A DNA stretch of 64,000 nucleotides from an uncultured beta proteobacterium (lineage in GTDB: Bacteria; Pseudomonadota; Gammaproteobacteria; Burkholderiales; SG8-41), in contig CAIVHG010000015.1 of the NCBI GenBank assembly GCA_903905655.1, positions 46,760-110,759 on the forward strand, given 5' to 3'. Position 1 is the first letter of the stretch, and each line of letters starts with the position of its first letter. The position numbers and the translations under genes are program-made. This document shows positions 1 through 64,000 of this stretch, in pieces. Under the pieces are notes generated by a model. That model ran no database searches and had not been told where the DNA came from. It worked only from the letters and a program-made list of their open reading frames with translations.

Positions 1-1
1 G

Positions 2-148
2 CTGGCCGCGCTTTTTACGCGGCTGGATCTGGTCACACGCGAAGAATTCGACGTGCAGAGTGCGGTACTCGCCCGCACCCGCGAGAAGCTGACCCGGCTC
101 GAGGCGCGCCTCGCGGAACTCGAGCAGGCCGGCCGCGAGCAGCGCTGA
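2..148 (+). CDS. ubiK: C-terminal fragment of UbiK/BMFP (YqiC-like) accessory factor, truncated by window start
   Basis: Frame 2 translates as [42 protein letters not shown]..., typical of BMFP-domain proteins; followed by comM as in many proteobacteria. Confidence 0.75.
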
Positions 149-256
149 GGCGAGCGCATACCCGCCGGCAATCGGCGGTTTCCAAAATCGGGGATGTCCG
201 CGCATTGCAGACGTGGCGCGTTAGATACTGATTGCGATCCCGGATGCGGTGCTTCG

Positions 257-1768
257 ATGTCCCTCGCTGTCCTCTACAGCCGTTCGCTTGCCGGCATGGA
301 TGCGCCGCTGGTGACGGTTGAAACCCATTTAGCCAATGGACTGCCGGGCTTTACCATCGTCGGGTTGCCCGAAGCGGAGGTCAAGGAAGCGAAGGACAGG
401 GTGCGTGCCGCCCTGCAAAATGCGCGCTTTGAATTTCCGGCGCGGCGCATCACCGTCAATCTTGCTCCTGCCGACCTGCCTAAAGAGAGCGGGCGTTTCG
501 ATCTGCCGATCGCGCTCGGCATTCTGGCGGCATCCGGACAGATTCCCGCTGAGCACTTAGGTGAATATGAATTCGCTGGCGAGCTTGCGCTGAACGGCGC
601 ACTGCGGCCGGTGCGCGGTGCGCTGGCCATGATGTGCGGCGTGCGCCGCGCTGGCCGTACCTTCGTCCTGCCCCTGGAAAACGGACCCGAAGCCGCTTTG
701 GTGGAAGGCGCGCGCGTGCATGCGGCGCATAGCCTGCTCGATGTGTGTGCGCATTTCGCCGGCGGCGATCCGCTGATCCGGTGCACCGCTCCTGCGATCG
801 ATGCACGCGAAGCGTCAGCTGATCTGAGCGACATCAGGGGCCAGGCGCAGGCCAAGCGCGCGCTCGAGATTGCGGCTGCAGGCGGGCACAGCCTGCTGAT
901 GGTGGGGCCGCCCGGCAGCGGAAAGACCATGCTCGCCCAGCGCCTGCCGGGCATCCTGCCCGCGATGAGCGAACGGGAGGCGCTGGCGTCAGCGGCGGTC
1001 CAGTCGCTGGGCAGCGCAGGGTTCGAGGTGCGCAATTGGCGCCGGCGACCGTTCCGGGCGCCCCACCACACGGCTTCCGCCGTGGCGCTGGTGGGCGGAG
1101 GCAGCAACCCGCGGCCGGGAGAGATCTCGATGGCGATGCATGGCGTGCTGTTCCTGGATGAACTGACCGAATACGATCGCAAGGTACTCGAAGTGCTGCG
1201 CGAGCCGCTCGAATCAGGACGCATTCACGTATCGCGCGCTGCGCGCCAGGCGGAATTTCCCGCAGAGTTTCAGCTCGTGGCGGCAATGAATCCCTGCCGC
1301 TGCGGCTTTCTCGGGCATTACAGCGGGCGCTGTCGTTGCACGCCGGACCAGGTCCTGAGCTACCGCAGAAAAATTTCGGGCCCGCTCCTGGATCGCATTG
1401 ACATTCAAATCGAGGTCCCCGCGGTTCCTGCCGATGAACTTGCGCGCTCGAACGCGGGCGTGGCGAGCGCCGTGGTCCGCGAACGCGTGGAGCGGGCGCG
1501 CGCTGCCATGACTACGCGTCAGGGCAGGGAGAACGCGCGGCTCGCGGTCGCCGAGATCGCGATGTATTGCGCGCCGGACGAGGATGGCGCGAGCTTGCTC
1601 AAACGGGCGATTGCCAGACTCGGGCTTTCGGCACGCGGCTATCACCGCATCCTGAAGGTCGCGCGTACGATTGCTGATCTAGACGGAAATGGGGCGCGCG
1701 CTGTTTCCGCAGCGCATGTCGCCGAGGCGATTCAGTATCGCAGGCTCGAGTGTGCATCAGTCGCATAA
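257..1768 (+). CDS. comM: YifB/ComM family Mg-chelatase-like AAA+ ATPase
   Basis: SLAVLYSRSLAGMDAPLVTVETHLANGLPGFTIVGLP, Walker A GPPGSGKTMLAQRLPGILP, GVLFLDELTEY, MNPCRCGF; ATG at 257 fits the family better than the track start at 194. Confidence 0.93.
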   Translation: MSLAVLYSRSLAGMDAPLVTVETHLANGLPGFTIVGLPEAEVKEAKDRVRAALQNARFEFPARRITVNLAPADLPKESGRFDLPIALGILAASGQIPAEHLGEYEFAGELALNGALRPVRGALAMMCGVRRAGRTFVLPLENGPEAALVEGARVHAAHSLLDVCAHFAGGDPLIRCTAPAIDAREASADLSDIRGQAQAKRALEIAAAGGHSLLMVGPPGSGKTMLAQRLPGILPAMSEREALASAAVQSLGSAGFEVRNWRRRPFRAPHHTASAVALVGGGSNPRPGEISMAMHGVLFLDELTEYDRKVLEVLREPLESGRIHVSRAARQAEFPAEFQLVAAMNPCRCGFLGHYSGRCRCTPDQVLSYRRKISGPLLDRIDIQIEVPAVPADELARSNAGVASAVVRERVERARAAMTTRQGRENARLAVAEIAMYCAPDEDGASLLKRAIARLGLSARGYHRILKVARTIADLDGNGARAVSAAHVAEAIQYRRLECASVA

Positions 1769-1788
1769 ACGATTAATCGAGCGAGCAC

Positions 1789-2712
1789 TTAGGCAGCGTG
1801 TACGCGTTCGAGCAACGCGTCGTATTGGAATTGCGAAATATTCAACGTCGCGAGTGCGAGCGCTCCAGCGCAGTTCCATTCTATGCACGGAGCGCCGGTG
1901 GTGCTCTGCACGTATATTTGCTCTGCGACGAGCCCGATCGCGATCATCACGCGGCTGGACTGAGGCAGCGTGCCGTCGCCCGGTTTGAGTTTTGCGTGGT
2001 CATGGTGCCACAGGATCGCCAGGCAAAGGTCATCGTGTAACAGCCAGCTGCGCGCGAGCGCGTAACCGATCCGGGCGTGATTCAGCGAGTATTGCTTGTC
2101 CTCGATCGCGGTCAGCGGGCGCCCGAGATCGGGCAAGGCGCTGCTGTAAACTTTTCCGTAATTGCGGAACTTGGAGGCCATGAGCGGGATGCCGCAATCG
2201 CGAAACAGCCCCAGCGTGTACGCTTCATCGCGGCCCACTCCGCCGACCTGCACTGCGAGCTGAGCAGAAATCGCCGCCACGTTCGAAGAGCTTTCCCAGA
2301 AATTTTCCATGATCGCGCTGGCACCGACCGTAAACACCTGACGCAGCAGCAGACCTGTCACGAGGTTCGAAACCGTGCGCAAGCCGAGCATGGCAAGCGC
2401 CTGCGATACCGAGGCGGCTTTGGTGTGCAAACCATAGAATGCCGAGTTGACCGTCTTCAGCATGGCAGCAGCGAGGCCTACGTCGCGCGCGATCAGCGCG
2501 CCGATCTTCGCATAATCGGGTTCTTCATCGCGCATGCGGCGCAGCAGTTGCGTCAGCGTTGTGGGGCAGGGAGGAATTCCGATGTCTTTGACGATCTGTT
2601 CGGCTTGTTTGTCGAGCGTTGCAAGGTGTTCCATCGATCGGGTTCCCGGAGCTGCGGCCTGCAGTGCGTCACGGATTGCGGCGGACTCCAACCGTATCGG
2701 CAGCCGTGCCAT
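1789..2712 (-). CDS. HDOD domain protein
   Basis: IPPCPTTLTQLLRRMRDEEPDYAKIGALIARDVGLAAAMLKTVNSAFYG is a typical HDOD N-terminus. Confidence 0.85.
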   Translation of the reverse strand: MARLPIRLESAAIRDALQAAAPGTRSMEHLATLDKQAEQIVKDIGIPPCPTTLTQLLRRMRDEEPDYAKIGALIARDVGLAAAMLKTVNSAFYGLHTKAASVSQALAMLGLRTVSNLVTGLLLRQVFTVGASAIMENFWESSSNVAAISAQLAVQVGGVGRDEAYTLGLFRDCGIPLMASKFRNYGKVYSSALPDLGRPLTAIEDKQYSLNHARIGYALARSWLLHDDLCLAILWHHDHAKLKPGDGTLPQSSRVMIAIGLVAEQIYVQSTTGAPCIEWNCAGALALATLNISQFQYDALLERVHAA

Positions 2713-2759
2713 CGACCTTTAAGGGCGTGCGATCATAGCTACAGTCGGAATACTTGCTA

Positions 2760-2966
2760 GGACCTTTAGGAAGGACGCCCAAGATTCAGATAAGCAACAC
2801 AAATTATCGGTATACCGGTAACTATGTAGGATGTAAGACTACATGAGAAAACGTGAAATCCTACACAGTATTCATGGGTACACGCCTCTTAATGCACAGC
2901 CTGTGGATATCCATAATGTGCCCGTAAGCTGATCGCGTGACTATAAAACCATAACAGGGAGAAAAA
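2760..2966 (+). promoter_or_regulatory. flhDC upstream regulatory region, AT-richer, with palindromes
   Basis: CGGTATACCG (2808-2817), TGGATATCCA (2904-2913), GTAGGAT/ATCCTAC inverted repeat (2826-2832/2858-2864), ATGTAG/CTACAT (2824-2829/2839-2844). Confidence 0.5.
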
Positions 2967-3284
2967 ATGAAGAACGCACAGTTACTGGATGAGATTCGCG
3001 AAACCAACATGAGCTATCTGCTGCTCGCGCAGCACCTGATTGGCTCGGATCGCACGGCCGCCATGTTCCGGCTCGGCGTGCGGGCTGAGGTCGCCGATAT
3101 CATCGAGCAACTCTCGCCAGCCCAGATCATGAAGATGGCGGCTTCCAACATGCTGCTGTGCCGGATGCGTTTCGATGACCAGCTGATCGTCGGCTTGCTC
3201 AGCGACCATAGCGCTGCCAAGCCCATGATGCAGTCGCATGCGGCGGTACTGATGGCGGGACAATCTCCAGCCGGTCTTTCCTGA
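2967..3284 (+). CDS. flhD: Flagellar transcriptional regulator FlhD
   Basis: LLDEIRETNMSYLLLAQHLIGSDRTAAMFRLGVRAEVADIIEQLSPAQIMKMA; precedes flhC. Confidence 0.96.
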   Translation: MKNAQLLDEIRETNMSYLLLAQHLIGSDRTAAMFRLGVRAEVADIIEQLSPAQIMKMAASNMLLCRMRFDDQLIVGLLSDHSAAKPMMQSHAAVLMAGQSPAGLS

Positions 3285-3310
3285 GTCCTGCTCATCATCC
3301 GGAGGTTGCC

Positions 3311-3910
3311 ATGCGCAACAAGAGCGTCATCACCGAAGCGCACCAGATCACCCTCGCAATCGAACTGGTGCAGCTCGGTGCGCGTCTGCCGGTGCTGGAA
3401 GCTGAAACGAGCGTCAGCCGCGAGCGCCTGCTGAAACTCTACAAGGAAGTGAAAGGCAAATCCCCGCCCAAGGGCATGCTGCCATTTTCGACCGACTGGT
3501 TCATGAACTGGCAGCCGAACATACACGCATCGCTGTTTCTCGATATCTACCGCTACCTCGAGGAAAATGCCGGGGCGAGCGCCATCGAAGCGATCGTCAA
3601 GGCCTATCGACTGTACATCGAGCACCTCGAGGTGAACGGCCTGGAATGCGTGCTGAGCTTTACCCGCGCCTGGAGTCTGGTGCGCTTCGTGAAGGCCAAG
3701 ATGCTGACGACGGTTTCATGCACGCAATGCCGGGGCCATTTCATCGTGCACGCCCTGGATCTGCATCGCGGGTATGTCTGCGGCCTGTGCCATGTGCCGT
3801 CGCGTGCCGGCAAGACGCGCCAGGCAGCGCTGGCGGTGCAGTCGGCGCGCGAACTGCTGCCCAGGACGCCTGCCCCGGCGCGCGCGCCCGTCGTCGCCAC
3901 GGTCGACTGA
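3311..3910 (+). CDS. flhC: Flagellar transcriptional regulator FlhC
   Basis: LAIELVQLGARLPVLEAETSVSRERLLKLYKEVKGKSPPKGMLPFSTDWF plus Cys motifs CTQC...CGLC. Confidence 0.96.
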   Translation: MRNKSVITEAHQITLAIELVQLGARLPVLEAETSVSRERLLKLYKEVKGKSPPKGMLPFSTDWFMNWQPNIHASLFLDIYRYLEENAGASAIEAIVKAYRLYIEHLEVNGLECVLSFTRAWSLVRFVKAKMLTTVSCTQCRGHFIVHALDLHRGYVCGLCHVPSRAGKTRQAALAVQSARELLPRTPAPARAPVVATVD

Positions 3911-4075
3911 TCGCCGGCGCACCGACTACGAAACAAGGGGGCTTTCGCCTCCTGTTTGCCAAAATGCGGGCGGTCGCCCGCTGCTAATCTGATCTTGCAT
4001 TCCTGCCGGCAGTAATGTGCCGGCATGGGCTGAGTCCGCGCGGCACCTGCCGCGGCGCTACTCCGAGGGGGAGCT

Positions 4076-4930
4076 TTGCTGGTCATAGTCGGATATCTGG
4101 TAGTCGTCGCATCCGTGTTCGGCGGTTTCGCGCTGGCCGGGGGGCACATGGCGGCATTGCTGCAGCCGGTCGAGCTGCTGATGATCGGCGGCGCCGGCGC
4201 CGGCGCGCTCTTAGTCGGCAACACCGGCAAGGCATTGCACGCCATCGTCAGGACGCTGCCTTCGGTGCTCAAGGGCTCGAGCTATGCCAAAGCGGTATTC
4301 ATGGAGCTGATGGCGCTGCTCTACGACATCCTGGTCAAGGTGCGCAAGGAAGGGCTGATGACGATCGAGGACGACGTCGAGAATCCGGCCCAGAGTCCGC
4401 TGTTCGCGCATTATCCCTTGGTGCTCGCCGATTCACACATGCTGGAGTTCGTCACCGATTACCTGCGTCTCATGGTCGGCGGAAACCTCAACGCTTTCGA
4501 AATTGAAAATCTGATGGACAACGAAATCGAAACCCACCATCAGGAGGGTCAGGTGCCGATCCAGAGCATCGCCAAGATTGGCGATGCCATGCCTGCGTTC
4601 GGCATCGTTGCGGCGGTAATGGGCGTGGTGCACACGATGTCATCAGTGGGGCTGCCCCCGGCCGAGTTGGGAATTCTGATCGCACACGCGCTGGTCGGCA
4701 CCTTCCTCGGCATCCTCATCTCCTATGGCTTCGTCTCGCCGCTCGCGGCACGGCTCGAACAAAGGCTGGGCGAGTCGGGCAAGATGTTCGAGTGCATCAA
4801 GGTCACGCTGCTCGCGAGCCTCAATGGTTACTCGCCGGCGTTGGCGGTGGAATTCGGCCGCAAGGTTCTCTACACAACCGAGCGCCCCACCTTCCAGGAG
4901 CTCGAGCAGCATGTCAAGAAGAAGGCATGA
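4076..4930 (+). CDS. motA: Flagellar motor stator protein MotA (TTG start)
   Basis: VIVGYLVVVASVFGGFALAGGHMAALLQPVELLMIGGAGAGALLVGN; adjacent to motB. Confidence 0.95.
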   Translation: MLVIVGYLVVVASVFGGFALAGGHMAALLQPVELLMIGGAGAGALLVGNTGKALHAIVRTLPSVLKGSSYAKAVFMELMALLYDILVKVRKEGLMTIEDDVENPAQSPLFAHYPLVLADSHMLEFVTDYLRLMVGGNLNAFEIENLMDNEIETHHQEGQVPIQSIAKIGDAMPAFGIVAAVMGVVHTMSSVGLPPAELGILIAHALVGTFLGILISYGFVSPLAARLEQRLGESGKMFECIKVTLLASLNGYSPALAVEFGRKVLYTTERPTFQELEQHVKKKA

Positions 4931-4966
4931 GCGCGCTGCTCCAGGGCATAACAGCGAACTGCGGCC

Positions 4967-5893
4967 ATGACTGACGAAAGCCAGCGCCCGATCGTCATCA
5001 AGCGCAAGAAGGCCAGCGGCCACGGCCATCATGGAGGCGCCTGGAAAATCGCCTATGCGGATTTCGTAACCGCGATGATGGCGTTCTTCCTCCTGATGTG
5101 GCTGCTCGGTTCAACCACCAAGGGGCAACTGCAGGGCATCGCCGAGTATTTCCAGACCCCGCTCGCGGTTGCGTTCGGCAGTGGCGAGAGCTCGTCTGCA
5201 AGCTCCAACCCGATCAATGGCGGGGGTTCAGACCTGACACGCAGCGATCAACAGGTGAAGCGCGGCGCGCTTCCCGACCAAAGGCGGTTGGTTAGCGTCA
5301 AGGCTGCTCAAGATATGCTGATGCGGCAGGAGATGGAAAAGCTGAAGGCTCTCAAACAGCGCGTCGAGGACGTGATCGATGCCAACGCGCTGCTGCGCCA
5401 GTACCGCAATCAGCTGCTGATCGATATCACGAGCGAGGGGCTGCGCATTCAGATCGTGGACGAACAGAACCGCCCGATGTTCGATCTGGGGAGCGCGCAG
5501 CTGAAGCCGTATGCGCGCGAAATCCTGCTGGCTTTGAGCAAGCCGTTCAACGAAGTGGAAAACAAATTGAGCCTCACCGGACATACCGACGCCAAACCCT
5601 TTCCCGCGGGTGAGCACGGCTACAGCAACTGGGAGTTGTCGGTCGATCGCGCCAATGCATCGCGACGCGTGCTGGTCGCGGGCGGCATCGCTGACGGCAA
5701 GATTAAGCGCGTCGTGGGCATGGCCTCGGCGGTGCTGTTCGACGGCAAGAATCCCTACAACCCGATTAACCGCCGCATTGCCATCATCGTGCTCAACAAA
5801 CAGGCCGACGAGGCCCTCAATCGCGTGAGCGGTGCGCTTGCGGTTGGAGACGAGGGCGTCTCTAAGGAGGCACTCGATGCCGAGGCGCACTAG
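4967..5893 (+). CDS. motB: Flagellar motor protein MotB
   Basis: GAWKIAYADFVTAMMAFFLLMWLLGS plus OmpA-like peptidoglycan-binding domain LTGHTDAKPF. Confidence 0.96.
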   Translation: MTDESQRPIVIKRKKASGHGHHGGAWKIAYADFVTAMMAFFLLMWLLGSTTKGQLQGIAEYFQTPLAVAFGSGESSSASSNPINGGGSDLTRSDQQVKRGALPDQRRLVSVKAAQDMLMRQEMEKLKALKQRVEDVIDANALLRQYRNQLLIDITSEGLRIQIVDEQNRPMFDLGSAQLKPYAREILLALSKPFNEVENKLSLTGHTDAKPFPAGEHGYSNWELSVDRANASRRVLVAGGIADGKIKRVVGMASAVLFDGKNPYNPINRRIAIIVLNKQADEALNRVSGALAVGDEGVSKEALDAEAH

Positions 5894-5908
5894 CGAGCGG
5901 CGCTTCAA

Positions 5909-6856
5909 ATGGCGCGGGAGCCCGGCGTGCCTGATTCGCGTGCGGCGCAGGGGAGGGCCATGGTATCGCGGTTGATTGAGGATTGGGTCGAGATGCTAAG
6001 CAGCGCTGAGCTGCCTGTGCTCGCGCGCACGATCGCGGAACTCGACGTGTTGCGCGCCGATGTCGAGCGCGTCACCACGGCACACGTTGTGGACATCGTG
6101 ATGCGCGATCCACTGATGACGGTAAAGGTATTGCAGTATCTGCAGCAGCACCGCAGCCGTCGCCGCAGTGCCGACATCACCACCATCGCGCACGCCCTGA
6201 TGATGCTCGGCCTGGCGCCGTTCTTTGCTCATTTCGGCAAGCCGCTTGCGCTGGAGGCGCGTTTGGATGCGGCCCCCTACGCGCTGCACGGCGCGCTCAG
6301 GGTGATGAGCCGTGCGCGTCACGCCGCGCTCTACGCCCACGACTGGGCCCAGTACCGGCGCGACATCGATCCCGAAGAGGTGATGGTCGCCGCGCTGCTG
6401 CACGACCTGTCGGAAATGCTGCTGTGGTGCTTTGCGCCCGAACTCGCGCTGGAGATCGGCGACCGGCAGCGGCGCGACCGTGCGCTGCGCAGCGAAGCCG
6501 CTCAACTCGAGGTGATCGGCTTTAGGCTGATCGATCTACAGCTCGCGCTGGTGCAGGCATGGCAACTGCCGCAGCTGCTTGCTGTGCTGATGGACGAGCA
6601 TCACACGCACAATGCGCGGGTGCTCAATGTTGCGCACGCGGCAGCGCTGGCCCGCCATTCCGCGCATGGCTGGGACAATCTTGCCCTGCCGCACGACTAC
6701 GCGCAGATCGGGCGGCTGCTCGGCTTGTCGCAGGAACACGCCGAGCAGCGCGCACTCACGGTAGCGTTTGAGGCGTCCGGCGAACGGGACTGGTACGGGG
6801 TTGCGTTGCCGACTCCCCCCTATCCAGACGCGCTGCAGGGACGCACCGCTGGCTGA
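5909..6856 (+). CDS. HDOD domain protein
   Basis: VVDIVMRDPLMTVKVLQYLQQHRSRRRSADITTIAHALMMLGLAPF...LLHDLSEMLLW. Confidence 0.8.
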   Translation: MAREPGVPDSRAAQGRAMVSRLIEDWVEMLSSAELPVLARTIAELDVLRADVERVTTAHVVDIVMRDPLMTVKVLQYLQQHRSRRRSADITTIAHALMMLGLAPFFAHFGKPLALEARLDAAPYALHGALRVMSRARHAALYAHDWAQYRRDIDPEEVMVAALLHDLSEMLLWCFAPELALEIGDRQRRDRALRSEAAQLEVIGFRLIDLQLALVQAWQLPQLLAVLMDEHHTHNARVLNVAHAAALARHSAHGWDNLALPHDYAQIGRLLGLSQEHAEQRALTVAFEASGERDWYGVALPTPPYPDALQGRTAG

Positions 6857-7013
6857 CCTAGCAACCTCTGATCAAGCCCCGCAATCCGTATCGGACCAAA
6901 TCAGGGGTTCTCTTACTCCATTGCATGAATAGCACGCGTAATGAAGGCTTGTTTGGGCGATGCGCGCGCCCGCAAGGGCCGGATACTTTCAGCTGTACAC
7001 GAAAGCATAGTCC

Positions 7014-8150
7014 ATGGCCGACGACAATCACGCTGAACGCACTGAACCCGCATCGCCGAAGCGCCTCGAGCAGGCGCGCGAGGAGGGGCGCGTCGCGCGA
7101 TCGCACGAGCTGTCCACGTTCGCGATGCTGATGGCCGGGGGCGGTGGACTGTGGCTGCTCGGCAGCAGCGTCATTGGCCGCCTGCGCCTGTTACTGCACG
7201 ACGGCCTCACACTGGATGCGCGCGCCGCCTTCGATCCCGCGCAGATGCTGGTGCGCCTCAACGATCAATTCTGCGCGGCGCTGTGGGCGCTGGCGCCGCT
7301 CCTCATCCTCTGGTTCCTGGTCGCGCTTGCCGCGCCGCAGGCACTGAGCGGGTGGACATTTTCATTGAAGAGCCTGCGCGTGGATTTCCAGCGCGTGGAT
7401 CCGCTCGCCGGCATCGGGCGCCTGATGTCGTGGCACGGCGCGGGCGAGCTCGTGAAGGCGCTCGCCAAGGTGGGATTGGTGGCGAGCTGCGCGGCGCTCG
7501 TGATGTGGCATTACCGCGACAGCCTGCAGAAGCTTGCGCTGTTGCCGCTCGAAACCGGCATCGCCGAGACGGCGCGCATCGTCGCCATGAGCTTCCTGAC
7601 GATGGCGGGCACGCTCGCGATTGTGGTCGGCGCCGACCTGCCGTTTCAGCTGTGGCGGCATGCCGACTCTCTCAAGATGACGCGCGAGGAAGTGCGGCAG
7701 GAAATGAAGGAGAGCGAAGGCGATCCACAGATCAAGGCGGCAATCCGCAGCCAGCAGCGCGCGCTGGCGCGCGGCCGCATGATGGAAGAAGTTCCCAAGG
7801 CGAGCGTAATCGTCGTCAACCCGACGCACTATGCGGTCGCGCTGCGCTATGAAGGCACCGGCATGAGCGCACCGCGCGTGGTCGCCAAAGGCGCCAATCT
7901 GGTCGCGGCGGCAATACGCCGGCTTGGTGAGGAACATCGCGTGCCAGTGCTGGAAGCGCCGCCGCTGGCGCGCGCGCTCTACCGGCACGTGGACATCGGC
8001 GCTGAAATCCCCGCCCAGTTCTACACCGCGGTCGCAGAGGTATTGGCCTACGTCTTCCAATTGCACCGCTACCGCGAACACGGCGGCGCCCAGCCGCCGC
8101 GGCTGGGTGCGCTCGATGTTCCGGACGATCTGCATCACGAAAGAGAGTAA
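7014..8150 (+). CDS. flhB: Flagellar type III export protein FlhB
   Basis: EPASPKRLEQAREEGRVARSHEL; autocleavage motif NPTH in VIVVNPTHYAVALRY. Confidence 0.97.
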   Translation: MADDNHAERTEPASPKRLEQAREEGRVARSHELSTFAMLMAGGGGLWLLGSSVIGRLRLLLHDGLTLDARAAFDPAQMLVRLNDQFCAALWALAPLLILWFLVALAAPQALSGWTFSLKSLRVDFQRVDPLAGIGRLMSWHGAGELVKALAKVGLVASCAALVMWHYRDSLQKLALLPLETGIAETARIVAMSFLTMAGTLAIVVGADLPFQLWRHADSLKMTREEVRQEMKESEGDPQIKAAIRSQQRALARGRMMEEVPKASVIVVNPTHYAVALRYEGTGMSAPRVVAKGANLVAAAIRRLGEEHRVPVLEAPPLARALYRHVDIGAEIPAQFYTAVAEVLAYVFQLHRYREHGGAQPPRLGALDVPDDLHHERE

Positions 8151-8153
8151 GCG

Positions 8154-10241
8154 ATGATCAACACCCTCAATCTACCGCGCCTTTCTTCGACGGAAGTATT
8201 GCGCGGCCTAGCCGGGCCGACGCTGATCGTGATGCTGCTCGCGATGATGGTGTTGCCGCTGCCGCCGTTCATGCTCGACATGTTTTTCACGTTCAACATC
8301 GCGTTCTCCATCATGGTGCTGCTGGTCGGCATGCAAACCGTCAAGGCCCTCGATTTCGCAGTCTTTCCAACCGTGCTGCTGGTGACCACGTTGCTGCGGT
8401 TGTCGCTCAACATCGCTTCCACGCGGGTGGTGCTGCTCGAGGGGCACACCGGGCCCGCAGCTGCCGGCAAGGTAATCGAGTCCTTCGGCCATTTCCTGGT
8501 GGGCAACAACTATGCGGTCGGCCTGGTGGTGTTCATCATCATGATCATCATCAACTTCGTGGTCATCACCAAGGGCGCCGGCCGTATCGCCGAGGTCGGT
8601 GCCCGCTTCACTCTCGATGCAATGCCGGGCAAGCAGATGGCGATCGACGCCGATCTCAACGCCGGGCTGATCGGCGAGGACGAGGCGCGCAAGCGCCGCT
8701 CGGTAATCGCGCAGGAAGCCGACTTCTACGGTTCCATGGATGGCGCGAGCAAATTCGTGCGCGGCGACGCGGTGGCCGGCATCATCATCCTGCTCATCAA
8801 CATCTTCGGCGGCCTGATCGTGGGCGTCATGCAGCACGACATGGACTTCGCGTCAGCCGCGAAAGTCTACACGCTGCTCACCATCGGCGACGGGCTGGTT
8901 GCGCAGATTCCGGCGCTCATCATATCGACCGCCGCCGGCCTGGTGGTGAGCCGCGTCAGCACCGAAGAGGACACGGGAGCGCAGCTGCTGTCGCAGGTGA
9001 TCGCGCGCCCGCAAGCCCTCCTGGTGACCGCCGGCATCATCGGCACCATGGGCCTGATCCCGGGCATGCCGCACCTTGCGTTTCTCATGCTCGCCGCCGG
9101 CATGGCCGCCGTCGCCTATCGCGTACGCAGCGGCACGGTGTCCAGCGAGCGCGCCGCGACCGCGGCGGTACTCGCCGAGCCCGCAACGGAGGCGCAGGAC
9201 GTGAGCTGGAACGATGTCATGCCGGTCGACACGCTGGGCCTCGAAGTCGGCTACCGCTTGATACCGCTCGTCGACCAGGTGCAGGACGGCGAACTTCTGC
9301 GGCGCATCAAGGCGATCCGGCGCAAATTCGCGCAGGAGATCGGCTTCCTGCCGCCCGCCATTCATATCCGCGACAACCTCGAACTGCCGCCGAACGGTTA
9401 TCGCATTACGCTCAAGGGCGTGGAGATCGGCCAGCACGAATCGCACGCCGGCATGTATCTCGCGATCAACCCGGGACGCGTCACCGCGCAGCTGCCGGGT
9501 GTCGCGACTTCCGATCCTGCATTCAATCTGCCCGCCGTGTGGGTAGACGCCGCGCACCGCGACCAGGCGCAGCAATGCGGCTATACGGTGGTCGATGCCG
9601 GCACCGTGGTTGCCACACACATCAGCCAGCTGCTGCAGACGCATTGCGCGGATCTGCTGGGGCGCCGCGAACTGCAACAGCTGCTCGATCACCTGTCCGT
9701 GGAAACGCCCAAGCTGCTGGAGGACGTGATACCCAAACTTCTGCCGATGGCGACGCTGCAGCGCGTGCTGCAGATGCTGCTGGAAGAAGGCGTACACATA
9801 CGCGACATGCGCACCATCGTCGAAGTGGTCGCGGCGCATGCGGCGCGCACTCAGGATGCAGGCGAACTCGCGGCGCTGGTGCGCGCAGCACTCGGCCGCG
9901 CCATCGTCCAGCAGCTGTTTCCGGGCAAAGCCGAACTGCAGGTGATCGCGCTCGACCCGGCGCTCGAGCGCTTGCTGCTGCAAAGCGTACAGGCCGGCGG
10001 CGCCGACACGGGCGTGATCGAGCCCGAACTCGCGGACGCGCTGCTGCGCGGAGCGGCGGCCGCGGCCGCGCACCAGGAGCAGCTGGGGCTGCCCGCGGTG
10101 CTGCTGGTGCCGGCGCCGTTGCGATTGCTGCTGTCGCGCTTCCTGCGCCGCGCGAATCCCCATCTCAGGGTGCTCGCTCACACTGAAGTGCCGGATGCGC
10201 GCGCCATCAAGTTCACGTCAGTGGTCGGGAGCAAATCATGA
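8154..10241 (+). CDS. flhA: Flagellar export gate protein FlhA
   Basis: GPTLIVMLLAMMVLPLPPFMLDMFFTFNIAFSIMVLLVGM... FHIPEP family; 695 aa. Confidence 0.97.
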   Translation: MINTLNLPRLSSTEVLRGLAGPTLIVMLLAMMVLPLPPFMLDMFFTFNIAFSIMVLLVGMQTVKALDFAVFPTVLLVTTLLRLSLNIASTRVVLLEGHTGPAAAGKVIESFGHFLVGNNYAVGLVVFIIMIIINFVVITKGAGRIAEVGARFTLDAMPGKQMAIDADLNAGLIGEDEARKRRSVIAQEADFYGSMDGASKFVRGDAVAGIIILLINIFGGLIVGVMQHDMDFASAAKVYTLLTIGDGLVAQIPALIISTAAGLVVSRVSTEEDTGAQLLSQVIARPQALLVTAGIIGTMGLIPGMPHLAFLMLAAGMAAVAYRVRSGTVSSERAATAAVLAEPATEAQDVSWNDVMPVDTLGLEVGYRLIPLVDQVQDGELLRRIKAIRRKFAQEIGFLPPAIHIRDNLELPPNGYRITLKGVEIGQHESHAGMYLAINPGRVTAQLPGVATSDPAFNLPAVWVDAAHRDQAQQCGYTVVDAGTVVATHISQLLQTHCADLLGRRELQQLLDHLSVETPKLLEDVIPKLLPMATLQRVLQMLLEEGVHIRDMRTIVEVVAAHAARTQDAGELAALVRAALGRAIVQQLFPGKAELQVIALDPALERLLLQSVQAGGADTGVIEPELADALLRGAAAAAAHQEQLGLPAVLLVPAPLRLLLSRFLRRANPHLRVLAHTEVPDARAIKFTSVVGSKS

Positions 10242-11356
10242 ACGCCAGAAAATTCTTCGGCTATACCTCGCGCGAGGTCCTCGGCAAAGTGCGGCAGGCG
10301 CTCGGCGAGGATGCGCTGATCGTCTCCAACCGCGCGCACGCCGGTGGCATCGAGATCATGGCGATACCCGCAGCCGGGCAGAGCGAGGCTGCCGCCGCGG
10401 ACACACAATCCGCCGACGGGATGCCGCAGCTGATGCGCGAGATGGGCGCGATGAAATCGCTGCTGCAGCACGAGCTGTCCGGAATGGCGTGGCTCAACCT
10501 TAAGCAGCGTTCGCCGGCGCGCGCGGAGATGATGCAGTCGCTGCTGGCCACCGGATTCTCTGCAGTGCTGGCACGCGAATTGACGGGCGCGGTGGAGGAA
10601 CAGGGGAGCATCGCGCAGGCGCGCACCGCCGTGAGCGCAGAACTCGAGCGCCGGCTGCCATTGCTGGCGCGCGAAGCCCTGGTCGAAGACGGCGGAGTCT
10701 ACGCGCTCGTCGGTCCCACCGGTGTCGGCAAGACCACCACCATCGCCAAGCTCGCGGCGCGCTGCGTGGTGCGCAACGGGGCGCAGGGGCTCGCGCTCCT
10801 TACCACCGACAGCTATCGCATCGCGGCTCAGGACCAGCTGCGCATCTACGGCACCATCCTCGAGGTGCCGGTGCATGCGATCCGGGACGCGGCCGACCTC
10901 AAGTCCACGCTCGAGCTATTGCGCGACAAGCACACGATATTGATCGACACGCTGGGCATGAGCCAGCGCGACCCGCGGGTGCGCGAACACCAGGAGCTGC
11001 TCGCGCAGGGTGGCGGCGTCAAACAGCTGTTGCTGTTGAACGCCACCGCAAATGCGGCAACGCTCGATGAAGTGGTCGGCGCCTATGCTCAGGGGGGCGT
11101 GCACGGCTGCATCATCACCAAGCTCGATGAAGCGGCGGGAGTCGCCACGGCGCTCGACGTTGCGATCCGGCACAAGCTCACCGTCAACTATGTCACCGAC
11201 GGCCAGCGGGTGCCGGAAGATCTGCACCTGCCGAATCGATCGTATTTGCTGGCGAGTGCCACGCAGCCAATCTCCGATACTGCCACGCATGGGCTGCGGC
11301 CCGAGGAGTATGGGCTGGTGATGCGCGCCGCCGAGCAGCGGGCCGCATATGTCTGA
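10238..11356 (+). CDS. flhF: SRP-type GTPase FlhF
   Basis: GPTGVGKTTTIAKLAARC, TTDSYRIAAQDQLRIYG, TKLDEA; ATGA overlap with flhA. Confidence 0.95.
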   Translation: MNARKFFGYTSREVLGKVRQALGEDALIVSNRAHAGGIEIMAIPAAGQSEAAAADTQSADGMPQLMREMGAMKSLLQHELSGMAWLNLKQRSPARAEMMQSLLATGFSAVLARELTGAVEEQGSIAQARTAVSAELERRLPLLAREALVEDGGVYALVGPTGVGKTTTIAKLAARCVVRNGAQGLALLTTDSYRIAAQDQLRIYGTILEVPVHAIRDAADLKSTLELLRDKHTILIDTLGMSQRDPRVREHQELLAQGGGVKQLLLLNATANAATLDEVVGAYAQGGVHGCIITKLDEAAGVATALDVAIRHKLTVNYVTDGQRVPEDLHLPNRSYLLASATQPISDTATHGLRPEEYGLVMRAAEQRAAYV

Positions 11357-12230
11357 GGTGAGATTCGATCAGGCCGCCGGCCTGCGTCGCATGCAGGCGC
11401 TGCATCGCGTGCGCGCAGTTGCATTCGCGTCCGGCGTGCACGGCGTGGGCACGACGACCGCGGTGATCAATGTCGCGGCAGCGCTCGCCGCCGGCGGACG
11501 CCGGGTGCTGGTGATCGACGATAGCGGCGGCCGCAACAGTGCGCCAACGCTGCTCGGCCTGCGGCCGCGCTTCGGGCTGGCGCAGGTGTTGCGCGCCGCC
11601 TGCGCATTCGACGATGCATTGCTGAGTGGAGAGTGCGGGTTCGACGTCCTCGCGGCGAGCGGCGAAGCCAAGCCGGCGGCGCGGCTGCGCGCACACGCGG
11701 GCGTCGATCTCAACACGCTGCTGGGCGCGCTCGGGGAGCGCTACGACCTGGTGCTGATCGATGCCGGCACCGCAGAATACTCGCCACGGCGCCAAGGGCC
11801 TCTGGTGGCGCACACCATTGTCGTTTCCGCGCCCGCTGCGCCTACCATCACTGCGGCCTATGCGCTCGTCAAACGCCTGTGCGCGCAGTCTTGCGGCGCG
11901 CTGCACGTGCTGCTCACGTGCGCGGACTCGAAGGCCAATGCGCGGGTAATTTTCGACAACCTGAAGGCGCTCGCCGCAAGCCGCCTGCACAAGGCAATCG
12001 ACTGCCTGGGCGCGATCGCCTGCGACGAGCACATAGCGCGTTCACGCCGGACGCTCGCGCCGGTAACGCATGCTTACCCCGCTTCGTCCGCGGCCGCGGA
12101 CTTCCGGCGCGTCGCGCAGGCGATTGCCGCCTGGCCGGCGCGTTGTCCGCTGCTGCCCGCAGCGGACCAATACTTGCAGCGCACTCGCGTGAGTTCCCCA
12201 TCCCATGTCTACGCAGGAGTTCAACCATGA
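11349..12230 (+). CDS. flhG: FlhG/FleN-like MinD/ParA family protein with degenerate Walker A
   Basis: Position between flhF and fliA; FASGVHGVGTTTAVINVAAALAAGGRRVLVIDD. Confidence 0.83.
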   Translation: MSEVRFDQAAGLRRMQALHRVRAVAFASGVHGVGTTTAVINVAAALAAGGRRVLVIDDSGGRNSAPTLLGLRPRFGLAQVLRAACAFDDALLSGECGFDVLAASGEAKPAARLRAHAGVDLNTLLGALGERYDLVLIDAGTAEYSPRRQGPLVAHTIVVSAPAAPTITAAYALVKRLCAQSCGALHVLLTCADSKANARVIFDNLKALAASRLHKAIDCLGAIACDEHIARSRRTLAPVTHAYPASSAAADFRRVAQAIAAWPARCPLLPAADQYLQRTRVSSPSHVYAGVQP

Positions 12231-12940
12231 TCAAGAATGCCGTTGACAAAGCCGAGGTCGAGCGTTGCGTCAAGCAGTTTGCGCCGCTCGTCAAGCGGCT
12301 CGCCTATTACATGATGGCGTCGCTGCCGCGCAGCATCGAACTCGACGACGTGATCCAGTCCGGCATGATGGGCTTGCTGGATGCGGCCACGCGCTTCGAC
12401 GACTCTCTGGGTGCGCAGTTTGAAACCTATGCCGTGCAGCGCATTCGCGGCGCGATGCTCGACGGTCTGCGGCAATCGGACTGGCTGCCGCGCAGCCTGC
12501 GCAAGAGCCTGCGTCAGGTCGAGGCCACGATCGGCAAGCTCGAGCAGGCGAACGGGCGCCCACCCACCGAAAGCGAGCTGGCCGCAGCGCTCGGCATGTC
12601 GCTTCCTGATTATCAGCGCCTGCTGCAGGACGCGCGCGGTTATCAGCTGGTGTCCAGCGACGATCTGCAGGGGCCAGGCGACGAAAGCTTCATCGACCAT
12701 TACTGCGCCGACGAGCGGCCCGATCCGCTGCAGATGCTGCTCGATCAGGACCAGCGGCGCACGCTGGTCACGGCGATCGAGGATCTGCCAGAGCGCGAGC
12801 AGAAGGTAATGGCCCTCTACTACGAGCAGGACCTCAACCTGCGGGAGATCGGCGAGGTCCTCGGGGTGAGCGAATCGCGCGTGTGCCAGCTGCACAGCCA
12901 GGCGATCGCCCGCCTGCGCAGCCGCCTGCGTCCGCGTTAA
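12227..12940 (+). CDS. fliA: RNA polymerase sigma-28 factor FliA
   Basis: FAPLVKRLAYYMMASLPRSIELDDVIQSGMMGLLDAATRFD...LREIGEVLGVSESRVCQLHSQAIARLR; the track ORF from 11633 is an upstream open extension; ATG at 12227 overlaps the flhG stop. Confidence 0.95.
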   Translation: MIKNAVDKAEVERCVKQFAPLVKRLAYYMMASLPRSIELDDVIQSGMMGLLDAATRFDDSLGAQFETYAVQRIRGAMLDGLRQSDWLPRSLRKSLRQVEATIGKLEQANGRPPTESELAAALGMSLPDYQRLLQDARGYQLVSSDDLQGPGDESFIDHYCADERPDPLQMLLDQDQRRTLVTAIEDLPEREQKVMALYYEQDLNLREIGEVLGVSESRVCQLHSQAIARLRSRLRPR

Positions 12941-12957
12941 TTCAGTAAGAAATAATT

Positions 12958-13434
12958 CTAGACGACCGCGCGCGTGCGCGCGGAATGCAGGCTGACAGTG
13001 CTGCCATCGGGCGCGTAGGTGCGCGGGATGCGTGCTGCGCTAAGCAAAGCATCCAGTGCCTGCTGAGTGCCGTGCAGGCGGGTGCTGATAAGCCTGCCGT
13101 TCGTGGTATTGAGCCGTTGCGCGATGCGCGTGGTCTCGAGCAGCGACTGCCAGGCGCGTGCAAGTTCTCCGGCATCGGCACGCTTACGCAGCAGGGATTC
13201 CATGCTTCCTGCAGCCTGCGTGTGTCCGGATGCCTGCAGCAGCGCGTCGCGCTGCTGCGAGTACGCACTCAGGCGCGAGAGCAGTTGCTCCTTGGACGCT
13301 GTCCGCGCGGCAAGATGCTCGACCTGGCCGGATGCCAGCGCCTGCTGTTCGTCGTGCAGCAGGGCCACCAGGGCGCGCACTACGGCGCATTCCGCGTCCA
13401 GCTCGTCTTTCAGCTGAGGGCGTTCGATAGCCAT
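12958..13434 (-). CDS. flgN: Flagellar export chaperone FlgN
   Basis: Position next to flgM; LHDEQQALASGQVEHLAARTASKEQLLSRL...TNGRLI. Confidence 0.87.
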   Translation of the reverse strand: MAIERPQLKDELDAECAVVRALVALLHDEQQALASGQVEHLAARTASKEQLLSRLSAYSQQRDALLQASGHTQAAGSMESLLRKRADAGELARAWQSLLETTRIAQRLNTTNGRLISTRLHGTQQALDALLSAARIPRTYAPDGSTVSLHSARTRAVV

Positions 13435-13493
13435 CGCTTAGGCTGCCCGGCAGGTAATCGCTGCAGCAGTCTTGTTCAGGCCGCGACCGGTGT

Positions 13494-13802
13494 TCACGCT
13501 TTGTGCGCGTACATCAGTTCCTGGGCCGTCCTCAGCAGATTGTCCGCGATTTTGCCTGCATCGATCTTGAAGTGGCCGTCGCTGATCGCCTGTTTGATCG
13601 CCGCCACGCGGGCAGGATCGATGACAGGCGTGTCTGCGAAGCCCTTCTCGATGGCCTGCATCTGGGCCGAACGCGCGCTCAGCTGCACGCTGGTGCTGCC
13701 TCCAATAGCGGACTCCGGCTGGACAGCGCGCTTGGCTGGCCGCGCCGGCTCTTCGGCTATGACGTTGCTTGGAACGGAAACGATAGTAGTGTCGATTTTC
13801 AT
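13494..13802 (-). CDS. flgM: Anti-sigma-28 factor FlgM
   Basis: Small protein with SARSAQMQAIEKGFADTPVIDPARVAAIKQAISDGHFKIDAGKIADNLL. Confidence 0.94.
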   Translation of the reverse strand: MKIDTTIVSVPSNVIAEEPARPAKRAVQPESAIGGSTSVQLSARSAQMQAIEKGFADTPVIDPARVAAIKQAISDGHFKIDAGKIADNLLRTAQELMYAHKA

Positions 13803-13861
13803 TGCGTGAACCCTCCTACCCGGTGATTACGGACGCTGGGGACCCGAACTTTAGCTTTATT

Positions 13862-14560
13862 TCAAAATCGCACTTCGATGACGCCGCCGGCCCGTGCAAT
13901 TCCGCTCACGGTCTGCCCGGAGGCGGTACGCACCTGGGCGACCTGCCCCTCGCCGGCGTTGTTGAGCGCTTTGCCTTCGGCGCTTACACGGAAGCCGCTG
14001 CCCGCCGATCGCAGTTGCACGGACTGGCCCTGCAGCACAACCATCGGCAGGCGCAGCATGTCCAGGCGCAGCGGTTGTCCGGCCGGGACCCCGGAGGCAA
14101 GCGTACGGCCCTGGGCTTGTTGCTGTGATGTGACCGTCGCGCTCGGCAAAGCCGTGAGATCGCCGCTTTGAATTGCATAGTCGCCTGCGCTCAGGGTTTG
14201 ACCCTGCGAGAGCGGCCGCGCTGCCACCAGATATTCCCCGGTGACCTTCACCTGCACCGTGACATAGAGGCTCCACGGTGCGGCGCCGCTGCAGCGCACC
14301 GCGACCGAGCTTGCGCCCCACAGGCGCGCGCCAGCAGGCATGGCGACTTCGAGAGCCGGGCAGGCCGGCAGCGCGAGTCGCGGATCGATCGCGCCCAGCG
14401 TGTAGGTAACGGTCCCCGGCAGGCCCGCCGTCTGCACGCGCATAAAATCCTCCACCGCATGGCGGATCGCTGCCGGGTCCTGGCGCTGGATTTCCTGCGC
14501 CTGCGCGAGCGTGGACCCCAGCAACGCAGCGGCGCAGAGCACGATTCTCGAAGTATGCAT
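13862..14560 (-). CDS. flgA: Flagellar P-ring assembly chaperone FlgA
   Basis: Signal peptide MHTSRIVLCAAALLGSTLAQA; SAF domain ...VAARPLSQGQTLSAGDYAIQSGDLTALPSATVT; start set to the ATG giving a signal peptide. Confidence 0.93.
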   Translation of the reverse strand: MHTSRIVLCAAALLGSTLAQAQEIQRQDPAAIRHAVEDFMRVQTAGLPGTVTYTLGAIDPRLALPACPALEVAMPAGARLWGASSVAVRCSGAAPWSLYVTVQVKVTGEYLVAARPLSQGQTLSAGDYAIQSGDLTALPSATVTSQQQAQGRTLASGVPAGQPLRLDMLRLPMVVLQGQSVQLRSAGSGFRVSAEGKALNNAGEGQVAQVRTASGQTVSGIARAGGVIEVRF

Positions 14561-14893
14561 GTTTCGGTTTTCGCGTTTGCGCTCGTCGTAGAGTCCGCGC
14601 AATAGGCGGCCAGACGGGAGCGCGCAGTTTCGATGAGGGGATTGTGACGCCGGCGGCTGGTGCGCGAGATCGCAAATAGCTAGGGATTAGCCCCGCTAAT
14701 TGTGCGATTGCGGAAGCCGCGGCCTGTCTATGATGGGCCACGTTGGAAGAGGTACCGAGTTGAAGTGCGCGTTGATCTGCGCATGCTGCGCTCATCACGC
14801 AAATTGGTGCCCAGCTTTCGTTAACGGCTGTTTGCGCCGTTGCCTGAACCGCAGAGGTGCGGACGGCGCGCTGATCGCAGAAGGAGCCGAACC

Positions 14894-15295
14894 ATGGCAA
14901 GCGCTATCGACAATGCACTGCAGTTTCACTCGCGCGCTCTCGAGTTGCGCGCCTACCGCCAGGAATTGCTCGCATCCAATGTCGCGAACGCCGATACCCC
15001 CGGCTACAAGGCGCGCGACATCGATTTCGGCAGCCAGCTCGAGCAGGTGCTCGCGCAACGCACGACCGGCGTCGCAGCCGAACGCACGCAGGCCGCGCAC
15101 CTCGCCAGCGCTGCGCGGACATCAGGTCCAGGTGCACCCGCATACCGGAACGTGCTGCAACCATCGATTGATGGCAATACTGTCGATATGGACCTCGAGC
15201 GCGCGCAGTTTGCAGACAATGCGATTCACTATGAAGCGAACCTGATGTTCATCAACGGCCAGCTTAAAGCGCTGCTGGCGGCGATACAAGGATAA
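14894..15295 (+). CDS. flgB: Flagellar rod protein FlgB
   Basis: [30 protein letters not shown]. Confidence 0.95.
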
Positions 15296-15300
15296 TCTCC

Positions 15301-15705
15301 ATGTCATTATTCAATCTATTCAATATCGCCAGCGGCGCGCTCAACGCGCAGTCGCTGCGGCTCAACACCGTCGCCAGCAATCTCGCAAACGCCGACAGCG
15401 CGAGTGGCCCGGATGGCAAACCGTATCGCGCGAAGCAGGTGATATTCGAGAGCGTTCCGCTTGCGGATGAGGCGGCGAGCAGTGTGCGTGTGACGGGCGT
15501 GATCGAAGACAGCGCGCCGATGAAGCAAACCTATGCGCCGGGACATCCACTCGCTGACGCGCAAGGCTACGTCACGATGCCCAATGTGAACGTGGTCGAC
15601 GAGATGGTCAACATGATATCGGCATCGCGCTCCTATCAGAACAACGTCGAGGTGATGAATACCGCGAAGACACTGCTGCTCAAGACTCTGCAGCTCGGCT
15701 CCTAG
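15301..15705 (+). CDS. flgC: Flagellar rod protein FlgC
   Basis: [33 protein letters not shown]...[29 protein letters not shown]. Confidence 0.96.
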
Positions 15706-15719
15706 AGAGAAAGCAAATC

Positions 15720-16379
15720 ATGACCGCCATACAAAGCACGACCGCAACTGTGCCAGCGAATGCGTTAACGCCCGCCGCGACTCCCGCGGGCAACATACAA
15801 GACAGTTTCCTGAAGCTGCTCATCACGCAGCTGAAGAACCAGGACCCGCTGAACCCCATGGACAATGCGCAGATCACGACTCAGCTCGCGCAGATCAATA
15901 CTGTGAATGGCATCCAGCAGCTCAATACCACGATGCAGAGTTTGTCAGGTGCGATGCTGGGCTCGCAGTCGCTGCAGTCGGCGGCGCTGATCGGCCGCAC
16001 GGTAGTGACGGACGGCGATAGTTTGAAGCTCGCCGCAGGCAGCGCGGTCGCCGGCGGCCTGCAGCTTGCGCAGAACGCAGACAGCGTGAAAGTCACGATC
16101 GTCGGCCCCGCTGGCCAGGTTGTGCGCGAGCTGCAGCTGGGACCCCAGGCGGGAGGCATGGTGGCGTTCCAATGGGATGGACGCACCGATGCCGGCGCGA
16201 GTGCGGCGGCCGGCACGTACACCTTCAAGGTAAGCGCCGCGAGCGCTGGGCACACGGTGAACGCGACGCCGCTGGTCGCGGGAACCGTATCGAGTGTAAC
16301 GCTCGGCGCCGATGGCACCCATCTGACCGTAGACGGCGTGGGCGACGTCCGGATGCAGCAAATCAAAAGCATCATGTAA
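15720..16379 (+). CDS. flgD: Flagellar hook assembly scaffold FlgD
   Basis: FLKLLITQLKNQDPLNPMDNAQITTQLAQINTVNGIQQLN. Confidence 0.95.
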   Translation: MTAIQSTTATVPANALTPAATPAGNIQDSFLKLLITQLKNQDPLNPMDNAQITTQLAQINTVNGIQQLNTTMQSLSGAMLGSQSLQSAALIGRTVVTDGDSLKLAAGSAVAGGLQLAQNADSVKVTIVGPAGQVVRELQLGPQAGGMVAFQWDGRTDAGASAAAGTYTFKVSAASAGHTVNATPLVAGTVSSVTLGADGTHLTVDGVGDVRMQQIKSIM

Positions 16380-16394
16380 CCAAAGGAGATCAAT

Positions 16395-17612
16395 ATGGCT
16401 TTTTCTGCAGGATTGAGTGGACTCAATGCGGCGTCGCAGAACTTGGACGTGGTGGGCAACAACGTCGCGAACGCGAGCACGGTCGGCTTTAAGCAATCGC
16501 GCGCGGAGTTTGCCGACGTCTTTGCGAATGCGGTCGGCATCGGCACGCGGGTGGCCGCTGTCGAGCAGCAGTTCAACCAAGGCAATATAAGCGCCACCAA
16601 CAATCCGCTGGATCTTGCGATCAGCGGCAAGGGTTTCTTTCGCGTGGAAGACAGCGGGGGAGTCTCCTATTCGCGCAACGGCCAGCTTCATCTCGACAAC
16701 GCCGGCAATCTCGTAACCTCCGACAATCTCACCGTGACCGGCTACGGCGCGGATGCGAGCGGTAACGTTGTGCGCTCGGCCCCGGCGCCGCTGCAGGTTT
16801 CCAATGCGCCGATGCAGCCGACTGTTACCACCGCCTTCAAGATGAGCATGAATCTGGATGCGCGCGCAACACAGCCGTCAACCGCGGTGTTCGATCCTGC
16901 CGATCCCACCAGCTATAACGATTCGCAGTCCGACACCGTCTATGACACGCTCGGCAACGGGCATGTGTTTACAACGTACTTCGTGAAGACCGCGACCGCC
17001 GGGAAATGGGACGTGCACGCCACGGTTGACGGGACTGCGGAAACGAACGTCAATCTCGGTGCGGGTGCCGGCACTCCGGTCAATCTGCAGTTCGACTCGT
17101 CCGGTGCGTTGAGCACTGCAATGCCGATCGCCGCGGTCAAACTGACGGTGTCCGGCGGCGGTGTGACGCCGTTGCCGATGTCGCTAGATTTCAGCGGCTC
17201 GACCCAGTTCGGTTCCGAGTTCGCAATCAACTCGGTGTTTCAGGACGGCTACACCTCAGGCCGTCTTGCGAGCGTCAGCATCGGCAACGATGGCGTGCTT
17301 ACCGCCCGCTATAACAATGGCCAAACCAAGAACATCGGGCAGATCGTGCTTGCCAATTTCATCGATCCGCAGGGGCTGAGACCGGTGGGCAACAATCGGT
17401 GGGAGGAAACCGCAACATCAGGTCTCGCAGTGACCGGCGTTCCCGGAGTCGGTGATTTCGGTGCGCTGCAATCGGGGGCGGTAGAAGAATCCAACGTCGA
17501 TCTCACCGCTGAACTCGTAAATATGATCACCGCGCAGAGAAACTACCAGGCCAATGCGCAAACCATCAAGACCATGGACGCGGTGCTGCAGACGCTGGTC
17601 AATTTGCGGTAA
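16395..17612 (+). CDS. flgE: Flagellar hook protein FlgE
   Basis: FSAGLSGLNAASQNLDVVGNNVANASTVGFKQSRAEFADVF; C-term ELVNMITAQRNYQANAQTIKTMDAVLQTLVNLR. Confidence 0.96.
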   Translation: MAFSAGLSGLNAASQNLDVVGNNVANASTVGFKQSRAEFADVFANAVGIGTRVAAVEQQFNQGNISATNNPLDLAISGKGFFRVEDSGGVSYSRNGQLHLDNAGNLVTSDNLTVTGYGADASGNVVRSAPAPLQVSNAPMQPTVTTAFKMSMNLDARATQPSTAVFDPADPTSYNDSQSDTVYDTLGNGHVFTTYFVKTATAGKWDVHATVDGTAETNVNLGAGAGTPVNLQFDSSGALSTAMPIAAVKLTVSGGGVTPLPMSLDFSGSTQFGSEFAINSVFQDGYTSGRLASVSIGNDGVLTARYNNGQTKNIGQIVLANFIDPQGLRPVGNNRWEETATSGLAVTGVPGVGDFGALQSGAVEESNVDLTAELVNMITAQRNYQANAQTIKTMDAVLQTLVNLR

Positions 17613-17679
17613 GTGCTTTCCTTGGCGGTGCCGCGCGCTTAGCACGCACGCGACATCCTGGACCTAAAAAGGAGTTCAC

Positions 17680-18423
17680 ATGGATCGCATGATATATACA
17701 TTGATGAGCGGTGCCAGTCAGACGCTGAATCAGCAGGCGACGGTGGCGCATAATCTGGCCAATCTGAGCAGCACCGGCTTCCGTGCCGAGCGCGCGGCGG
17801 CGATCTCGGCACCGGTGTCCGGCGATGGCTTGCAGACACGCACCTTCGTCGTTGATTCCACTCCCGGAGCCGACTTCACGCCGGGCACGATACAGCATAC
17901 CGGCCGCGAGCTGGATGTGGCGATCCAAGGCCAGGGCTGGATCGCCGTGCAGGCGGCAGACGGCAGCGAAGCCTATACGCGCAATGGCAATCTGCGACTG
18001 AATGTGAACGGGCTGTTGCAGACCTCTGCCGGGCAAACCGTGTTGGGAGATGGCGGCCCGATCTCCATTCCCGCGGATACGCAGGTCACGATTGCAAAAG
18101 ACGGCACGATATCGACGGTTCCCACCGGCAACCGCCCGGCGGCAAATTCGGCCGTGGGGCGCATCAAGCTCGTCAATCCGCCCGAGGCGAACCTGGTGCG
18201 CGGTGACGACGGCCTGTTCAGGGTGCCCGGCGGTTCGGCCGCGCCGGTGGACCCCAAGGTGCGCATCACTTCCAATTCACTGGAGTCGAGCAACGTCAAC
18301 GCGGTCGAAGGCCTGATCAGCATGATCGAGCTGGCGCGCCAGTACGACACGCAGATGAAGATGCTGCAGAACGCCGAAGCCAGTGCGAAAGATGCTTCGC
18401 AGTTGCTCACGCTGCCGAGTTAG
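17680..18423 (+). CDS. flgF: Flagellar proximal rod protein FlgF
   Basis: MDRMIYTLMSGASQTLNQQATVAHNLANLSSTGFRAER. Confidence 0.95.
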   Translation: MDRMIYTLMSGASQTLNQQATVAHNLANLSSTGFRAERAAAISAPVSGDGLQTRTFVVDSTPGADFTPGTIQHTGRELDVAIQGQGWIAVQAADGSEAYTRNGNLRLNVNGLLQTSAGQTVLGDGGPISIPADTQVTIAKDGTISTVPTGNRPAANSAVGRIKLVNPPEANLVRGDDGLFRVPGGSAAPVDPKVRITSNSLESSNVNAVEGLISMIELARQYDTQMKMLQNAEASAKDASQLLTLPS

Positions 18424-18462
18424 TTCTCTTAACACCAACGCGAAACTCACATTGGAAACCCT

Positions 18463-19245
18463 ATGATACGTTCCCTATGGATCTCAAAAACCGGATTGGA
18501 CGCTCAGCAACTCAACATGGACGTGACAGCCAATAACCTGGCCAACGTCAGCACCAACGGATTCAAACGCTCGCGCGCGGTGTTCGAGGATCTGCTGTAC
18601 CAGACGCTGCGCCAGCCCGGCGCGCAATCCTCGCAGCAGACGCAGCTGCCGTCGGGACTGCAGGTCGGCACCGGCGTGCGGCCGGTCGCGACCGAGCGCA
18701 TCTTCACTCAGGGCAACCTGCAGCAATCCAGCAATCCGCTGGACGTCGCGATCAACGGCAGCGGATTTTTTCAGGTGCAGATGCCGGACGGCACCCTCGC
18801 TTTTACGCGCGACGGTGCATTTCAGGTCGACAGCCAGGGCCAGCTCGTGACTGCCAGCGGCTTTGCCGTGCAGCCAGCCGTCACCATCCCGGCCAACACG
18901 CAGAGCATCACCATCGGGCGCGACGGCGTGGTGTCGGCAGCCCGCGCCGGGGTCACGACGCCGACGTCGGTGGGAACGCTGCAGCTCGCCACGTTCATCA
19001 ATCCGGCCGGGCTGCAGAGCGTGGGCGAAAACATGTATGTGGAAACGGCGGCCTCCGGCACGCCGAGCAGCAGCGCGCCCGGCACCAACGGTGTCGGCAC
19101 GCTGCAGCAGGGCTATGTCGAGACTTCCAACGTGAATGTCGTCGAGGAGCTCGTCAACATGATCCAGATCCAGCGCGCCTATGAAATCAATTCAAAGGCG
19201 ATCACGACCACGGATCAGATGCTGCAGAAACTTGCACAGATGTGA
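18463..19245 (+). CDS. flgG: Flagellar distal rod protein FlgG
   Basis: [47 protein letters not shown]. Confidence 0.97.
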
Positions 19246-19255
19246 TGGCGGCCAC

Positions 19256-19939
19256 ATGCAAACCTCAACTATGTTTACTGCGCCCCTGGCGCTGCTCTCG
19301 ACGTTGCTGCTCGCGGCGTGCATCACGACTACCCCGGCGACCTCGGTGCATCAGCCGTTGAGCGCGCGGCCGGCGGCGTCCGTGCCAGCCCCGTCGGGGA
19401 ATGGCGCGATCTATCAGGCAGCCTACAGCTACAAGCCCATGTTCGAGGACCGGCGCGCGCGCAGCGTCGGCGACACGCTTACCATCAACATCGTTGAGAA
19501 CACGAGTGCCGACAAGAAGTCGAACACCAGCACCAATCGCTCGAGCGACAACAACTTCGGCGTGACCAACGTGTCGGGGCTGCCCGGCAAGAGCCTGATG
19601 GGCGCGGGACTGGGCGCCACTTCCAGCCTCAAGTTCTCCGGCGACGGCGAGAGCGCGAGCAACAACGCATTCACCGGCACCATCACCGTCACCGTGATCG
19701 AGGTGCTGCCGAACGGCAATCTTAAGGTGAGCGGCGAGAAGCAGGTCGGCATCAACCAGGGCTCGGAATTCATACGCTTCTCCGGCATCGTGAACCCGGT
19801 GAATCTTGGTGCGAGCAACAGTGTGAACTCGGTGCAGGTCGCAGACGCGCACATCGAGTACCGCTCCAACGGCCAGATCGACAGCGCACAGGTTGCGGGT
19901 TGGCTGACGCGGTTCTTCCTGACCTTCCTGCCGTTCTGA
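19256..19939 (+). CDS. flgH: Flagellar L-ring lipoprotein FlgH
   Basis: Signal/lipobox LLLAAC, FEDRRARSVGDTLTINIVENTSADKKSNTS; ATG at 19256 gives the signal sequence. Confidence 0.95.
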   Translation: MQTSTMFTAPLALLSTLLLAACITTTPATSVHQPLSARPAASVPAPSGNGAIYQAAYSYKPMFEDRRARSVGDTLTINIVENTSADKKSNTSTNRSSDNNFGVTNVSGLPGKSLMGAGLGATSSLKFSGDGESASNNAFTGTITVTVIEVLPNGNLKVSGEKQVGINQGSEFIRFSGIVNPVNLGASNSVNSVQVADAHIEYRSNGQIDSAQVAGWLTRFFLTFLPF

Positions 19940-19948
19940 GCGAGCCAT

Positions 19949-21067
19949 ATGAACTACTTCCGCCCGACCATGCCGCGATTCGTGCTGATGCTATGCGTAC
20001 TGCTGGCGCTTGCGCCAGCGCATGCGGAGCGCATCAAAGATCTCACCACCATCCAGGGCGTGCGCAACAACCAGCTACTCGGCTACGGCCTGGTGGTGGG
20101 GCTCGATGGCAGTGGCGACCAGACCACGCAAACTCCGTTCACGGTGCAAAGTCTCACCACGATGCTGAGTCAACTCGGCGTGACCCTGCCGCCGGGCAGC
20201 TCGCTGCAGCTGAAGAATGTCGCGGCCGCGATGGTGACGGCGACGCTGCCTGCGTTCGCCAAGCCGGGGCAAACCATCGATGTCACCGTGTCGTCGATGG
20301 GCAACGCCAAATCACTGCGCGGCGGAACACTGCTGATGACTCCGCTCAAGGGCGTGGATGGGGAGCTCTACGCGATGGCACAGGGTAACCTGCTGGTGGC
20401 CGGCATGGGCGCTTCTACCGCCGGCGGCTCGAGCGTGCAGGTCAATCAGCTCAGCGTCGGGCGCATTATCGCCGGCGCGACGGTGGAGCGCGCGGTGCCG
20501 ACGCAGCTCGGCGACGCGGATCATATTTATCTCGGGCTCAACACCACCGATTTCACCACCACCCGGCGCATCGTCAATGCCATCAACGGCGTTTACGGCG
20601 CTGGCACCGCAACCGCAGTCGATGGCCGGCTGGTGCAGGTCAACGCGCCGGGCGAGGCGAACGAACGCATCGAATTTCTCTCGCACATCGAGAGTCTGGA
20701 CATCCGGCCCGCGGCGAGCATGGCGAAGGTGATCATCAATCCGCGCACGGGCTCGGTGGTAATGAATCAGGCGGTCACCATCGAGACCTGCGCGGTCGCT
20801 CACGGCAATCTGTCGGTGGTGATCACGAGCGAGCCGGTGGTCAGCCAGCCTAACGCCCTTTCTCAGGGCGGCCAGACGGTACAGGCCCAGCGCGATCACA
20901 TCGAAATCAGTCAGGACCGCGGCGGGCTCACCATCATCGGGGGCGTCAATCTCTCGGAAGTGGTGAAGGCGCTCAACGCAGTGGGCGCAACCCCGGCGGA
21001 TCTGCTCGCGATTTTGCAGGCGATGAAAGCGGCGGGCGCGCTGCGCGCTGAACTCGAAATCATCTGA
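19949..21067 (+). CDS. flgI: Flagellar P-ring protein FlgI
   Basis: [47 protein letters not shown]. Confidence 0.97.
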
Positions 21068-21069
21068 TC

Positions 21070-22245
21070 ATGCCCCAGGACGCCTCCATCTCGTCGGCGT
21101 TTGCGCTGGATGCGCAGGCGCTGACACAGCTCAGGCAGCAGGCAAAGGCGGATCCGGGCAAGGCGGCCGGCGCCGTCGCCACCCAGTTCGAAGTACTGTT
21201 CCTCAACATGGTGCTGAAGAGCATGCGCGCCGCCACGCCCGAGGACTCGCCGTTCGACAGCGAGCAGTCGCGTCTTTACACGTCCATGCTCGATCAACAG
21301 CTCGCGCAACATATGGCCAAGCGCGGGATCGGTCTGGCCGACGTGCTGAAGCGCCAGTTGTCGAAGAATACGCCAGACGCAGTTGCTCCCGCGCCGGCGG
21401 CTGCGGATGCGGCCGATCGGTTGGCTCTGCAGGCGCCGCTGATGCAGCCCTTGCCAGCGATGCAGGAACCATTGAGATTTCCCGACGCGTACCGCGCCGA
21501 GCGTCTGCCGCGGATGCCGGCGCTGAGCGTGGCGCTGCCGGGGGTGCGCGTTGCGACTGATCCTGCAGCGCAGCCGCTGCCGGCGGCTGCTGCGACTGCG
21601 CAGGTTTCTTCAGATGCGGTGCGCGCGGCGACGGCGCAAGCGGCTATGCCCGGCCGCGTCACCGCCAGTGCGCCGGTCGCTATGGCTGCCGGCAGGAATG
21701 CGGCAGGCGCAGTAGCAGCGGGCAGCCAGCCGTTGGCACTTGCCAGCACGCGTGCCTTTGTCGAGCGCATCTGGCAGCACGCAACAGACGCGGCACGCGC
21801 GATCGGCATCCAGCCGCACTTCATGGTCGGCCAGGCAGCGCTCGAAAGCGGATGGGGGGCGCGCGAGATTCGCGCCGCCGACGGCACGCCCACTCATAAC
21901 CTGTTCGCCGTCAAAGCCGGCGCTCAATGGAAGGGGCCGGTGGTGGAGAAAGTGACGACCGAATATGTGCACGGCGTACCGCAGAAAACGTTGGAGAAAT
22001 TCCGCGCCTACGCGAACTACGAGGAAGGCTTTCGCGACTATGCGCAGCTTTTGAGCACCAACCCGCGCTATGCGGCAGCCAGAGTTCCTGGAAATGATGC
22101 GCTGAGTTTTGCGCGCGGATTGCAGAAAGCGGGCTACGCAACCGATCCCGCATATGCAGACAAGCTCGTGCGCATCATAAACGGCGAGACGATGCGCTCG
22201 AGTCTGCGCACCGAGCCGACTGCTCAGGTCGTAGCGCGCACATGA
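21070..22245 (+). CDS. flgJ: FlgJ, rod-capping protein with C-terminal muramidase
   Basis: N-term KAAGAVATQFEVLFLNMVLKSMRAA; C-term glucosaminidase PHFMVGQAALESGWGAREI. Confidence 0.95.
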   Translation: MPQDASISSAFALDAQALTQLRQQAKADPGKAAGAVATQFEVLFLNMVLKSMRAATPEDSPFDSEQSRLYTSMLDQQLAQHMAKRGIGLADVLKRQLSKNTPDAVAPAPAAADAADRLALQAPLMQPLPAMQEPLRFPDAYRAERLPRMPALSVALPGVRVATDPAAQPLPAAAATAQVSSDAVRAATAQAAMPGRVTASAPVAMAAGRNAAGAVAAGSQPLALASTRAFVERIWQHATDAARAIGIQPHFMVGQAALESGWGAREIRAADGTPTHNLFAVKAGAQWKGPVVEKVTTEYVHGVPQKTLEKFRAYANYEEGFRDYAQLLSTNPRYAAARVPGNDALSFARGLQKAGYATDPAYADKLVRIINGETMRSSLRTEPTAQVVART

Positions 22246-22291
22246 AGTCAACCGGAAATCGAGCCGCAATGAACTTGGACCGGGTGGTGCG

Positions 22292-24205
22292 ATGAGCGGC
22301 AGCGTGATCGGTATCGGCAGCAGCGCTCTTACCGCTGCGCAGGCGGGGCTGGTTACGACCGGGCACAACATCGCCAATGCCAACAGCGTGGGCTATCACC
22401 GCCAAAGCGTCGGGCAGAGCGCGAGCACGCCGCTTTTCACCGGCAGCGGATTTTTCGGTCAAGGCGTGAAAGTGGAAACCGTCGTTCGTGCCTACAGCCA
22501 GTTCCTGGACGCGCAGGTCACGCAGGCCTCTGCCAAGTCAGCCTACTACTCGACTTATCGCACCCAGCTGAGCCAGATCGATAACGTGCTCGCTGACAAC
22601 AACGCCGGGCTGTCGCCAGCGCTGCAGGATTTCTTTCAGACGGTGCATGCGGTGGCCGCCGCGCCGTACGATGTGCCGTCGCGTCAGTCCATGCTGTCCT
22701 CGGGGAGCGCGTTGGTAGCGCGCTTCAATGCCCTGGGTACGCATTTTGAAGAGATGCGTCAGGGCATCAACACCGAGCTTACCAGCGAGGTTGCCGAGAT
22801 CAATAGCGATGCGCAGCAGATTGCTATACTGAACGGCAAGATCGTCGCCGCACAGCAGGATGCAACACAGCCGCCCAACGACTTGGCCGATCAGCGCGAT
22901 CAACTCGTGAGCAAGTTAAGCCAGCTCATAGGCACCACTGTAACCAGCCAAAGCAACGGCACCATCAACGTGTCCATCGGCAACGGCCAGAGTCTAGTGG
23001 TCGGTATGCAGTCCATGAGAATTGCGGCCAATCCCGCACTCGACGATCCGCTGCAGCTCAACATCGGCTATACCATAGGCTCCGCCACGACGCCCCTCAG
23101 CCCAGCGACCTTGACCGGCGGCAGCATGGGCGCACTGCTCGCGTTTCGCGACCAGGATCTCGCGACGGCGCAGAATTCGCTCGGGCGCGTCGCGTTGGGG
23201 CTGGCGCAAACCTTCAACGATCAGCATGAGCTCGGGCAGGATCTCAATGGCGCTTTGGGGACGAAATTTTTTACGGCCCCCGTCCCGCGGGTATTGGCGA
23301 AATCGACAAATCTTGGCACTGCAGTGCTCACCGCCGCAGTTGCCGACGTGGCCGCGCTTACGACTAGCGATTACCGCCTGAACGCGAGCGTCGTCGCAGG
23401 AGTCACCAGTTACACGCTGACGCGCTTGTCCGATAACAGATCGACCCAGTACGCCAGTTTGCCGCAGACCGTCGATGGCATCACGATCGCCGTCGGCTCG
23501 GGCGCGGTTGCGAACGGCGACAGTTTTTTGATCAGGCCCACACGCAACGCTGCCGCCGACATCGTGCTCGCTGTCACCGACCCTGCGCAAATTGCCGCTG
23601 CCGCGCCGATCCGAACTTCTGCATCGGGCAACAACAGCGGGTCCGCAACCATCAGCGCAGGGACGGTCGATACGCCACCGCCGCCGAACGCCAATCTGCA
23701 GAATCTCGTGACTATCACGTTTACCAGCCCCACCCAGTTCAAGGTCGTCGGCCTGGGCACCCTCAATCCGAGCGGCCTCGCGTATACCGCGGGCGCAGAT
23801 GTGAGCTACAACGGCTGGACGGTAAAGATCACGGGAACGCCGGCGACCGGTGATGTGTTTACGATCAGCACCAATGACGGCGGCGTTGCCGACGGCCGCA
23901 ACGCGCTGCGGCTTGCTGGCCTGCAGTCGCAGAACACGCTGGCAGGGGCGAGTGCAACCTACCAGAGTGCTTATAGCGAGTTGGCGAGCCTGATCGGCAG
24001 CAAGACCCAGGAGATGGACGTTACTGCTCAGGCGCAAGCCGCGATCGCCAGCCAGGCGACTGCGGCGCAGCAGTCTTTTTCCGGCGTAAACCTCGACGAG
24101 GAAGCCGCCAACCTGCTGCGCTACCAGCAGGCCTATCAGGCAGCCGGCAAGATGATGCAGATCGCCTCGACCTTGTTTCAGACTTTGCTCAACCTCGGCC
24201 AATAA
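22292..24205 (+). CDS. flgK: Flagellar hook-associated protein 1 FlgK
   Basis: GSSALTAAQAGLVTTGHNIANANSVGYHRQSV; C-term VNLDEEAANLLRYQQAYQAAGKMMQIASTLFQTLL. Confidence 0.96.
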   Translation: MSGSVIGIGSSALTAAQAGLVTTGHNIANANSVGYHRQSVGQSASTPLFTGSGFFGQGVKVETVVRAYSQFLDAQVTQASAKSAYYSTYRTQLSQIDNVLADNNAGLSPALQDFFQTVHAVAAAPYDVPSRQSMLSSGSALVARFNALGTHFEEMRQGINTELTSEVAEINSDAQQIAILNGKIVAAQQDATQPPNDLADQRDQLVSKLSQLIGTTVTSQSNGTINVSIGNGQSLVVGMQSMRIAANPALDDPLQLNIGYTIGSATTPLSPATLTGGSMGALLAFRDQDLATAQNSLGRVALGLAQTFNDQHELGQDLNGALGTKFFTAPVPRVLAKSTNLGTAVLTAAVADVAALTTSDYRLNASVVAGVTSYTLTRLSDNRSTQYASLPQTVDGITIAVGSGAVANGDSFLIRPTRNAAADIVLAVTDPAQIAAAAPIRTSASGNNSGSATISAGTVDTPPPPNANLQNLVTITFTSPTQFKVVGLGTLNPSGLAYTAGADVSYNGWTVKITGTPATGDVFTISTNDGGVADGRNALRLAGLQSQNTLAGASATYQSAYSELASLIGSKTQEMDVTAQAQAAIASQATAAQQSFSGVNLDEEAANLLRYQQAYQAAGKMMQIASTLFQTLLNLGQ

Positions 24206-24214
24206 GGAGTCGCC

Positions 24215-25513
24215 ATGCGCATCAGCACTGGCATGATCTACGATCTGAGCACCGCGACGATGCAGCAGCGCCAGCAGCAGTTGCTGAAACTGCAGCAGCA
24301 GATTTCGACCGGAACGCGGATTTTGACGCCATCGGACGACCCGGTGGCAGCGGCCAGAGTACTCAACGTCAAGCAATCGCTCGCGCTCAACGCGCAGTAC
24401 AAGGCCAACAGCGGCATCGCGGTCGCGCAACTCGGGATCGAGGACAATGCGCTTGCAACGGCCAGCAACTTTCTGCAGGAGGCGAAATCCCTCGCGGTCT
24501 ATGCCGGCAACGGCACGCTCGCCGATTCCGACCGCGCAAGCATCGCCGCCCAACTCGAGAATGATTACCAGGGGCTGCTCGGCATCGCCAATACTTCAGA
24601 CGGCAACGGGCAGTACCTGTTCTCAGGGTATAAGGGCGCGACCCAGCCCTTTAGCGAGGCTGCCCCGGGCAATGTGAACTACGCGGGGGACCGCGGCGGA
24701 CGCGAAATGCAGATCGGCGCCAACCGCACCATCGCCATCAGCGATTCGGGCGATGCGGTGTTCCGGGCGATCAAGAACGGCAATGGCACCTTCGTCGCCG
24801 CAGCGGCAGGCGGCAACAGCGGCGGCGGCATCGTCGGCCCCGGCACGGTCACTCAACCCGCGCTCTGGAAAAGCGCATCGAATGCGCGCGATTTCACCAT
24901 CGTGTTCGACGTCACGGGCGGCACCACGACCTACGACATCGTGGACAACGTGAACAATGTATCGATGTTGACCGGCGCAGCGCCGGGAGCCGGACCTTTC
25001 CTGCGCACCTTTGTGCCCGGCGATAACATCGTGCTCGCCAGCCAGAGTCCGCCCGACACCAATGTGACGCCCTTCGATTATGGCGCGACCGTCAAGATCG
25101 ACGGCGCTCCTGCCAACGGCGACAGCTTCGCGGTCAAAGCCAGCACGCAGCAGGATGTATTCACCACCCTGCACAACCTGATTGCCGCGCTTGCCAATGG
25201 CAACGCCGGCGGCACCGCCGCTGCGGCGTCCTATACGAATGCAGTCAACGCGGCGCTCTCCGACATCGACAATGCGCTGAGCAACGTATTGAAGGTGCGG
25301 GCGAGCGTCGGCGCCCGCCTCAACGAGGCCGCCAACACTCAAAGCAGCAGCGATGACGTGGCGCTGCAGTACAGCGAGACGCTGTCGTCGCTGCAGGACC
25401 TTGATTTCACACAGGCGATCAGCAATCTGAGCATGCAGCAGACCTTTCTGCAGGCGGCGCAGCAGTCGTTTATCAAGGTCACCGGCCTCACTCTCTTCAG
25501 CATGTTGTCATGA
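24215..25513 (+). CDS. flgL: Flagellar hook-associated protein 3 FlgL
   Basis: MRISTGMIYDLSTATMQQRQQQLLKLQQQISTGTRILTPSDDPVAAARVL. Confidence 0.95.
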   Translation: MRISTGMIYDLSTATMQQRQQQLLKLQQQISTGTRILTPSDDPVAAARVLNVKQSLALNAQYKANSGIAVAQLGIEDNALATASNFLQEAKSLAVYAGNGTLADSDRASIAAQLENDYQGLLGIANTSDGNGQYLFSGYKGATQPFSEAAPGNVNYAGDRGGREMQIGANRTIAISDSGDAVFRAIKNGNGTFVAAAAGGNSGGGIVGPGTVTQPALWKSASNARDFTIVFDVTGGTTTYDIVDNVNNVSMLTGAAPGAGPFLRTFVPGDNIVLASQSPPDTNVTPFDYGATVKIDGAPANGDSFAVKASTQQDVFTTLHNLIAALANGNAGGTAAAASYTNAVNAALSDIDNALSNVLKVRASVGARLNEAANTQSSSDDVALQYSETLSSLQDLDFTQAISNLSMQQTFLQAAQQSFIKVTGLTLFSMLS

Positions 25514-25938
25514 AACTCAGACTTACCTCAGCTCTCGTTTTGTGCGCCGCCTGCGGCTGCAGCTCGCTGGAGAACAACGGGCCGAGCAATGTGCTGATTC
25601 CCAATCAGACGCTCAACGTGAGCCGCTCGCTGGTGTTGCCGGCGGAATCGATTGTGGCGGGTGCGTTGCTGTTTGCGCTCATCGATCCGCTCGCACCCAA
25701 CTGGCAGATCGCGCACACGCAGCTCGCGGCCGACCGTTACCGCATCAATCTCAAAATGAAGCGCTTTACGAGCGGCGGTGACGGGGAGGCGGCGCAGGTG
25801 TTTTACCGTCGCGCGGAACAGCTGGCGCAGGAAGGCGGCGGTACCGGCTATCGCGTCATCGAATACTCTGAAGGCATCGAGTCCGCTCTTCCCGTCGCGC
25901 AGCGCTTCGCCTCGGGCGTGATCGAGTTCACCCGCTAA
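25510..25938 (+). CDS. Small exported protein of unknown function, ATGA-coupled to flgL
   Basis: 142 aa with N-terminal hydrophobic segment and Cys cluster MKLRLTSALVLCAACGCSSLE; start overlaps flgL stop. Confidence 0.75.
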   Translation: MKLRLTSALVLCAACGCSSLENNGPSNVLIPNQTLNVSRSLVLPAESIVAGALLFALIDPLAPNWQIAHTQLAADRYRINLKMKRFTSGGDGEAAQVFYRRAEQLAQEGGGTGYRVIEYSEGIESALPVAQRFASGVIEFTR

Positions 25939-25963
25939 GACCGTTCACGGCCAGCGACATTAC

Positions 25964-26734
25964 TTAGCGAGCCTGCCCGGCATAACGCAGCGCGGTCTCG
26001 AATCCTGCGGCGAAATAGCGCTCGAGCGTGGGCACCCAATGCGGCAGCATGACCAACAGCCCGACGAAGCCGACCAGCATGGTGATCGGGAAGCCGATCG
26101 CGAACAGATTGAGCTGCGGCGCTGCGCGCGTCAACACGGCGAGCGCTGCATTGGTGATGAGCAGGGCCGCGATCAGCGGCAGCGACATCAGCACCGCCGC
26201 CTGCATCACCATGCCGCCCCACTGCGCGAGCAGCATGCCGCCTGCTGCGGGCGCGGCCGGAACCTGCTGGAACGATTGCGCGAGCGTCGTGATGAGCAGC
26301 AAGTGACCGTCCAGCGACAGGAACACCAGCGTGGCGAGCAGGCCCAGGAACTGCCCGGTCCCCGACACCTGCGCGCTGCTCAGCGGGTCGTAGAACTGTG
26401 CGAATCCCAGGCCCATCTGCAGCCCGATCACTTCGCCGGCGGCCTCGATGGCCGTGAACACGATGCGCATCGCAAATCCCATACCCACGCCGAGCAGCGT
26501 CTCGCGGGCAAGCAATAGCAACCCGGAGGCGCCGGCGGGATCGAAGCCTGCGCCGGCCGGCAGCGTGGGCGCGACGAGCACGGCGATCATCAACGCAAGC
26601 CCGATCTTGGCGGTGACCGGAAACTGTGCATTGCCGGTCACGGGGGCGGTGGCAATCAGCGCGAGGGTGCGTGCAAACGGCCAGATCAGCAGCCCGATCC
26701 AGGCGTTGAGCTGCGCTGAGGTGAGAGTGATCAC
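25964..26734 (-). CDS. fliR: Flagellar export gate protein FliR
   Basis: TSAQLNAWIGLLIWPFARTLALIATAPVTGNAQFPVTAKIGLALMIA. Confidence 0.95.
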   Translation of the reverse strand: MITLTSAQLNAWIGLLIWPFARTLALIATAPVTGNAQFPVTAKIGLALMIAVLVAPTLPAGAGFDPAGASGLLLLARETLLGVGMGFAMRIVFTAIEAAGEVIGLQMGLGFAQFYDPLSSAQVSGTGQFLGLLATLVFLSLDGHLLLITTLAQSFQQVPAAPAAGGMLLAQWGGMVMQAAVLMSLPLIAALLITNAALAVLTRAAPQLNLFAIGFPITMLVGFVGLLVMLPHWVPTLERYFAAGFETALRYAGQAR

Positions 26735-26767
26735 GGCGGCCGGCGTGCGCAGCGGAGGATGCGTCGT

Positions 26768-27037
26768 CTAGCCGACGATACCGGGGATCGAGGCGTAGAG
26801 GCGGCGCACGTAGTCGACCAGCAGCGCCGTCATCCACGGGCCGGCGAGGATCAGCGTCATGAAAATCGCCACCAGTTTCGGAATGAACGACAGGGTCATT
26901 TCATTGATTTGGGTCGCGGCCTGAAAGATGCTGACCAACAGCCCCACGGCGAGCGCGGCGAGCAACAGCGGAGCGGCAACCAGCAGCATGACGAGCATTG
27001 CCTGCTGCCCCAGTGTCATTACGCTTTCGGGAGTCAT
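26768..27037 (-). CDS. fliQ: Flagellar export gate protein FliQ
   Basis: MTPESVMTLGQQAMLVMLLVAAPLLLAALAVGLLVSIFQAATQINEMTLSFIPKL; 89 aa. Confidence 0.97.
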   Translation of the reverse strand: MTPESVMTLGQQAMLVMLLVAAPLLLAALAVGLLVSIFQAATQINEMTLSFIPKLVAIFMTLILAGPWMTALLVDYVRRLYASIPGIVG

Positions 27038-27090
27038 GGTTTTCCTGCGTTTAACTTTCTGATTTCCGGATTAGTGACAAACCAAAGCTT

Positions 27091-27181
27091 GTCATTCCGG
27101 GGCCACGCAGTGGAACCCGGAATCCAGTAATTGAAACCCCTGGATTCCGGATTCTGCCCCCGCGGGCAGTTCCGGAATGAC
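27091..27181. repeat. MITE/REP-like nested palindromic element in the fliQ-fliP gap
   Basis: Terminal perfect 10-bp inverted repeat GTCATTCCGG (27091-27100)/CCGGAATGAC (27172-27181); inner perfect inverted repeat CCGGAATCCAG (27117-27127)/CTGGATTCCGG (27140-27150). Confidence 0.85.
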
Positions 27182-27224
27182 GATATTTGGCGATCGTTCG
27201 TTCTTTGGCTGAGGTTCATTTCGC

Positions 27225-27971
27225 TCAGGTGACAAAACTCTGGGCGAGCGAGCCGATGAGCAGCGCCCAGCCGTCGACCAGCACGAATATCATGAGCTTG
27301 AACGGCAGCGACACCATCGACGGCGACACCATCATCATGCCCATCGCCATCAGCACGCTCGCTACTACCATGTCGATCACCAGGAACGGGATGAAGACGA
27401 CGAAGCCGATCTGGAACGCGGTCTTCAGCTCGCTCGTGACGTAGGCCGGAATCAGGATCTTCATCGGCACCTGCTGCGGGTCGTCGACCTGCGCCTGTCC
27501 AAGCTTCACGAACAGCGCGAGATCGTTTCCACGCGTCTGCTTGAGCATGAAGCTGCGCAGCGGCACGCTTGCGGCGTCCAGCGCGGGCGCCAGCGCCATC
27601 TTGTTTGCCATGAACGGCTGATAGGCCTCGGTGTAGATGCGGTCCAGCACCGGCGACATCACGAACAGCGTGAGGAACAATGACAGTCCGATCACCACCT
27701 GGTTGGGCGGCGCGGACGGCGTGCCAAGCGCCTGGCGCAGCAGCGAGAGCACGATGATGATGCGCGTGAAGCTGGTCATCATCAGCAATACCGCCGGCAG
27801 AAAGGTGAGCGAGGTGAGCAGCAGCAGCGTCTGCAGGCTCAGGCTGTAGGTCTGCCCGCCGCCGCCAGTTGGCGCGCTGCTGAATGCCGGCAGCGCCGCC
27901 TGCTGCGCCCATGCCGGCGCCGCGCAGGCGCCCGCGAGGAGCGCGATCAGCATCCAGCGCCGGACGTTCAT
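27225..27971 (-). CDS. fliP: Flagellar export gate protein FliP
   Basis: [63 protein letters not shown]; start set at ATG 27971 (signal peptide). Confidence 0.96.
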
Positions 27972-28396
27972 CGCCTGCGCTCCAAACGCTCCTTCAGCCA
28001 CGAGGCGAACGGGCGCTGTGCTCCGGTCTGCGCCGGCACCTCGGGTTTCTCGGCGAGTCGCGGCATGCGGTGCAAGGAGCGCACCGCTCCCGGCGCGACG
28101 CCGAGCACCAGCCACGTGCCGCCGATCTCGACTACCACGACGCGCTCACGCGGGCCCACTGCAGCAGCGGCCACGACGCGCAGCGCACCGCCTGAGGCGC
28201 CACCGCGCAGCGAGTAGCGTTTCAATAGGTAAGCCGCGGCGCCGATCAATGCCAGCACCACCGCCATGGCGACAAGCAGCGTGGCGATCTGGCCAGTGAC
28301 TACTCCGCTTGCGTTGGATGCGGGCTGCGCTTGCGCGAGCCGCGTGAGCGCGAGGCCGCTCGCGGCGAGCGCCAGCTTGAGGCTGCGCTTGCTCAT
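27968..28396 (-). CDS. fliO: Flagellar biosynthesis protein FliO
   Basis: Single TM plus [12 protein letters not shown]...[32 protein letters not shown]; between fliN and fliP. Confidence 0.9.
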
Positions 28397-28821
28397 CGCT
28401 TCAGTTTTTGCAGGCGCTCGGAGGGCGTGATGATGTCGGTGAGGCGGATGCCGAACTTGTCGTTGACGACGACCACTTCGCCCTGCGCGATCAGGCAGCC
28501 GTTGACCAGCACGTCCATCGGCTCGCCGGCCAGCCCGTCGAGTTCCACTACGGAACCCTGGGCGAGCTGCAGCAGGTTCTTGATCGCGATCTTGGTGCGG
28601 CCCAGCTCGACCGTAAGCTGCACCGGGATATCGAGGATCATGTCGATGTCGTTGTGCGTGCCGGGCTTGGCGGCCGGCGCCGAAAACTGCTCGAACACCG
28701 GCGCATTGATGGCGAGCGCGTTTTCCGGCGCACTCGTCGCGACCGGCGCCGCCTGTTCCTCCATGGCGGCGGCCCAGCTGTCCGCTGAAACCTGTTCTTC
28801 TGCTGCGGTTTGGGTCATCAC
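28393..28821 (-). CDS. fliN: Flagellar switch protein FliN
   Basis: DMILDIPVQLTVELGRTKIAIKNLLQLAQGSVVELDGLAGEPMDVLVNG. Confidence 0.96.
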   Translation of the reverse strand: MMTQTAAEEQVSADSWAAAMEEQAAPVATSAPENALAINAPVFEQFSAPAAKPGTHNDIDMILDIPVQLTVELGRTKIAIKNLLQLAQGSVVELDGLAGEPMDVLVNGCLIAQGEVVVVNDKFGIRLTDIITPSERLQKLKR

Positions 28822-28830
28822 TTTCTCCTG

Positions 28831-29820
28831 TTAACTCTCGCCTGCGCTGCTGGGCAGCAGCTGCTCGACTTTAAGGGCGTATTGGCCGTTGGAGACGCCG
28901 TAGATGCACTCCATCACCGGCACGCTGTCGACTTCGGCTACCATCGGCTGCGGAATCTCGAGCGCGATGACGTCGCCCACCTTGGTTGCCAGCAACTGCT
29001 CCAGCGTAAGCCGTGCATGGCCGAGGTTGGCCACGAGCTCGACCTCCGCGCTTTGCACCTGCTTGGAGAGCAGGCGCACCCAGCGCTTGTCGACCTCCAT
29101 GTGGTCGGCCTGCATGCTGCTGTAGAGCACGTCGCGTATCGGCTCGAGCATGGCGTACGGCATGCAGATGTGAAGTTCACCGCCATCGCCGCCAAATTCG
29201 ATTGTGAAGGTGGTGACGATGACGACCTCATTGGGCGTCGCGATATTCGCAAACTGGGTGTTCATTTCGGAGCGCATGAACTCGAACTTCAGGGGCGAGA
29301 CCGGCGCCCACGATTTCTCGAGTTCCGCAAACACAATGTCGAGCGTGCGCTGCACGATGCGTTGTTCGGTGGCGGTAAAATCGCGTCCTTCGACGCGCAT
29401 GTGCACCTGCCCATTGCCGCCGAACAGCTTGTCGACCACCAGGAACACCAGGCTGGGATCGAAAATGAAAAGCGCGTTTCCGCGCAGCGGCTTCACCTGC
29501 ACCAGGTTCAGGTTGGTCGGCACCGGCAGGTTGCGGATGAACTCGCTGTATTTGATCACCCGCACCGGGCCCACCGTGATGTCGGCGCTGCGGCGCACGT
29601 AATTGAACAGGCCCAGCCGCAGCAGGCGCGCGAAGCGCGCATTGATGAGCTCGAGCGTCGGCATGCGGCCGCGCACGATGCGCTCCTGGGTCGCGAGGTT
29701 GTACGGACGCACGCCGTCAGCGGGCGGCAGCGGCTTCGCTACCTCGGGCTCACCGGCGACTCCGTTGAGCAGCGCGTCGACTTCGTCCTGGGAGAGTATC
29801 TCTGTGCTCATCGCCGTCAC
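28831..29820 (-). CDS. fliM: Flagellar switch protein FliM
   Basis: EILSQDEVDALLNGV...YNLATQERIVRGRMPTLELINARFARLLR; an alternative ATG at 29811 is possible. Confidence 0.96.
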   Translation of the reverse strand: MTAMSTEILSQDEVDALLNGVAGEPEVAKPLPPADGVRPYNLATQERIVRGRMPTLELINARFARLLRLGLFNYVRRSADITVGPVRVIKYSEFIRNLPVPTNLNLVQVKPLRGNALFIFDPSLVFLVVDKLFGGNGQVHMRVEGRDFTATEQRIVQRTLDIVFAELEKSWAPVSPLKFEFMRSEMNTQFANIATPNEVVIVTTFTIEFGGDGGELHICMPYAMLEPIRDVLYSSMQADHMEVDKRWVRLLSKQVQSAEVELVANLGHARLTLEQLLATKVGDVIALEIPQPMVAEVDSVPVMECIYGVSNGQYALKVEQLLPSSAGES

Positions 29821-30515
29821 TGGATGATGAAGGAGGTAAACAGCACGCCTAGCACCGGCCCGTTGCGAGTGGGAGCTGCAGCGGGCGTCTCAGCAGTCGC
29901 GGTCTGCGGCGTGGCGCTGTCCGCCGGCGGCGTTGGCGCGGGTGCGGCCGCGTCTCCCACGGCTGCCACGCTCTCGCTGGCGCTCGCGCCGTCTGCGCTC
30001 GCCGCTGCCGGCGGCTGCGCGGCAGGCGTCTCGGCGGGTTTCGAATTTTCGCCGTCGCGCGGCTCGATGATCGCGTTGACGTGTAGCGCGATGTCGTCGG
30101 CCAGCCTCTTCTTGCCCTCGACCTTAAGCAGTTCCGATGCTTTGCGCGCCGAGAGCAGCAGCAGTATGCTGTTGCGCAGCTCCGGCATGTGCTGCTTGAG
30201 CGCGTCTGCGCTGGTGTCATTTATCATTTTCAGGGTGATCCCGACCTGCAGGAACTGCGGGTTGTCCTCCAGCTTCAGATTGACGGTGAATGGCTCCAGC
30301 ACGAGGTAGATCGGCTTGTCCGCCGCTTTGGGCGCCTCTGCCGCCACGCTGGGCCGCATGTACCAATAGAGGACTGCGCTCAGGATGCAAAGGAGCCCGA
30401 CACCAGCCACCGCGATGCGTTTCCACGGCCGTGCTGCGGGCGGCGCAGCGGCGCCCGCGTCCTTGAGCTTATCCGCATCCTTTTGAGTCTCTTTCTTGAG
30501 CGCGCTTACTGCCAT
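29817..30515 (-). CDS. fliL: Flagellar basal body-associated protein FliL
   Basis: N-terminal TM, YLVLEPFTVNLKLEDNPQFLQVGITLKM; upstream of fliM. Confidence 0.9.
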   Translation of the reverse strand: MAVSALKKETQKDADKLKDAGAAAPPAARPWKRIAVAGVGLLCILSAVLYWYMRPSVAAEAPKAADKPIYLVLEPFTVNLKLEDNPQFLQVGITLKMINDTSADALKQHMPELRNSILLLLSARKASELLKVEGKKRLADDIALHVNAIIEPRDGENSKPAETPAAQPPAAASADGASASESVAAVGDAAAPAPTPPADSATPQTATAETPAAAPTRNGPVLGVLFTSFIIQ

Positions 30516-30621
30516 GATGCTAGATGCCTGAAACTGTGCTGTGGCTTATTATCGCGGGCCGCATGCGCATGGATATTGCGAAATAGGGTGTGCAATTGGA
30601 GCCTGCTTTGCGGGTTGCAAA

Positions 30622-31944
30622 TCACGCGTATAGATCCACCATGCCGCTGCTGCCCACGATGCGGCGCGGCGCATCGTGGGCAGCCGGGAGAGCCGCGGCC
30701 GCGAACTCGATGTTGGGGCGAGCGGGGGCCGGCTGTGCATAGGCGCGCTGGTCGCGTGGGCTGTCGGAGGTGACGCTCGCGTTGCCAAGCGTGATCCCGC
30801 TCTCTGCGAGCACTTCGCGCAAGCGCGGCAATCCGGACTCGAGCGCATCGCGCACTTCGCTGTGCGGGGAGGTAAACACCGCGCTCGTCTGGTTGCCGTC
30901 CATCGTCAGCCTGATATCGAGCGGCCCCAGTTGCGGCGGGTTGATGTGCATCTCGGCGACATGTTGCCTGGCGCCGATCATCCACGCCAGTTTGGGCGCG
31001 GCTTCGTCGGCCCAGGCCGGGTGCATGATCGGAGTCGCAATCTCGATTCGCGATACTGCGTGGGCGCCGGCAGAAGCGCTGACTGCGGCCTGCACATAGG
31101 CAGGCAGCGCTGGCGCTGCGTGCTGCTTGTCCGTTTCGGCAGAGATCGTCGCAGGCATCATTTCGAACGGCAGCGGCGTGCCGGCCGCTGACTGAACCCG
31201 CATCGGCGCTACCACCAGATGAGCGCCATTATCGGTGCCGGCATCACCTGCTGCCATCGATTGCAGCGCTGAGGCGGCTGGAGCGTATGCGGGCGGCGGC
31301 GCCGCGTGCGCTGAATCATCGAGCACGCTGTTCTTTGCATCAGTCATCTGAAACACGGCGCCGGCTACGTCCGCACGGCGTGCACCCGCCGCATGCGGAG
31401 TGGCGTCAGCGGATGGCGGCGCTTCATCCCCAGGCTGCATCGGGGCCGCCGCAATACCGGCTGCCCGCGCGAGCGCAGTAGCGGAGCCTGCGGCAGGCGC
31501 ACGCACGGGGGTACTGGTGGGCGGGCTTGCGAGCGTTGCGGTTGCGTTCGATGCGATCACGCCGGGCATCCCAGGGAGCGCCGCGCATACCGAGGGATCA
31601 GGCGCATCGTCGTCCGCATGCATATCCGTGGTGGCGCGCTCGTTGCAGGGGACTTCGGTATCGGTCTGCGGCGCAAGCAGCGGTGGTAACGCGGCGAGCG
31701 TTATTGCCGCACCGACTTCGTCGGCGTTGTCGTTGAGCGCCGCAGCGGCACCGGGGTTCGCTGCCCGCGCCGTGAATTCGACGCCATCGGGCGCGACGAC
31801 CGCGCGGCCTTTCATCTGCAGCGCAAGCAGTTTCCCGAACCCATCGGCCGGCAGCGTCGCGCTGGCGTCGCTGGCAGCGGCGTCGCACGCCGCAGCGCCG
31901 GAGTTAGGCGCAAGATTGTTTGCGATCGGAAGCAGAGTGGTCAT
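30622..31944 (-). CDS. fliK: Flagellar hook-length control protein FliK
   Basis: Ala/Pro-rich body; C-term AEMHINPPQLGPLDIRLTMDGNQTSAVFTSPHSEVRDALESGLPRLREVLAESGI. Confidence 0.93.
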   Translation of the reverse strand: MTTLLPIANNLAPNSGAAACDAAASDASATLPADGFGKLLALQMKGRAVVAPDGVEFTARAANPGAAAALNDNADEVGAAITLAALPPLLAPQTDTEVPCNERATTDMHADDDAPDPSVCAALPGMPGVIASNATATLASPPTSTPVRAPAAGSATALARAAGIAAAPMQPGDEAPPSADATPHAAGARRADVAGAVFQMTDAKNSVLDDSAHAAPPPAYAPAASALQSMAAGDAGTDNGAHLVVAPMRVQSAAGTPLPFEMMPATISAETDKQHAAPALPAYVQAAVSASAGAHAVSRIEIATPIMHPAWADEAAPKLAWMIGARQHVAEMHINPPQLGPLDIRLTMDGNQTSAVFTSPHSEVRDALESGLPRLREVLAESGITLGNASVTSDSPRDQRAYAQPAPARPNIEFAAAALPAAHDAPRRIVGSSGMVDLYA

Positions 31945-31985
31945 AGGTGCTCCTTCGTTGTAGAACCAGGGGCGCGCTGGGGGTC

Positions 31986-32436
31986 TTAGCGGTGGGATTG
32001 CAGCTTGCCGTAGGAGGCACGGCTCGCCAGTTCGTCCTGCTGCTTTTGCTCGTGTCTCATCTCATTGCGCAGTTCGGCCAGTGCGTGGCGCTGCGAGAGC
32101 GTGTCGAATGCCTGTGCCTTACGCTGCTTGAGCTGCCATTCCTCGCGCGCGCTCGGCGCGGGCGAGGGTTTCGGTGACTGCCGCCCGCTGCTGCAGAATC
32201 GCTTCTTCGAGCTTTTGCATGAAGTCGTGGAAGTTTCTGAGCGCGCTGGCGTCTAGCCCGCCAGTGCTGCGATGGCGCAGCCTGGCCTGATAGTCGGCGC
32301 GGTACTGGAGCAGCAGGTCGAGCTTTTGCTGCTGCTGTTGCAGCAGGCGATTGTGCGTGCCCAGACTGACGGCAGCGGTGTGCGTCTCGGTCTGCGCAAT
32401 TTCAAGCAGCGGCTGCAGTGTGAATTTGCGGGTCAT
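31986..32436 (-). pseudogene. fliJ: FliJ interrupted by a frameshift in a CG dinucleotide tract (intact only if the tract length changes)
   Basis: First frame encodes MTRKFTLQPLLEIAQTETHTAAVSLGTHNRLLQQQQQKLDLLL...ETLARAERARG and then stops at 32119; the FliJ-like C-terminus REEWQLKQRKAQAFDTLSQRHALAELRNEMRHEQKQQDELASRASYGKLQSHR* follows in another frame, ending at 31986. Confidence 0.85.
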
Positions 32437-32461
32437 GTTGTGCCTGCCCTTCCTCTTGCGG

Positions 32462-33919
32462 TTAGCTAGTGACGGCGATCGTGCGCAGGGCGGCGACCGA
32501 GTCGGCGTAGCTCGTGCGCTGGTTCATGTTCTGCTGCAAATAGGTTTCCATCTGCGGACGCAGTGCGATCGCGTCGTCGAGCAGGGGATCGGTTCCGGCC
32601 GCGTACGCGCCCACGCTGATGAGATCGCGGTTGCGCTGGTGCCTGGAGTAGAGCGCCTTGAAGCGGCGCACCGCTTCGAACTGCGGGCCGTCGATCAGAC
32701 TGTTGAGGGCGCGGCTGATCGAACTGCCGACGTCGATGGCCGGGTAATGCCCCTGATCGGCGAGCGTGCGTGAGAGCACGATGTGACCGTCGAGGATCGA
32801 GCGCGCGCAGTCTGCGACCGGGTCCTGCGGGTCGTCGCCTTCGGTAAGCACCGTATAGAAGGCAGTGATCGAGCCGCCGCCGCGGCTGGCGTTGCCGGCG
32901 CGCTCGACCAGTTGCGGCAGGCGCGCAAACACCGAAGGCGGATAGCCCTTGGTGGCGGGCGGCTCGCCGATCGCGAGTGCGATCTCACGCTGGGCCATCG
33001 CGTAACGCGTGAGCGAATCCATGATCAGCAGCACGTGGCGGCCCTGGTCGCGAAAGTATTCTGCGATCGCAGTGGCATAGTTCGCGCCCTGCAGCCGCAT
33101 GAGGGGGCTGGTATCGGCGGGTGCGGCCACCACCACCGAGCGCGCGAGCCCGTCTACGCCCAGGATGTTTTCGATGAATTCCTTCACTTCGCGTCCACGC
33201 TCCCCGATCAGGCCGACCACGATTACGTCGGCGCTGGTAAAGCGTGCCATCATGCCGAGCAGCACGCTCTTGCCGACGCCGCTACCTGCAAACAATCCCA
33301 TGCGCTGGCCGCGCCCGACGGTCAGCAGCCCGTTGATCGCACGCACGCCGACGTCGAGCACGGTATTGATCGGAGCGCGCTCCAGCGGATTGAGCGGCCG
33401 GCTGTGCAGCGAGACGTTGCGCTCGCGCGAAAGCGGTCCCAGGCGGTCGAGCGGCGTCCCGGCGCTGTCCAGCACGCGGCCGAGGAGCGCCGGACCGACC
33501 GGCGCGTGCTTCGCCTGGTCGTCGCTGCGCCGGCGCGGGTGCGCGGGCGCGTTGAGGCACAGCCGTTCAGGGGTTCGCGCCACTGGCGTGACCAGCGCGC
33601 TCGAGGTCAGCCCGTGCACGTCGGTGAGCGGCATCAGGAACAGGCGCTCGTCGGAAAAGCCGACGACTTCCGCTTCGACGCTCTCGCCGGAGGGCGCCGC
33701 AACGCGGCAGCAGTTGCCCATCGCGAGCTTGAGCCCTGCCGCCTCGAGCACCAGGCCCGCGACTCGCGTCAGCTTGCCGCTGATGAGCAGCGGATCGGTC
33801 GCGGCGATTACGCCGCGGCAGGCTTGCAGGAATGTCGCTGCTGCGCGCGCGCTTTGCGCGTGCTCGACGGGCATTTCCAGCGCCGTGTCCCGGGATTGCA
33901 CTGCGCTTACTCCAGCCAT
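32462..33919 (-). CDS. fliI: Flagellum-specific ATPase FliI
   Basis: [79 protein letters not shown]. Confidence 0.97.
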
Positions 33920-34518
33920 AGACTGTTCCTCCCTAGAGCACGCACTATCTGCTGCCAGCGCGTGGCGAGTGTGGCGTCGACTTCGCTCGCGGCACTTTGC
34001 AGCGAGCAGCCGCCGCGTGCGATGGTTTCGTCTTCGATGATCTTGCAGCCCACCGCCTCGACCTGCCGCGCGAGATGCTCTCGCACGATCGCGGCATCCG
34101 CCGGATTCAGCGAAATGGTCGCCTGCGACAGCGGCTTGGCGATGCGTGCCAGCGCGTCTTCGACCACCGGGATGATGAGTTCGCGCCGCACCAGCAGACC
34201 CTGGCGTACCATCTGGCGCGCGATCTCGAGCGCGAGGTCGAGCAGGTCGTCGCTCAGGCTTTGGTCAAGTTCGGCGCCCCTCAGCCTGAAGCTCGCCAGC
34301 AGTTCGGCGAGGCTTGCGTCGTCGGTAGACGCCTTCTGCAATCCGGCGCGCAGCCCGTCGTCGTAGCCTGCGCGATAAGCCGTTTGCTGGATCTGCGCCA
34401 CCGCGACGGCCGTCTCTGCGGCGGGCGCCGCCGCGGGCGCTGGGGGCGGATCGAACGCGTGCAGCTTCCAGCGATGATAGGAGGAGAGCTGTTCCTTGGG
34501 GATGAGCGGGCTAGACAT
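33907..34518 (-). CDS. fliH: Flagellar assembly protein FliH
   Basis: Between fliG and fli[18 protein letters not shown]...[32 protein letters not shown]. Confidence 0.9.
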
Positions 34519-35500
34519 AAGCTTCGTCCGCTTTGCCGCCGATGACGATCTGGCCTTCGTTCGCCAGCCGGTGCACGATGCCCAGGATTTCCTTCTGCTG
34601 CGCCTCGACCTCGGAGACGCGCACTGGGCCCTTCGCCTCCAGATCTTCCTGCAGCGCTTCGCCGGCGCGCTGCGACATGTTCTTCAGTATCTTTTCGCGC
34701 AGCGTTTCCGACGATCCTTTGAGCGCAAGGATCAGCGAATCGGTTTGGGTTTCGCGCAGCAGCAGCTGGATCGCCTTGTCGTCGAGCGCGAGCAGGTCTT
34801 CCCACACAAACAGCTCGTCGACGATCTTTTGCGCGAGGTCGGCATTGGCTTCCTTCACCGTGTCGATGATCGCGGCTTCCTGCGCGGTCGGCATCAGGTT
34901 CAGTATCTCAGCCGCCGCGCGCACGCCGCCCAGGGTGTTGTTGTTCACGGTTCTGCTGCCTGCCAGAAAGTTGTTCAGCACTTCGTTCAGTTCCTGCAGC
35001 GCAGAGGGCTGGATGTTGTCCAGCGTCGCGATGCGCAGCAGCACGTCTCCGCGCAGTCGCTCGGTCATCAGCGCGAGTATTTCAGAGGCCTGATCGCGTT
35101 CCAGGTGCACGAGAATGGTGGCGATGATCTGCGGGTGTTCGTTCTTGAGCAATTCCGCGACTGCGCCCGGATCCATCCACTTGAGTCCGTCGATGCCGCT
35201 GGTGTCGTGATCCTGATTGATGCGTGCGATGAGGTTCGCGGATTTGTCGTCTCCCAGCGCCTTTTTGAGAACGTTGCGTATGTAGTGCTCCGAGCCGACT
35301 GCCGTCTGCTTGTCAGCGATCTTGCAGAAGTCTTCCATCACGCTCTTCATTTCGGCGCGCGATACGGTCTTCAGCTCAGCCATCGCGAGCCCGATCTTCT
35401 GCACTTCGCGCGGGTCGAGCTGCTTGAGCACTTCGGCGGCCTCGTCCTCGCCGATCGACAACAGGAGGATCGCGCTGCGATTGATGCCGTCACTTGCCAT
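34511..35500 (-). CDS. fliG: Flagellar motor switch protein FliG
   Basis: MASDGINRSAILLLSIGEDEAAEVLKQLDPREVQKIGLAM; start set at 35500 rather than the track 35587. Confidence 0.96.
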   Translation of the reverse strand: MASDGINRSAILLLSIGEDEAAEVLKQLDPREVQKIGLAMAELKTVSRAEMKSVMEDFCKIADKQTAVGSEHYIRNVLKKALGDDKSANLIARINQDHDTSGIDGLKWMDPGAVAELLKNEHPQIIATILVHLERDQASEILALMTERLRGDVLLRIATLDNIQPSALQELNEVLNNFLAGSRTVNNNTLGGVRAAAEILNLMPTAQEAAIIDTVKEANADLAQKIVDELFVWEDLLALDDKAIQLLLRETQTDSLILALKGSSETLREKILKNMSQRAGEALQEDLEAKGPVRVSEVEAQQKEILGIVHRLANEGQIVIGGKADEAYV

Positions 35501-37103
35501 CGCTCGCCACCCAGTTTTTGACGACGTTGGCAACGATCTTGGGATCGCTGCGCGCAATCTGCTTGGCGTGCTCGACGTGATGCTCATAGTTGAGCAGAGG
35601 CGGGCTTTCTTCGGCCTCGGCGCGCGCGAGCTGGGGGGCTGCGGCTGCCATCGCGGAGTACGACTTGAGCAGCGGTCGCAGCACTTTGAACACCACCAGC
35701 AGCAGCACCGTGCCGATCAATAGATTCTTCATGATCGTTACCGTCAGATCGATGGTCTGCGGCTGCTTCCAGAACGGGGGCTCGGTGAACTTTTCCTGCG
35801 AGGGATCGCTGAACGCGCTGTTGACGACGCTTACCGTGTCCCCGCGGTCTTTGTCGTAGGCAATCACTTCTTTCACCAGCCCGGTCATCTGAGCGAGTTC
35901 GGCGGCGGCCAGTGCGGTGTATTTCACGCGGCCGGTATTGTCGGTCTGCTTCTTCTGGTTGACGACGACGGCGACTGCCAGCCGCTGCACGCGGCCGCTC
36001 GCCTCGCGCGTGTGGCGCACCGTCTTGTTGACCTCATAATTGATGGTCGCGTCCTTGCGCGAATTGGAGTTCGGGCTCGCCGCGGCCGCTGACGATGTTG
36101 TGACCGCATTCGGCGCATTAACCGGAGCTGCCGCCGCGGCCGGCGGCTGATTGCTCAGCGCGCCGGGAACGCCGCCGCCATTGGCGCCCGAATTGCCGGT
36201 GTTGGATTCGCTGATCTGGTGGCTGCGGATGACGGCGTTGGCAGGGTCCTGATTGGGCTTGTAGATTTCTTCGGCCCCCTCGTTTTCGGAAAAATCGAGC
36301 TCTGCCGTGACCTGAGCACGCACGTTGCCGGCGCCGGTGATGGCGCCGAGGATGTCCTCGATGCGGGAGCTGTAGCGCTGTTCGAGCGCCTGCCTGAATT
36401 TGAGCTGATTGGCATCGAGTGTGCCCGCCGCACTGCGCGTATCGCTGCTCAGCAGGGCGCCGCTCTGGTCCACCAGCGTCACCGCCTGCGCCTGCAGATC
36501 GGGCACGCTGCTCGACACCAGGTGCACGATCGCGCTTACCTGCGCGGGATCGAGGCTGCGTCCCGAGTACAGGTTCACCAGCACCGATGCACTGGGCTTC
36601 GCCTGCTCGCGCAGGAACGCGCTCGGCTTGGCGAGCGCAAGGTGCACGCGCGCGCTCTGTACTACCGACAACGACTGGATGGAGCGGGCGAGCTCGCCCT
36701 CGAGCGCGCGCTGATAGTTGATTTGCTCGGCAAACTGGCTGGTGCCGAATTTCTGGTTTTCCATCACTTCGAAGCCGACCAGCCCGCCCTTCGGCAATCC
36801 CTGTGCCGCGAGCCGCAGGCGCAGCTCGTGGACCTGGTTTGCGGGCACCAGCAGCGCACCGCCGTCGGCGAACTTGTAGGGAATGTTCATCTGCTGCAGC
36901 ACGCTTACGGCGGCGCCGCCGTCGCCGTCGCTGAGATTCGCGTAGAGCACGCGATAGTCTGGCGCCTGGCTCCATAGATAGGCGGCCACCAGCACCGCGA
37001 TCAGCGTCGCTAGTGTCAGCATTAGCCCCAAGCGCTGGCCTGCCGGCAATTGCAGCAGGTGCTGCCATTGCAAGGCTGGCGGCTGGTGCGTGACTTCTGC
37101 CAT
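35490..37103 (-). CDS. fliF: Flagellar MS-ring protein FliF
   Basis: DYRVLYANLSDGDGGAAVSVLQQMNIPYKFADGGALLVPANQVHELRLRLAAQGLPKGG. Confidence 0.96.
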   Translation of the reverse strand: MAEVTHQPPALQWQHLLQLPAGQRLGLMLTLATLIAVLVAAYLWSQAPDYRVLYANLSDGDGGAAVSVLQQMNIPYKFADGGALLVPANQVHELRLRLAAQGLPKGGLVGFEVMENQKFGTSQFAEQINYQRALEGELARSIQSLSVVQSARVHLALAKPSAFLREQAKPSASVLVNLYSGRSLDPAQVSAIVHLVSSSVPDLQAQAVTLVDQSGALLSSDTRSAAGTLDANQLKFRQALEQRYSSRIEDILGAITGAGNVRAQVTAELDFSENEGAEEIYKPNQDPANAVIRSHQISESNTGNSGANGGGVPGALSNQPPAAAAAPVNAPNAVTTSSAAAASPNSNSRKDATINYEVNKTVRHTREASGRVQRLAVAVVVNQKKQTDNTGRVKYTALAAAELAQMTGLVKEVIAYDKDRGDTVSVVNSAFSDPSQEKFTEPPFWKQPQTIDLTVTIMKNLLIGTVLLLVVFKVLRPLLKSYSAMAAAAPQLARAEAEESPPLLNYEHHVEHAKQIARSDPKIVANVVKNWVASDGK

Positions 37104-37490
37104 CGGGATATCCTCTCGTACTGCACTGCTTGCTAGGCATCGAGAGTAGGTCGATTAACGCAGCGCTGAGGTGAAAAACAAAGGCGCTTTAATTGGCTTA
37201 TTCATGCGCTCAGGAAATCCGTGCCCAGTCATCGCAGCTTTCAAGTGCGGCGGCCGCTGCCACCGAAGGTAGCGCGTGCGCTTAGGCAGCAAGCGGAGGG
37301 CAGGTCACCCCAGCCATTGCAGTCGTAAATTTGTAGGCCGCCAATCTTTTGGCGACGTGCCGTCTGGCGCACAGGTGGCAGCTCGGGAAATAGCGGTGTT
37401 TTGTCCGGCCTATTCGCGTGCTGAGCGCGCGCCGCGTGCTGCTACGCTTTGCGGGCATTTATCCAAACGCATCCGAACCAGGCGCTAGAC

Positions 37491-37808
37491 ATGCAAACTC
37501 AGGCACTCGACCGCGTACTCGCGCAACTTCGCAGCGCCGCTGCACAGGCGGGCGGGGAAGCACCGCGCGCCGCCGGCAACGCTCAGACTAACTTCGCCGA
37601 CGTGCTCAAAGCCTCGCTCGATCAGGTGAACGGCATGCAGGCGCAGGCGACCGAGCTCGCGCAGCAGTTCGAGCTCGGCGCGCCCAACGCGAGCCTGCAG
37701 GAGTCGATGATCGCCATGCAAAAGGCCAACATCTCGTTTCAGCAGGTGGTACAGGTGCGCAACCGCCTAGTGGCGGCGTATCACGAGATCATGAACATGC
37801 AGGTGTAG
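37491..37808 (+). CDS. fliE: Flagellar hook-basal body complex protein FliE
   Basis: MQTQALDRVLAQLRSAAAQ...FADVLKASLDQVN...MIAMQKANISFQQVVQVRNRLVAAYHEIMNMQV. Confidence 0.95.
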   Translation: MQTQALDRVLAQLRSAAAQAGGEAPRAAGNAQTNFADVLKASLDQVNGMQAQATELAQQFELGAPNASLQESMIAMQKANISFQQVVQVRNRLVAAYHEIMNMQV

Positions 37809-37850
37809 GTGGGCTGCGCGGCGCCATTGCAGCGTGCTGAGTAAGCGCGC

Positions 37851-38636
37851 TCAGTCGCTGTGGCTGCCGATCTTGCGCAGCCGTTCCAGGTTCATGATGT
37901 AGCGCTGCACGCTGGTGAGCATGCCGTTCGGCAGCTTGGTGAAGGCGAACCCCGAGCGCTGGGTGATGGTGCCGCTCGGCAACGTGATCGGGAACATGCT
38001 GCGCGCGACCATTTCGTCACGCAGCGTACTGGCGCCTGGTAGATGCAGCGTAGTGTCGTAGCGTTTTCCTAGCTCCGGCACGAACAGCGCCGGAGGAGTG
38101 AGCACGCCGATGCCGCCGCAGCTGATGTCATGCACGCATAGTTCGATTACGGTGGGCGCGCCCTCGCGCACCGTAGCGACCAGGCACTTGAGCGGCGATA
38201 GCAAAGGGGCTTCGATGCGGTAATATTCGCGCCGCTGCAGCCTCAGCAACTCCTCCGGCATCACGCAGCTGAATGCCGGGCGTCCCTGGTATTCGACAGC
38301 GGTGATCTGCTCGCACCGGAACTGCACGGCGATCTTGTCCAGCCGCGTGGTGCATAGCAGTTCGCGCAGCCGCAGCACGCGCTCGTTGCGCTCGCGGTCG
38401 AGGCCGCATTCGAACGTCAGCGTGCCCGGCGGTTGATCGAGCGCGAGCACCGAGGTCAGGAAAAAATCATCGGCGCCGTCGAGCGAGGCGGTGATAATGA
38501 TCGTGGCGCGCTGCATGGTATGCAGGAGCTGCCGGATCTCCATCTGCGACGCGGTGATGTACTGGCGCCAATCGGCCCCTTGGGACTTCATTCCGACGAG
38601 TTGCGGGGAGGGCCAGTCCATGGTTTGTGCAGTCAT
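37851..38636 (-). CDS. ycgR: Flagellar brake protein YcgR family (PilZ and YcgR domains)
   Basis: LLHTMQRATIIITASLDGADDFFLTSVLALD...LRLQRREYYRIEAPLLSPLKC (PilZ RxxxR-like), VHDISCGGIGVL. Confidence 0.88.
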   Translation of the reverse strand: MTAQTMDWPSPQLVGMKSQGADWRQYITASQMEIRQLLHTMQRATIIITASLDGADDFFLTSVLALDQPPGTLTFECGLDRERNERVLRLRELLCTTRLDKIAVQFRCEQITAVEYQGRPAFSCVMPEELLRLQRREYYRIEAPLLSPLKCLVATVREGAPTVIELCVHDISCGGIGVLTPPALFVPELGKRYDTTLHLPGASTLRDEMVARSMFPITLPSGTITQRSGFAFTKLPNGMLTSVQRYIMNLERLRKIGSHSD

Positions 38637-38737
38637 GATCCGTCGCAGAGTCTAGATTATGTTTGTCGATTTTAGGTGCGCGGTTCGCGGCGCTAATCGC
38701 GGGAAAGCCGGGGTTTAGTACGCTTACTCCGGTTCCG

Positions 38738-39019
38738 TCAATCCTGCCAGTGTGCGCCGGGCGCGTGTTCCAGCCGGTAGAGCCAGGCCAGCAGCTCCGC
38801 TACCGCGCGGTAGAGCTGGGGCGGGATATAGGCGTCCAGATCGCTTTGCATGAGCAGCGCCACCAGTTGTTGAGACTCGTGGACATAGACGCCGGCCTCG
38901 CGCGCGCGCTCGATGATCGCCTCAGCCATCAGGCCGCGGCCCTTGGCGACGATCTGCGGCGCCCGGTCGCGGTCGCGGTAGGCGAGCGCTACCGCTGCCT
39001 TGAGTTCAGTGGGTTTCAT
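38738..39019 (-). CDS. FlhB C-terminal domain-like protein (FhlB/YlqH-like)
   Basis: AVALAYRDRDRAPQIVAKGRGLMAEAIIERAREAGVYVHESQQLVALLMQSDLDAYIPPQLYRAVAELLAWLYRLE aligns to the FlhB C-domain encoded at 7014-8150 but lacks NPTH. Confidence 0.85.
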   Translation of the reverse strand: MKPTELKAAVALAYRDRDRAPQIVAKGRGLMAEAIIERAREAGVYVHESQQLVALLMQSDLDAYIPPQLYRAVAELLAWLYRLEHAPGAHWQD

Positions 39020-39980
39020 CGTCGCGCACCGTGATGCCCAGCGTCGTGATGCCGGCGGATGCCAGGGCCTGCCGCAATCCCGGGAGGGCGTCAGCGAGTT
39101 CGCCGGAGGCGTCGCGCGCGTCAGCGGCAATCGCTACCGCCAGGCCGCACGGCGTGAGCACAAGCGTCGCATGGACCTCGCCCAAGCGCGGCAGGTTCAG
39201 GCGCAGGCGCGTCTGCCACTGCTGTTCCTCGGGCGCGGCGCGGAATTTTCCGGACTGCTCGGAGATTTCCCAGTCGAGCACCTGTCCTGGCCAGATGAAG
39301 CCGTTCCATGCGACGCTGTGCGTATTGAGGCTGTCGAGCTGTTGTCTTACGATTGCGAGCGCGTCGGCATGCACCGGGGAGGCGGTCGGTAGCTGTGGGG
39401 CGCTGTCGTCCTGAGCGAGCAGTGGTGGCAGCGCTGCTTGGGGTTCCTGCAGCAGTGTGGTGAGCGGCAGCAGCCCTTCCACCCAGCGCGCCTGATGGTG
39501 CTCGTAGAACATGCCGCTTTGGGTGAATGCATGCTCCAGATCGGCGGCGAGGATGCGGACATTTTGCGGCGCCTCGCAGATGGGCGCATTGGAAGTCGCG
39601 CCGGGGCTTGCGATTGCGTCTTCGCCGAGGTTCAGGAGCGCGGTGATGAAGCGCGCGGCATCGCTGAAGCGCGCGTTGGTGCCGGCAGGCTGTTCGGTGC
39701 CTGCCGGCGTGAAGTTCAGACGTGGTTCGAGCGCGCTCACCACCAGCTTCACGACGTCGCCGGCGCGTGTACCCGACGGCAGATTCAACGCGTGAAGGTT
39801 GCCTTCGATCAGCACCTGAAAATAACCGCCGGCCAGCTCTTTGGCGACCTGTCCGCGCACCTGCTCTCCGAGCGCGAAATTGCGCGCAGTGACCGGCGCA
39901 GTGCGGCCGATGCGTTGCAGTTGCGCATCGGAGCTGGCACGCGAGAGTATTGGCTCAGTGAGGGGCTTGGGCATGGGCAT
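39006..39980 (-). CDS. FliK-like hook-length control family protein (second FliK-like)
   Basis: C-term WEISEQSGKFRAAPEEQQWQTRLRLNLPRLGEVHATLVLTPCGLAVAIAAD; adjacent to FlhB-C-like gene. Confidence 0.75.
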   Translation of the reverse strand: MPMPKPLTEPILSRASSDAQLQRIGRTAPVTARNFALGEQVRGQVAKELAGGYFQVLIEGNLHALNLPSGTRAGDVVKLVVSALEPRLNFTPAGTEQPAGTNARFSDAARFITALLNLGEDAIASPGATSNAPICEAPQNVRILAADLEHAFTQSGMFYEHHQARWVEGLLPLTTLLQEPQAALPPLLAQDDSAPQLPTASPVHADALAIVRQQLDSLNTHSVAWNGFIWPGQVLDWEISEQSGKFRAAPEEQQWQTRLRLNLPRLGEVHATLVLTPCGLAVAIAADARDASGELADALPGLRQALASAGITTLGITVRDDETH

Positions 39981-40037
39981 CGCTGTGCGTCTGGGGCGCA
40001 GGCAAGTTGAGCGCGCTGCGTGTAGCCGGTGTCGGTA

Positions 40038-40367
40038 CTACGCGCCGCTTTGATATGCGGTGTTGAGCTGCTTCTGCCGCTGCGTGTTGCCGATGAGCGC
40101 ACCCAGGCGCACGAGCCAGGGTTGGACCAGCAGCCGGATGTGCGCATCGTCTTCCAGAACGCCGCGGATCAACTCCGCTTTGCGGCGCCCGAATTCAAGG
40201 CTCAGCGGTTGCGCATTCGGGTGCGTGTAGAGCCACGCGAAGCGCGTATTGCAGTCCTGTTCCAGTGCGATCAGGCGATCCCAGTCATCGCCGCGCGCCG
40301 CGGCCAGCATTTGCCGGGTGACGCGCGCAATGCCTTCATAGGTTGCCAGTACCTGTTCCTCATCCAT
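40038..40367 (-). CDS. fliT: Flagellar export chaperone FliT-like
   Basis: 109 aa helical protein downstream of fliS: EQVLATYEGIARVTRQMLAAARGDDWDRLIALEQDC. Confidence 0.85.
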   Translation of the reverse strand: MDEEQVLATYEGIARVTRQMLAAARGDDWDRLIALEQDCNTRFAWLYTHPNAQPLSLEFGRRKAELIRGVLEDDAHIRLLVQPWLVRLGALIGNTQRQKQLNTAYQSGA

Positions 40368-40377
40368 GGTTTGAGCC

Positions 40378-40812
40378 TTATCGTGAGTGATTGACGGGCG
40401 CGGCGGCGCCGGCGCGGTTTGCGGCGGGGGCGATCTGCGCCCACGCGCCGCGCAGTTCGGTGAGCAGGTTGTGCACTTCGTCGATCAGCTCGCTGCGGTT
40501 GTGGAGGTTTGCGTTGAGCAGCCGGTCGCACATGTAGTCGTAGAGCGCGGCGAGCCGTTCCGCGAGTTCGCCGCCCGCCTTGACGTCGAGGCTGACCTTC
40601 AGGCCGTTCTCGATGATCATGATGGCCTTGGAAAAATTTTCACCCTTGGCGGCGATCTCGCCTCTTGCCATGTGCAGCTTGGCATTCGCCAGGGCGCGCA
40701 GCGCACCGTCGTAGAGCAGCAGTATCAGCTTGTGCGGGTCCGCCGATGGCACGCTGGTTTCGGCGTCGACGCTCGAATAGGCATGGATTGCGCGCTGGGC
40801 GAGAACAGACAT
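40378..40812 (-). CDS. fliS: Flagellar export chaperone FliS
   Basis: AIHAYSSVDAETSVPSADPHKLILLLYDGALRALANAKLHM. Confidence 0.96.
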   Translation of the reverse strand: MSVLAQRAIHAYSSVDAETSVPSADPHKLILLLYDGALRALANAKLHMARGEIAAKGENFSKAIMIIENGLKVSLDVKAGGELAERLAALYDYMCDRLLNANLHNRSELIDEVHNLLTELRGAWAQIAPAANRAGAAAPVNHSR

Positions 40813-40829
40813 AGGGGTATCCCTTCAAC

Positions 40830-42863
40830 CTATTTTGATGAGTTCGTCGTGTACATATTGCTCGGCAGGCTCGCCATCTGCTGCGTGAGAAATGTGCTCG
40901 TCTGATTGAGGTTGGCCATCAGCGTATCGAGGGAATTGAATTGCGCCCGGTACGTGGCCTGCAGCTGGGTCAGGCGCAGGTTTTCGGCAGTGCGTTCAGT
41001 GCCGATGTCCGTGATGCTCTTGTTGATGCCCTCGGTGCGGGTTGCGATCATGCCCTTGGCATCGAGAAATTTCTGCGCCAGGGCGTTGAACTGCGACGCA
41101 TACCCCTGAGAGAAATTGAGCGTGCCGCGGGCGCCGGTAATGCCTCCGGCGACGCTGAGCTGGAGGCCCTCCGCTGCCGTTCCGGTGGCTCCGGTCAGGC
41201 TCTGCCCGAATCCCGTCGCGGTCACGCCGCCGATGGTGCCGGCGACGTCGATGCCGGTAGTCGCCACGGAGGCGTCCCCGAGCAGATCGGTCAAGCCGTC
41301 GCCGCCGGCCACCGTCACCGTGGAACCCGAGCCATAACTGTTGGAGGTGATGGTAAGCGCGCCTGACGACTGGGTAACGGCGACCGCGACGCCGGTCGCG
41401 GCAAACGCGGCGTTGCCGTTGATGCTGCCCTGAAGCTGAGCAGCGAGCGTATCGGCCGTATAGATTCCGGCCGGCAGGGTGATGGTTGCGCTGACGCCGT
41501 TGATCTTGAAGTTGATCTGATCGTTGACGCCCTGTGTGATGGTGGTTTGCGCCGCCGCCGAACCGGCGATGCTGCCGTGCGTTGCGAGCGCGCTCACCGT
41601 GACCGCATAGCTTCCTAATTTGCTCTGCGCGGTGGAGCCGGCGAAACTGACGAGGCTGTCGGTGGGCTTGCCGACCGTGGCGAAGAGCCCGCCAATATCA
41701 TTGAAGTTGCTCGCGATCGCGCTTTGCAGCTTCGCGCTATCGAGCGCGAGCGCGCCGTCCTTCTGCATCGTGACGCCGACCTGAAACAGCGAGGTGAGAT
41801 TGCCGCTGAGCCCGGAGAGCGCGGACGACAGCACGCTGCGCAATTGCGTCTGCAGCGACAGCGTCGTGCGGTCTCCCGCCAGCGTCGCCGCGGTGTTGGA
41901 CTTGGCGTCGTAGGACGACAGATCGGTGAGGGTCTTGTTGGCGGCGTTGTAAGCGCTGACGAAGCTTTGCACCGCAGACTGCACGGCGCCGGTGTTCTGC
42001 GCCACATTCAGTGTGGTGGCGCTGCTTGCGCCCTTGGCGAGGTTGAGCGTGACGCCCTGGATTGCACCGCTGACGGTGTTGGACGCGCTCGTGATGTCGA
42101 TGCCGTTCACCGTCAGCGCGGCATCTTTCGCAGCGGCGGTTTCGGTCAGGTGTGCCCCGGCAGGATCGTGCGCAAGCAGGCTCTGCAGCGTGGCGTCCCC
42201 GCTCGCGGTGATCTTCATGCTGTGCCTGGCGCCGGTCGTGTTCGAGGTGAGCACCAGGCGGTAGGGCTGCGCGCCGCCGTCGTTGACGATGGTTGCGGAG
42301 ACGCCGGCGTGCGCGGCATTGATGGCATCGCGGATGCCGGTCAGCGAATTATTGCTGTTGTCGATGGTGACCGTGCCGAGCGACTGGCTCGCATCCGGCG
42401 TGAAAACTGCGCCGACGGTGGTGCCGAACTGGAAGCTGAGCGTAGTGGTGGCGCCGCTGCCCAGTGCCGCGCTCGAGCTCAACTTTCCGGCGGCGACCAG
42501 GCTTTGGGCCTGCGCCAGGTGATCGATGGCTATCGAAAAGCTGCCGGCGGCTGCGGTGCCATCGGCGGTCGCGGTCAGAACCGAGGAGTCGGACGGCGTG
42601 GCGGAGAGCGATTGAAATTGAGACGTGTCGCTCAGTCCGCTCATCGCGGTTTGGAAATTCGCGAGCGCGCTTTTTACGTTGCCGTAAGCAGACAGCTGCG
42701 CCTGATAGCTCGCCTCCTTGTTGGCGAGCAGGGTCAGCGGCCGCTGCGCGACCGTCATGAGCTGGGTGATGATGCCGTTCACATCCAGGCCCGAGCCGAT
42801 GCCGGACGATGCCAACGTTCCGGTCGTGGTCGATGGAGAAATTGCACCCAGGGAAACGGCCAT
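40830..42863 (-). CDS. fliD: Flagellar filament cap protein FliD
   Basis: ASSGIGSGLDVNGIITQLMTVAQRPLTLLANKEASYQAQLSAYGNVKSALANFQTAM. Confidence 0.95.
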   Translation of the reverse strand: MAVSLGAISPSTTTGTLASSGIGSGLDVNGIITQLMTVAQRPLTLLANKEASYQAQLSAYGNVKSALANFQTAMSGLSDTSQFQSLSATPSDSSVLTATADGTAAAGSFSIAIDHLAQAQSLVAAGKLSSSAALGSGATTTLSFQFGTTVGAVFTPDASQSLGTVTIDNSNNSLTGIRDAINAAHAGVSATIVNDGGAQPYRLVLTSNTTGARHSMKITASGDATLQSLLAHDPAGAHLTETAAAKDAALTVNGIDITSASNTVSGAIQGVTLNLAKGASSATTLNVAQNTGAVQSAVQSFVSAYNAANKTLTDLSSYDAKSNTAATLAGDRTTLSLQTQLRSVLSSALSGLSGNLTSLFQVGVTMQKDGALALDSAKLQSAIASNFNDIGGLFATVGKPTDSLVSFAGSTAQSKLGSYAVTVSALATHGSIAGSAAAQTTITQGVNDQINFKINGVSATITLPAGIYTADTLAAQLQGSINGNAAFAATGVAVAVTQSSGALTITSNSYGSGSTVTVAGGDGLTDLLGDASVATTGIDVAGTIGGVTATGFGQSLTGATGTAAEGLQLSVAGGITGARGTLNFSQGYASQFNALAQKFLDAKGMIATRTEGINKSITDIGTERTAENLRLTQLQATYRAQFNSLDTLMANLNQTSTFLTQQMASLPSNMYTTNSSK

Positions 42864-43090
42864 GATCTACCTCTGCTGCGAATGAAGTGTGGCGCGCATG
42901 ATGTCAGACAAATTAGCAGACATCGCGCCGTGCAAAGTTCTGAATACGGTCGTTAACCACGTTTGTTTCCTGCATCCATAAGGTTTAACGGCGCCCGCTG
43001 CGATTACCTGAGCGGCCGCGCCTGGTAGATCGGCCGCGGGATTGGGCAGTGAATCAGTCCATGGAGGTCGAAATCATTGCTGCCTCGTTC

Positions 43091-43135
43091 TTAAAAAAGA
43101 AACTCCCGGCAGGGATTGCCCCGGCCGGGAGTTCC
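43091..43135 (-). terminator. Rho-independent terminator of fliC
   Basis: AACTCCCGGC (43101-43110)/GCCGGGAGTT (43124-43133) stem followed on the minus strand by TTTCTTTTTT, just downstream of the fliC stop. Confidence 0.92.
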
Positions 43136-43147
43136 AGGTGCGACTTG

Positions 43148-44608
43148 TTACAGTTTTTGCAGCAGTGACAGCACGTTGTTGGGCAGGGAATTGGCTTGCG
43201 CCAGCATTGCCGTGCCCGCCTGCGACATGATGGAGTTGCGGGTGAAGGCAGCCGTTTCCGCTGCGAAGTCCGCGTCCTGAATCTGCGCACGTGCGCTGTT
43301 CAGGTTCTGGGAGCTGCTTTGCAGGTTGGCGGTCACCGAAGTAAACCGGCTCTGCAAGGCGCCCAGAGTGGCACGCTGCGTATTCACCGTGGAAAGCGCG
43401 TTGTCTATGCTGGTGATGGCGCTATTGGCCGCGCCCTGAGTCGTGACGTCGACCGACGAGCCGGTGAGCGCGTAGGTGGCCGCAGTCAAGCCGCTGCCGG
43501 TAACGGTGCCGGCGACGGTGATCGCCTTGCCCGCGCTCAACTGGATGGTGCCATAGTCGGTGATGGTGGTGCCGCCCAGGCCGCCTGCGACCGCAAAGCC
43601 GGTGTAGGTTGCGACCGAGCTGGACACCGTAGCGCTGGTGCCGTTGATATCGATGTTGCGGCCGTCGGCGGCGGTGAGCTTGAAGGTCGTGCCCGTGTTG
43701 CGGCTCGCTACGACGCCGGTCGTGCCTTGCTTGGCGTTGATCGCCTGCACCAATTGGTTCACGCGGTCGGAGACGGTCGCGGCTGCAGCCACGGCGCCGA
43801 TGTTGACGCCGTTGATGGAGATGTCGCCCGATGAAATCGCCGTGGTTGCCGAGATCGCCGCCGAGGTGACCGTGGTGGTGGCGGAAGCAGAGACGTTGGT
43901 CGTGCCGTTCTGAGCCTGAATGGCGTTGGCCATCGACAGCGCCGAAGTCGCCCCGCTCTGTACGCCTGCCACATAGGACACCCCGTCATCGCTTTGTGCC
44001 GAGATCGTGGTGCCGTTGACCGTCATCGCACCGCCGACATAGGCATATGCGGTGGTAGCGGAGGCGGTCGCGCCGTAGACTGTCGATTGGCCGCCGATGC
44101 CGATGGCCGAGGTCGTGCCGCTGCTGAGCGTCACGCCGATCGACTGGCTGGCATTGGCGCCGACCTGGAAGGTGGCGGTGCCGAACGTGCCGTCGAGCAG
44201 GTTCTTGCCGTTGAACTGGGTGGAACTCGCGATGCGGTCGATTTCCTGGGAGAGCTGGGTCGCTTCCGTCTGCAGCGAGCTGCGGTCTGCGGAAGTATTG
44301 GTGTCGTTCGCGGACTGCACGGCGATTTCACGCATGCGCTGCAATATACTGCCGATGGAGCCGAGGCTGCCTTCCGCCGTTTGCGCGAGGGAAACCGCGT
44401 CGTTGGCGTTGCGCGTTGCCTGATTCAGGCCGTTGATTTGGGCGGTCATGCGCTGGGAGATCGCGAGGCCCGCAGAATCATCCTTGGCGCTGTTGATGCG
44501 CAGGCCCGAGGACAGGCGCTGGATCGAAGTCTGCAGGGCGCTTTGAGTGTGGGTGAGGTTGCGTTGTGCATCCAGTGACGCGAGATTGGTGTTGATGGTT
44601 AAAGGCAT
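43148..44608 (-). CDS. fliC: Flagellin FliC
   Basis: MPLTINTNLASLDAQRNLTHTQSALQTSIQRLSSGLRINSAKDDSAGLAISQRM; C-term ARAQIQDADFAAETAAFTRNSIMSQAGTAMLAQANSLPNNVLSLLQKL. Confidence 0.98.
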   Translation of the reverse strand: MPLTINTNLASLDAQRNLTHTQSALQTSIQRLSSGLRINSAKDDSAGLAISQRMTAQINGLNQATRNANDAVSLAQTAEGSLGSIGSILQRMREIAVQSANDTNTSADRSSLQTEATQLSQEIDRIASSTQFNGKNLLDGTFGTATFQVGANASQSIGVTLSSGTTSAIGIGGQSTVYGATASATTAYAYVGGAMTVNGTTISAQSDDGVSYVAGVQSGATSALSMANAIQAQNGTTNVSASATTTVTSAAISATTAISSGDISINGVNIGAVAAAATVSDRVNQLVQAINAKQGTTGVVASRNTGTTFKLTAADGRNIDINGTSATVSSSVATYTGFAVAGGLGGTTITDYGTIQLSAGKAITVAGTVTGSGLTAATYALTGSSVDVTTQGAANSAITSIDNALSTVNTQRATLGALQSRFTSVTANLQSSSQNLNSARAQIQDADFAAETAAFTRNSIMSQAGTAMLAQANSLPNNVLSLLQKL

Positions 44609-44699
44609 TTGATTCTCCTTGTGTCCAATAAATGAGCGGCTCTATTTGCCGGACTTTGGTCTAGCGCGTCGGTGAGGACGTGAGCCGCTGTCAGACGCA

Positions 44700-44735
44700 A
44701 TAACGACGGCACTAAGTCACAACTTTAGTGTGCCG
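44700..44735 (-). promoter_or_regulatory. Candidate sigma-28-like promoter of fliC (non-optimal spacing)
   Basis: Minus strand reads TAAAGTTGTGACTTAGTGCCGTCGTTA; resembles TAAA...GCCGATAA but with a 13-nt rather than 15-nt spacer. Confidence 0.3.
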
Positions 44736-44810
44736 GCGTGTGCAACGGAGAAAGGCAGGGAAATCATGGCGCGGACCGCCGCCAGGATACGGCAGGGTGT
44801 TTTATATTAT

Positions 44811-45002
44811 GCAGCGCACGGCGCTGCGCTACGAAGCGGGCGAGCCAGAGAACGTAGGTGGCCTATCCCTAGGCGACGCATAGTCGGGAAGGCGCACGGA
44901 CTCGTTAGTGGCGAAGCCACCCGTTTGCGGGTAGTGCGCCATGCCCCGCTCCTGCAATCGGGCGCTCCGCGCTAACGTGTCGCGGGGCTATTCCCGACCT
45001 AC
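44811..45002. repeat. Structured intergenic REP/BIME-like element, copy 1
   Basis: Hairpin GCAGCGC-acg-GCGCTGC followed by CTAC; GTCGGGAA (44883-44890)/TTCCCGAC (44991-44998); GGCGCAC (44891-44897)/GTGCGCC (44934-44940); GTGGC-gaa-GCCAC (44908-44920); GCCCCGC (44943-44949)/GCGGGGC (44982-44988). Confidence 0.82.
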
Positions 45003-45062
45003 TTCCCTGAAAGGCTCGGGCTAGAGTGATGCCCCGCTTTGCATCAAACTTCTAGCGTGGGG

Positions 45063-45908
45063 TCAGTCGGCGACCATCAGGCAGCGCTTGCCGGCGCGCT
45101 TGGCGCGATAGAGCGCCGCATCCGCACGCGCGATGACGGCGTCGCGCGCCTCGCCGGTCTTGCGTATCGCCACGCCGCCGCTGAAGCTGAACGCCACCCG
45201 GCGCTTCGCATAGATGAGAGGCTGGCTGTGCAGTTCGCTGCGCACGCGCTCCAGGACCGTGAGTGCCTGCTCGACGTCGGATCCGGGCAGCAACAGCAGG
45301 AACTCCTCTCCGCCATAGCGCACCACTGCATCGCTGGGGCGGATGGTCCGCTGTATGAGCTGGGACAGATGCACGAGCGCCGCGTCTCCCGCCTGATGGC
45401 CGTGGCCGTCGTTGATGTGCTTGAAATCGTCGATGTCGATCAGCGTCACGCCGAGGCAGGCGCGGCTGCGGTCGGCGTGGGAGGACTCGCGCAAATAGAT
45501 TTGGTCCAGGCCGCTGCGGTTGAGGGCGCCGGTCAGGTGATCCACGTGTATGAGCTCGCGCAGCCGTTCTACTTCACGCTGCAAGGCATCGATTTCCCGC
45601 GTCGCGCGCCCCGCCGCCGCGCGCAGGCCATCGGCGCTCGCGAACTCCCTGCTTTCCTGCACCGCCTGGTCCAGCAAACGCACGATCGCATGCAGATCGT
45701 CGCTGCGCCTGATCTTCCGCGCGTACTCCTCGATATGATGAGTATAACGAGCTAAGACCGCGTCATGGGACGGGATGCGTCGGGCAGCAGTTTCGCGCGA
45801 GCGACCCATTCTCAGATTCGCATCTTGCAGCATGGCCATGCCCACGAGATGCGGTTGGATTGGTGGGTTCACGAGGTGCAGCGTTCTTTTGGCTTTGTTC
45901 GCGGGCAT
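45063..45908 (-). CDS. Diguanylate cyclase (GGDEF domain)
   Basis: DHLTGALNRSGLDQIYLRE...LIDIDDFKHINDGHGHQAGDAAL...RPSDAVVRYGGEEF (canonical I-site RxxD plus GGEEF); start at ATG 45908. Confidence 0.93.
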   Translation of the reverse strand: MPANKAKRTLHLVNPPIQPHLVGMAMLQDANLRMGRSRETAARRIPSHDAVLARYTHHIEEYARKIRRSDDLHAIVRLLDQAVQESREFASADGLRAAAGRATREIDALQREVERLRELIHVDHLTGALNRSGLDQIYLRESSHADRSRACLGVTLIDIDDFKHINDGHGHQAGDAALVHLSQLIQRTIRPSDAVVRYGGEEFLLLLPGSDVEQALTVLERVRSELHSQPLIYAKRRVAFSFSGGVAIRKTGEARDAVIARADAALYRAKRAGKRCLMVAD

Positions 45909-46151
45909 CGCGCACTCCTTTGATCTAAACGCCGGCGCATTCCGGCATAGGCAGCGGGGGAGCATCAGGTTAGCAAAGCGCCGCGCCGCGCATCTGACGA
46001 ATACACCCTGAAATGCGCTGCAATTCAACGAACCGTGGGCAAGCCGATTTCCCTACGATGCATCAAAGGCTGGGACGCAGGTCAGGGCTGCGTTCGGCGT
46101 GCCTGCCACAGGAGCGGCGATGCGCGCTGCGCGCAAGTTGGGTGATACCTC

Positions 46152-49100
46152 ATGAATAAAATCGGCCGCAACGATCCGTGCGCGTGTGGCAGCGGCAGGA
46201 AATACAAGCGCTGCTGCATGCACGCCGGCACCGCATCCGCATGCGTGGGCACGGCTTCGTTGCAGGCTGCGGCCGAGCATCATGGCGCCGGGCGCTTGCT
46301 TGAGGCCGAAGCCTGTTGCCAGCAGATGCTCGCTCAGCAGCCTGAGCATGCCGAAGCGCTGCATCTCGCTGGTCTGATCGCGCTGCAGTCGGGAAGGAAT
46401 GAGCGCGCGGTCGAGTTCATCAGCAAGGCGATCGGCCTCCAGCCCACGACCGCGATGCATTACAACCTGGCGGTTGCACTGCAGGGCTTGAGCCGCCTCG
46501 ACGAGGCCATCGCTAACTACGGCCGCATGATCGAGCTGGAGCCGCGCTTCGCCGACGCGCACATGAACCTAGGAGGCGCGCTACAGCTGCAGGGAAAACT
46601 CGATGCCGCGATCGCGAGCTACCGCAATGCGCTGGCCATCGCTCCGCATCATGTCGGCGCCCGCGGCAACCTGGGGCTCGCGCTGCAGGAACTCGGGAAA
46701 ACCGCGGACGCGCTCGCGTGTTTCGAGCAGGCGCTTGCGATCAATCCTCTGCAGCACGAGTCGCACGTGAACCTGGGGCGCGCGCATCAGCAGCAGGGGA
46801 ACCTGGCATCCGCAGCCGAGAGCTACCGCCGGGCGCTCGCCATCAGGCCCGATTACGCACAGGCGCACAGCAATCTGGGCTCCGTGCTGCAGGAGCAGGG
46901 CAAGGCCGACGCCGCGCTCGCAACGTACATGCGGGCACTAACGATACGGCCCGATCTGGCAGGGGCGTACAGCAATTTGCTTTTTTTGCAGGCCTGCCGC
47001 TGTGCGCTTGCGCCGCGCGAGTATCTGGAACGCGCGCGAGCCTGGGAGCAGTCGTTCGTGCCCGAGCCGGAGCGGTGTGCTGCCGCCCGCCGTGCATTCG
47101 AGCGCCCGCCGCTCGCCGGCCGGAGGCTCAAGGTGGGCTACGTGTCGGGAGATTACCGCACGCACGCAGTGAGCTACTTCGCGGAGCAGCTCTTTAAACA
47201 CCACGACCGCACGCGCATCGAACTCTACGCGTACACGACTTGCGGCATTCAGGATGAAGTCACCGATCGATTGCGGGCGCTGGCGGAGCATTGGGTGCCA
47301 TTGATGGGCATGTCCGACGCCGCGGTCGCGCGCCGCATCGAGACGGACGGCATCGACGTGCTGATCGATCTTTCAGGGCACACGGCGAATCATCGGCTGC
47401 AGGTTTTCGCACGCCGGGCGGCCCCGGTGCAGGTGCACTATCTGGGATTCTTCGCGAGCACCGGGCTGACCGAGATGGACTACTTCATCGGCGACGCTGT
47501 GCTCACGCCGGGCGAGACGGATCATCATTTCAGCGAACAGGTGTGGCGGCTGCCGCGCATCTGGGTGAGTTACGACGGCAAGCCGGACGCCCCGCTGCCG
47601 GCATGGACGCCGGACCGCGAGGGCACGGTGTGGGTGGGCAGCTACAACCATCTCAACAAACTCACGCCCGCCACCGTGGCGCTGTGGGCGCAGGTGCTGC
47701 ATGCGGTGCCGTGCGCACGCCTGCTGCTGAAGACCAAGCAGCTTGCCGATGCCGGCAACCGCGCGCGCATCCTCGGGGATTTCTCCTGTCATGGCATTGC
47801 CGCGGACCGCATCGAACTCAAGGACGGCAGCGCCACATTGAGCTGGGCTTCGCACATGGCGTATTACGACCGGCTGGATATCGCGCTCGATCCGGTCGGC
47901 GGGATGGCGGGCGGGACGACCAGTTGCGACGCGCTGTGGATGGGTGTGCCCGTAGTGACGCTGATGGGAGACCGCATGGCCTCGCGCATGACCGCGTCGA
48001 TGCTCGCGGCAATCGGGCATTCCGAGTGGATCGCGGACTGCGAAGCCGAATACGTCGAGAAGGTCGTCGCGCTGGCGCGCGACGTAGCGCAGCGCAGCGC
48101 CCTGCGCGGCGTTCAGCGCAGCTGCATGGCACAAAGTCCGCTGTGCGACGCACGCGGGCTGGCGTTGAGCCTGGAAGACGCGTACTTCGCCATGTATGAA
48201 CGACGGCGTGTACCGAGCACGGCAACGAAAATTGACAGCGCGCCGCTGTTCACTTCGTCGCGCAGGCCGCGCAATGCCCGCGCGCATATCAAGGATGCGA
48301 TCGCACATCACGGCGCCGGTCGCTGGACGGAGGCCGAAGCGGTCTGTGCGCAGATACTCGCGCGCATGCCCGACCACGCCGATGCGCTGCATCTCGCGGG
48401 CCTGATTGCGCAGCAGTCAGGCAGAAGCGAACGCGCAGTGGAGCTGCTCCGCAAGGCGATTCGCAGCAGACCCTCTTCAGGGATGCATTACAACCTGGCG
48501 GTTGCGCTGCAGGCGCTGAGCAGGCTCGACGAGGCGATCGCGCATTATCGGACCGCGCTCGCGCTGGCGCCGAAAGACGCCGATGCGCACGTCAATCTGG
48601 GGGGCGCGCTCCAGCAACAGGGCAAACTCGAGGCGGCCGCCGCGAGCTACAGGCAGGCGCTCGCGATCAATCCCTCTCATGCCGGGGCGCACAGCAACCT
48701 GGGCCTTGCGCTGCAGGAGCTCGGGCAACTCGATGCCGCGCTCGTGAACTACGAGCAGGCGCTGGCGATCAATCCGCTGCAGGCCGCGGCCCACAATAAT
48801 CTGGGGCACGCGCGCAAGGAACTCGGAGAACTCGAGGCAGCCGCCGCGAGCTACCGTCAGGCGCTTGCCATCAAACCCGATTACGCCGAAGCGCACAGCA
48901 ACCTGGGCAGCGTGCTCCAGGAACAGGGCAAGGCCGACGCGGCGCTTGCATCCTACCGTCAGGCGCTGGCGATCCGGCCGGATTTTTCGGGGGCGCACAG
49001 CAATCTGCTGTTCCTGCAGGCCTATCGCTGCACGCTCGATCCGCTGCGCTATCTGGCGAGCGCCCGCGCCTGGGAATTATCCTGCGTGCCGGCGCCCGAG

Positions 49101-50270
49101 CGCAGCGCGGCAGCATCCCGCTGTTTCGAGCGCGCTCTGTCTGCGCCGCGGCTCAGAGTGGGTTATGTGTCCGGAGATTACCGCACGCACGCAGTCAGCT
49201 ACTTCGTGGAGCAGCTGTTTCGGCACCACGACCGCACTCGTGTCGAGCTCTACGCCTATTCGGCGGGCAGCATTCAGGATGCTGTCACCGATCGGCTGCG
49301 CGGGCTGACGGAGCACTGGCTCTCTGTTAAGGGAATGTCGGACGCCGCGCTGCGCGCGCGCATCGAGGCCGACGCTATCGATGTGCTGGTCGATCTGTCG
49401 GGACACACCGCGCATAACCGGCTCGGAGTGTTTGCGCGCCGTGCCGCGCCGGTGCAGGTGCACTACCTGGGATACTTTGCGAGCACCGGACTCACCGAAA
49501 TGGATTACTTCATCGGCGACGAGATGCTCACTCCCGCCGCAGCGGATCACCAGCACAGCGAAAGGGTGTGGCGCCTGCCGCGCATCTGGGTGTGTTATGA
49601 AGGCAAGGACGAGGCCCCGCTGCCCGCATGGCAGCCGGCTGCCGACGGTGCAGTGTGGCTGGGCAGTTTCAACAACCTGAACAAGCTCACTCCTGCCGCT
49701 GTCGCGCTGTGGGCGCAGGTGCTGGACCAAATGCCGCAGGCGCGGCTGCTGCTGAAGACCAAGCAACTGGCGGATGAGGGCAACTGCAGCCGCGTTCTCG
49801 ACGAGTTCGCGCAGCATGGCATCGCAGCGTGCCGCATCGAACTCGCGGACGGCAGCGCCACCCCGGACTGGGCCGCGCACATGGCGTATTACGACCGGCT
49901 GGACATTGCGCTCGATCCCGCGGGCGGCGTGGGCGGCGGGACCACCACCTGCGACGCGCTGTGGATGGGTGTGCCGGTGGTGAGCCTGACGGGAGAGCGT
50001 CTGGCCTCGCGCATGACGGCCTCGATGCTCACTGCAATCGACCGGCCCGAATGGATCGCGCACTCTGAATCCGAATACGTGGCCAAGGTTGTCGCGCTCG
50101 CGCAGGACGTCGCGGGCCGCACGGTGCAGCGTGCTACTCAGCGCGGCCGCATGGCGGTGAGCACGTTGTGCGACGCTGCGAATCTGGCGGTGAGCCTCGA
50201 AGACGCGTACTGCGCCATGCATCAGCGCTGGACGCAGGAGCGCGCTCGTGCGCTGCTCAAGGCGTCGTAA
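46152..50270 (+). CDS. Giant SEC-C + TPR + SPINDLY/OGT-like (GT41) protein with two tandem TPR-OGT modules
   Basis: N-term NDPCACGSGRKYKRCC (SEC-C); two sets of TPRs each followed by VGYVSGDYRTHAVSYF...VDLSGHTA...RRAAPVQVHYLG(F/Y)FASTGLTEMDYFIGD...LLLKTKQL...YDRLDIALDP. Confidence 0.92.
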   Translation: MNKIGRNDPCACGSGRKYKRCCMHAGTASACVGTASLQAAAEHHGAGRLLEAEACCQQMLAQQPEHAEALHLAGLIALQSGRNERAVEFISKAIGLQPTTAMHYNLAVALQGLSRLDEAIANYGRMIELEPRFADAHMNLGGALQLQGKLDAAIASYRNALAIAPHHVGARGNLGLALQELGKTADALACFEQALAINPLQHESHVNLGRAHQQQGNLASAAESYRRALAIRPDYAQAHSNLGSVLQEQGKADAALATYMRALTIRPDLAGAYSNLLFLQACRCALAPREYLERARAWEQSFVPEPERCAAARRAFERPPLAGRRLKVGYVSGDYRTHAVSYFAEQLFKHHDRTRIELYAYTTCGIQDEVTDRLRALAEHWVPLMGMSDAAVARRIETDGIDVLIDLSGHTANHRLQVFARRAAPVQVHYLGFFASTGLTEMDYFIGDAVLTPGETDHHFSEQVWRLPRIWVSYDGKPDAPLPAWTPDREGTVWVGSYNHLNKLTPATVALWAQVLHAVPCARLLLKTKQLADAGNRARILGDFSCHGIAADRIELKDGSATLSWASHMAYYDRLDIALDPVGGMAGGTTSCDALWMGVPVVTLMGDRMASRMTASMLAAIGHSEWIADCEAEYVEKVVALARDVAQRSALRGVQRSCMAQSPLCDARGLALSLEDAYFAMYERRRVPSTATKIDSAPLFTSSRRPRNARAHIKDAIAHHGAGRWTEAEAVCAQILARMPDHADALHLAGLIAQQSGRSERAVELLRKAIRSRPSSGMHYNLAVALQALSRLDEAIAHYRTALALAPKDADAHVNLGGALQQQGKLEAAAASYRQALAINPSHAGAHSNLGLALQELGQLDAALVNYEQALAINPLQAAAHNNLGHARKELGELEAAAASYRQALAIKPDYAEAHSNLGSVLQEQGKADAALASYRQALAIRPDFSGAHSNLLFLQAYRCTLDPLRYLASARAWELSCVPAPERSAAASRCFERALSAPRLRVGYVSGDYRTHAVSYFVEQLFRHHDRTRVELYAYSAGSIQDAVTDRLRGLTEHWLSVKGMSDAALRARIEADAIDVLVDLSGHTAHNRLGVFARRAAPVQVHYLGYFASTGLTEMDYFIGDEMLTPAAADHQHSERVWRLPRIWVCYEGKDEAPLPAWQPAADGAVWLGSFNNLNKLTPAAVALWAQVLDQMPQARLLLKTKQLADEGNCSRVLDEFAQHGIAACRIELADGSATPDWAAHMAYYDRLDIALDPAGGVGGGTTTCDALWMGVPVVSLTGERLASRMTASMLTAIDRPEWIAHSESEYVAKVVALAQDVAGRTVQRATQRGRMAVSTLCDAANLAVSLEDAYCAMHQRWTQERARALLKAS
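46230..48205 (+). repeat. Tandem repeat module 1 of the OGT gene
   Basis: MHYNLAVALQGLSRLDEAIA at about 46456 recurs as MHYNLAVALQALSRLDEAIA at about 48484; about 2.03 kb periodicity. Confidence 0.85.
48260..50235 (+). repeat. Tandem repeat module 2 of the OGT gene
   Basis: Whole-module alignment to module 1 through ...LASRMTASML(A/T)AI...EW IA...EYV.KVVALA.DVA. Confidence 0.85.
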
Positions 50271-50273
50271 CGG

Positions 50274-51050
50274 ATGAGCGCGTCCCTGACTACTTCAAGC
50301 CCGGCACAGCCGCGACCCGATCTGGCGTTCGTGGTCAGCGATCTGCAGCGCACGTTCATGAGAGTTGCCGGCAACCTGCGTTGGTACGAACAAAGCTGGC
50401 TCGGCGTGCCGGTGTGGCAGCTCGCCGATGATCTGGTGGCGCTGCAGCGCATCGTGTGCGATGCCCAACCCAGATGGATCGTCGAGACCGGAACCAAGTT
50501 CGGTGGTTCGGCGATTTTCTTCGCTTCGCTGCTCGCACTGCTGGGACGCACGCCTCAGACCGGCGGCGTGATCACGGTCGACGCGCACGAGACCGCTGAG
50601 GCTCGGGCACTGCTGGCAGACGAGCCGCACCATCTGGCGCCCTTCGTGCGTCAACGCATCATCGGCGATGCCAAAGCGCCGCAAACGCTGGCGGCCATTC
50701 GCGCGATAATCGCATCAGATCCCGGACCCGTATTGGTGTTCCTGGACGATTGGCACGATGGCGAGCACGTCTACGCCGAACTCGGGCTTTATTCGCAACT
50801 GGTGACACCCGGCGGATTCCTGATCGTGGCCGACACCACATTCGCGGATCTCGCGGATACGCCAATCGTCGCGCCATGCGAAAAATACCCCGATGCAAAA
50901 CGATCCAATCCGCGCGTGGCGCTGCAGCGCTTTCTGGCGCAGCGCAGCGACTTCGTCGCGGTCGGTGATTACACCCGGACCGGGATCAGCAATTTTCCAG
51001 ACAGCGTGCTGCGCAGGGTCGCCGGGGGCGGGGAGGGTGAGCCTGGATGA
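50274..51050 (+). CDS. CmcI/cephalosporin-hydroxylase-like SAM-dependent methyltransferase family protein
   Basis: RWIVETGTKFGGSAIFFASLLALLG...GPVLVFLDDWHDGEHVYAELGLYSQLVTPGGFLIVADT. Confidence 0.78.
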   Translation: MSASLTTSSPAQPRPDLAFVVSDLQRTFMRVAGNLRWYEQSWLGVPVWQLADDLVALQRIVCDAQPRWIVETGTKFGGSAIFFASLLALLGRTPQTGGVITVDAHETAEARALLADEPHHLAPFVRQRIIGDAKAPQTLAAIRAIIASDPGPVLVFLDDWHDGEHVYAELGLYSQLVTPGGFLIVADTTFADLADTPIVAPCEKYPDAKRSNPRVALQRFLAQRSDFVAVGDYTRTGISNFPDSVLRRVAGGGEGEPG

Positions 51051-51583
51051 TACGAAAGGGCATACACCGCACGGCAGTGGTGGAGTGTTACGGCTCCGCA
51101 GCTATACCCGAATCTACGATCATCGAGCCGCTTGCCGTGGTCTACGTGGGCGAGCGGGGCAGGCTCACATTGGGCGAGAGGAACACGCTCTATCCGGGGG
51201 TCACGCTACGCATCGATCAGGGATGGATGGAAACCGGCGCTGAGGTTTCATTCGGATCAGGCTGCCACATTTATGAGCCGCGCGCCGGCCTCACCATCGG
51301 CGACCACTGCATGATCGCCGGCGGGGTTCTGATCTGCGGCGTCAACCATGGCTATGCCTTGAGGGGCGTGCCGATGCGGCAGCAGGCAAGCGCCGCGGCG
51401 CCGATCGTCATCGGAGTAGATGTCTGGATCGGCATGGGCGCCATCATCCTGCCGGGCGTCACGCTTGGCGCTGGCGCGATCGTCGGCGCGGGAGCGGTCG
51501 TCACCTCCGACGTTGCGCCCGGTGCGATGGTGAATGGGGTCCCGGCGAGATTCGTGAAATCCAGAAAGGGGGTTGGAGCATGA
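51047..51583 (+). CDS. Left-handed beta-helix (hexapeptide) acyltransferase
   Basis: Hexapeptide repeats ...GDHCMIAGGVLICGVNHGY...VDVWIGMGAIILPGVTLGAGAIVGAGAVVTSDVAPGAMVNGVPARFVK; ATGA overlap. Confidence 0.9.
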   Translation: MIRKGIHRTAVVECYGSAAIPESTIIEPLAVVYVGERGRLTLGERNTLYPGVTLRIDQGWMETGAEVSFGSGCHIYEPRAGLTIGDHCMIAGGVLICGVNHGYALRGVPMRQQASAAAPIVIGVDVWIGMGAIILPGVTLGAGAIVGAGAVVTSDVAPGAMVNGVPARFVKSRKGVGA

Positions 51584-52119
51584 AGCTGCATCTGGGCTGC
51601 GGCCCGCGCTACATTCCAGGGTGGGTGCATATGGACGCACGGCCCGCGCCGCATGTCGACATCGTGGGCCCCGTGGAGCGGTTGCCGCTCGCTGACGCCA
51701 GCGTTTCTTTCATCTATGCGAGCCATATCCTCGAGCATTTCGACCGCCATCACTACAAGGCGGTGCTCGCGGAATGGTACAGGGTCCTGGCAAGCCAAGG
51801 CGTGTTGCGCCTGGCGGTCCCGGATTTCGCGGCGTGCGCGGCGATCTACTACGAGCGCGGCCTCGAAGACGGCCTGAGCGGACTGGTCGGGCTGATCGTC
51901 GGCGGGCAGCGCAACGGCTACGATTACCACAAGATGATCTTCGACGAGGATTACCTGCGCGACGATCTGCTCGAGATCGGCTTCGGGGAAGTGCGGCGCT
52001 GGGACTGGCGAGCGACCGAGCATGCAGCGGTCGACGACTATTCCCAATCCTACCTGCCGCATCTGCACAAGGACGACGGCCGGCTGATGAGCCTCAACCT
52101 GGAGGCGGTGAAAGCCTGA
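51580..52119 (+). CDS. Class I SAM-dependent methyltransferase
   Basis: MKLHLGCGPRYIPGWVHMDARPAPHVDIVGPVERLPLADASVSFIYASHILEHF; ATGA overlap with acyltransferase. Confidence 0.9.
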   Translation: MKLHLGCGPRYIPGWVHMDARPAPHVDIVGPVERLPLADASVSFIYASHILEHFDRHHYKAVLAEWYRVLASQGVLRLAVPDFAACAAIYYERGLEDGLSGLVGLIVGGQRNGYDYHKMIFDEDYLRDDLLEIGFGEVRRWDWRATEHAAVDDYSQSYLPHLHKDDGRLMSLNLEAVKA

Positions 52120-52168
52120 TGCAGACACGCTGCGGTGCCTAACCCACTCGCGCCGATTTGAGTTTGAT

Positions 52169-52342
52169 ATGGCGGGTGTAACCCGCCCTACAACGGCTGG
52201 CCGGCTGCGCGCCGGGTCGACGTAGGGCGCGCGGACTCGTTACTGGCGAAGCCAGGGGTTTGCGGGAAGCGCGCCAGTGCACTCGCTCCCGCCCCGGATC
52301 GCTTCGCGAACGCCGTGTCGCGAGTGCGGTCACACCCGCCAT
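52169..52342. repeat. Structured intergenic REP/BIME-like element, copy 2
   Basis: ATGGCGGGTGT (52169-52179)/ACACCCGCCAT (52332-52342); GGCGGGT-gta-ACCCGCC then CTAC; GTAG + GGCGCGC (52226-52232)/GCGCGCC (52269-52275); CTGGC-gaa-GCCAG (52243-52255); GCACTCGC (52279-52286)/GCGAGTGC (52320-52327). Confidence 0.85.
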
Positions 52343-52405
52343 TGAAGATTCGCATTACGCCTGAAACAGATAACTGGGTCTACCAGGCGATCATAGACAC
52401 CGCAG

Positions 52406-53038
52406 CTAGTCCACGAGGTTGTGGGTGACGGCGTAGTGGGTGAGCTCGGCGTTGTTCTTGAGCCGCATCTTCTCCAGCACCCGCGCACGGTAGACGCTGA
52501 CGGTCTTGGCGCTGATCGACATCTGCTGCGCAATGTCGATCAGGCTCTTGCCCGCGGCGATCTGGCACAGCGTCTGGTATTCGCGCTCCGACAGCGCTTC
52601 GTGCAGCTGCTTGTCGCCGTCATCGCCCAAGGCATTGGCCAACTCCTCGGCCGCCGCGTTGGTCAGATACTTGTGTCCGGCGTGCACCGTGCGGATCGCG
52701 CCCAGCAACTCGGCGGGTGCGCTCTGCTTGGTCAGATATCCGGACGCTCCCGCCTTGAGCGCGCGCACCGCGTACTGCTTTTCGGGATAGGCCGAGAGCA
52801 TCAGGACGTGTATCTTGGGAAATTCCCTGCGGATCATGGTCAGCGTTTCGATGCCGTTGCGGTCCGGCATCGAGATATCGAGCAGCACCACGTCGCAGGG
52901 CGTGGCGCGCAGCATACGCATTGCCTCTGCGCTGCTGCCGGCTTCGCCAGTGACCTGGACGTCTTTGCTCTCGGCTGCGATCTGATGCAGGCCGCGCCGC
53001 AGTATGGCGTGGTCGTCGACGATGGTTATGCGTATCAT
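52406..53038 (-). CDS. NarL/FixJ family response regulator
   Basis: REC (IVDDHAIL...DVVLLDISMPDRNG) plus LuxR HTH (LSEREYQTLCQIAAGKSLIDIAQQMSISAKTVSVYRARVLEKM). Confidence 0.94.
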   Translation of the reverse strand: MIRITIVDDHAILRRGLHQIAAESKDVQVTGEAGSSAEAMRMLRATPCDVVLLDISMPDRNGIETLTMIRREFPKIHVLMLSAYPEKQYAVRALKAGASGYLTKQSAPAELLGAIRTVHAGHKYLTNAAAEELANALGDDGDKQLHEALSEREYQTLCQIAAGKSLIDIAQQMSISAKTVSVYRARVLEKMRLKNNAELTHYAVTHNLVD

Positions 53039-54543
53039 GGATTCTCAGGCGTATCGATGTCGAGTTGAAGTTGACGGGCGGATTCGATCGGCAGCATCAC
53101 GCGCACGACCGTGCCCGCCCCGGGCTTGCCCTCGACGGTGACTTCGCCGCCCAGATGGCGGGCGCGCTCGCGCATGCCGCGCAGGCCGAAAGACGCCGCC
53201 TTGTGCAAGTCGTCTTCGGTCATGCCGCGGCCATCGTCGGTTACCATCAGGCAGACTTCGTCCTGCTCGATGTCAAGCAGGACCGCGACGCGGGTTGCGG
53301 ACGCGTGCTTGGTGACGTTGGTCAGAGTCTCGCGGAAGATGCTGAACAGGGCGGTGGCGAGTTCGGCATCCAGATGACTGTCCTCTCCCGAGCAGCGCAC
53401 CGTGCATGGCATATTCATGCGGTGCGAAAATTGCCCGGCTTCCCATTCGACTGCAGCCGAGAGACCGAGGTCCAGCAGCGGCGGCCGCAGATCGTGCGCG
53501 ATGCGCGCCGTGATCTCCATCGTGTGGTCGATCAGTGTTTCCACCGAGTCCAGCTTGTTGCGGAGATCTGGGGATGCTTCGCCGAGCCGGCTGGCGAGCG
53601 ACAGGATCTCGATTTTCATCGCCGTCAGGTTGCCGCCGATTTCATCGTGGACTTCGCGCGCAATGCGCGTGCGCTCGATTTCCTTCGCCTTCTGCAGATG
53701 GGACGAGAGTTCCGAGAGCTGCTGGCGCGAGCGCACGAGCTCTAATTCCGCTGCTTTGCGATCCGATACATTCTCGATGATTCCATCCCACTGGATGCGG
53801 TCATCTTTCAGCAGGCGCGGGCGCATGCGAACCTCGATCCATTTTACGCGCCCGTCGGAGGCAGCAGAGATGCGCCCTTCCCAACTCACTGGTTGAAGCG
53901 TCAGCGCCGATTCGGCGATGCGATCCTGCAGACTGACGTTGCCGCCATCGAGCATGATGTTGAACAGGTGCCCGACATCGGCTTGCAGAACCTGCGGCGT
54001 CACCTCGAGCAGCCGGTTGCTGGCATCGCTGATGTACGAGATCCCGTAGCTGCCCTGGGGATCGCAGGTCAACTGGAAGACCACCCCCGGAATGTTGGCG
54101 ACCATCGCGCGCAACTGGCTTTCGGCCTGCTCGGTTTCAACGCGCAGCTTGCGCACCGAGCGGCGGATCACGCTTTCGCGCAGCTCGCGCTCGATCGCCG
54201 GGACCAGCCGCGAGGGATTGGTCTTCATCACGTAGTCGTTGGCCCCCGCGCGCATCGCCTCCACCGCGAATACTTCGCTCATGGTCCCGGAGGCGATGAT
54301 GAAGGGCAGGTCCGGATCGTGCATCTTGGCGAGCTGCAGGGCATCGAGGCCGCTGAACTGCGGCAGGTGATAATCGGAGATCACGAGATTCCAGGGCTTG
54401 CGCGCGAACTCGCTGCGCATCTCCGCCGCGGTTTCGACGCGTGCATGTTCGACGCGATAGCCGCCGCGCGCGATTTCGCCGATTAGCAGGTCTGCGTCAT
54501 CGAGCGAATGCTCGACCATCAGCACGCGTAACTGCGTACGCAT
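53035..54543 (-). CDS. REC-PAS-HisKA_3-HATPase sensor kinase
   Basis: N-term MVEHSLDDADLLIGEI...LVISDYHLPQFSG; C-term EIERTRIAREVHDEIGGNLTAMKIE and DDGRGMTEDDLHKAASFGLRGMRERARHLGGEV; overlaps regulator by 4 nt. Confidence 0.92.
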   Translation of the reverse strand: MRTQLRVLMVEHSLDDADLLIGEIARGGYRVEHARVETAAEMRSEFARKPWNLVISDYHLPQFSGLDALQLAKMHDPDLPFIIASGTMSEVFAVEAMRAGANDYVMKTNPSRLVPAIERELRESVIRRSVRKLRVETEQAESQLRAMVANIPGVVFQLTCDPQGSYGISYISDASNRLLEVTPQVLQADVGHLFNIMLDGGNVSLQDRIAESALTLQPVSWEGRISAASDGRVKWIEVRMRPRLLKDDRIQWDGIIENVSDRKAAELELVRSRQQLSELSSHLQKAKEIERTRIAREVHDEIGGNLTAMKIEILSLASRLGEASPDLRNKLDSVETLIDHTMEITARIAHDLRPPLLDLGLSAAVEWEAGQFSHRMNMPCTVRCSGEDSHLDAELATALFSIFRETLTNVTKHASATRVAVLLDIEQDEVCLMVTDDGRGMTEDDLHKAASFGLRGMRERARHLGGEVTVEGKPGAGTVVRVMLPIESARQLQLDIDTPENP

Positions 54544-54877
54544 CAGCTAGTTCCAGGTTGTGGGCGGTGCAGGCTGCGCAGCTGCAGTCGGAAGCGGATG
54601 CTGAAAAGCCGCTGGCAGGTTCTTAAAGTTGTGATGCGCCGCTGCCGATATCCGGATATAGGATGCATCACGGTGCTCAGTTGCAGGGCGGGGTGCATAT
54701 TTTTCGGGCTCGATGCGGGATGGGCTTAGCGCATGGCAGCAATCGGGATGAGCCATTGCGCTCCTCCCGGAAGCGACATCAGCTACGAGACCGATATTGT
54801 GGACACTTTTGACGCATTCTGCAAATTGCCGTGCAGGAGCAGTCGATGCAGGACGAAACCGGCTAAGGGTTCAGACT

Positions 54878-55243
54878 ATGGCGCAGACGATACTTACAGT
54901 AGACGATTCCGCATCCATCCGGCGCATGATCGCTTTTTCCCTGCACGAGGCGGGCTACGAGGTGATTCAGGCGGTCGACGGCGCGGACGGTTACGCCAAG
55001 AGCCAGGGCGCGGCCATCGCGCTGGTGCTGACCGATCAGAACATGCCCAACATGGACGGTTGCACGCTCATCCGCTCGCTGCGCGCGCTGCCGGCTTATC
55101 AACGCATTCCCATGCTGCTGCTCACCACCGAAGATGGCGATGACATCAAGGTGCGCGCCCGCGAAGCCGGGGCCACCGGACGGCTGGTGAAGCCGTTCGA
55201 GCCGCAGCAGCTGCTCGAGGTCGTGCGTAAGCTGATCGGTTGA
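54878..55243 (+). CDS. cheY: Chemotaxis response regulator CheY
   Basis: MAQTILTVDDSASIRRMIAFSLHEAGYEV...LVLTDQNMPNMDG; immediately upstream of cheA. Confidence 0.9.
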   Translation: MAQTILTVDDSASIRRMIAFSLHEAGYEVIQAVDGADGYAKSQGAAIALVLTDQNMPNMDGCTLIRSLRALPAYQRIPMLLLTTEDGDDIKVRAREAGATGRLVKPFEPQQLLEVVRKLIG

Positions 55244-55365
55244 CCGCAAATGCGGCTCAACGCAGGGATAGCGGCGTGATCCGGGTTCTGTTCCGGGCAT
55301 AGCCGCCGCGTGCCCTCGGTTACGCTCATAGCCGGGATTATCAAACGAACGACTTAGGGTGGCAC

Positions 55366-57336
55366 TTGGGCAGCGATCTCAAAGAGTTCTACCAGGTTTT
55401 CTTCGAAGAGGCCGCGGAGTTGCTCGCGGATATGGAGCGGCTGCTGCTTGGACTTGACGTCGCCGCTCCGCAGGCGGAGGACCTCAATGCCATCTTTCGC
55501 GCCGCGCACTCGATCAAGGGCGGCGCCGCCACCTTCGGATTTACCGATATGGCGCAGCTCACGCACACGCTCGAATCCCTGCTCGACCGGCTGCGCAAGG
55601 CGGAACTCGGCCTGGCAAGCGGCATGATCGATGTGTTTCTGGAGGCGGCCGACGTGCTCAAGGAGCAGCTGGCCGCCCATCGCGAGGAGCGCAACACGGA
55701 CGCGGCGCCTGCGCTCGCGGTGGGCGCACGCCTCAAAGCGCTGGAAGGCGGCACGCCCCCCGCAATGCCGGTGCCGCACCCAGCTCCGGCGGCGGCGCAG
55801 GCGGCGCCCGCTCAGGCGGGCGCGCTGCAACAGCTGTTCCACATCGAGTTTTCCGCATGCGGAGTCGCGCCGGCGGTACTCGATCATCTGCTTACGGATC
55901 TTGCGGAACGCGGTGTGCTGGAGCAGATCGATGGCGCCGCCACGGCTGACGACAGGCGCGTGATGCGGCTCCTCACCAGTGCGAGCGAGGAAGATATCTG
56001 GGAAGCGCTCGCTTTTGTCGTCGATCCGGCCCAGCTCAAGATCGAAATCGCGCCAGCGCCGGCTGCCGCACTGGTTGCGGTCGCCGTTGCCGTCGACACT
56101 GCGCCGCAGGGGCGCCCGCCTGCGGCAGTGCATGCCGATGAACCGCGATCGGCCAGCGCCTCCGGCGAAAGCTCTTCCATCCGGGTGAGCGTATCCAAGG
56201 TGGATCAGCTGATCAATCTCGTCGGCGAGCTCGTCATTACTCAGGCGATGCTCGCCGAGACCGCGTCCAAGGCCGACGCGGTGCTCTACGAGCAGCTGCT
56301 CAACGGCATGAGTCAGCTCGAGCGCAACACGCGAGATCTGCAGGAATCGGTGATGTCGATCCGCATGCTGCCTATCAGCTTTGTGTTCAGCCGCTTCCCG
56401 CGCGTGGTGCGCGACCTGGCGGCGAAGCTCGGCAAGCAGGTGGAACTGAAGACCGTAGGCGAAGGCACCGAGCTCGACAAGGGCTTAATCGAGAAGCTCG
56501 CGGACCCGCTCAATCATCTGGTGCGCAACAGCCTGGATCACGGCATCGAGACGCCTGCCGAGCGCAGCGCTTGCGGCAAGCCCGCGCACGGCACGATCAC
56601 GCTGCGCGCTTTTCACCAGAGCGGCAATGTGATCGTCGAAGTCAGCGATGACGGCGCCGGGCTCAACCGCGAAAGAATATTCGCCAAGGCACAGGCGCGC
56701 GGGATGCCGGTGCACGAGGGCATGGCCGATGGCGAAGTGTGGCCGTTGATATTCGAGGCCGGATTTTCCACCGCCGAAGTCGTCACCGATGTATCGGGGC
56801 GCGGCGTGGGCATGGACGTGGTGAAGCGCAACATTACCGCGCTCGGCGGACGCGTCGACATCAGCTCGGTGCGCGGCGCGGGCACCCGCATCTCGATCCG
56901 CCTGCCGCTCACGCTTGCCATCCTCGACGGGCTTTCGGTGGCGGTTGGGGACGAGCTTTTCATCGTGCCGCTCACCAATATCGTGGAATCGCTGCAGCCG
57001 GCCGCTGCCGACGTGAGCACCATTTCCGGAGGCGGCCGTGTGATTCATGTCCGTGGCGAATACCTGCCGCTCGTCGCCCTGCATCAGGTATTTCACATCC
57101 GGCCCAAGGTCGCCGAGGTGCAGCGCGGCATCGTCGTCATCCTCGAGACCGAAGGCAAGAAGACCGCGATGTTGGTTGATGCGCTGATCGGGCAGCACCA
57201 GGTCGTGATCAAAAGCCTGGAATCGAATTACCGGCGCGTGCACGGCGTTTCCGGCGCCACCATCATGGGCGACGGCAGAGTGGCGCTGATCCTCGACGCG
57301 GTCGCGATCGCGCACGAAGCGGCAGCAGCGCATTGA
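55366..57336 (+). CDS. cheA: Chemotaxis histidine kinase CheA (TTG start)
   Basis: Hpt AAHSIKGGAATFGF; LVRNSLDHGIETPAER; CheW-like C-terminus. Confidence 0.96.
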   Translation: MGSDLKEFYQVFFEEAAELLADMERLLLGLDVAAPQAEDLNAIFRAAHSIKGGAATFGFTDMAQLTHTLESLLDRLRKAELGLASGMIDVFLEAADVLKEQLAAHREERNTDAAPALAVGARLKALEGGTPPAMPVPHPAPAAAQAAPAQAGALQQLFHIEFSACGVAPAVLDHLLTDLAERGVLEQIDGAATADDRRVMRLLTSASEEDIWEALAFVVDPAQLKIEIAPAPAAALVAVAVAVDTAPQGRPPAAVHADEPRSASASGESSSIRVSVSKVDQLINLVGELVITQAMLAETASKADAVLYEQLLNGMSQLERNTRDLQESVMSIRMLPISFVFSRFPRVVRDLAAKLGKQVELKTVGEGTELDKGLIEKLADPLNHLVRNSLDHGIETPAERSACGKPAHGTITLRAFHQSGNVIVEVSDDGAGLNRERIFAKAQARGMPVHEGMADGEVWPLIFEAGFSTAEVVTDVSGRGVGMDVVKRNITALGGRVDISSVRGAGTRISIRLPLTLAILDGLSVAVGDELFIVPLTNIVESLQPAAADVSTISGGGRVIHVRGEYLPLVALHQVFHIRPKVAEVQRGIVVILETEGKKTAMLVDALIGQHQVVIKSLESNYRRVHGVSGATIMGDGRVALILDAVAIAHEAAAAH

Positions 57337-57399
57337 ACTACAGCCTGCAAAGTGCGCGCAGCGCGGCACGCTTACCAGCAATCCATCAGGGGGCATGAC

Positions 57400-57912
57400 A
57401 TGACAGAGGCAGCGTTACATGAGAGCACTACGCCGGCGGCAGCGGGGGCGGCGTTAGGCGTGGGACGCGAATATCTGACGTTTACTCTGGGAGCGGAAGG
57501 TTACGGCATCGATATCCTCAAGGTGCAGGAAATCCGCGGCTATGAAGCCGTGACCAAGATCGCGAACGCTCCCGAATTCATCAAAGGCGTGGTCAACCTG
57601 CGCGGCACCATCGTGCCCATCGTGGACATGCGTATCAAATTCAATCTGGGCGCTGCGGAGTACAACCAGTTTACGGTGGTGATCGTGCTCAACCTCTCGG
57701 GCCGCGTCGTGGGCATGGTGGTGGACAGCGTGTCCGACGTGATTGCGCTCACCCCGCAGCAGATCCGGCCGGCGCCGGATTTCTCCTCTGCCTTCGACAC
57801 CCAGTACATCACCGGCCTCGGTACGGTCGATGAGCGCATGCTGATATTGGTGGACATCGAGCGCCTGATGTCGGGGGCCGACATGGGGTTGATCGAACAG
57901 GCTGTGCACTGA
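57400..57912 (+). CDS. cheW: Chemotaxis coupling protein CheW
   Basis: [56 protein letters not shown]. Confidence 0.96.
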
Positions 57913-57957
57913 CGGCGCGCGCAGACACGGGAAGCGCAGGAAGTCCGGGCAATCGTT

Positions 57958-59664
57958 ATGAAGAACCTCAAAGTATGGGTGCGGCTGGTGGCGGCGATCA
58001 GCCTCATGCTGCTCATCGCATGGTCGGTCATGATCACTGTGAGCTACACGGAACGGCGCGCGTCGTCCATCGCCCAGGCGCGGGATTTCGCCGCGAGCGT
58101 CAATCAGATGACCATGGCGACGCTATCCGGGATGATGTTCACCGGCGTCATGAAGCAGCGCGCGGTGTTTCTCGACCAAGTCCGCAACGCGGAAAATATC
58201 GAGGACCTCAAGGTCTTTCCCGGCAGCCGCATCGTCGCCGCGTACGGGGCGACGCCCGGCGCGGAGGTGCCGGCGGCCGAGGAGAAGGCGGTGATGGACA
58301 GCGGCAAGCCGTACTTCAGCACCACCCAGGACGAGGGCGTGCTGTGGGCCATCTTCCCGATATTGAATTCCAGCAATTACCTGGGCAAGAGCTGCATGGG
58401 TTGTCATCAGGGCGCCGAAGGCGAGGTGCTCGGCGCGGTAAGCATGAAAGTGAGCCTGAAGAAGACCCAGGCCGCACTGCGCAGTTTCAGCGGCTGGATC
58501 GCGCTGGTGGCTCTCGGTCTCAGCCTGCCCATGCTCGGCTGCGTCTACTGGCTGATCAGGCGCTTCGTCGCACGTCCTTTGGGCGGGGAACCGACGGCCG
58601 CGACCGCGGTTGCGGATCGCATTGCCGCGGGCGACCTCACGCATGCGGTAGCGGTTGAGGATGGGGACACGGCCAGCCTCATGGCAGCCATCGCCAAAAT
58701 GCAGCGCAACCTGTGCGAGGTGATCGGACAGATCAACGAGGCGACCAGCACGATTACGACGGCGGCGAAGGAAATCGCCTCCGGCAATGCCGACCTCTCG
58801 CAGCGGACCGAAGAGCAGGCCTCTTCACTAGAGGAGACGGCGAGCTCGATGGAGGAGCTGACTAGCACCGTCAAGCAGAACGCCGAGAATGCGAGGCAGG
58901 CCAATCAACTCGCGGCCGGCGCTTCGGAAGTGGCGGAAAAGGGCGGCGCAGTGGTCAAGCAGGTCGTGGATACGATGAACGGCATCTCGGCCTCCTCGAA
59001 GAAGATCGCCGACATCATCGGCGTCATTGACGGCATTGCATTCCAGACCAACATCCTCGCCCTGAATGCGGCGGTTGAAGCGGCGCGCGCCGGAGAGCAG
59101 GGGCGTGGTTTCGCGGTGGTCGCGACCGAAGTGCGCACGCTCGCGCAGCGCTCGGCGACGGCGGCCAAAGAGATCAAGGACCTGATTTCCGAATCCGTCA
59201 CCAAGGTCGATGACGGCACTAAATTCGTGGATCAGGCCGGCAAGACCATGCAGGAGGTTGTCACTGCTGTGCAGCGCGTGACCGACATCATGGCGGAGAT
59301 CACGGCAGCCTCGCAGGAGCAGTCCTCCGGCATCGAGCAGGTGAACCAGGCGGTCACGCAGATGGACGAGGTTACGCAGCAGAACGCGGCGCTCGTGGAG
59401 CAGGCTGCGGCGGCGGCCGAAAGCATGTGCGAGCAGGCTCAGCAGCTGGCGCAGGCGGTAAGTGCGTTCAAGCTGGAGCACTCAGTGGGCTGTGTCTTGC
59501 CGGTGGCGATCAAGGGGCAGGAGAAACCAGCGCAAACGCGCACGGCAAGCATCACCCGGATTGCAGCCCGGAAGCAGGCATCGGCCGCGCCCGCTGCGGC
59601 GCGCGCAGATGTGCCCGCAGGCAGAAAAATTTCCGGCGGCGACGGTGACTGGAGCGAGTTCTGA
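57958..59664 (+). CDS. Methyl-accepting chemotaxis protein with periplasmic CxxCH haem-binding motif
   Basis: TM1, sensor domain with [24 protein letters not shown]2, HAMP, MA domain; C-terminal DWSEF. Confidence 0.93.
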
Positions 59665-59703
59665 GGCGCGCCAGCAGTAACGCTGCGATCGAAGGGAGAC
59701 AAC

Positions 59704-61389
59704 ATGCGCATTAATATGCCCGTAACAGACGCGGAATATGTCCTGCCGGACGGCGAAGTGATCGTGTCCCGCACGGATCTCAAGGGACGCATCACCTATG
59801 TCAATGAAGCCTTCGTGCGCGCCTCGCAGTTTGCGCGCGAGGAGTTGATGGGGCAGCCGCAGAACGTCGTGCGCCATCCCGACATGCCGGCGGCGGCGTA
59901 TGCCGATCTCTGGCGCACTATCCAGGCCGGCAATCCGTGGTCGGCCATGGTCAAGAACCGGCGCAAGGAAGGCGGCTATTACTGGGTAAAGGCGAACGTG
60001 ACGCCGATGACCGATCACGGGCGCCTGGTGGGATACATGTCGGTGCGCACCAAGCCCGCACGCGCGGAAATCGACGCTGCGGCGCGGCTGTATCGCGAGA
60101 TCAACGAAGGGCACGCGCGCGGGGTCGTTCTCAATGCCGGCGCAGTCGAGCATGCGGGATGGCGCGGGCTGCTGCGGCGCATGTCGACTATTCCGTTCTA
60201 CGCCCGCAGCTGGATCGCCGCAGCCTGCTTTGCGGTCATGTTTGTAGCCGACGCCGTGTTGGCGGCGAGCTTTTCCGGAAGCGCCGCAGCGACTGCGGCG
60301 ATTGCGGTGAGCGCAATCGGCGTGTTGGGATCGCTCGTGTTTGGCGTGTGGTGCTCGACCCTCATGGGTAAACCAATTGCGGAAGCCATTACTACCGCGA
60401 GCCGGGTCGTCGGCGGCGACGTCTCGCTGTCCTTCCCGACTGCAGGCGATGCGGAACTCATGCGCTTGTTTCGCATGCTCGATCAGATGAACGGCAAGCT
60501 GATTGGCGTGCTGAAGGACGTGCATTTAAGCATAGGCAGCGTTGATATGGCGGCGAGCGAGATCGCCTCCGGCAACGCCGACTTGTCGCAGCGTACCGAA
60601 GAGCAGGCGTCCAGCCTCGAAGAGACTGCTTCTTCGATGGAGGAATTGACGAGCACGGTGAAACAGAACGCCGACAATGCGCGACAGGCAAAGCAGCTCG
60701 CTGCAGGTGCCTCATCGGTTGCGGTCAGGGGTGGCGAGGTGGTCGGGCAGGTGGTTGAGACCATGGCTTCGATCCGCGAATCTTCGAAGAAGATCGTGGA
60801 CATCATAGCGGTGATCGACGGCATCGCATTTCAGACCAACATTCTCGCATTGAACGCAGCGGTAGAAGCTGCGCGCGCCGGGGAACAAGGCCGCGGATTT
60901 GCGGTGGTTGCGACCGAAGTGCGCACGCTCGCGCAACGCTCGGCGGCCGCGGCGAAAGAGATCAAACAACTGATTTCGAACTCGGTTGCGAAGGTCGAGG
61001 ATGGCAACAAGCTGGTGGACGTCGCAGGAAAAACCATGGACGAAGTCGTGGCGTCTGTCAAACGCGTGACCGACATCATGACGGAAATCTCAGCGGCCTC
61101 CGACGAGCAAAGTTCTGGCATAGAGCAGGTCAATCAGGCGGTGACGCAGATGGACGAGGTCACCCAGCAAAACGCGGCGCTGGTGGAGCAAGTGGCGGCA
61201 GCGGCAGAGAGCCTGGAAGCTCAGGCCCGTATTGTCGGCGACGGCATGAGCGCATTCGATCTCGGGCAGGACCGTGCCCGCGCCGCGCAGAGTGGTGCAG
61301 GACTGACGGAAAGAGTCGCTAACCTGGCGCCGCGCAAGCCGCGCTCCACGGAGAGGACCCAGGCGCAGAGGAAACAGGGTGCGGCCTAG
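59704..61389 (+). CDS. PAS-containing MCP (Aer-like)
   Basis: LPDGEVIVSRTDLKGRITYVNEAFVRASQFAREELMGQPQNVVRHPDMP...GGYYWVKANVTP; TMs; MA domain. Confidence 0.93.
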   Translation: MRINMPVTDAEYVLPDGEVIVSRTDLKGRITYVNEAFVRASQFAREELMGQPQNVVRHPDMPAAAYADLWRTIQAGNPWSAMVKNRRKEGGYYWVKANVTPMTDHGRLVGYMSVRTKPARAEIDAAARLYREINEGHARGVVLNAGAVEHAGWRGLLRRMSTIPFYARSWIAAACFAVMFVADAVLAASFSGSAAATAAIAVSAIGVLGSLVFGVWCSTLMGKPIAEAITTASRVVGGDVSLSFPTAGDAELMRLFRMLDQMNGKLIGVLKDVHLSIGSVDMAASEIASGNADLSQRTEEQASSLEETASSMEELTSTVKQNADNARQAKQLAAGASSVAVRGGEVVGQVVETMASIRESSKKIVDIIAVIDGIAFQTNILALNAAVEAARAGEQGRGFAVVATEVRTLAQRSAAAAKEIKQLISNSVAKVEDGNKLVDVAGKTMDEVVASVKRVTDIMTEISAASDEQSSGIEQVNQAVTQMDEVTQQNAALVEQVAAAAESLEAQARIVGDGMSAFDLGQDRARAAQSGAGLTERVANLAPRKPRSTERTQAQRKQGAA

Positions 61390-61487
61390 CGCGGTGCGGT
61401 AGTGAAATTAGGCATGAGCGCGGTGCGCGCGACGGGAGTTAGCGCGCGCTCCCGAAAAGGCCAGGCCACGTTTAGAGGAGTATTGCC

Positions 61488-63212
61488 ATGCGTGCAGTAG
61501 CACTGGGTGTCTCAGGAAAGCTGCGGGCGATCGGCCTCATCGCGATCATCGCGATGCTAGGCATCGCAGCGCTCACCCTTGCGTCAAAAAAGGCGGCGAT
61601 GAGCGAAGAGAAAATGCTCGCCACCAAGCACATCGTGGAGTCGGCCTACGGCATCGTTGGCTACTACCAGAAGCTTGCGAGTGCGGGCTCGATGAGCGAA
61701 GTGCAGGCGCAGCACGAAGCGCTCGCGGCCTTGCGCGCAATCCGCTATGGCAACAACGATTACGTTTGGGTCAACGACATGCGGCCGTACGTCATCATGC
61801 ATCCGATCAAACCGGAGCTGGAAAACAAGGATGCCAGCGGCATCAAGGACCCGGACGGAAAATCGCTGTTCGTCGCATTCGTGGATGTGGTGAAAAAGCA
61901 GGGCACCGGTGCCGTGAATTATCTATGGCCCAAGCCGGGGCTGACCGACCCGGTGCGCAAGGTCTCTTACGTGCAGGGCTTCGCGCCCTGGGGCTGGGTC
62001 ATCGGCTCCGGAATCTACGTCGATGATGTCGATGCTGCGTTTCGCAGCGATGCCATCAAGATGATCGTCATTGTAACTGTCATCGGACTGTGCTTCTTTG
62101 CGCTCTGCGTCCTCGTCAGCCGTAGCGTGGTGCTTCCCCTGAAGCGGGCCGTTGCATTGGCTGATGCGGTAGCGGCTGGAGATCTCACTACCACGATAGC
62201 GGCCGATACCGACGACGAGATCGGGCGCCTGCTCACGGCGCTCAAGCGCATGAATGCCAACCTCGCGGACCTGGTGGGCAAGGTGCGTGGCGGAACGGAC
62301 TCAATCGCCACCGGCGCTGGGGAAATCGCTGCCGGCAATTCGGACCTGTCGCAAAGAACCGAAGAGCAGGCCTCGAGCCTGGAGGAGACCGCCTCCTCGA
62401 TGGAAGAGTTGACCAGCACGGTCAAGCAAAATGCGGAGAATGCACGGCAGGCGAACCAGCTCGCGATCGGTGCGAGTGAGATCGCGGTGAAAGGCGGAGC
62501 AGTGGTGGGCGAAGTGGTGGGCACGATGGCCTCGATCAACGAGTCCTCCAAGAAGATCGTGGACATCATCTCGGTGATCGACGGCATTGCATTTCAGACC
62601 AACATCCTGGCGCTGAACGCGGCGGTGGAAGCGGCGCGCGCCGGCGAGCAGGGGCGCGGCTTCGCGGTGGTGGCGACCGAAGTGCGCACGCTGGCGCAGC
62701 GCTCGGCGGCGGCAGCCAAGGAGATCAAGGCGCTGATCGGCGACTCGGTGGACAAGGTGGGCACCGGGACCAAGCTGGTGGACGACGCGGGAAAGACGAT
62801 GGACGAGATCGTGACCGCGGTCAAGCGCGTGACCGACATCATGTCGGAGATCACGGCGGCCTCCCAGGAGCAAAGCTCGGGCATCGAGCAGGTGAATCAG
62901 GCGGTTACGCAGATGGACGAAGTGACGCAGCAGAACGCCGCGTTGGTGGAGCAGGCGGCGGCGGCCGCCGAAGCGCTGCAGGAGCAGGCGCAGCACCTGA
63001 CCCAGGCGGTGAGCGTGTTCAAGCTCGCGCACAGCGAACAACGCGCGGCGGCCGCGGCGCAAGCCGAGCGGCCGGTGGCAAGCGTGACGCGTCTATCGGA
63101 GAAGAAGGCGGCAGCCAGGGCCACTGCCGCAGCCGACCAGAAACCCGCAGCGCCACTGGTCCGAAAAGCGGCTAATGCCAAGGCCGGCGACGAAGAGTGG
63201 CAGGAGTTTTAG
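61488..63212 (+). CDS. MCP with sCache_2-type ligand-binding domain
   Basis: [66 protein letters not shown]...[23 protein letters not shown]-terminal EWQEF. Confidence 0.95.
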
Positions 63213-63305
63213 CGGTGGCCGGCGCATTTGCGTATGCGGCGCACGCGGGAAAGGCATGCACGGCTTGCTGGTAGTGCCGTGCAGCATGATGGAAAGACAT
63301 GAACC

Positions 63306-64000
63306 ATGTCAGACGTTGAGATTGCCACTGATCGCGAGTTTCATTTCAGCGACACCGATTTCGAGCGTGTGCGCAAGCTCATCTATGGGCGTGCCGGGAT
63401 CGCCCTTGCGCCCAGCAAGCGGCAGATGGTCTACAGCCGCCTCGCGCGGCGGCTGCGTAGCTGCGGCCTGACGCGATTCGACGAATACCTCGCCCTGCTC
63501 GAAAATAGCGATGCCGAAGAATGGGAGGCGTTCACCAACGCGCTCACCACCAATCTCACCGCGTTCTTCCGCGAGGCGCACCATTTCGACATCCTCGCCG
63601 AGCACATTGGTGCTCTTGGCGGGAAGAGCGAGGTGGCCCTGTGGTGTGCGGCAGCATCCACAGGCGAAGAGCCGTATTCGATGGCGATGACCATGGTGGA
63701 GCTCTACCGCAGTTTCAATACCCGCGTCAAAATACTCGCGACCGACGTTGATACCAGCGTGCTCGCACATGGCCAGCAGGGGATCTACTCGATGGAGCGG
63801 CTGGAAAAGCTCGAGCGCGAAAGGCTCAGGAAATTCTTTCTGAAGGGCAGCGGGACGCACGCGGGCATGGCGCGCGTGCGCCCGGAGCTGCGCGACATGA
63901 TCACCTTCCAGAGGCTGAATCTGCTGGATGAGCGGTGGCCGGTGCGCGGGCCGTTCGACGCGATTTTTTGCCGCAATGTGATGATCTATTTCGACAAGCC
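63306..64000 (+). CDS. cheR: Chemotaxis protein methyltransferase CheR, truncated by window end
   Basis: ATG at 63306; ...NALTTNLTAFFREAHHFDIL...LWCAAASTGEEPYSMAM...FDAIFCRNVMIYFDKP open to the window edge. Confidence 0.95.
   Translation, partial: MSDVEIATDREFHFSDTDFERVRKLIYGRAGIALAPSKRQMVYSRLARRLRSCGLTRFDEYLALLENSDAEEWEAFTNALTTNLTAFFREAHHFDILAEHIGALGGKSEVALWCAAASTGEEPYSMAMTMVELYRSFNTRVKILATDVDTSVLAHGQQGIYSMERLEKLERERLRKFFLKGSGTHAGMARVRPELRDMITFQRLNLLDERWPVRGPFDAIFCRNVMIYFDK

Follow-up and report, generated by a model that had tools for sequence, protein, structure and literature searches.

The DNA analyzed here (the window, 64,000 nucleotides from an uncultured beta proteobacterium) contains, at 46152..50270 on the + strand, a single open reading frame (ORF) that starts with ATG, has no internal stop and encodes a putative two-module SEC-C/TPR/GT41 protein glycosyltransferase of 1372 aa. 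The SEC-C metal-binding motif, CxCGSGxKYKxCC (residues 6-23, 46167..46220), was recognized by Pfam (PF02810) at 30.3 bits, against a cut-off of 20.4, and is present in a single copy, ahead of module 1 only. It is followed, on the same strand, by the TPR array of module 1 (residues ~37-282, 46260..46997), GT41 catalytic domain 1 (residues 326-683, 47127..48200), an inter-module linker (residues ~684-713, 48201..48290), the TPR array of module 2 (residues ~714-957, 48291..49022) and GT41 catalytic domain 2 (residues 1002-1358, 49155..50225). Pfam reported many TPRs in the ORF as well as Glyco_transf_41 (PF13844) at 323 bits over four stretches (cut-off 25), and a purpose-built GT41 profile resolved two full catalytic domains. 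Both TPR arrays are supported by Pfam matches, AF2 helices and an Asn ladder with a spacing of 34 residues, at positions 103, 137, 171, 205, 239 and 273 in module 1 and 779, 813, 847, 881, 915 and 949 in module 2, i.e. with an offset of 676 residues, or 2028 bp, between the modules. Thus, the ORF scan, Pfam and the GT41 profile bear out the preliminary description of this locus, which had reported a single 1372-aa ORF with SEC-C and two complete TPR plus GT41 modules, and the ladder offset agrees with the period of about 2.03 kb given there. SEC-C was not duplicated along with the rest: a search for a remnant in the linker and before module 2 found none (p = 0.58 at the protein level and p = 0.13 at the DNA level).

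Downstream, on the same strand, lie three genes that together with the glycosyltransferase (OGT) gene form a four-gene cassette, in the order OGT, CmcI-type methyltransferase, hexapeptide acyltransferase, methyltransferase. Gene 2 (50274..51050) encodes a CmcI/rhamnosyl O-methyltransferase-like protein (PF04989, 133 bits; 77, 70 and 75% identical to its counterparts in the cassettes of genomes G010, G006 and G186, respectively), gene 3 (51047..51583) a hexapeptide-repeat acyltransferase (PF00132; 76-82% identical in relatives' cassettes), and gene 4 (51580..52119) a SAM-dependent methyltransferase of the Methyltransf_11 type (PF08241; 74-80% identical in G010, G006, G186 and G302). The flanking genes are all on the − strand: a GGDEF diguanylate cyclase gene on the left (45063..46028, PF00990), beyond which lies the flagellin gene fliC (43148..44608, PF00669/PF00700), and a NarL-type response regulator and its histidine kinase on the right (52406..54543).

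The two modules are homologous and diverged, as had been described: they are 71% identical over 650 aa (896 bits), with a protein divergence of 29%, and codon positions 1, 2 and 3 are 79, 81 and 60% identical, respectively. The Nei-Gojobori estimates (NG86) of dN and dS between the modules are 0.22 and 0.78 (dN/dS ~0.28). Together with the codon-position pattern, this ratio indicates that the halves are maintained by selection and are neither a recent copy nor an assembly echo; both modules are kept under purifying selection. The longest exact stretch common to both halves is only 28 nt, so collapse or misjoining of the ORF appears unlikely. The source genome is fragmentary (113 contigs, 69.7% complete) and is the only available assembly of its species, such that strain variants or adjacent genes might have been misjoined in a metagenome-type assembly. 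However, the junction is unique in-frame sequence, the reading frame continues for 4.1 kb without a stop across modules that differ this much in protein sequence, the downstream cassette is in the expected order, and independent fusions occur in other assemblies (see below), all of which makes an artefact very improbable.

In phylogenetic trees, module 1 and module 2 are sister sequences (support 100/98 and 99/98), and AU tests reject trees in which just one of them pairs with the single-module orthologue, whichever module is chosen (p = 0.003 and p = 0.007). The TPR counts of the two modules agree with each other and differ from those of relatives. The orthologue in the same cassette has a single module in a congener (G010), in a second genome of the same genus (G006) and in a member of another family (G186). 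Because the modules are sisters and the orthologues at the same cassette are single-module, the two-module gene is the product of a lineage-specific, in-frame tandem duplication of the whole module of an ordinary single-module enzyme. Gene conversion between the modules could, however, give a similar sister relationship. Several plasmid records with an apparent query coverage of 95% turned out to be single-module genes, matching both halves over places of ~2 kb, and are not fusions.

Equivalents of SPINDLY (SPY) residues H495, N661, K665, H728 and T748 are retained in both modules (H338, N499, K503, H568 and T589 in the first catalytic domain; H1013, N1174, K1178, H1243 and T1264 in the second). 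These include the essential lysine (SPY K665, human OGT K842, TtOGT K341), which corresponds to K503 and K1178, and the histidine of the N-terminal catalytic part (H338 and H1013). In SPY, K665A abolishes activity and T748A lowers it (PMC9715652). The donor loop has the form (L)DPxGGxxGGTT in both modules and is similar across the clade, including single-module relatives; the tyrosine equivalent to SPY Y744 is absent from it in both modules and throughout the clade. This departure from SPY and OGT suggests that the sugar donor, and perhaps the reaction, may differ, and the missing tyrosine means that use of GDP-fucose is not implied.

Structure prediction gave concordant results. In an AF2 model of residues 180-1372, the blocks of module 2 mostly had a pLDDT above 90, whereas the first catalytic half was poor, the second half having taken up the alignment rows; a separate model of module 1, made for this reason, reached a pLDDT of 93.8 and a pTM of 0.89. 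The best Foldseek matches of both module models were SPY and the OGT of Thermobaculum terrenum (TM by target 0.91-0.92). Each module is thus confidently predicted to adopt the SPINDLY/OGT fold, with a TPR superhelix N-terminal to GT-B, and the label SPINDLY-like given previously is apt, SPY being among the nearest solved relatives.

At positions of the catalytic domain that are invariant in the clade, module 2 shows 8 departures out of 124 compared to 3 out of 124 in module 1, hinting at relaxation or specialization of module 2. This difference would fit an alternative, close to an earlier proposal of one catalytic and one recognition half, in which one head catalyzes and the other is a pseudo-enzyme that serves acceptor recognition or positioning only, and such an outcome does occur in the family: in a double-GT41 protein of another genome (G241), the second domain has lost the catalytic lysine (K to R) and the T748 equivalent (to I). 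In the window protein, however, the H, N, K, H and T residues at SPY-essential or donor-binding positions are kept in both modules, and both combine strong purifying selection with a confidently predicted fold, which renders a division into one catalytic and one recognition half improbable.

Searches that included an order-wide set of 300 genomes identified four further double-GT41 ORFs, in G307 (L111), G241 (L112), Rhodocyclaceae REEB364 (L065) and G024 (L077), and two triple-GT41 ORFs of 2462 and 2506 aa, in G476 (L152) and G427 (L153); the triple form is retained in two species of one genus. These proteins belong to other GT41 subclades and have separate origins. SEC-C was not found in the other double-GT41 ORFs, and single-module SEC-C+TPR+GT41 proteins are common. 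Thus, the uniqueness implied by the preliminary description is not supported: the architecture, though rare, is not unique. A limited search of the open-access literature turned up no account of GT41 proteins with several modules, and nothing useful on BCAL0111 or on SEC-C with TPR glycosyltransferases. Several of the multi-GT41 ORFs adjoin surface-filament genes; the neighbor of one double, at a distance of 127 bp, is a gene for a type IV pilin, and a search of that genome found neither flagellin nor FlhA.

The duplication might also have been neutral or a matter of dosage, with redundant heads, no new property and a fusion that is merely tolerated. Separate tandem GT41 genes are common (L060, L062, L074, L113), and in G029 (L036) a single stop codon separates two GT41 genes that share a reading frame, so that fusion would need a single stop loss; the donor loop is, moreover, of the same type in both modules. 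Against this stand the integrity of both modules over ~0.8 synonymous changes per site, the repeated origins of multi-module forms and the retention of the triple form in two species. We regard a purely neutral or dosage duplication as rather unlikely, albeit worth keeping in view.

Comparison with relatives bears on the acceptor. Five congeners possess the locus fliT-fliS-fliD-fliC-GGDEF-narL-kinase without the OGT cassette, with the GGDEF gene in the same position and the regulator and kinase genes adjoining GGDEF/fliC directly. Elsewhere, orthologous cassettes neighbor phosphofructokinase and RNase E, a nucleoside-phosphorylase-type gene and COQ7, or an FAA hydrolase, and not flagellin genes. 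From this gene order, GGDEF belongs to the ancestral flagellar locus, and the cassette was inserted between it and the regulator and kinase genes; the four-gene glycan cassette is portable, and its placement near the flagellin gene is recent. With 63-66% GC, the cassette does not stand out from the window (63.8%), and an inverted-repeat scan at the cassette showed nothing readable as mobile-element ends. Given that the same flagellar locus is cassette-less in five congeners and that cassettes lie among housekeeping genes elsewhere, a conserved linkage to flagellin genes is not seen, and adjacency to flagellin, on which the preliminary description had relied, is weak evidence for the target. 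A dedicated flagellin O-glycosyltransferase, the heads of which modify two sites or faces of neighboring FliC before export (compare the one-headed FlmG of Caulobacter), is possible but doubtful. Its favorable points are the distance of only 1.5 kb to fliC, the FlmG precedent (PMC7591256), the proximity of GT41 and flagellin genes in further genomes (L060, L113, L114, L065), and matches to FlhA and Flagellin_N in all five cassette genomes checked. Yet, besides the congeners and the housekeeping neighborhoods, the cassette is on the strand opposite to fliC and separated from it by the GGDEF gene, no flagellin or FlhA was found in G307, which has a double GT41, and nine other GT41 genes in the source genome could serve instead. 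Flagellin as the acceptor is therefore plausible but unproven.

Among characterized proteins, Arabidopsis SPY, a GT41 protein O-fucosyltransferase (PDB 8dtf, 7y4i), likewise joins a TPR superhelix with an Asn ladder to a GT41 domain and has the essential lysine and other donor-binding residues in common with the window protein, but is single-module and lacks SEC-C, whereas the window protein has two modules and SEC-C and lacks the Y744 equivalent. The T. terrenum OGT (5djs) and Xanthomonas XcOGT (2jlb) share the fold, without an intervening domain, and the equivalent of catalytic Lys341/842, but have one module, fewer TPRs and no reported SEC-C motif; the T. terrenum enzyme, structurally a close match, showed no activity in vitro (PMC4683255), a point against the reading favored below. 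The orthologous cassette enzyme of the congener G010 (L071), a 769-aa SEC-C-TPR-GT41 protein with only one module, keeps SEC-C, has a catalytic domain 70-72% identical to those of the window modules and heads a cassette of the same gene order with three downstream genes 77-82% identical to those in the window. Caulobacter crescentus FlmG, likened here by description, is cytoplasmic and uses TPRs for the acceptor and GT-B for transfer, as in the mechanism proposed below, but is a single module of 596 aa with a pseudaminic-acid pathway; it binds flagellins via its TPR domain and, given pseudaminic acid, is both necessary and sufficient to modify them (PMC7591256).

With moderate confidence, we favor the view that a single-module SEC-C-TPR-GT41 enzyme of a portable cassette was duplicated and that the product most likely acts in the cytoplasm as a two-headed protein O-glycosyltransferase on a surface protein destined for export. 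In each head, the TPR superhelix would hold out an extended, Ser/Thr-containing stretch of that protein to the GT-B active site of the same head, with both heads catalyzing and two sites being modified simultaneously or successively; SEC-C may assist in engaging clients that are nascent or secretion-competent, and the three cassette enzymes encoded downstream would then probably methylate and/or acylate the transferred sugar. As a tentative and rather speculative extension, multi-headed TPR-GT41 proteins could be a recurrent, convergent bacterial way to glycosylate several sites of one surface-filament subunit per encounter, with a separate acceptor groove for each head; the window protein would then belong to this group, with two active heads and SEC-C as a tether to nascent clients.

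GT41 proteins that naturally have two or three heads, with both heads intact in the window protein versus a damaged head in G241, bear on the open question of how these enzymes select acceptor sites. They provide a ready-made comparison and could be used to test whether the TPR array determines which acceptor is chosen, whether the heads work together, and how abundant bacterial surface proteins are decorated.

The open reading frame at 46152-50270 (+ strand) starts with ATG and encodes 1372 amino acids with no internal stop. Pfam matches in the 1372-aa protein comprise a SEC-C motif (residues 6-23), many TPRs and four stretches of Glyco_transf_41 that cover the N-cat and C-cat parts twice over; a GT41 profile, seeded with both modules and then extended over the fetched relatives, delimits two complete catalytic domains (residues 326-683 and 1002-1358). 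The TPR Asn-ladder motif occurs six times per module, once every 34 residues, and the second set is offset from the first by 676 residues (2028 bp). Thus, the single frame with SEC-C ahead of two diverged TPR plus OGT-like modules, and their period of about 2.03 kb, as given in the preliminary description, are confirmed. The modules are 71% identical across 650 aa; first and second codon positions are about 80% identical, third positions only 60%, and dN is 0.22 with dS of 0.78, indicative of an old duplication with purifying selection on both halves. Because the assembly is fragmentary (113 contigs, 69.7% complete), an artefact had to be weighed; the longest exact match between the halves is 28 nt, the inter-module junction is unique in-frame sequence, and an artefactual origin appears very unlikely. 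The two-module gene is a genuine, well kept and fairly rare architecture.

Single-module SEC-C-TPR-GT41 proteins are common, the fetched loci alone containing at least a dozen. That the fused architecture is unique is refuted by four other doubles and two triples, counts that give no overall frequency, the searches being skewed to proteins resembling that of the window. The doubles, none with an internal stop, are in genomes G307 (L111:8205-12986, − strand, 1394 aa), G241 (L112:1041-5720, + strand, 1560 aa), Rhodocyclaceae REEB364 (1417 aa) and G024 (1538 aa). The triples, in G476 (L152:164-7681, − strand, 2506 aa) and G427 (L153:4420-11805, + strand, 2462 aa), come from two congeneric species within the window's phylum and keep the catalytic Lys in all three catalytic domains. 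The two GT41 domains are sisters in REEB364 and G241, sisters in one tree (96/90) and unresolved in another in G307, and distant paralogues in G024, so that fusion or duplication took place several times over. In the second domain of G241, the catalytic Lys is replaced by Arg and the donor-binding Thr by Ile; by these residues, G241 is a putative natural case of the 'one dead head' outcome.

Elsewhere, two GT41 genes of G029 (L036:3-3599, − strand) share a frame and lie one TAG apart, possibly a step shortly before fusion, and Paramagnetospirillum marisnigri (L062) has an array of adjacent GT41 genes in which seven ORFs within 17 kb match GT41. The window's own genome (70% complete) holds nine more single-module TPR-GT41 ORFs (contigs C20, C26, C42, C58, C70, C77, C92 (two) and C101; loci L001-L008 and L018) that form one lineage-specific clade (100/98), a large paralogue expansion.

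The double gene is the first of a four-gene cassette, followed by genes for a CmcI/rhamnosyl-methyltransferase-like protein, a hexapeptide transferase and a SAM methyltransferase. The cassette is also found in G010 (L071, a congener), G006 (L072, same genus, interrupted by a radical-SAM gene) and G186 (L116, another family), with 70-82% identity to the window in the three small proteins; G302 has the GT41 gene and the last methyltransferase. In all four genomes, the cassette GT41 is a single module, with SEC-C in G010, G186 and G302. The window modules are mutual closest relatives in trees (support 100/98 and 99/98), and trees pairing one of them alone with the G010 orthologue were rejected (p = 0.003 and p = 0.007); concerted evolution between the modules is an alternative that would yield the same sister tree. 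The modules align to each other without TPR loss, TPR number varies among relatives, and the second module's copy has no recognisable SEC-C. The simplest account is an in-frame duplication of the whole module later than the split from the G010 lineage.

In SPINDLY, the Arabidopsis protein O-fucosyltransferase, activity is abolished by K665A and lowered by S496A, Y744A and T748A, and N661 and H728 contact GDP (PMC9715652). At the positions of SPINDLY H495/N661/K665/H728/T748, module 1 has H338/N499/K503/H568/T589 and module 2 has H1013/N1174/K1178/H1243/T1264. Among 124 catalytic-domain positions unchanged across eight single-module relatives, three depart in module 1 alone, eight in module 2 alone and one in both. 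The AF2 model of module 1 has a pLDDT of 93.8 and a pTM of 0.89, module 2 is mostly above 90 in a longer model, and for both modules SPINDLY and the single-module T. terrenum OGT rank as the top PDB matches. Both heads look catalytically competent, and the proposed split into one catalytic and one recognition half is not supported in the window, since the SPINDLY-equivalent residues are present in both modules and both models are confident. Both modules and the single-module relatives have a (L)DPxGGxxGGTT-type donor loop, which differs from that of SPINDLY in having no Tyr744 equivalent, suggesting that a sugar donor other than GDP-fucose or UDP-GlcNAc may be used.

The window fliC lies 1.5 kb from the GT41 gene, separated from it by an opposite-strand GGDEF gene, and this proximity had been taken as a pointer to the target. 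However, five congeners (L136-L140) have fliT-fliS-fliD-fliC-GGDEF(-GGDEF)-narL-kinase without the cassette, most simply explained by its insertion between GGDEF and narL in the lineage leading to the window. G010 carries both the empty flagellar locus and a cassette at another site. The cassette flanks include phosphofructokinase and RNase E genes in G186, COQ7 and a nucleoside-phosphorylase-type gene in G010, and an FAA hydrolase gene in G006. Thus, flagellin adjacency is not conserved and the pointer is weakened. Flagellin is still a possible acceptor, compatible with the non-conserved position, because GT41 genes are close to flagellin genes in several genomes and glycosylation of flagellin by a TPR-type enzyme is proven for Caulobacter crescentus FlmG (PMC7591256). 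In G307, a type IV pilin gene lies 127 bp upstream of the double ORF on the same strand, and searches of that genome for flagellin and FlhA found neither, which suggests pilin as the acceptor there. The REEB364 double has fliD-fliS-fliT and YcgR genes upstream and hexapeptide, Gfo/Idh and FkbM genes after it, and that of G024 neighbours RTX-repeat protein and aminotransferase genes; together with G307, these neighbours point to surface proteins.

The window protein most likely acts in the cytoplasm as a protein O-glycosyltransferase with two heads. From the acceptor on, we infer that each TPR groove would guide a segment of the acceptor, in extended form, to the GT-B site of its own module, and that the transferred sugar would then be methylated or acylated by the three small cassette enzymes. 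Given that the SEC-C motifs of SecA bind SecB and that YecA, which has SecA-like motifs, is according to a preprint a chaperone interacting with SecB (PMC8076867), it is a fair guess that SEC-C would have a role in meeting exported clients.
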